From positions 1 to 37,094 of the IMG/VR virus record IMGVR_UViG_3300037504_000695: 37,094 nucleotides of DNA. One strand, given 5' to 3'. Below, in pieces: positions 1 through 37,094 of this stretch (position 1 is its first letter; every line of letters begins with the position of its first letter). Both the position numbers and the translations under genes were made by a program. Below the pieces are notes generated by a model, which had not been told where the DNA came from, ran no database searches, and saw only the letters and a program-made list of their open reading frames with translations. Origin of the DNA: a virus.

Positions 1-1606
1 CGTTGTATTCACCTTCATCACTATCAGGATCTGCATAAACCGTTACTTTCCAACCCAATGTTGCAAGCTCTTTGCTAAGATAAATAACGGCTTCTTCACT
101 ACCACCTATAAAACTATTTTTAGGATTGTCTACTAAGCTTCTAGGCGACCAATGAGTAAATCCTGGACCACAATAAATTGTGACTTCATTGTTATCATGA
201 GTTCTAGCAGGATTAGCACGTTTAATCACGTCCTGCATAAACGGATTGTTGTAATATTCTCTAGGTATAGCAACACTGAGTGGTTTTAATAATTCTGTTT
301 GATTAGTTTTTTTATAGTGTGTTGCAAGTTTAACCACTGCGTCAGTGATACCTCTTTCTTGTATCAGATTTGATGTAAATTTTAACCTGTCCACAAACAC
401 TTTATTATCGGGATCTAAGTTCACCAATTTTTTAGCAGCTTCAAAAGCTTGATCTAGTTTGTGTAGATGAATAGAAGCGTTGTAAATAACCTCCATTGAT
501 TTTATTGATAAATCTTTTGGATTGTTTACTAAAGTAGTTTTAGGTTCTTTGACAGTTGTAGCAAGTTTAACCCAATGAATTGCTGCTTCCCAATCTTCTT
601 TTAGTGCGTACGCAATTGCAATGCTTATATACGTGTTAGGAAATTTAAAAGATTCTTGCAATCCTTTAAAACCAAATTCAATTGCAGTATCATAATCTTT
701 CTTTTTTACATATACATTAAGTAAATATTCATAGCACTGCGCTCTTTCTTCTGCCCAACCGCTTTTATTAGCAAAATTTTCCTCTGGTGAGCCGTTTAAA
801 TACGTTAAAAACAAAGTTTCTGATTTATCTAGATATCTTGATCGTTGTTTTTTATGCAAATCAATCAAATCAAAGTATGCTTTGCCTAAATAGTAAACTG
901 GGCGTGGATCTTTTCCCTTTGACTGATAAATACTGTATTCTAAATTTGTTATATTTCTTTTAATGTTGTCTATTTTTTCTTTTTCGGTAATGTGGTGTAA
1001 AACTTCAACTAACTTACTATCCATCTGTTTGTGATTTTTGTCACAAATCAAAGTCTCGTGAATTGGTGCAACCCATTTGTATGAACCATCATTTAAAATT
1101 AGTCGTTCCCGAAGATGTTCTATTATTACGTTTTTTATATTTCCATCATCATCAAGATCTGCTTGATAGATGTAGTTTAAAAATATTGCACCTAAATTAT
1201 TTTTATCTGCGAGTTTTTCCAATCTATCTAAATTTTTTCCACCGAGTAACTCATCATCAGCATCTAGCCAAAATATGTACTTGTATTTCTTATCAACAAG
1301 TTTGAGTGAGTAATTGCGTGCTTCGTCAAAAAGAAATATTTTGTCTTTAACTTTAAACTCTGGTTTAAACTTGAAATAGTTTTTAAACCATTTGATCATT
1401 TTTTTATTAACTTGTATTTGAAAATCTGTTTTTATTTTAATTGTTGTATTCTGATAGTTTTTTTTTATGAATTCTTGTAAATTGTATTTGTCATCAGTTG
1501 TGATGACTATATACATGTGATTAACATAATCCTTAACGCTGTCTAAGCACCGTTTTATTGTTTGTTTTGTCTCATTGCCTGAGATTATCATTGATAGTGC
1601 AATCAT
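1..1606 (-). CDS. Multidomain glycosyltransferase (GT2 + TPR-like + start of GT4), partial at left edge
   Basis: The ORF is open to the left edge, with 535 codons visible. It starts at an ATG that overlaps the TGA of the upstream 127-aa gene (ATGA). Residues 1-10 (MIALSMIISG) and an acidic WLDADDE motif near residue 120 fit a GT-A fold family 2 glycosyltransferase, with the DxD motif binding metal and sugar nucleotide. The middle, about residues 220-400, is helical and TPR-like. From about residue 470 a second domain begins with IYCGPG and IGGSEEAVIYLSKELATLGW, typical of the N-terminal half of a GT4/GT-B enzyme. Its C-terminal half is absent here; the fragment at the right edge is a good candidate. 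Likely role is glycosylation of a virion or cell-surface component. The acceptor is unknown. Confidence 0.8.
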   Translation of the reverse strand, partial: MIALSMIISGNETKQTIKRCLDSVKDYVNHMYIVITTDDKYNLQEFIKKNYQNTTIKIKTDFQIQVNKKMIKWFKNYFKFKPEFKVKDKIFLFDEARNYSLKLVDKKYKYIFWLDADDELLGGKNLDRLEKLADKNNLGAIFLNYIYQADLDDDGNIKNVIIEHLRERLILNDGSYKWVAPIHETLICDKNHKQMDSKLVEVLHHITEKEKIDNIKRNITNLEYSIYQSKGKDPRPVYYLGKAYFDLIDLHKKQRSRYLDKSETLFLTYLNGSPEENFANKSGWAEERAQCYEYLLNVYVKKKDYDTAIEFGFKGLQESFKFPNTYISIAIAYALKEDWEAAIHWVKLATTVKEPKTTLVNNPKDLSIKSMEVIYNASIHLHKLDQAFEAAKKLVNLDPDNKVFVDRLKFTSNLIQERGITDAVVKLATHYKKTNQTELLKPLSVAIPREYYNNPFMQDVIKRANPARTHDNNEVTIYCGPGFTHWSPRSLVDNPKNSFIGGSEEAVIYLSKELATLGWKVTVYADPDSDEGEYN

Positions 1607-1986
1607 GTTTTTTTAGCTACCTTGAAAGCTGGATATCTTTTTGTAAACTCTGTAAAAAATTCTTTAGTCATTGGTAACTCTTCGGGATCATAAACCATTC
1701 GAATTGCTTTTATAACAAATTCTGGAATGTCTGCAATATATACTGTGTATGAAGCTTTGCTTTTATCTTTACTGACACCGCTAAATCCTTTAGTAACTTT
1801 CCTTGTCTTTTTGATATTATCAAGCTCAACTAAATAACTTTTAAATTCCTCACTTCTTGATTTTTTCCAAAGCTTTAAAATCTCATCGATAACTGGCCAA
1901 GGATTACTACCTGAATCTTTTTTTAAATCAATTAGTCTATCAGCTGCAAGAGCAGCATATGCATTTGAAATTTTCGTTTTAATCAT
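1603..1986 (-). CDS. Hypothetical protein, 127 aa
   Basis: No family is recognised. The protein is a soluble-looking, Lys-rich alpha/beta sequence of 127 residues without signal peptide or membrane segment. It lies between the capsid terminator and the large glycosyltransferase and is coupled to the latter by an ATGA overlap, so it may head the glycan operon. The start at 1986 has no Shine-Dalgarno site. An extended -10 box (TGATATACT) lies only 7 nt upstream, which suggests a leaderless or nearly leaderless message. Function unknown. Confidence 0.75.
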   Translation of the reverse strand: MIKTKISNAYAALAADRLIDLKKDSGSNPWPVIDEILKLWKKSRSEEFKSYLVELDNIKKTRKVTKGFSGVSKDKSKASYTVYIADIPEFVIKAIRMVYDPEELPMTKEFFTEFTKRYPAFKVAKKT

Positions 1987-1993
1987 TCATTTA

Positions 1994-1999
1994 AGTATA
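1994..1999 (-). promoter_or_regulatory. Extended -10 promoter upstream of the 127-aa gene
   Basis: On the minus strand TATACT is preceded by TGA, giving an extended -10 element. No good -35 hexamer is present at 17 nt. The -10 ends 7 nt before the ATG at 1986, so predicted transcription would begin at or next to the start codon. Confidence 0.45.
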
Positions 2000-2082
2000 T
2001 CACATTGTTCAGTTAAGAGTAATAAACTAAATTGTTAATAAAAAAATAGTGAAGTATCCTATTAGATCGGACGGTTTAAAAC

Positions 2083-2116
2083 AAAAAAAGAGGAGTAAGT
2101 AAATACCCCTCTTTTA
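2083..2116 (-). terminator. Intrinsic terminator after the major capsid gene
   Basis: Read on the minus strand, the stem AAAAGAGG..CCTCTTTT, with an inner GTA/TAC extension across a small mismatch, is followed by a run of seven T and then GTTTT. It lies 25 nt after the capsid stop codon and should end the structural operon. Confidence 0.8.
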
Positions 2117-2118
2117 TT

Positions 2119-2140
2119 TATATCAATTTTGATTGATATA
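2119..2140 (-). other. Perfect 9-bp hairpin directly after the capsid stop codon
   Basis: TATATCAAT and ATTGATATA flank a 4-nt loop, beginning immediately after the capsid stop codon. It has no T-run of its own. It may protect the 3' end of the abundant capsid mRNA or assist the terminator just beyond it. Confidence 0.5.
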
Positions 2141-3055
2141 TTAACCATTTTGATTATAGCCAGTTCGTTTGAAAGATGTACGTTCAGCTAAATATTCTAG
2201 TGTACCTTCACCAACAATTTGTCCATTGCGGCGGTCACCATCTTTAGCTAACTCTTCACGTTCTGGTTTGCGAAGATAAGCAATTTTGTACTTGTCTTCT
2301 TTTATACCGTAGATAGTTGGCCCAGGTGTGGCAGCTGCACGTCTCACGTCTTTGTGAGCCATGATTTTGTGAATACCGCCATCTGATTCGTAAATCATTA
2401 CTGGTCGCACTAGCTTCTTGTCTGAAGCGTCCATGTACCGGTTGTTTCCTGCCGTAAATGTTGATATCTTTCGTTTTAAACCAAATGTGGTTAAAACTGT
2501 ATCAAAGACATCCTCTTTACCGACATCATTCCAGACTTCCTCAACACAATCGTTAAATTCTGTTTCAGATAAGGATGTGCCTGAATTTCTTTGAGTAGCG
2601 TGAGTAGTAATAACACTATCCAGCCCTGACATTTCCCTAGCAACACCAGATGATCCAGAAGCAATGCTTCCGTTGATTAAAGCATACTCCATCTTATTTT
2701 TCCACTCTCTTAGAGCCTTAGCGGCTTGATAATCGTAAGGATCACGTCCACCTGCTACTGCTACTGCTGATTCAGTGCCAGAAACTCTAAAAGTTTGGCT
2801 AATAATCTGAGTAACATTAACTCGTCTTGATGGTTGAGTCAAATCACTATAAGTTGCTGCTGCTCCTTCAATAGCTTTACTGACACTTGAGGGACGAGAG
2901 ATATAATCCTCAGTCCATTCGTGAAGTGATTGAGTAGCCGTTGTGGTAGCCAACATCGTTGATAATGGGTTATCATCAGGGGAGACGTCAGTGATTAGAT
3001 CGATTAAATCCTCACGTCTGCTGCCATCTTGATAAGTTTTAAGTCCATACGCCAT
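2141..3055 (-). CDS. Major capsid protein, SU10/DUF5309-like (HK97 fold)
   Basis: The 304-residue protein matches the pattern of the SU10-type major capsid family (DUF5309). It has an N-terminal block with REDLIDLITDVSPDDNP, an EW..DY segment near residue 47, an EGA segment near 64, a VSGTESAVAV segment near 92, and a helical stretch with WKNKMEYALINGS near 117. The C-terminal half carries the usual GEGTLEYLAE motif. This is the shell protein of the icosahedral head. The Shine-Dalgarno AAAGGGG lies upstream of the ATG. It follows the scaffold gene directly and ends at a hairpin plus terminator, as expected for the last gene of the head operon. Confidence 0.9.
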   Translation of the reverse strand: MAYGLKTYQDGSRREDLIDLITDVSPDDNPLSTMLATTTATQSLHEWTEDYISRPSSVSKAIEGAAATYSDLTQPSRRVNVTQIISQTFRVSGTESAVAVAGGRDPYDYQAAKALREWKNKMEYALINGSIASGSSGVAREMSGLDSVITTHATQRNSGTSLSETEFNDCVEEVWNDVGKEDVFDTVLTTFGLKRKISTFTAGNNRYMDASDKKLVRPVMIYESDGGIHKIMAHKDVRRAAATPGPTIYGIKEDKYKIAYLRKPEREELAKDGDRRNGQIVGEGTLEYLAERTSFKRTGYNQNG

Positions 3056-3077
3056 GATATGTTCCCCTTTCTAAAAA

Positions 3078-4013
3078 TTATTTTTTATTGGGGATTCCTT
3101 TCATTCTGGCAAGTAGAGCTTCCATGTTCCCCAATCTAGTTTTGTTTCTCAGATCACCTAGATCTTGTCTAGCTTGAGTTCTATTTCCACTATTGCCAGT
3201 TGCTTGAAGAGAGGCTTGCTCTTTTTGTGTGATTTGTTTCATTGTTTGATTAGCAGCTTCTTTAGCTACCTGTTTATCACGTTTTTTCATAAATTTGCTT
3301 GCCTTATCTGCAGCTTCTTTAAATGTTAATTGACGTCCTCCGTAATCCTGCGGATTAACTTGGCTGTCGAGTAAAAAACTTCTTGTTGCCCTATGTAGAT
3401 CTTCATCAAAATCTGTATTGTTTGGATCAAGTTCCGGATAGCTTGCAAATGTTTCTTTTTCTTGCTGGGCTATCACATAGTTTTGAAATTCTTGACTGAC
3501 TTGATCTAATTGTTTTTTATATTGATCAGCAGCTTTAAGCTTTTTCTCAAGTATGTCAACATTTAATGTCCCTGTATCAGGATTATAAACGCCCTTGTCA
3601 ACTTGTCCTTTATTTTGATCTAAATAGTCCTCAACACTTTTAGCACGTTGTGCTTGTTGCGATTGAGTACTAGCTTGACGCACGTATTGTTCTAGCTTTC
3701 GCCTTGCCATACGTTCATCTCGAAGTCTTTTCTTTAACTTTTGAAACTGCTCTTGGGTTCTCTCCTTTGCATTTTCTGGGAGTGTTAAATCATCCTGTTT
3801 GCTCTGATTAGTCCTCTGATTGGAATCCTCTGTTTCTTGAGATCGTGTCTCTTGATTTGGCTCAGCCACTTTTTCAGTAGGTTGATTTTCACTAGTTTGT
3901 TGAGCTTCAGTAGGCATTGCTGATTGCTGAGTTACTGTCTCAGCAGTTGTTTGTGCCTGTGGTTGGGGTTGAGCAGTTGTTTGTGCTTGCTCCCCTTGTG
4001 GTTGGTCATCCAT
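3078..4013 (-). CDS. Capsid scaffold protein
   Basis: The protein has 311 residues from the ATG at 4013, chosen because AAAGGAG lies 5 nt upstream. An upstream in-frame ATG at 4103 would overlap the previous gene and has no such site. The first ~90 residues are disordered and rich in Gln, Thr and Ala. The middle is charged coiled coil (about 90-200), and the C-terminus is basic and helical, ending in GNMEALLARMKGIPNKK. This composition and the position between portal and capsid genes are those of head scaffolding proteins, which template capsid assembly and are then released. No separate protease gene was recognised. Confidence 0.8.
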   Translation of the reverse strand: MDDQPQGEQAQTTAQPQPQAQTTAETVTQQSAMPTEAQQTSENQPTEKVAEPNQETRSQETEDSNQRTNQSKQDDLTLPENAKERTQEQFQKLKKRLRDERMARRKLEQYVRQASTQSQQAQRAKSVEDYLDQNKGQVDKGVYNPDTGTLNVDILEKKLKAADQYKKQLDQVSQEFQNYVIAQQEKETFASYPELDPNNTDFDEDLHRATRSFLLDSQVNPQDYGGRQLTFKEAADKASKFMKKRDKQVAKEAANQTMKQITQKEQASLQATGNSGNRTQARQDLGDLRNKTRLGNMEALLARMKGIPNKK

Positions 4014-4080
4014 TCCAACTCCTTTCTTTTGTGCCTGTGACGCCAGCATCGCGGGATTATAAATAAATACTCTGATATCA

Positions 4081-4311
4081 TTATAATACTTTTTTATCTC
4101 CAATGTAAATATGCCCGTGTTTCAAAAAACTTTTAGAATTCAAAACGTAACCAATGTGACAGTGTTTGCATTCTACTTCACGACCATTAACTCTGATAAA
4201 CTCGTGTTCACATCTTTTAGGAGATAATTTCGATAAATCAACAATGTTTTTATAATCGCTGAATTTCCAATATTTGTCACTGGATTTAGGTAAATGTTTC
4301 AAATCACTCAT
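4081..4311 (-). CDS. Small zinc-finger-like protein, 76 aa
   Basis: Residues 34-55 hold a C-x-H ... C-x2-C-x-H arrangement (CEHEF, then VECKHCHIGY), consistent with one treble-clef or zinc-ribbon-like site. The start codon overlaps the previous stop (TAATG), so it is translationally coupled in the head operon between portal and scaffold genes. No catalytic motif is seen. Small zinc-binding proteins of this style occur in phage head operons, but the role is unknown. Confidence 0.7.
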   Translation of the reverse strand: MSDLKHLPKSSDKYWKFSDYKNIVDLSKLSPKRCEHEFIRVNGREVECKHCHIGYVLNSKSFLKHGHIYIGDKKVL

Positions 4312-4514
4312 TAATACAAATCATTAATGATTTCTACTTTACTGTCAAAAGATACCCATCTGTTTGCTACACCATCGGGTACAGTAATGATATTGTTTGG
4401 TTGACAAACATATTCTTGACCGGTTGCTTGATCATAAAATCTAGACACACTCACAGTTCTGCTTGTATCTACATTTTTTTCTACTTCAATCGGTTTTATT
4501 CTAACTCTTTTCAT
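4311..4514 (-). CDS. Small head-operon protein, 67 aa
   Basis: A predicted beta-rich protein. The middle reads FYDQATGQEYVCQPNNIITV and the end is acidic. Its ATG overlaps the upstream TGA (ATGA) and its stop overlaps the downstream ATG (TAATG), so it is tightly coupled on both sides. Position suggests a minor head or connector component. No family is recognised. Confidence 0.65.
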   Translation of the reverse strand: MKRVRIKPIEVEKNVDTSRTVSVSRFYDQATGQEYVCQPNNIITVPDGVANRWVSFDSKVEIINDLY

Positions 4515-4690
4515 ATATCCTTTAGTTCATTTTTAAAAGGGTCACCGCCTATGTTGACGATTTCAACTTGTTTATTAATATACTTAATAATTCTATCTAC
4601 TTTACGTTTTAAGTCTTTATCTGAACATTTGCTTTTGTCTTTACTTTTAGTTTCACTCTTTTCTTTTTTTGTTAGTTTGACTACTGCCAT
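4511..4690 (-). CDS. Lys-rich small protein, 59 aa
   Basis: Begins MAVVKLTKKEK and ends in KNELKDI. The Shine-Dalgarno AAAGGA lies 4 nt before the ATG, and the stop overlaps the next gene's start (ATGA). About a third of the first 30 residues are Lys, and the second half is helical. No family is recognised. Operon position, ribosome site and coupling support a real gene. Confidence 0.6.
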   Translation of the reverse strand: MAVVKLTKKEKSETKSKDKSKCSDKDLKRKVDRIIKYINKQVEIVNIGGDPFKNELKDI

Positions 4691-4699
4691 AGATTCCTT

Positions 4700-4867
4700 T
4701 CATGCATGTTTATAACCGCTTGCGTAAGCTGCTTTAGCTTGTTTTCTTGCCTTTTTTCTAGCTCGACGCTCACTTGATTTATTTCCTGACTCATAATAAT
4801 ATTTTTTACCTCTTCTGCCCCATCTTACAAAATTTCCTTTTTTATTTTTCCCTCCATGTATGGGCAT
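4700..4867 (-). CDS. Small basic phage protein, 55 aa (MP..GGK..G..WG..GK.YY type)
   Basis: Starts MPIHGGKNKKGNFVRWG and ends KKARKQAKAAYASGY. This matches a very common kind of tiny basic protein in phage head operons, with a Gly/Lys-rich N-terminus, a WG-x-x-GK-x-Y core and a Lys/Ala helix. Its role is not established as far as I know; nucleic-acid or connector binding is a guess. A good GGAG site lies 6 nt upstream of the ATG, and the gene sits directly after the overlapping downstream partner of the portal gene. Confidence 0.65.
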   Translation of the reverse strand: MPIHGGKNKKGNFVRWGRRGKKYYYESGNKSSERRARKKARKQAKAAYASGYKHA

Positions 4868-4868
4868 A

Positions 4869-5117
4869 TCATTCTCCAATATTAAATCTTTTATCTAATT
4901 TGTCATTCATCTTGTCTTCAAGAGTTTTTACAGTTTTATTTTGGCTATCAATAAAAACTAAAAATTCAGCAATCACTTTTTTATATACACTAGCAGTCAG
5001 TGCTGCATAATTAAACTCTTCAATTTTTTTAAAACTTGATGGATCGGGGAACGACTGGTCACGCTTGGCTTGCAGCCATGGTTGGATTACCTCCCGCCAT
5101 CCCTTGGTTTGGCTCAT
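4869..5117 (-). CDS. Small helical protein overlapping the portal 3' end, 82 aa
   Basis: Read in a different frame from the portal C-terminus. I use the ATG at 5117 (MSQTKGWREV), giving a 59-nt overlap. An earlier ATG at 5219 would give 116 residues and a 161-nt overlap. The protein is helical and charged, with a motif GWREVIQPWLQ near the start. It ends two bases before the start of the 55-aa gene. Portal-adjacent small helical proteins are common in phages; the function is unknown. The start is uncertain because an AGGA lies too close to the ATG. Confidence 0.55.
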   Translation of the reverse strand: MSQTKGWREVIQPWLQAKRDQSFPDPSSFKKIEEFNYAALTASVYKKVIAEFLVFIDSQNKTVKTLEDKMNDKLDKRFNIGE

Positions 5118-7047
5118 TTCCTGAATTAGGCATGCCTGGCTGTACGCTTCCCGCTCTTGCTTGTTGAGCTTGTCCAATCGGTTTTGGTTGTCTTGCTTTT
5201 TCGAAGTACTTTTCGGCATCTCTAACTCCTAACTGTTCAAATAAATCTATTAGTAACTCTTTGTATTTTATCTTTGTTCCCTCTGATTGTAAAATTTGCT
5301 GAACACTTGGATTTGTTGCAAGCTCTAATAGCTGTCTTTTTTGTGCTGCAATTTGTGCATCATTAGGTAGCGCCATCGATTCAATATCTGGTATGTAGTC
5401 GTAAAGCCCATTCATATCATCTGGTTCAATAATTAAATCGCCCTCCTCACCTGTTTGATCGATCTGTAGCTTTGGCACTATTCCCTCGGCTGTTTCCACT
5501 GGGAACATAGGCATTCCTATCTCACTAGGTCTAACATTTACATTGTCAAGCTCAGGCATTTGAAGTAGTTCTTCACCCTCTTTAGTTGGGACCATTTTAT
5601 CCAGTCCGATCTTTTGAAAATATCTCAAGCTGTCTCTACCTGTAATTCTAATTATTTTTTGTCTTTCTGCCGGGTTGTTAAAGAGAAATTGTTTGTTCAT
5701 TGAGTGCCAGAACATCATTTGCTTTTTCATTGCGCCACTCAGATACACCTGATTAAATGCATCTCTAACGTTTCTTTGCATTGCACTTTGTCGCACCTCT
5801 GTGGCTGTTTTGTCGCCTTCAAACGGATTGACTGCACTAACTCCTGCGCTGGATTCTCCAACTGCATTTTGCAGCGCACTAATCATAAAACTGTACGTGC
5901 TAGTAAACTCAGATACACCAGTAATACTTTGATCGTGTGTAACAACATCACTAGACGGATCGTTCATGATCCACTTGCTGGCTGGTCCAAATTCTAGCGT
6001 GTGCATTTGTACGCTGTTTGCTCTTATCTTCAGAGGTGCATAAAGGCTCATATTAACTGCGTCTAAATACTGATTGATCAGTGAATTTGCCGCCTTTTGC
6101 AATCTTTCCACTGGTTCAATTTCAGACAAACCATATATATCGTCATCAATTTCAATATATTTCAATTGGACTACTGGTATTTCACAATGGTCATAAGGAT
6201 TAGGAATATCTCTTAAAATTATTCCGTGCTTTGGGCTAAATGTGATCCATCGGTCTTGTCTATATTCTGTTACAACTTCAACAACTTTAAAAGTTTCATC
6301 ACTGCCTAAATAATCAGTTAAGCCCTTGATTGATTTATTCTTACTAATGTAGTTGTTGTCTCTTCGATCCTGGCTAGCAGCTTTCAGACTATCTCGCAGG
6401 ATATCTAAATTTTTGTAAACTGGTTTTCCCCGTGCTGCGTCGTTGGTTTTTGTCAGCTCATCGATTGTTACATAACTTCTAAGCTGAATCCATTTTTTAA
6501 TTGTTGAGTAGCTAGGATTGTGAAGTACATCTCGATTTGCCCAAGGAATGAAATCCGGTCCATCAAAATATATTTGTGATTCACCATCATTTTTCTTTTT
6601 TCGTTTTAGTTTTCGCTCATAACGCCAATTGACAAGGGCAAAGCTAGCCCCGTATTTTCTGCAGTTCTGATCCATGATGGCCCATTTGGCCAGCATTGAT
6701 CTGTTGTCTACTCGCTCGTTGTCATCCCATTGATAACTCAAAAGCTGATTGTTTATTCGAGCTCCTAATACATCTCCGCCTTCTCTTGGCACTAATCTAC
6801 CTCGAGGTTTTCTTGCAAACATCCGACTTGATTTTTCAAATATAAAGGTAAAAACACGTGGATCAAATACTTTAGCATTGTATGGATAATTACTTGTGTT
6901 AATATAGCTTCTAAAAAGCTCATCTTTTTTGTCCCAGTCGCTCTCTCTTTGCTCTAAATCCTCCTCTGACATTTGGTAGTGATCAATTACTTGCGTAAAA
7001 GTATTTCGTTCTAGTTTAGTGCCTTTAATCAAATTCTTTTTTGCCAT
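5059..7047 (-). CDS. Portal protein (large, P22-like)
   Basis: At 662 residues it is near the size of P22-type portals. It forms the dodecameric ring at the head vertex through which DNA is packaged and ejected. Visible features are an N-terminal wing region, a stretch with GLSEIEPVERLQKAANSLINQYLDAVN near residues 310-335 that matches the portal stem/clip helices, and TATEVRQSAMQRNVR near 415, a motif common in portals. A Pro/Gly/Gln-rich tail follows residue 610. AAGGA precedes the ATG. It leads the scaffold-capsid gene set in the usual order, with five small genes between. Confidence 0.85.
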   Translation of the reverse strand: MAKKNLIKGTKLERNTFTQVIDHYQMSEEDLEQRESDWDKKDELFRSYINTSNYPYNAKVFDPRVFTFIFEKSSRMFARKPRGRLVPREGGDVLGARINNQLLSYQWDDNERVDNRSMLAKWAIMDQNCRKYGASFALVNWRYERKLKRKKKNDGESQIYFDGPDFIPWANRDVLHNPSYSTIKKWIQLRSYVTIDELTKTNDAARGKPVYKNLDILRDSLKAASQDRRDNNYISKNKSIKGLTDYLGSDETFKVVEVVTEYRQDRWITFSPKHGIILRDIPNPYDHCEIPVVQLKYIEIDDDIYGLSEIEPVERLQKAANSLINQYLDAVNMSLYAPLKIRANSVQMHTLEFGPASKWIMNDPSSDVVTHDQSITGVSEFTSTYSFMISALQNAVGESSAGVSAVNPFEGDKTATEVRQSAMQRNVRDAFNQVYLSGAMKKQMMFWHSMNKQFLFNNPAERQKIIRITGRDSLRYFQKIGLDKMVPTKEGEELLQMPELDNVNVRPSEIGMPMFPVETAEGIVPKLQIDQTGEEGDLIIEPDDMNGLYDYIPDIESMALPNDAQIAAQKRQLLELATNPSVQQILQSEGTKIKYKELLIDLFEQLGVRDAEKYFEKARQPKPIGQAQQARAGSVQPGMPNSGNEPNQGMAGGNPTMAASQA

Positions 7048-7065
7048 TTGTCCTTCATTGGTTTT

Positions 7066-7359
7066 TTAAGTTGTTCGAAAATATACTCTAATTCGTTCTC
7101 TTAATGTTCCTGCTTGAATTCCTTGATCGTTTAAAAATTTTTCCCATAAATCGCTAAGATAATTGCTGTCTAAACCAGTTGCTTTTTGCAGATAAGTTCT
7201 AACAAGTTCTGATTTGTGTTGATAATTAGAAGCATTAATTTCTCCACCAAAGTATTTTTGTCTTAAATCGCTAAGATAATTGTTTGAAGAATCATTTGCT
7301 TGTTTTAAAAAGTCTCGTTCTTCAGCTGTTCTATTTTGATCTTTTGTTTGATTACTCAT
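7066..7359 (-). CDS. Small paralogous tail-region protein, 97 aa
   Basis: Shares its whole length with the 126-aa product at 11644-12024. Shared blocks are AEER(D/E)FLK, DLRQKY(F/Y)GG, YLSDLW..FLNDQGIQ and ERIRV(Y/F)FRT. The two genes flank the large fibre gene, which suggests duplication of a fibre-associated protein. The start overlaps the previous stop by 8 nt. It lacks the ITTDG repeats of the longer paralogue. It may be an adaptor or capping protein of the fibre. No named family is recognised. Confidence 0.7.
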   Translation of the reverse strand: MSNQTKDQNRTAEERDFLKQANDSSNNYLSDLRQKYFGGEINASNYQHKSELVRTYLQKATGLDSNYLSDLWEKFLNDQGIQAGTLRERIRVYFRTT

Positions 7360-7645
7360 TTTCTAAGATTTTATATGTTTTGCCTACTATTAGAGTGGTA
7401 AATGCTTTAGCTATTAATTTTTTTATTTTTGATATCTCTTCAGATTTCAATTCAATCTCATCATTTTTTTGTATCTTTTCAGCTAAAATGAACCTATTCA
7501 ATTTTTCCTCACCACTTATGTTTTCTTCTTTATAATTACCCATTAAGGAATTTACTAACACTGATCTAAGAGTTAAATCTCCTTTTTCAGTCATTATATC
7601 TTCACCGTTTAAATCGGTTAATGTTTGAGTGACGTTTATTTTCAT
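7352..7645 (-). CDS. Small phage protein, 97 aa
   Basis: Begins MKINVTQTLTDLNGEDI and continues with a helical C-terminal half containing the pattern SGEEKLNRFILAEKI and then EEISKIKKLIAKAFT. Proteins of this shape are frequent in phage tail and lysis regions, but I know no assigned function. A weak AGAAAG site precedes the ATG. It is coupled to the downstream 97-aa paralogue gene. Confidence 0.65.
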   Translation of the reverse strand: MKINVTQTLTDLNGEDIMTEKGDLTLRSVLVNSLMGNYKEENISGEEKLNRFILAEKIQKNDEIELKSEEISKIKKLIAKAFTTLIVGKTYKILENE

Positions 7646-7676
7646 TCAATCTTTCTAATAATATATAATATTTCTA

Positions 7677-7940
7677 TTATACATCATCTAAAATTGTGCT
7701 GGTATCGGTGACTGCAGCTAAGCGTTGTTTTTTCTCCTTTTCGCCTGAAATTCTAGTTTTGATCCAGTTATGAATCTTGTAGTTTGCATATTCTGCTCGG
7801 GTTTGTGGATTGTCTTCACCGTCGATCGTTTCACTATAACTAAAGCTATCAGTGAAGTTTTCAAGCATGGTTGCTTTTTGCTGAGTAGTTACACTGTCAC
7901 CAAGTTGGGTGCTAATGAAGTTAATAAAATTAAATGGCAT
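7677..7940 (-). CDS. Hypothetical protein, 87 aa
   Basis: A predicted helical protein, MPFNFINFISTQLGD at the start and an acidic end. The site AAAGGA lies upstream of the ATG, and it is placed 9 nt after the fibre gene. Nothing catalytic or membrane-like is visible. It is probably part of the fibre operon; the role is unknown. Confidence 0.6.
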   Translation of the reverse strand: MPFNFINFISTQLGDSVTTQQKATMLENFTDSFSYSETIDGEDNPQTRAEYANYKIHNWIKTRISGEKEKKQRLAAVTDTSTILDDV

Positions 7941-7949
7941 ATTTTTCCT

Positions 7950-10900
7950 TTACGTTGTTAATAAATTGTTTGTATCTACTCCTAATTGTTTAAAAGCTAA
8001 TTCATATTTTTCTACTTTACGGGCTAGTTGTCTAACAGCACCAGTAAGTAACATTTGCAGTCTTGTTGTGTTAACCATTGCCCTTGGGCCATCATCATAA
8101 AAATTGACTATTTTGTGTTCTTGAAGTAGCTGTTTATGCTCATTCATAAATTTACCGTACTCTGCCTTTACGGGATCTGATTTTCTAGACTCAAATTCAT
8201 GTGTCATTGCGTCGAGTAAAGCAACATCGTTTTCAGAGTCAAAGGTAGTCCACTCAACATCAGCATGTGCAGATCCTTCAGCGTCAAAGATAAAGCGAGT
8301 TGTGTTGTAATTTCCAATCACCATTAAATTTCCATCGGAATTTACAGTAGTTTCTCCTGTACTTCCATCAGTTATTGTCGCTATCATCCGAATAACACCA
8401 GACGCAGATGTTGTTTTATTCGTATTTGCGTTTTCATCTAAAAAGCCCTTTAAAATTAAGGCATCACCTGCCCCACCATCACTATCTCGGTAACCAACTA
8501 CGCTCAAGCCTCCAGCGGCACTATCTGACTTCCCAAATTTTCCAAACGTGTCTGTCTCAGTTGTGCTAGTATCACCGTGTGCTACATCTGAGCTTTTTAA
8601 AGATAGTATTTCATCGTCGTTAGCTCCCTGGTTGATGGTGAGACCTTGAGTCATTTCAGTGTTAGCCGTGTCGCCGATGAAGACGCTGCTGTTCATTACA
8701 ATGTCACTGTCTGCCGTGAACTCCATGTCTCCAGTGGCACTCTTATATTCAATTTTTCCACCCGTGTAAGTAGCACCAGCAGAGAAAAATATCCTTGCGT
8801 CGTTAACCGAATCTTCCAGTTTAAGATCAGCGTTAGTAGAACCCCCATCATCATATATATGTAAGGTTTCATTCGGATCCGTCGTCCCAATGCCGACGTT
8901 GCCAGCATTATCTATACGAACTCGTTCCTGTCGAGTAGAACTTCCATCTGGTGCTGTCCAAAATGTAATTCTTCCAGGCATATCCGTTCCATCAGAGGGA
9001 GTACCATCAACATTAAATTCAATTGAACCCAAGATGTGATAACCACTACCGTCATATCCAGAAGCTAAGATTGTACCGACATTATCATCATCAGAAACTA
9101 TGGATGGTGAAGATTGCGAGCCTCTTGAACGCAGAAATTTAAAAACAGGTCTTGTGGAAGCCGTATCATTATCATGTCCCTCCAAATATAAATACTCCGT
9201 AGTATCTTGATCTGCTTCAATGTGTAGTAAAGAATCAGGACTTGTCGTCCCGATGCCGACGTTGCCATCTTCATCGATTGTCAAAGCTTCACTCAAGGAT
9301 CCAGAATTAGCAGTTTTTATAAAAAATTCAGAGGTATTATCAGCTCCTGCTCTTCTATACCCAAGAACTCCAATATTATTATTTGAAGCAGCTGTGTCTT
9401 CAATTTGAAATAGAATCTGTGCACCAAATCCATCGTTCATATCAACGGTTGCTAATCCTTTTAAGGCTAAGACGTTCCTAACATTTCCAGCAGTACCAGA
9501 TGGTGCCACTATTCTACTAGCTACCAAATTACTGTTTCCAACAACCTCAAGTTTAAAGCCTGGATCAGTTACTCCAATACCTACGCTGCCATCGCCCAAA
9601 ATCGTCATAAGCTCTGTGGTTGAGTTTTTAACTTGAAATACAGTTTCATCGTCTGCTAGAGCTGTTACTCCCGTACTTCCATCTGATTTGTAGCCTGCAA
9701 ATACGATTGCACCAGTTGTGTCAGTCGGATCAGAAGCCCCCATGATTCCGTTAATTTTGATCCCAACGTTATCACCATCACTGTAGCCGTTGATTAGAAG
9801 ACCTCCATTTGTTGCATTGTTTTTCTTAAATAGCCCAAATGTATCTGCTTCGGTTGAAGTTGTAGCAGGTTGATTCACGTCACTGCTTTTGAGTGTCAGG
9901 ATCTCATCATCATTAGCCCCTTGGTTGATAGTGAGACCTATGGTTGAGTTAGTGTTGGCCGTGTCGTTGATGAATGTATTTTTTGTCAGTAGAATTTCAG
10001 TTGAAGTCGCCTTATAAACATTTCCTATATTGATCTGACTATTTGCAGTTTCACTGTCGGCGTTAATATCCGATCCAATTATGATATTGTTCGATCCACT
10101 AGTGATGTTGTCGCCAGCCAGGAAACCAATCAGAGTATTTGAATCTCCAGTTGTATTTAATCCAGCTCCAACTCCTATTCCTGTATTTTCTTTGCCCGTT
10201 GTAACGGTGGCTAAAGCTGTTCTTCCGATTGCAGTATTTTGATGGCCAGAGGTAAGTGCCCCCATTACTCCTGATCCAATCGCAATATTTGAATAGCCAG
10301 TGGTAAGTGAATTGTAGATACTTTGACCTAAAGCCGTATTTCTGTACCCAGATGTTATTCCTGTTCCTATTGAATCACCTACAAAAGTGTTTTGCCATCC
10401 TTCAACACCAATACTATGAGTTAGTCCTGTTCCAGCCACGCCTTCACCTATAAATGTATTGTCTCCACCTCCTAGGAATCTGTCTGTACGCAAATCAGAA
10501 TTGACAATTATCAACCCCTCTGTTGAGTCACTGGTGCTATCTAGTGTTAAGTTATCACTTGCATCTGTCCCCCCGTAAATAGTTTGTCCACCAGACCTGC
10601 CTGTCAACAGTGCATATTGGCTGTGATCGTCATCTGCAAGTCCTGCTAGATCACCGTGGTCAGTCACAATAACACCAGATTCAACCGTTAAAAATGGGTT
10701 TGTAGTTAATTCAAAACTACTAGCTCCTTTTTCAATTACAACCCTGCCAATGTAGATAGCAAAATCATTTAAAAAAGTGTTCAAAGTTGGGATTGCTTCA
10801 TTCTCTGCAGTGGCAACATCTGTTGTGTTGCTAGTCCCATACACCATGTAGACGTCACCCTCGTGGTCCATGAAGAAAAATCTGGTCCCATAGCGGTTAT

Positions 10901-11636
10901 TTGTTAGATTAGCTAGCGCCGCACCATTCCAGTACTGAGTATTGTCTACCTGGCTAACTCCTGTAGTGTCTGGTGACGTACTAGCACCACTGTTAAATAC
11001 GTCAAAAGTGTCAGCCCCTGAGGTATCAATTGCACTTGTTGTAGTTCTATTGTGAGCACAATATATTACCCCTGCCGAAACGGTTATGTTTCTAGTTCCA
11101 GTTTCACCTAAAACTAGTCCTGACGCTCTTTCAATTCCGTCAACCTCAAAATCTTTTTTGCAATCAAGGGTGTTGTAGTTTGAGAAATATTGTCCTACTT
11201 CGTAGATGTGTAGCGTCGTTCCGTCACGATAAACTCTGCCAATGATTGCTTGAGTATTTAAATCTATTGTTGAAAAAGTTGTGGTTGTAGCAACTTGTGG
11301 AGTTCCAGCGTTGTAATCTAAATACACCCAGTTCGTATTTTGATCAGTAAGTGATATTCCTGATTGACCGGCAAAAGAAAATTTCAAAATAGCCCCAGTC
11401 TGTGTGTCAGAAGCACGAAGATAAGCTGTGCCTGCGGCTACGTCAATTTCACCTGAGCCAGCGTCACTAATTGCAAAATCTGTTCCTGACGTACCAGCCA
11501 ACGACGCACTCATTTGGTCCGTCATGTAGCTAGCTTCAAAACGCTTACTTGTTCCGCCTGCTGTTTCTTTCTCAAGTAAATCTGTACCTGCTATCTGACT
11601 CTCTAGTGTTATATCTGAAATTTTGAAATTTGCCAT
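7950..11636 (-). CDS. Large tail fibre / receptor-binding protein
   Basis: 1228 residues, beta-rich, trimeric-fibre type. The N-terminal ~350 residues would anchor to the particle. Residues ~410-540 carry repeated (S/T)G..NT(A/L)IG motifs like the beta-roll repeats of trimeric adhesins. Residues ~740-960 include repeated GNVGIGTT.P elements. A duplicated module containing GLTINQGANDDEIL occurs near residues 560 and 990. The last ~100 residues are helical (MTHEFESRKSDP to VRQLARKVEKYELAFKQLG), resembling a C-terminal trimerisation or chaperone-like domain but not a clear S74 peptidase. AAGGA precedes the ATG. It likely binds the host surface. Confidence 0.85.
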   Translation of the reverse strand: MANFKISDITLESQIAGTDLLEKETAGGTSKRFEASYMTDQMSASLAGTSGTDFAISDAGSGEIDVAAGTAYLRASDTQTGAILKFSFAGQSGISLTDQNTNWVYLDYNAGTPQVATTTTFSTIDLNTQAIIGRVYRDGTTLHIYEVGQYFSNYNTLDCKKDFEVDGIERASGLVLGETGTRNITVSAGVIYCAHNRTTTSAIDTSGADTFDVFNSGASTSPDTTGVSQVDNTQYWNGAALANLTNNRYGTRFFFMDHEGDVYMVYGTSNTTDVATAENEAIPTLNTFLNDFAIYIGRVVIEKGASSFELTTNPFLTVESGVIVTDHGDLAGLADDDHSQYALLTGRSGGQTIYGGTDASDNLTLDSTSDSTEGLIIVNSDLRTDRFLGGGDNTFIGEGVAGTGLTHSIGVEGWQNTFVGDSIGTGITSGYRNTALGQSIYNSLTTGYSNIAIGSGVMGALTSGHQNTAIGRTALATVTTGKENTGIGVGAGLNTTGDSNTLIGFLAGDNITSGSNNIIIGSDINADSETANSQINIGNVYKATSTEILLTKNTFINDTANTNSTIGLTINQGANDDEILTLKSSDVNQPATTSTEADTFGLFKKNNATNGGLLINGYSDGDNVGIKINGIMGASDPTDTTGAIVFAGYKSDGSTGVTALADDETVFQVKNSTTELMTILGDGSVGIGVTDPGFKLEVVGNSNLVASRIVAPSGTAGNVRNVLALKGLATVDMNDGFGAQILFQIEDTAASNNNIGVLGYRRAGADNTSEFFIKTANSGSLSEALTIDEDGNVGIGTTSPDSLLHIEADQDTTEYLYLEGHDNDTASTRPVFKFLRSRGSQSSPSIVSDDDNVGTILASGYDGSGYHILGSIEFNVDGTPSDGTDMPGRITFWTAPDGSSTRQERVRIDNAGNVGIGTTDPNETLHIYDDGGSTNADLKLEDSVNDARIFFSAGATYTGGKIEYKSATGDMEFTADSDIVMNSSVFIGDTANTEMTQGLTINQGANDDEILSLKSSDVAHGDTSTTETDTFGKFGKSDSAAGGLSVVGYRDSDGGAGDALILKGFLDENANTNKTTSASGVIRMIATITDGSTGETTVNSDGNLMVIGNYNTTRFIFDAEGSAHADVEWTTFDSENDVALLDAMTHEFESRKSDPVKAEYGKFMNEHKQLLQEHKIVNFYDDGPRAMVNTTRLQMLLTGAVRQLARKVEKYELAFKQLGVDTNNLLTT

Positions 11637-11643
11637 AGTTCCT

Positions 11644-12024
11644 TCATGTAGCTATAATTCGATAATCTCCATCGGTTGTAATTCTGAAATTGCCATCGGT
11701 TGTGATTCGTGCGTTGTTTGGTGATAACCCAGTACTTGTTCTAAAAAAAACCCTAATTCGTTCCTGTAGTTTGCCTGGTTGAATGCCCTGATCGTTCAAA
11801 AAATCATTCCAAAGATCTGAAAGGTATATTTTGCTACTTCCAGTTTGCAATTGTAACCACGTTCTTATCAACTCGCTATAGTGTTTCCTCTTCGTAGCCC
11901 CAATAGCTCCACCGTAATATTTTTGGCGTAAATCAGCCAAATTGTTGTTTGACGTATTTAATTGCCGCTTCAAGAATTCCCGCTCTTCGGCTATTACATT
12001 CTGATCTATAATTTGATTTGCCAT
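11644..12024 (-). CDS. Small paralogous tail-region protein with ITTDG repeats, 126 aa
   Basis: A paralogue of the 97-aa product at 7066-7359 over residues 1-95. It adds a C-terminal tail with the near-repeat RITTDG(N/D)(F/Y)RI, a short beta repeat seen at the ends of phage tail proteins. It lies directly upstream of the large fibre gene with a 7-nt gap, so it probably acts with that fibre. Its start follows the upstream stop at once (TAATATG). Specific function unknown. Confidence 0.7.
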   Translation of the reverse strand: MANQIIDQNVIAEEREFLKRQLNTSNNNLADLRQKYYGGAIGATKRKHYSELIRTWLQLQTGSSKIYLSDLWNDFLNDQGIQPGKLQERIRVFFRTSTGLSPNNARITTDGNFRITTDGDYRIIAT

Positions 12025-12025
12025 A

Positions 12026-12292
12026 TTACGCTATAGTGTATGCTACCAAGTAGGCTATTTTGTCTTCGCTTGTGTGTCTAACCGGAATCATGAACGATTG
12101 AACGGTTGCACTAGCTGTACTAATCAAAGCGTTTGAAATTTCAATCATTGCTCCACTGGCTGCACTGGTTCCAAGCTTAAGAGCTGCAACGCTGGGATTG
12201 CCTGATACTTGAGTCAGCTCAATACAAGCAGTGTCACTATCCTCAATAATATTTTTGCCTTCTGCGGCATCAAGATTTAAAACATCTCCCAT
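12026..12292 (-). CDS. Small structural-operon protein, 88 aa
   Basis: The ATG at 12292 is preferred because AAAGGA is placed before it; a longer TTG form at 12304 would swallow this site. The sequence is beta-rich and Ala/Ser-rich in the middle (LGTSAASGAMIEISNALI), with no Lys-rich domains, like small decoration or tail proteins. It is the first gene after a terminator and a candidate promoter, so it heads the fibre-portal-capsid operon. Family not recognised. Confidence 0.6.
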   Translation of the reverse strand: MGDVLNLDAAEGKNIIEDSDTACIELTQVSGNPSVAALKLGTSAASGAMIEISNALISTASATVQSFMIPVRHTSEDKIAYLVAYTIA

Positions 12293-12303
12293 ATATCCTT
12301 TCA

Positions 12304-12338
12304 ATAAAAAAAACCCAAACGTAATAGTGTTGGGTTTT
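12304..12338 (-). terminator. Intrinsic terminator between replication and structural genes
   Basis: On the minus strand AAAACCCAA pairs with TTGGGTTTT around an 11-nt loop and runs into T8. It ends the replication operon. It also lies downstream of a good promoter (12359-12387) and just before the first structural gene, so it may act as an attenuator. Confidence 0.8.
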
Positions 12339-12358
12339 CGCCTTTCCTAATTACGTTC

Positions 12359-12387
12359 ATTGTAGCTTATTTTTATCAAACGTGCAA
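12359..12387 (-). promoter_or_regulatory. Sigma70-like promoter before the structural operon
   Basis: On the minus strand TTGCAC and TACAAT are separated by exactly 17 nt. Predicted transcription starts near 12352. The resulting leader of about 60 nt contains the terminator at 12304-12338 before the first ATG at 12292. Confidence 0.5.
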
Positions 12388-12407
12388 TAGCTTACAAGAA
12401 ATTTATT

Positions 12408-12833
12408 TTAAAATAGATTTTGATAAACATTTTTTACATCACGAGATTCTAATCTTTCAATTACTTTTAAGCTAATATTGTATTGCATTACATCTTGATT
12501 TTTGATTAAAAATACTGGATCTATAGAGCTTGGTTTTTTTATTTTTTTATAAGGCAATAAGCCATTTAATTTATCTCTTTGTTTTTGTGCTATTTCTTTG
12601 ACAAGCTTCATGTTTCCTGTTCTAAAAGCTTCTTTTTGTTTCACTAAATCTAAATATTCTTCACATTTTTTTACCTTCTCATAATATTTTTTCCATTTGT
12701 TTTTTAACTTATATTTTGTTTGATTATCTAAATCTAAATATTTCTTATAAGCAATTATTGTTTTATTTTTTGATAATTTTTTTATAATCTTTTTATGATT
12801 TTCTAGTTTATTTTTTTCATTTACTTTTTTCAT
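12408..12833 (-). CDS. Lys-rich helical protein downstream of the replication initiator, 141 aa
   Basis: Overlaps the initiator gene by 17 nt, with AGAAAGGA before its ATG. It is strongly basic and helical throughout. No P-loop or zinc motif is visible. The position after an O-like initiator is where many phages carry a helicase loader (lambda P, DnaC type), but at 141 residues without Walker motifs it is not a DnaC. It could be a small loader or DNA-binding partner; this is inference from position only. It is followed by an intrinsic terminator. Confidence 0.6.
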   Translation of the reverse strand: MKKVNEKNKLENHKKIIKKLSKNKTIIAYKKYLDLDNQTKYKLKNKWKKYYEKVKKCEEYLDLVKQKEAFRTGNMKLVKEIAQKQRDKLNGLLPYKKIKKPSSIDPVFLIKNQDVMQYNISLKVIERLESRDVKNVYQNLF

Positions 12834-13665
12834 TTTTCCTTTCTTCTATTATATCTGCAAACATTTTATATTTTCGTCTCACGGCATCCATTGTTTGTAT
12901 TCCTTCGAAATATATTTGTTTTTTCAACCAATCAAAAAAAACATTGATGTGATTAATGAATGATTGCTCAGTTAGATCTTTCTTGTGTACTTTATATGTT
13001 TTTTCAATATTCCTTTTAAGATTATAGGCATGAAACCTAGGTTTTTTGTCAGTCGGTGAGAATCCAAACTCGCTTTTGAATTTATCCATTAAAAGATTTA
13101 TAAATTTATTACCATGCTTTTGCTTATTAATATTTATATTAATATTATTATTCTTATTATTATTATTATTTGCGGGTACATTTTGTCCCCCCCTGGTCCC
13201 ATTTTGTCCCCCCCTAGTCCCATTTTGTCCCCCCCCGGACATTTTGTCCATTCCACTTATTCTTTTTTTATTAACCTTTTGTTTTTTTGATTGTGGATTA
13301 ATGAATCTAACAGTACCATTGGTTGTTTTTTTGTACCGAATATGAAAATATTTTTTTAGTTTTGAAATTGATCTTTTAACAGTTTTTGTACTACAACCAC
13401 AAACTTCAGATATTTGTTTATTAGTGAAATAAAATATATTTTTACAATTTGATATATAAAAATCTATAAAGCCATATATAACTATTTCAGTCATCGTCAA
13501 GCCTTCTTTGAGTAGCTTTGGGTAAAAAGGTATGAATTTTGGAGAAAAAACAAGAGACGCATTAGCTTTATTAATTTTTGCTTTTTCTTGTTCCTCTACT
13601 GAAAAAGTTTGTAAACGGTCCTCAAAATGCATACCGTTTTTTTCATATAATATTGACTTATCCAT
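12817..13665 (-). CDS. Replication initiator-like protein with N-terminal winged HTH (O-protein-like)
   Basis: 282 residues. About residues 45-112 form a winged-helix DNA-binding domain with the HTH segment FTNKQISEVCGCSTKTVKRS. Residues ~135-185 are a low-complexity linker (three GGQN(G/V) units, then Asn-rich). Residues ~185-282 are a conserved-looking helical domain with aromatic residues (FFDWLKKQIYFEGIQTMDAV). Domain order and linker match lambda O-type initiators, which bind iterons inside their own gene and recruit the helicase loader. The linker DNA here is itself iteron-like. AAAGG lies 5 nt before the ATG, under a large hairpin. Confidence 0.7.
   Translation of the reverse strand: MDKSILYEKNGMHFEDRLQTFSVEEQEKAKINKANASLVFSPKFIPFYPKLLKEGLTMTEIVIYGFIDFYISNCKNIFYFTNKQISEVCGCSTKTVKRSISKLKKYFHIRYKKTTNGTVRFINPQSKKQKVNKKRISGMDKMSGGGQNGTRGGQNGTRGGQNVPANNNNNKNNNINININKQKHGNKFINLLMDKFKSEFGFSPTDKKPRFHAYNLKRNIEKTYKVHKKDLTEQSFINHINVFFDWLKKQIYFEGIQTMDAVRRKYKMFADIIEERKNEKSK
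13118..13250 (-). other. Candidate replication origin inside the initiator gene: four iterons plus AT-rich tract
   Basis: On the + strand CATTTTGTCC starts at 13179, 13200, 13221 and 13240. The spacing is 21, 21 and 19 bp, and the first three units are extended by runs of 7, 7 and 8 C. Adjacent at 13118-13170 is an almost pure A/T tract of ATT repeats, suited to unwinding. Iterons plus an AT-rich element in the linker of an O-like gene mirror the lambda origin. Binding has not been shown. Confidence 0.55.
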
Positions 13666-13672
13666 AAAAACC

Positions 13673-13726
13673 TTTCATGAACTAGCCACCCGCAACGATC
13701 AGGAGACGGTTGACTAGCTCGTGAAA
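13673..13726 (-). promoter_or_regulatory. Long hairpin in the initiator mRNA leader, abutting its ribosome site
   Basis: Arms 13673-13688 and 13711-13726 pair over 16 positions with one mismatch and two G-U pairs in the minus-strand RNA. The 3' arm ends in GAAA, the first part of the GAAAGG ribosome site, 7 nt before the ATG. A T5 run follows. It could hide the ribosome site, act as an attenuator, or be an operator at DNA level. Confidence 0.6.
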
Positions 13727-13773
13727 ATTAACAATTGTGAAATTATTAGTAGACCGCTGTATTTCATATTTTC

Positions 13774-13803
13774 AGTATATACATACATTTTTTAAAAAAT
13801 CAA
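13774..13803 (-). promoter_or_regulatory. Promoter for the replication genes
   Basis: On the minus strand TTGATT and TATACT are 18 nt apart. The start of transcription is predicted near 13767, giving a leader of about 100 nt that holds the hairpin at 13673-13726. The surrounding 13666-13849 gap holds no gene. Confidence 0.45.
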
Positions 13804-13849
13804 ATGCAGTTATCTAATCTTACTGAAATCAGTAACAATAGCACCTCCA

Positions 13850-14098
13850 TCACCTCTTCGTCATCACAACTCGTTCAACCTTTGAGGTTTCTTCTGTTCG
13901 AATTTGAGTGACACGTCCGGCGCTCATGTAGATTTCAATTTTTCCGTAACCACTTCCAATACTAAGATTGTAAAGAGATCTAATTAGAAACGGTAAAATC
14001 GCAGGATTGACTTTTGTTTGAGCTAAAAGTTGTCGAATGACAAACAGATTTGGATCAATTTGTTCTAGTTTTTGTAGAAATAGTTGATTATTATTCAT
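13850..14098 (-). CDS. Small protein coupled to TerL, 82 aa
   Basis: Starts at an ATG overlapping the terminase stop (ATGA). It is N-terminally helical (LFLQKLEQIDPNLFVIRQLL) and ends in a beta-like basic tail. No membrane segment or catalytic motif is seen. Position after terL and before a non-coding gap makes it the last gene of the packaging operon. Function unknown. Confidence 0.65.
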   Translation of the reverse strand: MNNNQLFLQKLEQIDPNLFVIRQLLAQTKVNPAILPFLIRSLYNLSIGSGYGKIEIYMSAGRVTQIRTEETSKVERVVMTKR

Positions 14099-15351
14099 GT
14101 TCCAATTTGCCAATTCTTATTAGTTTTATTAATCGTCAGATATTGATTTGTACTAGTCGGTTGATAGCTCATGATGTAGTAGCGAAGAGCGTCTAGTGCA
14201 TCATCATTCCTTTTGAGAGGTTTTTCCTTGATGTATCCGTCAGCTTTATTTTCCATCCACCTATAGGTTTCAAATTCATCAGCTAGCCACGTAAGCTCTT
14301 TGTTGATTAGAAGTGTTGGTTTTCCAGTGTCGGCTCGAACCTTTAGCTTTTCTTTGACTTTTGTTATACCAGACCTCACGCTATCAGCTCCCTTTTCAAC
14401 CGCATCAAAATATACGCCTTTCCTTCGAAGCTCCTCAATAAGTAGGGGCTGTGCGCTATCGGCTACACTGATAGCCATTTGTTTGTTGCCCCTCTTTGTT
14501 TTGGCAACTTCTGCTAGCTCATCAATCAAAACGCCCTGTTTGTAGAACCCATCGTAACACACAATTTTTGAACCCGTATCGTTGACTGCAAAGTAGAGTA
14601 GAGCTGTTTTGTGAGAAAATCCGAAATCAAGACTGCGCCCGTACGTCCAGGTTTGAGTTAAAGGCGGCACGTCTCCTAGATGTATTTGCCTGTCAAAGCT
14701 TGTGTAAATCAAACCTTTCATTTTCCTAAACTCAGCCATTATTTCTTGTGCGTAACTATTCTCGTCCATCTCAACTTTTGCTTGTTCAAGCTCTTTTTTA
14801 GGAATGTAGGGATTGTCCCAAGTAGTAAACTTGTAGCTCGACCAATCAGGCTTTATTTTTGCCTGATCATACATATCTTTGTAATGATTGAATCCGTTCG
14901 GCGTCGAGATAAAATAACAATCGGCTTGACTGTCCATCAAAGTCGGTCTAATCACTTTCCAAACCTGACTCCAGTTGTCCATGAACGCAACCTCATCAAA
15001 GATTGCTAGATCGATTCTAACACCCCTCAAACTATCAGGATTGTCTGCACCCTTCAATTCTATTTTAGATCCGTTTTTGAGCTGAATATAGAGCTCTGTA
15101 GCGTTAGTTTTTAATATTGATGGCCACGGAACCAGATTTTTTAACATTTCCCACATGATTTGCTTGGCCTGTTTGTAGGTCGGTGCGATATACCAGCAGA
15201 TTTTGTTTTTGTTTTTCGCTGAAAAATCAATCAGTTTTAAGGCTGAAAAGTAGGTTTTACCCGCACGTCGCCCACAATTGAGTAGAATATAGCGATTCTG
15301 ATCATCCCACACTCTTGTCTGCCAGCTGCTTAGGTTGATTACCTTCGCCAT
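14095..15351 (-). CDS. terL: Terminase large subunit
   Basis: At 418 residues it is the usual size for a compact TerL. It is the motor that pumps DNA into the prohead and cuts concatemers. Walker A is CGRRAGKT at residues 26-33, and Walker B is LAIFDEVAF near 130. The RNase H-like nuclease starts at RSLDFGFS near 230, with a further acidic residue in VADSAQP near 295 and the last Asp residues in DDALDALRYY near 387. The start is supported by AGGAG 7 nt upstream. It overlaps terS by 50 nt in another frame and the following 82-aa gene by 4 nt. Confidence 0.93.
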   Translation of the reverse strand: MAKVINLSSWQTRVWDDQNRYILLNCGRRAGKTYFSALKLIDFSAKNKNKICWYIAPTYKQAKQIMWEMLKNLVPWPSILKTNATELYIQLKNGSKIELKGADNPDSLRGVRIDLAIFDEVAFMDNWSQVWKVIRPTLMDSQADCYFISTPNGFNHYKDMYDQAKIKPDWSSYKFTTWDNPYIPKKELEQAKVEMDENSYAQEIMAEFRKMKGLIYTSFDRQIHLGDVPPLTQTWTYGRSLDFGFSHKTALLYFAVNDTGSKIVCYDGFYKQGVLIDELAEVAKTKRGNKQMAISVADSAQPLLIEELRRKGVYFDAVEKGADSVRSGITKVKEKLKVRADTGKPTLLINKELTWLADEFETYRWMENKADGYIKEKPLKRNDDALDALRYYIMSYQPTSTNQYLTINKTNKNWQIGT

Positions 15352-15772
15352 CTTGTAGCTCCTTTGCTTTGACTATAATGAGTTGTTGAAGTTGCCCGCC
15401 CTCTGCTCCAGTGATCTCTGTTCGTTGCCCAAATTCATCTTTTTTCTTGCGTTCTAGATACCACTGTGCATTTTTGACGTCATCAAGATTTGCTACAACA
15501 GTGTTTTTTGCCTTCAGAATCGGCTGCTCTTTGAGACGTTTTTTTCGATCTTTGAACTCGGGGTTTTTTTGCTGATAATAATAAAGAGTTGTTTCACAAA
15601 TCCCAGCAAAGGCGCAAGCTTCGATGTCAGTTGCCCCAATCGCAAAAGCCTTCTCTAGCTTTGCTATCACCTCTGGCGTCATCACTGTAGGTCTACCAGC
15701 GGTGTCGTACTTGTTGGTATCTTGTCCTGTCGAATCAATTATTCGACCCTTTTTGTCTCGTTTAATAATCAT
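15302..15772 (-). CDS. terS: Terminase small subunit
   Basis: 156 residues. The N-terminal region ~30-75 carries an HTH (VIAKLEKAF, then GATDIEACAFAGICETTLYYY) typical of TerS DNA-recognition domains. A helical oligomerisation part (~75-120) and an acidic/Gln-rich tail follow. It selects the phage DNA and feeds TerL. Its start overlaps the RusA stop (ATGA) and its end overlaps terL by 50 nt, giving a coupled packaging operon. Confidence 0.85.
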   Translation of the reverse strand: MIIKRDKKGRIIDSTGQDTNKYDTAGRPTVMTPEVIAKLEKAFAIGATDIEACAFAGICETTLYYYQQKNPEFKDRKKRLKEQPILKAKNTVVANLDDVKNAQWYLERKKKDEFGQRTEITGAEGGQLQQLIIVKAKELQDGEGNQPKQLADKSVG

Positions 15773-16119
15773 TTTTTTGTTATTTTAATTTTTAGCTGAT
15801 TGCTTGATCCTATGACAATGCTTTTTGTTATTTTTGTCACTATTTTAAAATGATCGTCTTTGATTACTTTAGCAAGTTTTAGCCCATCTACATATAATTT
15901 TGAGCAAATATTGTCAACGTCTCGAAGCCTTTTTGTTTTGAATTGAGCGACGATTTCGATTTCTACTTTGCCGTCGATTGGTTTCAACTTTGCAGCTTTC
16001 ACCTCTGCCCAAACAAGTTTGTGTATCTGATCTGCTAAACGCTTCCTTTTTGTCCAATGCCCCTGCTCATATAGCTGGTTCCAGCTGATTGCTTTGTGAT
16101 CACGTATTAAAAGTTCCAT
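15769..16119 (-). CDS. rusA: RusA-like Holliday junction resolvase
   Basis: 116 residues, the normal RusA length. The Asp signature is visible in RLRDVDNICSKLYVDGL near residues 66-82, followed by KVIKDDHF near 85-92, which supply the metal-binding acidic residues. The enzyme resolves branched DNA, useful before packaging. It heads the leftward packaging operon and is divergent from the early + operon. The ATG has no Shine-Dalgarno site, while a -10 box (TAGAAT) ends 6 nt upstream. Confidence 0.85.
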   Translation of the reverse strand: MELLIRDHKAISWNQLYEQGHWTKRKRLADQIHKLVWAEVKAAKLKPIDGKVEIEIVAQFKTKRLRDVDNICSKLYVDGLKLAKVIKDDHFKIVTKITKSIVIGSSNQLKIKITKK

Positions 16120-16125
16120 AGTTTT

Positions 16126-16154
16126 ATTCTATCATACGTTGATGAATATGTGTA
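16126..16154 (-). promoter_or_regulatory. Promoter for the rusA-terS-terL operon, possibly leaderless
   Basis: On the minus strand TACACA and TAGAAT are 17 nt apart. The -10 is followed by only 6 nt before the ATG at 16119. It is back-to-back with the + strand promoter at 16165. Confidence 0.45.
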
Positions 16155-16164
16155 GAATTGGTAC

Positions 16165-16193
16165 TTGACAACTTGTCATTTACCATTTATACT
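16165..16193 (+). promoter_or_regulatory. Strong sigma70-like promoter of the early + operon with palindromic -35
   Basis: TTGACA and TATACT are separated by 17 nt. The -35 lies within the perfect palindrome TGACAAcTTGTCA (16166-16178), a likely operator. The block TGGTACTTGACAA recurs at the promoter at 18604. The RNA would start near 16200, so translation begins at 16230 rather than at an upstream codon. Confidence 0.75.
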
Positions 16194-16229
16194 GCAGTTA
16201 TTATAAAATTGTTCAAAGGAGGAACAAAA

Positions 16230-16832
16230 ATGAAAAAAGTATTCGAAGTAAAAATGCTGGGCTATTCAAGTACATTTGGTTACAATGGCAATCCTTGGTC
16301 AAATTTTAAGAAAATGACCTGGCAAGAAATTGTTGATAGATTTGGAAAATGTACATATAAATCTAAGGTTCAAAGTCAGGTCAGAAATTTAAAAGAAGAT
16401 GGTGAGAAATGGAAGTACGATTTTTATTATTACGATTTTGTGGACGGTGATCTTGAGTATTCGTTAAAAATTAAAAAACAGGAGGAAAAAATGAAAAAGT
16501 ATAAATATGAAGATATTAAAAACTTGGTCGAAAAAGCCTATCAAGACCTCGATCAATTCCAACCAAACGTAAACGTTGACCTGATTTTCTTCACAGACGG
16601 GACAGTTGATACATATGAGTACACAGGCAACGTCAGTCACAATTCACAAAAAGTTGTGGCGGTCAAAAAAATAATGTCCACCAATGATGATTGGTCACAT
16701 CTTTTTGACTATTCGTATCTTCAAGAACTTGGGGAACGAGAACTTATGACCCAAGCCAAAGACGAAATCATTACGGAAGTTGTAGAAAACGTCAGAGAAT
16801 TTATGGAAGATAACAAACTTGAATTAATTTAA
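16230..16832 (+). CDS. Unknown early protein, 200 aa, with an internal in-frame start
   Basis: The start at 16230 follows AAAGGAGG and lies downstream of the promoter. No family is recognised. The N-terminal ~85 residues are aromatic and Lys-rich (MLGYSSTFGYNGNPW). The C-terminal part is an acidic alpha/beta domain with VDLIFFTDGTVDTYEY. At 16491 an in-frame ATG is preceded by another excellent site (AGGAGG), so a separate 113-residue C-terminal product may be made. The first gene after the strongest promoter is likely expressed immediately after infection. Host takeover is a possibility but unproven. Confidence 0.75.
   Translation: MKKVFEVKMLGYSSTFGYNGNPWSNFKKMTWQEIVDRFGKCTYKSKVQSQVRNLKEDGEKWKYDFYYYDFVDGDLEYSLKIKKQEEKMKKYKYEDIKNLVEKAYQDLDQFQPNVNVDLIFFTDGTVDTYEYTGNVSHNSQKVVAVKKIMSTNDDWSHLFDYSYLQELGERELMTQAKDEIITEVVENVREFMEDNKLELI
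16481..16493 (+). promoter_or_regulatory. Internal ribosome binding site and ATG within the 200-aa gene
   Basis: AGGAGG is followed by AAAAA and an in-frame ATG (16491). The site matches the gene's own site at 16216-16222. It would give a 113-residue product from 16491 to 16832. Confidence 0.5.
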
Positions 16833-16838
16833 TTTTTA

Positions 16839-16865
16839 AAACCTGGGCACGTTTTAAAACTACCC
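16839..16865 (+). repeat. 27-bp direct repeat, copy 1
   Basis: Identical to 19310-19336. Contains CCTGGGCAC, the palindrome GTTTTAAAAC and then TACCC. It starts 6 nt after a stop codon and sits 7 nt upstream of the -35 at 16873. Confidence 0.85.
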
Positions 16866-16872
16866 GTAAGGC

Positions 16873-16901
16873 TTGACAATATTTGGCAATCACGCTATTA
16901 T
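16873..16901 (+). promoter_or_regulatory. Promoter for the ssDNA-annealing protein gene
   Basis: TTGACA, 17 nt, then TATTAT (an overlapping TATAAT lies 3 nt further). It is followed by TGGAGG upstream of the ATG at 16929. The -35 region resembles the other two early promoters. Confidence 0.65.
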
Positions 16902-16928
16902 AATACAAATAATAAATGGAGGAACAAA

Positions 16929-17492
16929 ATGACAAAAAAACAACAACAAACAAAACAAACACTTTCAAAAAAAGCAATTGACATCAAAGGAAAAAAGTAT
17001 GTTTTGGTCAAAGATAGGATTATCTTTTTCAACGAGAAATATCCAAATGGGCAAATTCAAACTAAAATCCTTTCAGATCTAACTTCAGACACAATCGTAA
17101 TGAAAGCTGAGGTGACTCCTGACGTTGACAAACCAGAACGAGTTTTTGTGGGTCACAGTCAAGCAACAATTGGATCAAGCCGGGTTAATGAAACTGCCGC
17201 ATTAGAAAATGCCGGCACATCAGCCGTTGGTAGAGCTTTAGCCCTAATGGGCATTGGCGTAATTGATTCAGTTGCTTCAGCTGACGAAATCAACAAGGCA
17301 ACCAATAGTTCAAATTACAACCATAGCAAACACAAAAACGATAAAGCCACTTCTAAACAAATCAGCTTTATTACGAAACTAATGTTGCTTGGATCAATTC
17401 CCCAACACAAACAAGCTAAAATAAAAGCAGCTATTAAAGAGGGGCTGAGCAAATCAATGGCAAGCAAAATAATCGATAAATATATGGATTAG
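16929..17492 (+). CDS. Putative ssDNA-binding/annealing protein
   Basis: 187 residues. Residues ~30-115 contain FFNEKYPNGQI, a GHSQA segment, then SSRVNETAALENAGTSAVGRALALMGIG. The SS.VN..(S/A).LEN..TSA(V/I)GRALA pattern is one I associate with phage recombination/ssDNA-annealing-type proteins encoded in early operons. In most such sequences the residue before TSA is Glu; here it is Gly. The C-terminal ~45 residues (TSKQISFITKLM to SKIIDKYMD) form the small helical module often found at the end of these proteins. TGGAGG precedes the ATG. Probable role is recombination or replication repair, with RusA as partner. Confidence 0.6.
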   Translation: MTKKQQQTKQTLSKKAIDIKGKKYVLVKDRIIFFNEKYPNGQIQTKILSDLTSDTIVMKAEVTPDVDKPERVFVGHSQATIGSSRVNETAALENAGTSAVGRALALMGIGVIDSVASADEINKATNSSNYNHSKHKNDKATSKQISFITKLMLLGSIPQHKQAKIKAAIKEGLSKSMASKIIDKYMD

Positions 17493-17540
17493 TTGTTTTA
17501 AAATCCAATCGGAGCTTGTGCTACACGTGCTAGGTTCGGA

Positions 17541-17569
17541 TTGGAATTTGAGACAATTAGTTGTATAAT
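17541..17569 (+). promoter_or_regulatory. Promoter for the HTH gene
   Basis: TTGGAA and TATAAT are separated by 17 nt. Predicted RNA starts near 17575, inside the left arm of the inverted repeat at 17570-17647. An imperfect inverted repeat (TCCAATC/GATTGGA, 17503-17547) also covers the -35. Confidence 0.55.
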
Positions 17570-17647
17570 ATTAAGAGGGGTGATAGTTTGTTCCTTGTTT
17601 CCTCCGAAATAACAATAGTTTTTTTTTCTACTCTCACCCCTCCTAAT
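17570..17647 (+). promoter_or_regulatory. Leader inverted repeat placing a purine-rich site opposite an anti-Shine-Dalgarno-like arm
   Basis: Arms 17570-17583 (with AGAGGGGTGA) and 17634-17647 (TCACCCCTCCTAAT) pair over 14 positions with one mismatch, around a 50-nt loop. The right arm ends 3 nt before the ATG at 17651, which has no ribosome site of its own. It may control translation of the HTH protein. Confidence 0.5.
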
Positions 17648-17650
17648 GTT

Positions 17651-17983
17651 ATGCAAAAAATAAAAATCAAAGATCAAATCAAAAAATACGAAAACGCCTA
17701 TTTTGCTTTTCAAGAGCACAAAAACTTTTCTAAACTTGGCAGACAATTGAAAAAAAATCCAACGACAGCAAGGAAATACATCCAAAGATACAAGCGGGCA
17801 AAAGATTTATTGCCGCGGTGGGGAAAAAACTTCTATTTACACATTGCCCAAACTCTTGAAACTAAAGGAATTGATAATCTTAAAGAAGCTAAGCGCCTCG
17901 GTGAAAAAATCATGCGAATTGATGGAATCGCCGACACTATCTGGCTAGCAGTACAAAAAGCTACTCTTCCTCAATCATCATGA
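17651..17983 (+). CDS. HTH protein, 110 aa
   Basis: Start taken at 17651, because upstream in-frame codons lie in the leader hairpin and encode an unlikely sequence. Residues ~20-50 (KNFSKLGRQLKKNPTTARKY) form a helix-turn-helix of the resolvase/sigma4-like type, followed by a basic patch (IQRYKRAKDLLPRWG). Residues ~65-105 are helical with GIDNLKEAKRLGEKI. Likely a DNA-binding regulator, possibly acting on its own structured leader. The 3' end overlaps the oppositely oriented MazG-like gene by 23 nt. Confidence 0.6.
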   Translation: MQKIKIKDQIKKYENAYFAFQEHKNFSKLGRQLKKNPTTARKYIQRYKRAKDLLPRWGKNFYLHIAQTLETKGIDNLKEAKRLGEKIMRIDGIADTIWLAVQKATLPQSS

Positions 17984-18422
17984 ACATAAAATAAAACAAT
18001 CTGTCTCCCCCTAAAAGCTCGTATTGTTCTTTACTTTTTTTTATACAAGCGTCATAATTTTTAGCTTCATTTGTTAGCGTCAGAGGATATTTGACGTCAT
18101 TTCTCAAAACCTTCATCCGAATGCAAGCGTTAATATCGATTTCAAACTTTTTACAAAATTCAAATACCATGGCCATGATGCCTTCAATCATTATATTTTC
18201 ACCGAAACTACAAACTTTTATATACAAATATCCCACATCTCCGATTTCATTCATAACTAAAAGAGGCGGTGCTCCAAGTTTGCACAACTCAATCGCCTCA
18301 AGTAACTCTTTATATTCCTCAAGAAATAGTTGCTCAACTATTTTAGGTGTGTCGTGATCATTGATCCTGCCGTGATGCTCATTTTGAAACAGAACAATTC
18401 TTTCTATATTTTCTTTAATCAT
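17961..18422 (-). CDS. MazG-like nucleotide pyrophosphohydrolase
   Basis: 153 residues of all-alpha NTP pyrophosphatase type. EEYKELLEAI near residues 34-43 and NEIGDVGYL near 59-67 give the E-x-x-E ... E-x-x-D metal-binding pattern. The conserved MKVLRND.KYP near 103-113 closes the domain. Such enzymes hydrolyse (d)NTPs or alarmones; in phages they may clean modified nucleotides or blunt starvation signals. It is the only minus-strand gene inside the + block. The ATG at 18422 lies 13 nt after a terminator and 9 nt after a TAAAAT box, without a Shine-Dalgarno site. Confidence 0.7.
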   Translation of the reverse strand: MIKENIERIVLFQNEHHGRINDHDTPKIVEQLFLEEYKELLEAIELCKLGAPPLLVMNEIGDVGYLYIKVCSFGENIMIEGIMAMVFEFCKKFEIDINACIRMKVLRNDVKYPLTLTNEAKNYDACIKKSKEQYELLGGDRLFYFMFMMIEEE

Positions 18423-18434
18423 CTTGTGCTTATT

Positions 18435-18465
18435 TTAAAAAAATAGCCCGACGAATCGAGCTATT
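18435..18465 (-). terminator. Intrinsic terminator directly upstream of the MazG-like gene
   Basis: In the minus-strand RNA AAUAGCUCG pairs with CGGGCUAUU (9 bp, one G-U) around 6 nt and runs into U7. No minus-strand gene lies immediately upstream for it to end. It therefore closes a short leader or small RNA, or stops antisense read-through. Confidence 0.75.
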
Positions 18466-18531
18466 ATATATAACTTTAAATTACCAAAACTTTAGCGCCA
18501 CTGCATCAAGTTTCATGAGTAATTTGTATCT
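18436..18531 (-). ncRNA. Candidate ~95-nt small RNA or attenuated leader upstream of the MazG-like gene
   Basis: Bounded by the promoter at 18538-18566 and the terminator at 18435-18465 on the minus strand. It includes an 11-codon reading frame (18481-18516, MKLDAVALKFW) without a ribosome site. No known RNA family is recognised. The 18423-18664 gap holds no other gene. Confidence 0.35.
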
Positions 18532-18537
18532 AAGATT

Positions 18538-18566
18538 AGTTTAACAAATTCAATGTAAACTTGCAA
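18538..18566 (-). promoter_or_regulatory. Minus-strand promoter of the small-RNA/leader
   Basis: On the minus strand TTGCAA and TAAACT are separated by 17 nt. It is divergent from the + promoter at 18604, with the two -35 hexamers 37 nt apart. Confidence 0.45.
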
Positions 18567-18603
18567 TGAATATTAAATAAGTCTTAATTAAATAAACTGG
18601 TAC

Positions 18604-18632
18604 TTGACAATTTGTTTATTGCAAATTATATT
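18604..18632 (+). promoter_or_regulatory. Promoter of the RlpA-like gene block
   Basis: TTGACA, 17 nt, TATATT, followed by TGGAGGA before the ATG at 18665. It shares TGGTACTTGACAA with the promoter at 16165, but the palindromic half-site downstream of the -35 is degenerate. Confidence 0.7.
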
Positions 18633-18664
18633 ATGAATATTATAAAAAATGTTTGGAGGAAAAC

Positions 18665-19300
18665 ATGACAAAAAAAACTAAAAATAAACCTCAAACTAAA
18701 AAACAGATCGAAAACAAGATTAACAAACAATCAAGTGTTTGGACTGGGATCTGGGTCGGAATAGCAACTCTCTCTATTTGCTTTGGAGTTATGATAATCA
18801 ACGAGTGGTTCAAAACTTATTATTTAGAATTTCAATCGCCAATCGTTTTTCAACCACCTGTTTTAATCAAACAGCAGCCGGTGAAAATTGAAGTTGTTGA
18901 GGTCCAAGCTACAACCAACAGCGACTCAACTCAAACAATTGAAAATGAAGCTGTTAACGAGACCGAAACAGTAGAAACTGTAAAGACAATAGGCGAGGGA
19001 GAAGCCTCATACTACACACGGGCGATGTGTATTGGCTGCCACCCGAACCGAATCATGGCTAATGGTGAGCCTTTAGATGACGACAGAAAAACTGTCGCTT
19101 TGCCACCAGCTCAATTCAAAAAATATAAAAATGAGCTTGTTACGATAACCAACCTTGACAACAACATTTCAACTCAAGCTGTAGTTACAGACAGTGGTGG
19201 GTTTGAAAAATATAACCGTGTGGCTGATCTAAGTTTGGCCACAAAGCACTTTTTAAAGTGTAGCGATCTTTGCCAGGTTAAAATTGAAGTGAACAAATAA
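18665..19300 (+). CDS. Membrane-anchored RlpA-like double-psi beta-barrel protein
   Basis: 211 residues from the ATG behind GGAGGA (an in-frame TTG at 18653 lies inside that site). Residues ~27-48 (WTGIWVGIATLSICFGVMII) are a membrane anchor. Residues 60-110 are an extended Pro/Thr/Glu-rich spacer. The rest is an RlpA/DPBB domain: GEASYYTRAMC, then MANGEPL, VTITNLDN, VVTDSGGF with the conserved Asp, and VADLSLATK. RlpA-type domains bind or cleave cell-wall glycan. Four Cys (CIGC, CSDLC) may form disulfides outside the membrane. It is oddly placed in the early block rather than with the endolysin. It could aid entry, superinfection exclusion or wall remodelling. Confidence 0.75.
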   Translation: MTKKTKNKPQTKKQIENKINKQSSVWTGIWVGIATLSICFGVMIINEWFKTYYLEFQSPIVFQPPVLIKQQPVKIEVVEVQATTNSDSTQTIENEAVNETETVETVKTIGEGEASYYTRAMCIGCHPNRIMANGEPLDDDRKTVALPPAQFKKYKNELVTITNLDNNISTQAVVTDSGGFEKYNRVADLSLATKHFLKCSDLCQVKIEVNK

Positions 19301-19309
19301 TCTTTAGAT

Positions 19310-19336
19310 AAACCTGGGCACGTTTTAAAACTACCC
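19310..19336 (+). repeat. 27-bp direct repeat, copy 2
   Basis: Identical to 16839-16865. It starts 9 nt after the RlpA-like stop and is followed by a gene with a strong ribosome site. Unlike copy 1, no TTGACA/TATAAT promoter follows. Confidence 0.85.
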
Positions 19337-19368
19337 ATTATTAAAAATTAAAAAGGAGGAAACAAAAA

Positions 19369-19545
19369 ATGAACGATGTAAAAATAGCCGATTTTCAAGA
19401 CTACAAAAATTATATTAAAAGTTTAAATGAAGAAGAAGAATACGACAATCAACCTGATTGTTTTGACGACACATACAATCACGATTCTAGACTTGAACAA
19501 GTCGGATTAGACCATTACGGAATTACTGACGAAAGGTACAGATAA
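19369..19545 (+). CDS. Small acidic protein, 58 aa
   Basis: An excellent site (AAAGGAGG) precedes the ATG, and the frame ends one base before the next gene. Starts MNDVKIADFQDYKNY and is rich in Asp/Glu/Asn/Tyr, including EEEEYD. No membrane segment and no family recognised. Small acidic early proteins can act as inhibitors or DNA mimics, but nothing specific shows this here. Confidence 0.65.
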   Translation: MNDVKIADFQDYKNYIKSLNEEEEYDNQPDCFDDTYNHDSRLEQVGLDHYGITDERYR

Positions 19546-19546
19546 A

Positions 19547-19753
19547 ATGAAAGACAAAATGACTTTTGAAGAAAAGAGTATGCAATTAAAACGAATACTA
19601 TCTTTTGGGTGTTGGCTAGCGTTTGCTCTTTTGTTACTACTCTTATTAAAATCTCTATTTTATAGCCTAATCTTAACAATATTTTATATGGTTGGAGTTG
19701 ATTTTTTTATGATTGCGTCACTAACTTTTCCAAAGAAAGGCGAAAATGATTGA
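19547..19753 (+). CDS. Small membrane protein, two predicted TM segments, 68 aa
   Basis: Charged N-terminus (~15 residues), then a segment rich in Leu (about 20-38) and a second hydrophobic segment (about 40-60) ending TFPKKGEND. The topology suits an inner-membrane protein such as superinfection exclusion or a holin-like protein. Its place in the early block argues against lysis. Its 3' end overlaps the next gene by 8 nt. Confidence 0.6.
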   Translation: MKDKMTFEEKSMQLKRILSFGCWLAFALLLLLLLKSLFYSLILTIFYMVGVDFFMIASLTFPKKGEND

Positions 19754-19973
19754 GATTGACAGTGAGAATTGGGTAAACGTTCAATCCGCGGCTAAAAAAC
19801 TTGATAGATCGAGATTTACTATATACAAATGGATCAATCATCCAGATGTCTCAATCAGAATGATTGAAATTGGAGACAAGAAATTCTATTTTTTAGATGA
19901 TCTCAAAAAAACAAAAGAAATTATGACGCAGCGACAATTAGAAAGTAGGTTTAAACATGAAAAAAATAATTAA
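19746..19973 (+). CDS. Small HTH protein (excisionase/MerR-like), 75 aa
   Basis: Residues 9-45 (WVNVQSAAKKLDRSRFTIYKW) resemble the winged-HTH of excisionase or MerR-type small DNA-binding proteins, and the rest is a charged helix. AAAGG lies upstream of the ATG. With no integrase seen, a regulatory role in the early block is more likely than excision. It overlaps both neighbours. Confidence 0.6.
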   Translation: MIEIDSENWVNVQSAAKKLDRSRFTIYKWINHPDVSIRMIEIGDKKFYFLDDLKKTKEIMTQRQLESRFKHEKNN

Positions 19974-20229
19974 AATATTCATAAGCATAATGTTGATTGC
20001 TCTAGTTGCACTTAATATTTATCAATATAAACGCCACACAACTAAAAAAAAATACAATGCTTGTATTGATCAAGCCTACGAAAATCGCACACAAACTTAT
20101 ATAAATTTTGGCGAGAGTTCTAAAAATCTAAATAATATCAATCAATTAAAACAAGTCATAGAGATTATTGAACAGAAGCACGACAAAGCTATCGAGTATT
20201 GCCAACTTAGATTTAAGGAAGAAATATGA
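19957..20229 (+). CDS. Single-pass membrane protein, 90 aa
   Basis: Residues ~4-24 (IIKIFISIMLIALVALNIYQY) form one membrane segment, followed by a basic patch and a helical soluble domain with two Cys (CIDQAY, YCQLRF). The shape is like an i-spanin or a small membrane-tethered helix protein. No spanin partner (lipoprotein) is seen, so the spanin idea is weak. It overlaps the previous gene by 17 nt and the next by 4 nt. Confidence 0.6.
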   Translation: MKKIIKIFISIMLIALVALNIYQYKRHTTKKKYNACIDQAYENRTQTYINFGESSKNLNNINQLKQVIEIIEQKHDKAIEYCQLRFKEEI

Positions 20230-20723
20230 ACAGACAAAAAATTAAGGATTTAATCAACCAACTACAAGAAGCTGTAAATGAAGGTGATTTACCCACCCCC
20301 GAAACTTGGAATGAGTTTATGAAGTTTAGGAAACAGGGAATTTCTTGTAATGATCCTAGTGAGGAGATTCAACTTGAGGCTGTAAAAAAATATGGATTTG
20401 TTATTAAATTTATCAAAAATCCCAGTGAAAAAGTTAAACTCGAGGCTGTTAAAGAAGATGGATTAGCTATTCAATATATTAACAATCCCAGTGAGGAAAT
20501 TCAACTCGAGGCTGTTAAAAATAATGGGTGGGCTATTAAATACCTTAACAATCCCAGTCTTGAGGTTCAACTTGAGGCTGTCAGAAATGATGGATTTTTT
20601 ATTAGATACCTTAAAAATCCCAGTCTTGAGGTTCAGTTAGAAGCTGTAAAAAAAAATCAAAAAGCTATTAAATACATCCACAACCCTAGACAGGAAGTTA
20701 GAAAAGCTGCTGGATTAATCTAG
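20226..20723 (+). CDS. Repeat protein with five 22-residue units (DUF4116/HEAT-like)
   Basis: 165 residues. After a 40-residue helical start come five units of NPS.E(V/I)QLEAV(K/R).(N/D)G.(A/F)I(K/R)Y(L/I). followed by a half unit. This pattern is that of DUF4116-like or variant HEAT repeats, which form a helical solenoid for protein binding. AAGGA precedes the ATG. It is the last gene of the + block and ends over the stop region of the opposing 32-aa frame. Partner unknown. Confidence 0.75.
   Translation: MNRQKIKDLINQLQEAVNEGDLPTPETWNEFMKFRKQGISCNDPSEEIQLEAVKKYGFVIKFIKNPSEKVKLEAVKEDGLAIQYINNPSEEIQLEAVKNNGWAIKYLNNPSLEVQLEAVRNDGFFIRYLKNPSLEVQLEAVKKNQKAIKYIHNPRQEVRKAAGLI
20352..20711 (+). repeat. 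Tandem 66-bp repeats within the repeat-protein gene
   Basis: Five consecutive 66-bp units encode the 22-residue repeats. Phrases such as AATCCCAGT and TTGAGGCTGT are nearly identical from unit to unit, so copy number could vary by recombination. Confidence 0.7.
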
Positions 20724-20813
20724 AAAATCTAGATCAAGTTCATCTTCACCTAGATCTATACTGTCATCGTAATAACCGTCGACTGGTGGATTTTCATTTT
20801 CTTTTTGATGCAT
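20715..20813 (-). CDS. Possible 32-aa acidic protein after the tRNA
   Basis: The frame starts MHQKENENPPVDGYYDD and ends in an acidic, hydrophobic tail (DELDLDFLD). This vaguely recalls the acidic C-terminal tails of single-stranded DNA-binding proteins. The ATG lies 5 nt after the tRNA; an AGGGAG in the tRNA acceptor strand sits at ribosome-site distance. It overlaps the + strand gene end by 9 nt. The rest of the 20724-20818 gap holds only the small inverted repeat ATCTAGA..TCTAGAT. Could be chance. Confidence 0.3.
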   Translation of the reverse strand: MHQKENENPPVDGYYDDSIDLGEDELDLDFLD

Positions 20814-20818
20814 ATTTG

Positions 20819-20890
20819 CTCCCTGGGCTGGATTCGAACCAGCAACCTTGAAGTTAACAGCTTCCCGCTCTGCCATTGAGCTACCAGGAA
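20819..20890 (-). tRNA. tRNA-Asn (anticodon GTT)
   Basis: A full cloverleaf can be drawn. The 7-bp acceptor is TTCCTGG with CCAGGGA (one G-T). The D-stem is GCTC/GAGC. The anticodon stem surrounds loop CTGTTAA (anticodon GTT) and has a weak first pair. The T-arm is GCTGG-TTCGAAT-CCAGC. Discriminator is G; no CCA is encoded. Its first 10 nt overlap the last codons and TAG stop of the methylase gene. It may support AAC/AAT codons in an Asn-rich proteome. Confidence 0.92.
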
Positions 20891-21510
20891 TTTTTAATTT
20901 TTTTCAAAAATTCATTAAAAATATGTTTGCCAATAATTGGGTTCACACAATTTCTTAATAATTTTCTTTTATTTTTTATTTTTCCTAATTTAATTTTGTG
21001 ATAATTTTCTAATGATTTTGAATCATTTTTAGATCTTGTTGATGCTCTACAATTAGTGATATTAAAATTTCTTTTAATTTTTATAGATTCTATATCAAAA
21101 TTTGACCAAAACAAATGTCTATCAATTTTAACAGTTGGTTTAATTAATGGTTTGTAATAAGGTATAACGTTCTCGACTACAAAATAACCTTTAAACCACT
21201 TTTTCAAATATATAATTTCTTGCCATAAATTCATATCAGGATATCTTTTTATACCTCGATGGTGCAAAAAATGATTTGTGACTGAATGTGTTGGGCATGG
21301 GGGGCTAGACCAGATAAAATCAAACTTATCATAATTCTCAATCAAAAATTCATGTGCATTTGTGATTAAAACCTTATCATTAGGAAACAAATCTTTGTAT
21401 TTATCTGCAATATATTTTTGATTTTCAATTGCTGTAACTTCAACATTCTCCCATAACTTTCTATTCCCTCCAACACCAGCATATAAATTTAAAACTTTAA
21501 TTTTTTTCAC
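20881..21510 (-). CDS. Small DNA (cytosine-5) methyltransferase
   Basis: 209 residues from a GTG (AGGA 8 nt upstream); a TTG at 21516 is an alternative. Motif I is NLYAGVGGNRKLW near residues 8-20. Motif IV with the catalytic Cys is WSSPPCPTHS near 68-77. ENV (motif VI) is near 116-118. A late NCVNPIIGKHIF matches motif X. It is shorter than typical 300+ residue enzymes, with a reduced target-recognition region, like other ~200-residue phage homologues. It likely modifies phage DNA against host restriction. The 3' end overlaps the tRNA. Confidence 0.8.
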   Translation of the reverse strand: MKKIKVLNLYAGVGGNRKLWENVEVTAIENQKYIADKYKDLFPNDKVLITNAHEFLIENYDKFDFIWSSPPCPTHSVTNHFLHHRGIKRYPDMNLWQEIIYLKKWFKGYFVVENVIPYYKPLIKPTVKIDRHLFWSNFDIESIKIKRNFNITNCRASTRSKNDSKSLENYHKIKLGKIKNKRKLLRNCVNPIIGKHIFNEFLKKIKNSW

Positions 21511-21700
21511 TCTCAATTTCCTGGGTCAAAACGTAAATAACATAATTAATAGCAGCACCGAAAATCACACTAGCAGCTTCTGATCTTTGAATCTGCAGAG
21601 CAATGTACGTAGCAATTCCGTTGATTAATAGATAATTAAAAACTCTAAATGTTTTGTTTTGCCTCCACAGTTTTGTGAAAGTGATTATTATTTTGTTCAT
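21497..21700 (-). CDS. Small membrane protein, holin candidate, 67 aa
   Basis: Starts one base after the endolysin stop. A basic amphipathic start (~1-22) is followed by hydrophobic segments at about 23-38 and 42-60 (VFNYLLINGIATYIAL and ASVIFGAAINYVIYVL) and an acidic tail. Size, charge pattern and place directly after the endolysin suit a class II-like holin that opens the membrane for lysis. The pattern also resembles GtrA-type segments, but it is too short. No ribosome site of its own, so coupling is likely. Confidence 0.6.
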   Translation of the reverse strand: MNKIIITFTKLWRQNKTFRVFNYLLINGIATYIALQIQRSEAASVIFGAAINYVIYVLTQEIESEKN

Positions 21701-21701
21701 A

Positions 21702-22844
21702 TTATTTTTTGAAAATACTTTTTAAGATATCCCACAAGTTTTTGTCATCTTTTTTAAGGTCATCAATTCGCTGCTCTAACCTTTGAGTGTATTCTTTCAG
21801 CTTAGCTAATTCTGCTCTAAGCTGGACAATTTCTTGATTCTTCTCATCTTTTTTAAGGTCATCAATTCGCTGCTCTAACCTTTGAGCGTGTTCTTTGAGT
21901 TTAACTAGCTCTGCTCTTAGCTGAGCAATTTCTTGATTCTTCTCATCTTTAAGAAGCTTGTATTTTTTTTCAGCTTGAGTTAGATTCGACCTAAAATTAT
22001 CATTTTGTTCTAAAAGCTTTGTGATCTCTCCGATGATCTCACCAGATTTTGTGCTAGTTTTTAGTAGATCTGCTATCTTTTCAATTAACTCATTTAGTTC
22101 TTTAACCTCTGCTTTTTTGCCAGTACCCTCTTCTTTAAACTCAGCCAGTAGTGATTCAAGTTCTGAGATTGTTTTGCGTTGTGCCTCTGCCTCCACAAGG
22201 GCTTTGTTTTCAAACTTTTTAAAATCCTTTTTAGCTTCTCTGTACTTAGTGGTGATTGCTTCATTCTTAGCCTTTAGTTCATTAATATCATTTAAGTCTT
22301 TGAATCCAAGCTTTAAAAATTTGTCATAAATGGTTGCTTTTGTGACCAGCTCTTCAAATTTCTCGTCTGGTAGTTTAATAATTTTTTGTCCATCTGTCAT
22401 AGATTTTTTGTGATTGATAATGCTATACCCGGTAGGGGTATATACTCTTGTGGATTTTATTTTACCATCAAGAGGATCCATTAATTTTTTATCTCCGATA
22501 TATAGGACCCAATGTTTACCTCCAACTGCTTGGGGAGCTTTTACCTCCACAAGGCAGGGTAGATTATCTAACACCTCACTGTTTTTGTAAACGTAGCCTC
22601 TTTTTATCCACTCAACTTCAGGCCAAATATCATTAATTTTTGCCCAAATAATTAAATTTCCTTTGGCATATCCATTAAATTTAGTTAACTTTTGATTGAC
22701 GGTCTTGGGAGTTTCATCAATTCCAAAATGGGTTAGAAATGAGGCAAGAGCTGTTATTGTACAACCTGTAGTTTTTATGTAATATCGGCGTGTGCCGTGC
22801 CTGTCGGTTGCCCACCTTGGATCGTTTTGTGAATAATTTTTCAT
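21702..22844 (-). CDS. Endolysin-like C39-family peptidase with coiled-coil tail
   Basis: 380 residues. Residues 1-150 form a peptidase C39-like fold: QNDPRW near the start, catalytic Cys in TTGCTITALASFL (~27), His in GGKHWVLYIG (~108) and then DPLDG as the likely third residue. Such domains cleave peptide bonds in the wall in many phage lysins. Residues ~170-365 are a long coiled coil with a 33-residue tandem duplication, and the protein ends in an amphipathic LWDILKSIFKK. No signal peptide is seen, so release needs a holin. No Shine-Dalgarno site; TATAAT ends 8 nt before the ATG. Confidence 0.75.
   Translation of the reverse strand: MKNYSQNDPRWATDRHGTRRYYIKTTGCTITALASFLTHFGIDETPKTVNQKLTKFNGYAKGNLIIWAKINDIWPEVEWIKRGYVYKNSEVLDNLPCLVEVKAPQAVGGKHWVLYIGDKKLMDPLDGKIKSTRVYTPTGYSIINHKKSMTDGQKIIKLPDEKFEELVTKATIYDKFLKLGFKDLNDINELKAKNEAITTKYREAKKDFKKFENKALVEAEAQRKTISELESLLAEFKEEGTGKKAEVKELNELIEKIADLLKTSTKSGEIIGEITKLLEQNDNFRSNLTQAEKKYKLLKDEKNQEIAQLRAELVKLKEHAQRLEQRIDDLKKDEKNQEIVQLRAELAKLKEYTQRLEQRIDDLKKDDKNLWDILKSIFKK
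21745..21942 (-). repeat. 99-bp tandem duplication in the endolysin coiled coil
   Basis: Two copies with a period of exactly 99 bp (the phrase TTTTTAAGGTCATC starts at 21751 and 21850 on the + strand). They differ at a modest number of sites, mostly silent or conservative, so the duplication is fairly recent. Encodes a 33-residue heptad-like unit. Confidence 0.85.
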
Positions 22845-22852
22845 TAAAGATA

Positions 22853-22878
22853 ATTATACTATATATATTCTAATTATA
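22853..22878 (-). promoter_or_regulatory. -10 elements upstream of the endolysin
   Basis: An extended -10 (TGCTATAAT, 22873-22878) overlaps the stop of the upstream 41-aa gene. A second TATAAT (22853-22858) ends 8 nt before the endolysin ATG. Neither has a clear -35. They may let the endolysin be made separately from the upstream genes. Confidence 0.4.
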
Positions 22879-22995
22879 GCACATTAGGAAATTGAGGGGA
22901 ATGAAAACAAGATAATTTATTTTATAAACTAAAAACATTATGAACAATAATGTTAAAATTATCAATAGTCTTATAGTTATATAATCTTTGCTCAT
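22870..22995 (-). CDS. Tiny membrane protein, 41 aa, between XhlA-like gene and endolysin
   Basis: The ATG overlaps the upstream stop (ATGA). After MSKDYITIR comes a hydrophobic stretch (LLIILTLLFIMFLVY), then INYLVFIPLNFLM and a Tyr-Asn end. One strong transmembrane helix and possibly a second make it a candidate pinholin, antiholin or XhlB-like partner. Coupling and location in the lysis cluster support a real gene; composition alone could mislead in AT-rich DNA. Confidence 0.5.
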   Translation of the reverse strand: MSKDYITIRLLIILTLLFIMFLVYKINYLVFIPLNFLMCYN

Positions 22996-23375
22996 TTTAT
23001 CACTAAAGCTATCACTGCACCAAGTAAACTTATTAGTGCAGTTGCAATTAGTCCGTCAATAATTTTTTTATAAGGATCTTTTTTTAAATACTCATCCTTA
23101 CACTCAAGTAAATCTTTTTCAATTTGAATTATTTTATCTTTAGTTGCGAAAATCTGATGGAAACCGTTAATGCCTTTGGTCATCATCTCAAGTTGATTTT
23201 TTGTTGCAAAACGTTGATTACCCTCATCAATCTTGTCAGTTAGCCGATCAAGTGACTTTCTCACCTCAACTTTAAATTCATCTAAATCGTCCTTCATAGA
23301 CTTCATGAAACTTTTAATTTCAGCTATTAGTATATCGTTATTTTGACCTGTCATATATGATTCATTATTACTCAT
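22992..23375 (-). CDS. XhlA-like coiled-coil membrane protein, holin-associated
   Basis: 127 residues. Residues ~12-95 form a charged coiled coil with a heptad pattern (SFMKSMKDDLDEFKVEVRKS). Residues ~105-126 (LIATALISLLGAVIALVIK) are a C-terminal membrane segment. This is the layout of haemolysin XhlA-type proteins that act with holins. It overlaps the methylase stop by 8 nt and is coupled to the 41-aa membrane gene, then the endolysin. Confidence 0.65.
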   Translation of the reverse strand: MSNNESYMTGQNNDILIAEIKSFMKSMKDDLDEFKVEVRKSLDRLTDKIDEGNQRFATKNQLEMMTKGINGFHQIFATKDKIIQIEKDLLECKDEYLKKDPYKKIIDGLIATALISLLGAVIALVIK

Positions 23376-24291
23376 TATTTTTTAAAACGAATAGACACTC
23401 GTTTGGTTGCGATTTGTTAAATCCTCCCTGTAAAGTACTCCCTTGTTGAAATTCCAACACTTTTTTAAAATCGTTTGGTGCTTGATATTCACTCACGTAA
23501 ACAGGATATTTTCGTGATAGTTTTCTTACGTATTCCCAAAATTCAGCATGATTAAAATCATCAACTGCGTAACTACTTGTATTCTTGTACGGAGGATCGC
23601 AGTAGACAATAGCTTCTTTTGGAATTTTAACGTTTTTATAATCTTTATTGTCTACAATAATATTATTTTTAAGTTTATGGAGTTGCTGGAGGTGCTCGAG
23701 TCGCTCGAGGTGCTGGAGTTGCTTTAAATCTAATAAAGTCTTATGTTGTGTGTGTTTATTTTTAAGTGTCGCAACTATTTTTCTTAAAGCTAATCTGCGT
23801 TTATGCCAACTATCCAAATTAAGTAACTTCTTAAGATATTTCTTTGGTATTTTTACTTTTAATTTTTTAATTAGTCGCAAATTTTTATTAATAACTAATT
23901 CATGACTTGCTCTTTTTATTTGCTCAGATTTTTTACCATATAAATAATTTTTTTGATTATTTCCAAAACTCCAAACACACATTAAATATCCTACATACCA
24001 ATTTGCATAATGATCAGGATTTCCTAATACTTTTTGAAATTTTTCTCTTGAAACAAATTGAGTAATTTTTTCATTAGGCAATCCTGAAAATGTTTGATTT
24101 ATTAAATCTACAACATATTTATTTTTATCGTTTGCTATTACTTGCCATTTTTGTTTAATAAAATATTCAGATATAGAAAAGCCTCCACAGAAAAGATCAA
24201 CTAATATATTTTGGTTAGGATTAAGATTTTTGATAGTTTGATAGATTAGTCCAGCACTTTTTCTTTTTGAACCCATATACGGAATTGGCAT
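23368..24291 (-). CDS. dam: DNA adenine-N6 methyltransferase (D12/Dam class)
   Basis: 307 residues. PYMGSKRKSAG (2-14) and VDLFCGGFSISEYF (~33-46) form the AdoMet-binding motif I region. DPPYKNTSSY near 231-240 is motif IV, holding the catalytic DPPY. EYQAP near 272 is typical of this class. The target-recognition region contains a Leu-rich run (LKQLQHLERLEHLQQLHKL) near 197-216, as in several phage D12 enzymes. It likely methylates adenine, perhaps in GATC-like sites, to protect phage DNA. It follows the ParB-like gene by 5 nt. Confidence 0.88.
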   Translation of the reverse strand: MPIPYMGSKRKSAGLIYQTIKNLNPNQNILVDLFCGGFSISEYFIKQKWQVIANDKNKYVVDLINQTFSGLPNEKITQFVSREKFQKVLGNPDHYANWYVGYLMCVWSFGNNQKNYLYGKKSEQIKRASHELVINKNLRLIKKLKVKIPKKYLKKLLNLDSWHKRRLALRKIVATLKNKHTQHKTLLDLKQLQHLERLEHLQQLHKLKNNIIVDNKDYKNVKIPKEAIVYCDPPYKNTSSYAVDDFNHAEFWEYVRKLSRKYPVYVSEYQAPNDFKKVLEFQQGSTLQGGFNKSQPNECLFVLKNNE

Positions 24292-24296
24292 TTTTT

Positions 24297-24785
24297 TTAG
24301 ACCTTAATTTCAAATGTTTTTTTACAATGAGGGCAAGTCACAGTCATGTTTTTGAATTTTTTTTCTCTATTTTGATTGCCATCAATATCTGTAAAGTCAA
24401 TATCGTTCTCAGCTATATTTTGTAACTCTAAATGATCAATTGCAACACTAAAATCATCTAACTCTAAATCTTGAGTTTTAATTATAAGTTCTTCTAATTT
24501 ATCCAAAACATAAGTAGCAAATTCTTGATTATCAATTAATGCTATCTCGAGTTTTTCATCTTCGGTTTTAGGATTTACTTCAAAGCACCAAACCCTTTTC
24601 CAACCCAATTCGTTGATCACCTTCAACCTATGATTTCCACCTAAAACTTCACCATTAGGTGTAACTTTTAAAGGTGATAATAACCCATATTTTTTGATAT
24701 ACTTTTTTAGTGATTTATATCTTTTAGGTGTAATTTCACGTGGATTTTGATTCCACACTTTAAGATCTTCTACTAATTTTTTCAT
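24297..24785 (-). CDS. ParB/sulfiredoxin-like domain protein with C-terminal zinc ribbon
   Basis: 162 residues. Residues ~8-90 match the ParB N-terminal nuclease/CTPase-like domain, with the GGNHRLK box (normally G.HR) near 50-56 and a preceding GLLSPLKV strand. The C-terminal CPHCKKTF carries only one Cys pair, so a full zinc ribbon would need dimer or other ligands. Small ParB-like proteins next to phage methylases are common and may assist DNA modification. It is coupled to the upstream virion gene by ATGA. Confidence 0.75.
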   Translation of the reverse strand: MKKLVEDLKVWNQNPREITPKRYKSLKKYIKKYGLLSPLKVTPNGEVLGGNHRLKVINELGWKRVWCFEVNPKTEDEKLEIALIDNQEFATYVLDKLEELIIKTQDLELDDFSVAIDHLELQNIAENDIDFTDIDGNQNREKKFKNMTVTCPHCKKTFEIKV

Positions 24786-27700
24786 ATTTGATTTTTTTGA
24801 GCTCTAATTTCTGCTTCAAGTTTTTTAACAAAATCATCCGTAAATATACCAGCTTTTTGTGCATCAATCAAAAACTGCCTTCTCTGATCTATTGAGTTTA
24901 GATTTCTTATTGTACTGATAAAAGCTTTAGCTTTTGCAGTGTTACTTCTTGCTGCTTGAACAGTTTTAATCATAGGCGACTGCTGAGTTGATCCTGATTT
25001 TAGTTGCCTATTCAGCTCTCTTACAAATTCAGGATTTTGTAATTGTTCTTGGTTGTTCTGTAAAAATGCACGTCTTTTTTCAATTGTATTAAGTTGTCTA
25101 ATGTTTGTGATAAAGCTGTTAACGTTGTCTTTAACTGCTTGGCGTTTTTTGACTTCTTGTTCGTTGATTTGCCTTGTTCTCTGTAGATTTTCGTATGGAT
25201 CAAATTGTCCAGGCTCAACTTTGACATTGCGGATTGGTTGCAAACGGCTTAGCGGTGCTTCTTTTCTAATAGCCACTCCCCCTGGTTCAAACTCAGATTC
25301 AATTGGTGTTACCCTCCTACTCAAACCAGGAATGTTGCTCAAAATTGTTTCTTTAATGTTTTGAGGTCGTCGAGGTGTTGGATCGGTAGCTCTAGCAACG
25401 CTACTTAGTAAACTTGTTCCGGGAATAAATCCCCTAACGAGATTGTTAACCATGTTAGATCCGTAGCGCTCTGGATCTTCTATAGCATTCCACAAATCAC
25501 CAACCTGTTTTAAAAATGTTTGATCAGCAACATTGCGACCAATTGATGTCACAACCTGTAGTATTTTATTGTACGTTGGGGCTTCATTAGTCTCATCAAA
25601 AACTTGTTTTGCAGTAGCTAGTTGACTCAAAACAGTGTTTAATGGCTCAATCTTTTGATAGTTAATCCATCTGTCACCAATTTTTACAGCCCATGGAATT
25701 CTGCCACTTGCGTAAAATGCATCTCGATCAGTTTTATTTCGAGGAGCAGGACCAGTGATTTTTTCATCTAAAGCAAACTTAGCAAACGGAATCAGTAAAG
25801 CTGAACCGATAAATGCTTTAGCCGCATCTTCGCTAATTTCTGCTTTTGTTATAGTAGGATCTGTAGCCACCTTCCAAGCAGTTGAAGCAAGCCCTACTGG
25901 GCTTCTCTCTAAACCAAATTTGACTACGTTTGTCATAGTCTGTATAAAGGGCAAGAAAAACTTAAGAGGCTTTAACTCACCTGCATTAAATGGCATTTTA
26001 ATACCCCAATCTCTTATGTATTGTAAACCTTTAAGAGTTCTGTTACTTGACTGAAACAAACGATCTGTTGCTACATCTTCAGCTTTTTTAATCATTTGTC
26101 TAGTAGGATTGCTAACAAGCTCAGCTACTCGTTTACTTAAATCATCACCCTTTAATCCCTCTTTAATCGCTATATTGGTAGCTTGTGAGTACATGCTTGC
26201 TGTTTGGTTCATTCCCCTAAAAAGTTCATCACCTGCAACTAATAAGTTTGATGGTAGAGCTAAAACTTTACCCGCCTTACCCTTAAGGGGTCTAACCTGA
26301 ATACGATTATAATCACCTAGATCTCCTGCTTTAACACCGTGACGAAGTGCATAGACTGCTTTCCTGATCCCGTCAGATGTGCCTTTTATAGCACCAGATA
26401 GCTCAGCCGTAGCTTGTTTTGCAAATATATCTCTATCTACATTTTTACCAATAATTTTTCCACCTTTGGTTAAAGCCAAATCAATCTGACTGGCAACTGC
26501 AGTTTCGATTGGTTTTAAAAATGTCGAGTTAAGATTTCCCAGCAAGTTTGCTACATGAGTAGCTGGGCTGGATAGAATATTGTTGTACCAGAATGATTCT
26601 AATCTTTCGATTGGAGTAGTGGGTCTGACTTGTTCGACAAATTTAAAAATACCAAGTTGATCATTGGGATCAAATGAAGCTAATCGTTTAGTCAATTCTT
26701 CTGTTTTTTTGCTATCACCAAACCACTTTTGAAGCTGTTTAGCTGCATCTAATGTTGGTTCAAGTCCTTGTTTAGCTTTTCGAATAGCACCAAGTGCTCT
26801 TCCAGCCTCACTCTCAACTCCCAATAATTTTTTAATTGAGTCATAGGTTTGTGCTGCTGCAACGTCACGTTGTGCTTGAAGTTCAACCGGAACCTCTGCA
26901 CCAGTTTGTCTTATTTTACTTATCTGATCTTCAAGTTTATTTAGATTAGTTGTGTTTGTAGCGACAATTTTAGATGTTTTATCAAGTTGTTCAGCGTTTA
27001 GAGTTGTTCCTTTTTTGATTTTTTTAATGTCGACTTTGGCTTGATCACTTAACTTATCAAGCTCTTCAAAACCAATTTGTCCTCTTGCCTGCTGGTAGAT
27101 CTCATCAGGATCTGCCTCAGCCATTTGCTTTATAGTTCTAGCAACTTCTGGTTCAAACTGCTGGGTAGCAAATTCTTTAGTGCTTTGATCACCTTCAATT
27201 TTAATTTTCTCTAATGGTATTTCAGGATCTAATTGATTAGCCTTAGCTTTAATATCATCAAGTTTTAATTGTTTACCTCCAACAAATCCCCCCTGTCTTC
27301 CTAAATCTCTTAGCTTGTAATCTATATTGTTGTTTTGAAGGTAAGCTGTCCAATCTGAAGCGTCTTGTTTACTCATGACCTGACGCTGTAATTTACCGTC
27401 CATATCAAACTCAAGCATAAATTGTTTGCCCGGTATTCCTTTTTTGATTACATCACGAACATTATCAAGTCTCTTTTGAGCAGTTTTTAAATTAATGTTT
27501 TTGAGTTTAATTTTATTTGTTTTTTTGTTTAATTTTATTTTTTTACCGAAAATATCTTTTAGAATTCCTGGTGCTTCAGTAATTCCTCCAGCAAATCCAC
27601 TGATAGCAATCTCAAGTGGCGTACTGCCCCTTCCCTCTACTGCACGATTAATTAGCTCGTCTTCTGCGATGTTGACGCCCCCCTTTATTCCAGCTCTAGC

Positions 27701-28321
27701 TAATCTACCCTGTGAGCCTCGAAGAGGTATTTTGAGACCTTTAATAAGTCTTTCACTTAAAGGATCTGTAAAATTTAAAATACCTGCCTGGGGTAAATCT
27801 TGACTCAATCCTCTTGCAACTTCACCACCAATATCAACATCACGACCCGCCAGCTTTCTTGCACCAGCTCCTATTGTTCTAAGACCTGCACCAACTCCCA
27901 AAGTCTTTAATGTTCCAGTAGTGTTTAAAGGCGTTAAAGCAGTTGTTAACAGCTTTCTTGCAGCTGATTTAGTCTCTCGCTCTTTTTGTTTACTGAGATC
28001 TTGTTCTAATACATCTGACAGCCTATCAGAACGTTGTCTGCTTAACCTACCTGCACGACTAAACAACGTTCGAGCAACATCTGCTTTACCTTTTGCTCTT
28101 GCCTCATTTGCTCTCTGTCTTAGTAGTTGCTGTGTTTGTTGATAAAGACGTTGTGATCGCTCTCGGCTTGGTCGACTTACTGCAAATCCTATGGCTTCAC
28201 CAAGAGGTCTACCAATATCCTCACGGGCAAAGTCAGCTGCTCCCTTTCCAGCTTTAGTAGCAAAGTTTTTCAATTGAGCGGCTTTTTTTTGTAACGCTTG
28301 TCTGATTGCACTTACCGGCAT
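24782..28321 (-). CDS. Very large putative internal virion / DNA-ejection protein
   Basis: 1179 residues from the ATG at 28321 (AAGGA 4 nt upstream); an ATG at 28384 would overlap the previous gene. It is mostly helical and basic. About residues 575-600 have WYNNILSSPATHVANLLGN, a motif I associate with large polyvalent or ejection-type phage proteins. Around 800-870 are hydrophobic segments (FFLPFIQTMTNVVKFGLE; AAKAFIGSALLIPFAKF) that could insert in a membrane. Both ends hold charged repeats with QLNTIEKRR/NLNSIDQRR. It sits after the 441-aa coiled-coil protein, as internal core proteins of podoviruses do. No transglycosylase motif is seen. Confidence 0.55.
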   Translation of the reverse strand: MPVSAIRQALQKKAAQLKNFATKAGKGAADFAREDIGRPLGEAIGFAVSRPSRERSQRLYQQTQQLLRQRANEARAKGKADVARTLFSRAGRLSRQRSDRLSDVLEQDLSKQKERETKSAARKLLTTALTPLNTTGTLKTLGVGAGLRTIGAGARKLAGRDVDIGGEVARGLSQDLPQAGILNFTDPLSERLIKGLKIPLRGSQGRLARAGIKGGVNIAEDELINRAVEGRGSTPLEIAISGFAGGITEAPGILKDIFGKKIKLNKKTNKIKLKNINLKTAQKRLDNVRDVIKKGIPGKQFMLEFDMDGKLQRQVMSKQDASDWTAYLQNNNIDYKLRDLGRQGGFVGGKQLKLDDIKAKANQLDPEIPLEKIKIEGDQSTKEFATQQFEPEVARTIKQMAEADPDEIYQQARGQIGFEELDKLSDQAKVDIKKIKKGTTLNAEQLDKTSKIVATNTTNLNKLEDQISKIRQTGAEVPVELQAQRDVAAAQTYDSIKKLLGVESEAGRALGAIRKAKQGLEPTLDAAKQLQKWFGDSKKTEELTKRLASFDPNDQLGIFKFVEQVRPTTPIERLESFWYNNILSSPATHVANLLGNLNSTFLKPIETAVASQIDLALTKGGKIIGKNVDRDIFAKQATAELSGAIKGTSDGIRKAVYALRHGVKAGDLGDYNRIQVRPLKGKAGKVLALPSNLLVAGDELFRGMNQTASMYSQATNIAIKEGLKGDDLSKRVAELVSNPTRQMIKKAEDVATDRLFQSSNRTLKGLQYIRDWGIKMPFNAGELKPLKFFLPFIQTMTNVVKFGLERSPVGLASTAWKVATDPTITKAEISEDAAKAFIGSALLIPFAKFALDEKITGPAPRNKTDRDAFYASGRIPWAVKIGDRWINYQKIEPLNTVLSQLATAKQVFDETNEAPTYNKILQVVTSIGRNVADQTFLKQVGDLWNAIEDPERYGSNMVNNLVRGFIPGTSLLSSVARATDPTPRRPQNIKETILSNIPGLSRRVTPIESEFEPGGVAIRKEAPLSRLQPIRNVKVEPGQFDPYENLQRTRQINEQEVKKRQAVKDNVNSFITNIRQLNTIEKRRAFLQNNQEQLQNPEFVRELNRQLKSGSTQQSPMIKTVQAARSNTAKAKAFISTIRNLNSIDQRRQFLIDAQKAGIFTDDFVKKLEAEIRAQKNQI

Positions 28322-28328
28322 AAATTCC

Positions 28329-29654
28329 TTAAGGTTGTGTTTGTGTTTGTGTACCTGCTCCTGGTGTTGGTGATAAGCCACCATATAATAATTCGTTCAT
28401 GGATCCTGGTGTTAAGCCACCAGTTTGTGTCTGTGGTTGGGTTTGAGCTTGAGCTTGAGCAACAGGATCTAAAACTAATCCTTGTTGTCTAAGTTCTTCA
28501 GTTTCAGGACTGTATAATAAACCACTGATAGCATCTAATTGAGTCTGACCTGGTGCAACTGGTATAAGAATTTCAGTTTCTCCTAAAGCAGTCTGTATCT
28601 CCACAGGTATATTTTCAACTTGACTAATACTTCCTCTTCCTACTCTAGCTCTAGCGTCTTCAAGCTTAGCTAGTCTATTTTGAACGTTTCCGAAAATATC
28701 TTGTTTGAAGGCGGTGTTTGCTGCATTGATCCTATCCACCCTATCTCTGAAGTTTTCTAATTGCTCCATTCTGGCTTGTGCCTTAGCACTTTCAAGTTCA
28801 CCCCTACGCTCATTGATTCTTTGAAGAGCATTGCTTAATTCACGTCTTGCTTGGTCGATTAAATTTTGTGTTTGAAGTTCTGCTTGATTGACCATGTCTG
28901 CAAATTCATTTTTTGTTTGTTCTTCAGCTACATCTAATTGACCCATGACGTTTTGTAGATTTTGTCTGTTGGCTGCAATGTTTTGTATTGCCTCACGCCC
29001 CATCAGCTCACTTGCAAATCGACCCGTTCCTGTTGCTCCTCCAAATCTAGCAGCAATTCCACGCTGCATTTCTGCTGCTTGTCGTCTTGCTTCTGCAATT
29101 GCACTTTCAGTTTCTCCTTGTCGCTGCGCTCTTTGTTGATTAATTCCACCAATTCTGTTTTGAAGCTCGTTTTGAAGTCGATTTCTTTGAGCTTGTAAAT
29201 TTGATTGAAGTCCTACGATTTGCTCGTTAGTTAATCCTTCAAGTCGTTCTCCTTCTCCTGCAAGCGAGCCAATCAACGGATTAAAAACGTTGGCTACTTC
29301 TTGCTCACTAGGTCTTTCCGGCTGTGATATCATTGGCGCACGATCAACAATTGATTGAAAATCGGTAGTACTTCCTCCTCCAACCGGGGTAGTTTGAGCA
29401 ATTGCACTAGTTTGAGCTGGTTGAGTTGCAGTTGTAGTAGCTCCTAAAACTTGTCCTTGATCTGCTCTTGAATATCCAGCTGGTTGGTTGCTTGTAACCA
29501 CTGGAGTAATTGTATACGGATTTGATTGCCTGCGATATTCTGGTGCTGATTGATTTGCACGATTAGCCCTCACTTGTTGGGCTGTTTGCCTTTGCTGGCT
29601 AAATGGTAGATTCAGTGTATCTTGTCGTCTTAAAAAATCTGGTACTATTGGCAT
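28329..29654 (-). CDS. Gln/Ala-rich coiled-coil virion protein
   Basis: 441 residues. About 1-110 are disordered and rich in Gln/Thr/Pro. Residues ~115-335 are a long coiled coil (for example GLQSNLQAQRNRLQNELQNR) with a short Gly-rich break (ARFGGATGTGRFAS) near 200. The C-terminus is again Gln/Thr-rich. Such proteins often form internal core or ejection components in short-tailed phages. AAAGGA precedes the ATG, and it directly precedes the 1179-aa gene. Function inferred from place and shape. Confidence 0.55.
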   Translation of the reverse strand: MPIVPDFLRRQDTLNLPFSQQRQTAQQVRANRANQSAPEYRRQSNPYTITPVVTSNQPAGYSRADQGQVLGATTTATQPAQTSAIAQTTPVGGGSTTDFQSIVDRAPMISQPERPSEQEVANVFNPLIGSLAGEGERLEGLTNEQIVGLQSNLQAQRNRLQNELQNRIGGINQQRAQRQGETESAIAEARRQAAEMQRGIAARFGGATGTGRFASELMGREAIQNIAANRQNLQNVMGQLDVAEEQTKNEFADMVNQAELQTQNLIDQARRELSNALQRINERRGELESAKAQARMEQLENFRDRVDRINAANTAFKQDIFGNVQNRLAKLEDARARVGRGSISQVENIPVEIQTALGETEILIPVAPGQTQLDAISGLLYSPETEELRQQGLVLDPVAQAQAQTQPQTQTGGLTPGSMNELLYGGLSPTPGAGTQTQTQP

Positions 29655-29673
29655 AATTAAATCCTTTTGTCAT

Positions 29674-31296
29674 TTATAATTCTGCGTCTGCCTTAAAAGT
29701 TGTATCTGCTACCACTCCTTGAAAATTAGCTGGTATTGTTGTGTGTCTGACTGTGAATCCGTTTAAATTGGCGTCGGTATAGCTGTCAACGTCTTCGCCT
29801 GTTCCTGAGCTACCGATATATAGCTTACTTTGATCCTCAGTCGAACCGTTGTAAACGTGATAGTCACTTGGTGTTGTTCTCTTTGGTGTTGTAAAAGCAA
29901 CATAATAATAATAATCATCAGTATCAAGTTGAGCTAAATTTTTGTTGAAAAATCCACATTTAACTCGTCCTGTCTCATAATATCTTTGACAAAGTCTGAA
30001 TTCTTCGCCGTAGAATCTTGAGTGAAATTGCAAAGCACTACTTCCAGTGTTGACTTGCACTTGAGCTATTTGAATGTCTCCCGCACCTCCAAAGTCTTCA
30101 CTTCCTGTACTATCACCTAAACTAGCATTATTACTTCCCCATGCAAGTTGAAATACAATTTCTAAAAAATCATTGTTACTTGTTCCAAATGTTTTACTTG
30201 AAAGCGTGTTGCAATCAACTGTGACACTGTAGCGTGTCCAACTTGTTGACAGGCTAAATTCATCTCCTGTTAGATTTTCATCACTTGAAGGCGTGCCACC
30301 ACTTCCGTAAGTTTGTCTTGCAAAGACAATTATTTTTTTATCTGTGATGTCTGATTTTGCCCAAAAGCTAATAGTAACTTGTCGTCCATTTCCACAAAGA
30401 TATCTTGTTCCATATTCAATTCTTTGTACTACACGGTAATAAGCATCTGCCCCGTATCCTGATCCTGTTCCATTAGAATTAACGTTGTAGTAATAAAAAC
30501 TCTTGTCTATTGAACCTGGTGTAAGTGTACTTTTTGAATGAACCAATGTTGGATTTGTTCCACCGTCTAGACTGTATAGAACTTTCCATCTGTCTGCTAC
30601 AAATGATGAGCTTGATGGACCTGACGTACTTGTACTTCGCTGCCAAATATCAAAATTGCCATTAATAATTGCTTGTCTGCTCATGTCGTATTCAATAGCA
30701 ATTGATGTAGGAAATCCTACTGGTGTGTAAGTGTGAGAGTAATAGTTATTAGTAATTGTACTGTTTGCAACAGTGTATTCACCAGACAATAAATCAAGTT
30801 GAGTATCTGCTACACTATCAATTGTAAAATATTTATAATCTCCACCTTGTTTAAATCTAACCTTGTCGCCCTCTTCATATTTACTCGCTGCCCCCGATGG
30901 CACTGTAATTGAAGTACTTGAGTTATAGCTCCACGTTTCGTCAGGATCTAACCAGCCATCGTTATCACTATATAGGACTTCCCGCATCTCATTCCACATG
31001 CCTTCAGTAAAATTAGCTTCAACTAAAGCACCATCATTGTGACTTCTAGCTGTACTGTTGTCTGCACCTCGGCTACATCCTGTTAAATCGCTCCCTGAAA
31101 TGCCTGTGAAGTAAATAACCTCTCTAGCACTAGCTGTATCATTTCCATTTCCATCTTGGCGATCAACCACAATGTATCCAGGTGCTTGAAGGTTTGTTGT
31201 ACTGTTTAGTGTAATTGTTGTGACACTTGCATTGATCGCACCATCTAAAGTTGTGCTCACAAAATTTTTACTTGGACCTTTAAAAAATCTGCTCAT
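29674..31296 (-). CDS. Tail fibre/spike-like protein with a carbohydrate-binding-like domain
   Basis: 540 residues. The N-terminal ~100 residues match a common phage tail head-binding module (TTITLNSTTNLQAPGYIVVD, then VIYFTGISGSDLTGCSRGAD). Residues ~205-430 form a beta-sandwich region (NGNFDIWQRSTS, then VTISFWAKSD and QVQVNTGSSA) like the carbohydrate-binding or lectin-like modules of tail fibres. A beta-rich C-terminal part follows. It probably binds a surface glycan, perhaps as a second receptor-binding protein beside the 1228-aa fibre. Placed after the nozzle gene. Confidence 0.7.
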   Translation of the reverse strand: MSRFFKGPSKNFVSTTLDGAINASVTTITLNSTTNLQAPGYIVVDRQDGNGNDTASAREVIYFTGISGSDLTGCSRGADNSTARSHNDGALVEANFTEGMWNEMREVLYSDNDGWLDPDETWSYNSSTSITVPSGAASKYEEGDKVRFKQGGDYKYFTIDSVADTQLDLLSGEYTVANSTITNNYYSHTYTPVGFPTSIAIEYDMSRQAIINGNFDIWQRSTSTSGPSSSSFVADRWKVLYSLDGGTNPTLVHSKSTLTPGSIDKSFYYYNVNSNGTGSGYGADAYYRVVQRIEYGTRYLCGNGRQVTISFWAKSDITDKKIIVFARQTYGSGGTPSSDENLTGDEFSLSTSWTRYSVTVDCNTLSSKTFGTSNNDFLEIVFQLAWGSNNASLGDSTGSEDFGGAGDIQIAQVQVNTGSSALQFHSRFYGEEFRLCQRYYETGRVKCGFFNKNLAQLDTDDYYYYVAFTTPKRTTPSDYHVYNGSTEDQSKLYIGSSGTGEDVDSYTDANLNGFTVRHTTIPANFQGVVADTTFKADAEL

Positions 31297-31307
31297 ATTT
31301 CCTTTAT

Positions 31308-33242
31308 TTAGATTAATTCGCTAGTTGGTATTATGACGCTTCCTGCTCGATGAAGTACACCTTTGAATTGTAGTACTTCAAAATTGCCTGCATCATTCTG
31401 GCTAACTTCTATTTGATAATTTCTAATTGTTTCGTTGAGTTGATTCCATCTGTAAAACTTTGCTAACGCCGTTACCGACCCGTCACCTTCACTATCTCCG
31501 AACATTGTGTTTCCAAACAGATCATATCCCCAACCGCTTGTTGAATTGATAATCTCACTCTCTAGGGTAAACGATTTTATGTTTTTAAATTCTCCAAAAT
31601 TATCTTGAGCCTTCAATGTTATGTTAATCTTACCTTCCACATTATCAAATAAATAATACATTTGTCTTAAAACTTTAAAACCAGCCCAATCTTTAACCTC
31701 TTCTCTTTTTGTTAACATGCTACATTCAAAACTTGTTCCATCATCAGTTTGATAATCTTCGCTCATTTCATACACTACTGGCTCATTAGTTGCCCCAAAC
31801 AACAATTTTCTATCATCATTACTATCATAATATACTAAATAAATATTTGCGTTGATTGTCCATGGACCAACAAATGCTAGTCGCTCACGATCGTACACAT
31901 ATGTTTTGTCATTTTGATCAAAACTAACACCATACATAAAACTTGAATAAAATGCACAAGCTGTATTTTTTACCGTTATACCAATATTTTTTACATCTGG
32001 TCTGATCTTAGCTGATAGCTCATTTGTTCTGAGTACATTTAAAATATTAGGCTCATCTCCTAGAACGTATAAGCCATCTCTGTTAAGAAAGAATAAATCA
32101 TTTTCAACTGGAACAATTGATCTGTGACTCACGCAACCTTTTGAGTCATTCAGCAATGTAGCAGCCGGTTGTGTAACATAATATTCACCCACCTGAATCT
32201 GACTAAGTGTTACTTGCCAGACTGAATTTTCTTTAAAAACTATTATTTTATCTCGAAATACTTTTAATCCTGTTATATCTTCGCCTGCGTCAGGTTCAAT
32301 TTTAATATAATTACCACCGTACGTAATATCATTTTTTTCGTGAAAAGGAACACGACCAGAAATGATAACTTTGCTTGGCTCTCCATCTAGTCCTGCATAG
32401 ATGAGTCTATCCTGAAATCGTTCAATAAACTTTGCTTTAACTCCGCCTGTTGTGTCGGCAGTTGGTGGAAAACTAAATTCAGCTGGAATAATTGATCCGT
32501 CATCCACAAATTCTGTAACATCTTTTGAAACAAAACTCATATATCGCTCATCACTTAAATTCCGCCCATACACATTGTAGCCCTGTAGATCCCCACTGGC
32601 TGCACTAACTGCTGTCCAACTAACTAAAACGCCACCATCTTTTAAATCTTGAGGTATATTTATTGCTTCTGCAATATCACTAGCTAGTGTTTCACCGTTG
32701 GTGCTAATAGCACTAACTCGGTATGAATATCTGTAAGCACCACTCACGCCGCTTGCTTGCGTTGCAATTACACCAGTAGGAGTTGCAATCGTCGGAAAGC
32801 TACTTATCGTCGGGCTTGAATATTTTACAAGTGGTTTTTGACTAGAAACAATATACATATTGTCATCTAGTTGTGTCATTTCTTTGTTATAGCCTGACGC
32901 CCAACTAAAACCTAATCGTTGTGTGTAGCTAGCACCTGACTTAATCCTTAAAAATCCCTCATCTCCTATTGTTAGCAATTCATTTGTTCCACCGCTAGTG
33001 TTGTATCTACCCAACGCTCTGATACTTCCTGTTGCCCCTGCTGTGAAATACGTCTGTGTTCCCCATCTCTTAGTCGGTGCTCCCTTACCCGTTAGCATAA
33101 TATTAGTAGCTTGAGCTAGCTCATTTTTATCAAGCTCAGTATCATTAAGCAATGTGTTAAGCCCACCTCTAAAATTATCCCAGGATATATCAATGATTTT
33201 TTGTGATTTTCTGGTAGTTTTACGAGTAGCTAAAATTGGCAT
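31308..33242 (-). CDS. Tail nozzle / stabilisation protein (P22 gp10 or T7 gp12-like)
   Basis: 644 residues. Starts with a basic tail, then FRGGLNTLLNDTELDKNELAQATN, a signature of podoviral tail-tube/nozzle proteins. Residues ~155-255 include a fibronectin-III-like insertion (YRYSYRVSAISTNGET, then VSWTAV). Residues ~270-500 contain beta-propeller-like blades (KVFRDKIIVFKENSVWQV, DLFFLNRDGLYVLGD). It would plug the portal-adaptor tube. The ATG overlaps the adaptor stop (TAATG), fitting the adaptor-nozzle order. Confidence 0.75.
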   Translation of the reverse strand: MPILATRKTTRKSQKIIDISWDNFRGGLNTLLNDTELDKNELAQATNIMLTGKGAPTKRWGTQTYFTAGATGSIRALGRYNTSGGTNELLTIGDEGFLRIKSGASYTQRLGFSWASGYNKEMTQLDDNMYIVSSQKPLVKYSSPTISSFPTIATPTGVIATQASGVSGAYRYSYRVSAISTNGETLASDIAEAINIPQDLKDGGVLVSWTAVSAASGDLQGYNVYGRNLSDERYMSFVSKDVTEFVDDGSIIPAEFSFPPTADTTGGVKAKFIERFQDRLIYAGLDGEPSKVIISGRVPFHEKNDITYGGNYIKIEPDAGEDITGLKVFRDKIIVFKENSVWQVTLSQIQVGEYYVTQPAATLLNDSKGCVSHRSIVPVENDLFFLNRDGLYVLGDEPNILNVLRTNELSAKIRPDVKNIGITVKNTACAFYSSFMYGVSFDQNDKTYVYDRERLAFVGPWTINANIYLVYYDSNDDRKLLFGATNEPVVYEMSEDYQTDDGTSFECSMLTKREEVKDWAGFKVLRQMYYLFDNVEGKINITLKAQDNFGEFKNIKSFTLESEIINSTSGWGYDLFGNTMFGDSEGDGSVTALAKFYRWNQLNETIRNYQIEVSQNDAGNFEVLQFKGVLHRAGSVIIPTSELI

Positions 33243-33898
33243 TAATCTTCACCCCATCTGTAGGTATATTGATTTTGTTCTATAGTTCTAACTCTAGATT
33301 GATCGCTCTCTTTGTTATGGGCATTCTCTGTTTCCATCATGTTTCTTAAAACCAAGTCTGCTTCATCTTGCTTTCGTTGGTATCTATCATCGTTTCTGCT
33401 TTCGAGTACATCTGCCATAACGCCTTTGATAATATACTCATTATCAGGGCAATTGATTAAATCACTTGAGGTAACAACACTAGCAGGAGTTCGATAATAA
33501 GGTACATAAATACTTGTTCCTGAGGCAATACTTCCAGAAATAATCAAGTTGTATCTGCCAGTACTTGAATCATACATTCGGTAATAATAATCATCACTAG
33601 ATGTAAATCTGTCTTGTTCTTGAGGTGCAATCTCAGTATACTCATCACCATCAATTTTTACATATCCTGCAAATTTCCTAAAGTTGCTAGGTAGACTAAT
33701 TGTAGTTAAGCTAGTAGTAACCTGACTGTTGTACTCGGTATAGAGCATTTGCCAGTTGGTAACTTCACTCCACATTCTCTGGCGACGATTAATAAAATCA
33801 AGTCGTAAGTTCCAATCTGTTGACCCTTCAGTCACAGTCCTTGTCAAATCTAGTTGACTAGCAATTAATTTTTGAACGTCTTCTACAGTTGTTGGCAT
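33242..33898 (-). CDS. Head-tail adaptor protein
   Basis: 218 residues. Helical N-terminus (EDVQKLIASQLDL), then a WSEVTNWQMLY segment, a beta-hairpin core (TTISLPSNFRKFAGYVKIDG) and a helical C-terminus (GVMADVLESRNDDRYQRKQDE). This is the layout of podoviral/gp6-type adaptors that bind the portal. It is coupled to the nozzle gene. No Shine-Dalgarno site precedes the ATG; a TAATAT box ends 6 nt upstream, directly after a terminator. Confidence 0.7.
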   Translation of the reverse strand: MPTTVEDVQKLIASQLDLTRTVTEGSTDWNLRLDFINRRQRMWSEVTNWQMLYTEYNSQVTTSLTTISLPSNFRKFAGYVKIDGDEYTEIAPQEQDRFTSSDDYYYRMYDSSTGRYNLIISGSIASGTSIYVPYYRTPASVVTSSDLINCPDNEYIIKGVMADVLESRNDDRYQRKQDEADLVLRNMMETENAHNKESDQSRVRTIEQNQYTYRWGED

Positions 33899-33908
33899 AT
33901 TTTTATAT

Positions 33909-33932
33909 TAAAAAAGACCCGCTATTGGGGTC
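33909..33932 (-). terminator. Intrinsic terminator between glycan cassette and adaptor operon
   Basis: On the minus strand GACCC pairs with GGGTC around a 7-nt loop and runs into T6. It lies after the GT2 stop and 10 nt before the adaptor ATG. A good promoter overlaps the GT2 stop upstream of it, so it could also act as an attenuator. Confidence 0.75.
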
Positions 33933-33955
33933 ATCGTTTTCTGATTAACAATACT

Positions 33956-33984
33956 ATTTTATATCCTTTTTGATCTTTAGTCAA
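33956..33984 (-). promoter_or_regulatory. Promoter upstream of the adaptor operon, in front of the terminator
   Basis: On the minus strand TTGACT and TAAAAT are exactly 17 nt apart. The -35 overlaps the last codons of the GT2 gene. Predicted RNA would meet the terminator at 33909-33932 after about 40 nt. Confidence 0.45.
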
Positions 33985-34705
33985 TGTAGCGCAATTTCGG
34001 CCAAAGTCTTTGGGTTTGTCTGTTTTTTACATGAGCTTTATATTTATCACCGAGCATATTATTTTCATCCCACTGTGCAACCCGATCATGATCGAGACTA
34101 TAACTTTTAAGTGATTGATCTATTTTAAAATCAAAGCTTCCTAAATCATGTAATCTGTGAACAACATTATAACCATCCATGCCGTAACCTAAATAATCCA
34201 TCTGTTCATCAAAGCCTCCTATTGCTTTGAAAGCAACCATCGGAATTGAACAAAAATTAAACTCAATATCATTAAAATTAACACTATAACAATCATTTGA
34301 ATTTTGATGTTCTCTAGGATCTTGCCATGTTTGACCGATTGGCGTTGGATAAACTTGTTTGTATTTGTTTCCTACGCCACTTACCAAAGTACGTGGCTCG
34401 TTTTTAAAATGATAATAAAACTTTTCTAAAGCGTTGGGATCACTAAAAGTATAGTCCTGCCAGCTAATTAATAGGTCTGATTTAGCATTCTTAATCAGCT
34501 TGTTATAGATTCTATTGAGAGTCCAAACTCCACCGCTAAAATCATCTTTAATCCACTTAGCAGTTTTTATTTGAGGATCAAAACTAGAACCAATTAACCA
34601 CTCAAAATCTTTAAACGTTTGTCTGTTTAAAGCCTTTTGAACAATTTTAAGTCCAGCTTTTCTAATACTAGGAGTCAGAATACTTATCTTTTTTGATTTT
34701 GTCAT
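33977..34705 (-). CDS. Glycosyltransferase family 2
   Basis: 242 residues from MTKSKKISILTPSIR; a longer start at 34744 adds 13 residues. The ISILTPSIR strand and a QDY acidic site near residue 84 fit a GT-A fold. The later IGGFDEQMDYLGYGMDGYNV, about 165-185, is the conserved acceptor-side GGFDE...D motif of GT2 enzymes that extend glycan chains. It overlaps the upstream GT2 gene by 38 nt. It is the last gene of the glycan cassette before a terminator. Confidence 0.8.
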   Translation of the reverse strand: MTKSKKISILTPSIRKAGLKIVQKALNRQTFKDFEWLIGSSFDPQIKTAKWIKDDFSGGVWTLNRIYNKLIKNAKSDLLISWQDYTFSDPNALEKFYYHFKNEPRTLVSGVGNKYKQVYPTPIGQTWQDPREHQNSNDCYSVNFNDIEFNFCSIPMVAFKAIGGFDEQMDYLGYGMDGYNVVHRLHDLGSFDFKIDQSLKSYSLDHDRVAQWDENNMLGDKYKAHVKNRQTQRLWPKLRYID

Positions 34706-35264
34706 ATAATGAGCTATCAAGTTTTGCTTGTTTAGTTGAATCATCAGCGGTTTGTTTTATTTTGTGAGTAACAACTACACTTGACACTGTAGTCATTTTA
34801 ACGCCAAATCGAGCTAATCTTTGCTTGTACTCTGTATCAGAACAATACATGACTAATCTTTCATCTAGAAAACCGACTTTATCAACAACTTGCTTGGGTA
34901 AACAAAAAAAACTACCAGCAAAGTTTTGTATTGTTGGTTGATTCTCAATTCTTGGGCTTGTAACAACATCTTTAACGCACAAATCTTTTAGATCACCACT
35001 TACTAGTTTAATATCATTATTGACACACATTACAAAGTCATAACTGGATACTTGAATAGCTAAATTAACACTATCAGTAAAACCTTTATTCTTTCTCTTG
35101 TAAAGATAAATATCGCTTAATCTTCTAATTTTATCGCTGTTTGCTCCACCATCTTCAATCACTACAATTTCACCATCGCAGTTTTCAAAACTATTAATAC
35201 AATCAATTGTCATCTGCTCATGTTTTTGACTGATGTTATACGAGAGAATACATATGCTATACAT
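34668..35264 (-). CDS. Glycosyltransferase family 2, compact
   Basis: 198 residues. ICILSYNISQ at the start and EIVVIEDGGANSDKI near 32-46 form the nucleotide-sugar site. VMCVNNDIKL near 78-87 is the DxD-like (NND) metal site. FLDERLVMYCSDTEYKQRLAR near 132-152 is the acceptor/base loop with the D-x-E-Y pattern. It is short for GT2 and lacks any membrane anchor, so it is likely cytosolic. It overlaps the CgeB-like gene by 8 nt. Confidence 0.8.
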   Translation of the reverse strand: MYSICILSYNISQKHEQMTIDCINSFENCDGEIVVIEDGGANSDKIRRLSDIYLYKRKNKGFTDSVNLAIQVSSYDFVMCVNNDIKLVSGDLKDLCVKDVVTSPRIENQPTIQNFAGSFFCLPKQVVDKVGFLDERLVMYCSDTEYKQRLARFGVKMTTVSSVVVTHKIKQTADDSTKQAKLDSSLYDKIKKDKYSDS

Positions 35265-36021
35265 ATAAATTGTTTGCTATATCAAGGAATTGTTTCAATC
35301 TATGCTTGTAAGTATGAAACTGTTTAACGTGTTGTCTTGATTGTTTATTTATTTTGTTCCTTAAATCTTTATCTTTTAGTAGTTTTTTTATTTGACTGAC
35401 AGCTTGATCAACATTATTTTTTTCATAACTAAGATAGTGTTTGCCCTCCTGGCCAACTTTAAATAGACCCGGCACTCGATTATGCACCATACAACCTATT
35501 GACATTGCTTCAAATGTTCGTCTGTTGATTTCGTTAAAATGACTGTCGGCTATTATAATTTTTCCTTTACTTAAGTTTTTAACATAGTCATCTGTTTTAA
35601 AACCATCTGAAAATATTTTTAAATTGATTCCTTGTTCAATCAAAGCATTTAAAAACCTCTTTCTCTCAGGATAGAGTCGCCCACAGAACACAACATCTGC
35701 TATACTTGCATGGGTTTTTTTGTGTAGGTTTGGCTTAGCTGCGTGCATAATTACCTGACTGTCTTGCCATTTACCGAAGTTTGTATAATAAACATATGGT
35801 TTGTAGGCTTGGAATAACAACTCTCTCTTGCAATCTCGCTCATAGTATAGTGTAACATCAGCTCGATGTTGACAACCTTTATTCATCACTAAAAGAAAAT
35901 CAAGAGGTTTTTTTGTATCACTAATTAAATCAAATTCATCAAGACACATATTAAAATAATCACTTGTAGTTAAATATCTTGATTGCTGTGCGTAAAAGTA
36001 AACGTTATTTATTTGCTTCAT
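35257..36021 (-). CDS. GT-B glycosyltransferase (CgeB-like, group 1)
   Basis: 254 residues. The C-terminal Rossmann half has VVFCGRLYPERKRFLNAL (~109-126), a SDGF segment, INRRTFEAMSIGCMVHN (~164-180) with the conserved E-A-x-x-x-G box, then LF..G..YLSYE. These match the nucleotide-sugar-binding half of the CgeB/Glyco_trans_1_2 family. The N-terminal half is shorter than usual. It lies between the epimerase (17-nt overlap) and a GT2 gene (8-nt overlap), within the glycan cassette. Confidence 0.75.
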   Translation of the reverse strand: MKQINNVYFYAQQSRYLTTSDYFNMCLDEFDLISDTKKPLDFLLVMNKGCQHRADVTLYYERDCKRELLFQAYKPYVYYTNFGKWQDSQVIMHAAKPNLHKKTHASIADVVFCGRLYPERKRFLNALIEQGINLKIFSDGFKTDDYVKNLSKGKIIIADSHFNEINRRTFEAMSIGCMVHNRVPGLFKVGQEGKHYLSYEKNNVDQAVSQIKKLLKDKDLRNKINKQSRQHVKQFHTYKHRLKQFLDIANNLYV

Positions 36022-36874
36022 ACCATCTAATCGTATCTGTTAATCCTCCACGAAGTGAAGTTTCAGGATAATAATGTAAGTTTTGAACCATAAACGACGG
36101 GTCAGCTAAAGCAACTGCATGCCTGGGTTCTCCCTTTCTCATTGGTAGTATTTCAAAATTTTTTGTACTGAGCGTAATTGATTTTATAATTTGTGCTACT
36201 TCATATACTCTTTTAGGCAAACCTGTTCCAATTTCAACAGTTTCACCCCAAACTTGATGAGCTATTGATTGATAGATTGCCTCGCACATATCTTTAACAT
36301 AAATAAGATCTACTAGTTGTTGTCCATCACCGTAAATTGTCATTGGTTGACCTGTTAAAGCCTGCATAATAAAAGTTGGAATCATTTTCTTAACAGGCTT
36401 CCACTTCTGACGTGGCCCATATGCGTTTAGTGCTTCAATAACAATAGTAGGAGTATTTAAATATTTATGATACATTCTGCAAAGTTGGCTACCAGTTCTC
36501 TTACTGATCATATATGGATTTAACCAATCGTTTTTTAAGCTCACATAGACGACTGGTTTTTTTAAAACCTTTGCTACATCTAGGATTGTTTGTGTTCCTA
36601 AAATATTGATCTCAATAGTTTTATTAATATGATCAAATGTTTCTCCACTTCCTAAAATTCCTGCACAATCAATAATGCAATCACAATCTTTAGCAGCAGC
36701 CTTAAGCTTGTTTCGATCTCTAATATCTCCTTTGATAAATTCATGATCAAACCAAGGATTATCTTTAAGATCGTAAATTATTACTTCTTTATTTTTTTCT
36801 TCTAAAGTCATCGCCATATGAGAGCCAATAAATCCCATACCTCCTGTTATTAAAAATTTATTTAATTTAGACAT
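36005..36874 (-). CDS. NAD-dependent sugar epimerase/dehydratase (extended SDR)
   Basis: 289 residues, within the usual length for sugar-nucleotide SDR enzymes. ITGGMGFIGSHMA near 9-21 is the NAD-binding G-x-x-G-x-x-G loop. DCAGILGSGETF follows near 69-80. The catalytic YMISK (Tyr-x3-Lys) is near 121-125, next to NAYGPRQK. IYGDGQQLVDLIYVKDM (~180-196) is typical of UDP- or dTDP-sugar epimerases. It probably supplies the sugar used by the adjacent glycosyltransferases. It overlaps both neighbouring genes. Confidence 0.88.
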   Translation of the reverse strand: MSKLNKFLITGGMGFIGSHMAMTLEEKNKEVIIYDLKDNPWFDHEFIKGDIRDRNKLKAAAKDCDCIIDCAGILGSGETFDHINKTIEINILGTQTILDVAKVLKKPVVYVSLKNDWLNPYMISKRTGSQLCRMYHKYLNTPTIVIEALNAYGPRQKWKPVKKMIPTFIMQALTGQPMTIYGDGQQLVDLIYVKDMCEAIYQSIAHQVWGETVEIGTGLPKRVYEVAQIIKSITLSTKNFEILPMRKGEPRHAVALADPSFMVQNLHYYPETSLRGGLTDTIRWYEANK

Positions 36875-37094
36875 GATAAACCTTTCAATAAATTATCAGC
36901 ATAATCAATATGTGATGGAATTTTACTATATACTAATTCTTTCAATTTTGGATTGTCGTTTTCAACTTCTACGTTGCAGCCACAACTTCTAGCTTCAAGT
37001 ACTGCTCGCTCCCCACCTCCATTAATATTTGCTGGTATATAAACGTTTTTTGAATTTTGATATATCATTCTTAGCTTTTCAGGATGTACTATAT
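36862..37094 (-). CDS. C-terminal fragment of a GT4-type glycosyltransferase, partial at right edge
   Basis: The frame is open to the right edge, running IVHPEKLRMIYQNSKNVYIP before an internal ATG at 37068. That ATG should not be taken as the start. NGGGERAVLEARSCGCNVEV matches the donor-site E-x7-E region near the C-terminus of GT4 enzymes. It is probably the missing tail of the large glycosyltransferase that runs off the left edge on the same strand. It overlaps the epimerase by 13 nt. Confidence 0.75.
   Translation of the reverse strand, partial: IVHPEKLRMIYQNSKNVYIPANINGGGERAVLEARSCGCNVEVENDNPKLKELVYSKIPSHIDYADNLLKGLSCLN

Follow-up and report, generated by a model that had tools for sequence, protein, structure and literature searches.

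A candidate replication origin inside the initiator gene of a tailed phage, with iterons that track one residue of the initiator's recognition helix

A segment in the middle of a replication initiator gene of a tailed phage is very probably the replication origin of that phage, at which the winged helix–turn–helix (wHTH) domain of the initiator would bind a set of iterons, a neighboring A/T tract would open, and the C-terminal domain would recruit further machinery, the encoded linker being a by-product. The arrangement is that of an in-gene origin of the lambda O or RepA_N kind, and we infer from it that the initiator binds and fires an origin whose cognate site may be read from one of its residues. 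More broadly, O-like/HTH_36 phage initiators from several bacterial phyla probably share a common iteron architecture, in which the half-site NNNCAAAATG lies in the linker of the gene and residue 3 of the recognition helix is the main determinant of its variable bases (K/R going with GGAC, S with GGTC, and A/G/S with GCTC).

The window, meaning the whole stretch of DNA that was analyzed, is a complete virus record of 37,094 bases, and the initiator gene is surrounded by a tailed-phage genome encoding a terminase, a RusA-like resolvase, a portal, and a major head protein. The initiator matched PHROG 678, "replication initiation O-like" (E 1.7e-10), as well as PHROG 428 (E 4.6e-9), and it only just passed the curated cut-off of Pfam HTH_36 (PF13730), with 25.3 bits against 25.0. 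No close relatives of the initiator were found in IMG/VR, and only marginal matches were found in phage records; therefore, the comparisons below were made by motif-first and family-first sampling. The features discussed are as follows.

13665 to 12817, minus strand: initiator gene, 282 aa (Pfam HTH_36, PHROG 678, AlphaFold2 model)
Domains of the initiator: N-terminal winged HTH, aa ~49–122; disordered linker, aa ~128–183; helical C-terminal domain, aa 184–281
13351 to 13392, minus strand: recognition helix, aa 92–105 (S92-T-K94-T-V-K-R98...), assigned from sequence, model, alignments, and covariation
13240 to 13249, minus strand: iteron 1, GGACAAAATG, read as DKM in the other frame
13221 to 13230, minus strand: iteron 2, GGACAAAATG, read as GQN
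13200 to 13209, minus strand: iteron 3, GGACAAAATG, read as GQN
13179 to 13188, minus strand: iteron 4, GGACAAAATG, read as GQN, closest to the A/T tract
13124 to 13171, strand not given: A/T tract, 47 of 48 bases A or T, beside the iterons toward the part coding for the C-terminus; candidate unwinding element

On the plus strand, CATTTTGTCC occurs at 13179, 13200, 13221, and 13240, and because the initiator gene lies on the minus strand, the iteron of the coding strand is GGACAAAATG. The initial annotation had described four copies with spacings of 21, 21, and 19 bp within an O-like initiator gene, and this was borne out by their positions, all inside the gene, by the Pfam and PHROG matches, and by TRF, which reported a 21-bp tandem array at 13179–13249 with a score of 107. 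The array is located mid-gene, about 420 nt downstream of the start codon. The sole perfect 13-bp dyad among the copies, GGACATTTTGTCC, is at iteron 1 (13237–13249), and a near-perfect dyad, GGGTACATTTTGTCCC, is present at iteron 4 (13174–13189); the copies at 13200 and 13221 are half-sites. The neighboring tract, previously called A/T-only, does adjoin the array but carries one C at 13153. The AT content was 87% downstream of the array versus 73% upstream and 72% in the whole gene. The tract may serve in unwinding, by analogy with the lambda arrangement. An A/T-rich flank was found in 32 of 63 relatives (p 0.27) and is thus not general, and it was present in 18 of 25 within the GGAC class. 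DnaA boxes were not enriched. A GC-skew shift had been anticipated at this locus, but the skew did not turn at the array and gave no origin signature.

Within the window gene, GGACAAAATG is read in two frames, once as DKM and three times as GQN. Taken by themselves, the three GQN copies might have arisen by tandem duplication of 21 bp in frame; however, the fourth copy lies in the DKM frame, 19 bp off, so that no in-frame duplication accounts for it. When the same protein was recoded synonymously with the phage's own codon usage, four copies of GGACAAAATG were regained in 20 of 20,000 recodings, and no shuffle of the window attained the observed count of relaxed matches. The array is above chance and is very probably not a protein repeat. 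Another gene of the window (20226–20723, plus strand) encodes about five degenerate 22-aa repeats with a 66-bp DNA period and about 76% matches; its repeat is conserved as protein, unlike the iterons.

A scan of DNA alone retrieved the two-copy array pattern from 62 IMG/VR stretches, compared with 18 for a reversed-motif control. The three-copy pattern was found in 17 reference-genome stretches belonging to Clostridia, Bacteroidota, Treponema, a Halomonas-type proteobacterium, and Campylobacterales. Initiator-like ORFs with the array are among the stretches from Clostridia and Bacteroidota, whereas those from Treponema, the proteobacterium, and Campylobacterales have repeats in a single frame or arrays between genes. 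Replication initiators from Bacillota, Bacteroidota, and many unassigned phages carry the array in shifting frames (GQN, DKM, or TKC), and 19 of the 30 ORFs with arrays in at least two frames matched the commonest "replication initiation" PHROGs. The set of single-frame ORFs includes collagen-like tail fibers, which provide an internal negative control. Judged from these sequences, GQNVP, DKMS, and TKCP are a single DNA site read in three ways, often in the same gene. The same two observations, mixed frames in this gene and in its relatives, together with the covariation of iteron and helix described below, support the earlier proposal that the GGQNGTR repeats are a by-product of DNA-level iterons. 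A DNA repeat that is kept while its reading differs was indeed found, both within the gene and across relatives, and the opposite pattern, a conserved protein linker over scrambled DNA repeats, was seen in none of the relatives compared.

The scans also returned arrays of other kinds. In L209, L210, and L213, tandem arrays of GGACAAAATG with 22-bp spacing and up to five copies lie outside any ORF of at least 100 aa, and these could be the ends of transposons or origins that stand on their own. In six viral contigs (L125, L139, L155, L158, L170, and L173), pairs of GGACAAAATGCGGACAAAATG with 11- or 22-bp spacing occur in shifting frames in an ORF of ~178 aa ("...RIDNELHDKLYEYYNNNKDRYSTFTSAIRSL..."), which may encode a further DNA-binding protein whose sites lie in its own gene.

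The sequence of the iterons follows residue 3 of the recognition helix, as is expected if the HTH of the initiator binds them. The prediction for GGTC was fixed before the GGTC and GCTC array scans, and the helix was scored blind to residue 3; the mixed-frame ORF of L152 was left out of the helix counts since its picked "helix" falls in an HNH-like stretch. With GGAC arrays, residue 3 was basic in 25 of 25 cases (K13 R12). GGTC arrays gave S in 16 of 18 (S16 R2), and GCTC arrays gave A, G, or S in 18 of 20 (A10 S6 G2 V1 R1). After thinning of near-duplicates, position 3 reached a z of 14.9, compared with at most 2.6 at the other helix positions tested, and a basic residue 3 was associated with GGAC (Fisher 23/0 against 3/24, p 2.4e-11). 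The initiator of the window, with K at position 3 (Lys94, the specificity-linked residue) and GGAC iterons, fits the rule, and R98 of its helix is invariant in the alignments. The family-first sample contributed L350 (SEST) with GGTC and L397 (SEKT) with GGAC. Exceptions were L505, L536, L593, and L219, the last combining SEKT with GGTC. On a tree of initiators from which the helix columns had been left out, the class of the iterons and that of the residue changed 17 times each, and the GGAC label was not significantly clustered. Among independent pairs on well-supported branches, 3 to 5 of 5 agreed and none was opposed, a number too small for p <0.05. As a pattern of covariation, the rule holds firmly for GGAC and well for GGTC and GCTC. 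That GGGC arrays would go with Asp was likewise predicted ahead of the scan, and this was not supported: only 12 stretches were retrieved, one with D and the others with S or K. In L174 (1927–2556, minus strand), a short HTH (DEKTIRRWINKAS) is followed directly by DKMSGLSDKMS; its residue 3 is K, which fits the rule.

A natural exchange of iterons was found between two Staphylococcus-type genes, those of Staphylococcus phage L-m44 (L217) and of an IMG/VR locus (L123). Their initiators are 93% identical, with a nearly identical C-terminal part, and most of their differences fall within or close to the recognition helix, which reads SESTIKRTITSL in L217 and SERTIKRTFGSL in L123. From L217 to L123, all three iterons switch in concert from GGTCAAAATG to GGACAAAATG (GGTC to GGAC), in both frames, and the spacers between them are almost unchanged. 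Among Staphylococcus-type genes, the pairs of helix and iteron were SER with GGAC, SES with GGTC, SL[IM] with GTATC, SNV with TGCTC, and SVM with TGTTC. L222 and L309, also of Staphylococcus type, carry palindromic iterons TGCTCAAAATGAGCA together with the helix SNVT and form a further specificity class.

The structure of the initiator was predicted with AlphaFold2, from an alignment that omitted rows from annotated records. The blocks of the wHTH were modeled confidently (pLDDT up to 96), linker residues 128–183 were mostly below 50, and a helical C-terminal domain followed. The recognition helix was modeled at residues 93–105, with Lys94 at its start. The best solved folds for the N-terminal domain were 4pql, 4pt7, and 5kbj, the last being a Rep–DNA complex, and the top four PDB matches were RepA_N initiators, at E about 0.01 and a TM of about 0.52 by target. 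Among viral models, some of the best matches are named replication initiators and replisome organizers.

The location of an origin inside its initiator gene is well established, being known from a few model systems such as lambda and pSK41. The lambda O gene carries four iterons mid-gene beside an A+T-rich tract (PMC7466680, PMC5043065), and the lambda origin and the window are alike in having mid-gene iterons spaced by ~20–24 bp with an adjoining A+T-rich tract. The lambda iterons are also read in several frames (0, 2, 2, 1), as in the present array. The likeness to the lambda O/origin arrangement that had been proposed for this segment therefore holds for these three features, but the A/T flank does not extend to relatives in general. 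The repeat had also been thought unrelated to that of lambda. Its sequence does differ from the lambda iteron ATCCCTCAAAACGAGGGA; however, in both, inverted half-sites rich in G+C meet on an A-run. Each lambda iteron is an inverted repeat, whereas only one copy in the window is a perfect dyad. The HTH of lambda O lacks the SxxT[ILV]xR helix, so that the residue rule is inapplicable to it.

The RepA_N plasmid initiators of pSK41 and pTZ2162 have their origin within rep, and they resemble the initiator of the window in having centrally placed repeats and a central linker. In pSK41, four Rep boxes lie centrally in rep, and the central domain is a linker that the protein can dispense with (PMC5703833). 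For RepA_N iterons, semi-palindromic repeats that converge on poly-A have been described (PMC7145576), and GGACAAAATGTCC fits this pattern. The initiator of the window differs in that no RepA_N domain (PF06970) was among its Pfam matches at E <= 0.1 and the fold E-values are only about 0.01. In hybrid Rep proteins of the pPR9/pUSA03 type, an HTH_36 (pfam13730) N-terminal domain and the adjacent in-gene origin form an exchangeable, working mini-replicon module (PMC5703833); these proteins and the initiator of the window share the HTH_36 N-terminal domain. Nothing relevant on the motif, its peptides, or the residue rule was found in the literature searched, a search outside which most subscription journals lay, so that absence is not proved.

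Taken together with the known systems, the following mechanism may be proposed. The N-terminal winged HTH would bind the four GGACAAAATG iterons, which follow one another at intervals of about two helical turns along one face of the helix. Once bound, the array would bend and strain the DNA such that the neighboring A/T tract opens, and recruitment of host helicase or primase machinery would fall to the C-terminal domain. The GGQNGTR linker would be disordered and a by-product of the sites in the DNA. Binding, strand opening at 13124–13171, helicase recruitment, and the status of an active origin are all predicted here, with lambda O and pSK41 Rep as the models.

The repeats might instead serve the protein, as a flexible Gly/Gln/Asn-rich linker that arose by in-frame 21-bp tandem duplication and has no function at the DNA level. 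Three copies out of four do repeat in frame as 21-bp units, and collagen-like tail fibers show that GQNG repeats with this DNA core can arise at the level of the protein. This explanation is nevertheless very unlikely given the different frame of the fourth copy and the rarity of the same DNA string among synonymous recodings (20 of 20,000). Moreover, the motif appears in the proteins of relatives as GQN, DKM, or TKC, often within one gene, and it changes together with the DNA-reading helix.

Two other explanations accept that the array is a protein-binding site. It could be an operator at which the initiator or another factor controls transcription of the replication genes, with the origin elsewhere; a winged HTH that binds the array could autoregulate, the GC skew is without an origin signature, and some arrays of GGACAAAATG are intergenic (L209, L210, and L213). 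However, an operator would be poorly placed about 420 nt past the start codon, the mid-gene layout serves as an origin in lambda O and pSK41 Rep (PMC7466680, PMC5703833), and the pPR9-type HTH_36 domain with its adjacent region is a working mini-replicon (PMC5703833), which makes the operator explanation very improbable. Binding by a conserved host protein rather than the initiator would account for a motif that crosses phyla, and the same 10-mer does recur in elements of unrelated hosts. A host factor does not predict that the class of iteron follows the helix residue of the initiator itself in divergent genes, nor that it switches between two near-identical Staphylococcus-type genes, and we consider this explanation extremely improbable.

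An in-gene origin bound by its own initiator thus remains the preferred reading of the segment, and the same DNA element is found in the initiators of elements from unrelated hosts, tracking one helix residue. Sequence could thus serve to locate the origins in many uncultured phages and to predict their mutual recognition. If the shared architecture is true, the location of the origin, and probably cross-recognition and incompatibility, would be readable from sequence alone, and the linker peptides GQNVP, DKMS, and TKCP in databases would be traces of DNA sites. Puzzling repeat peptides in annotated phage proteins would then be explained as by-products of such sites, and the one-residue rule would make the specificity between initiator and origin testable in vitro by single substitution.
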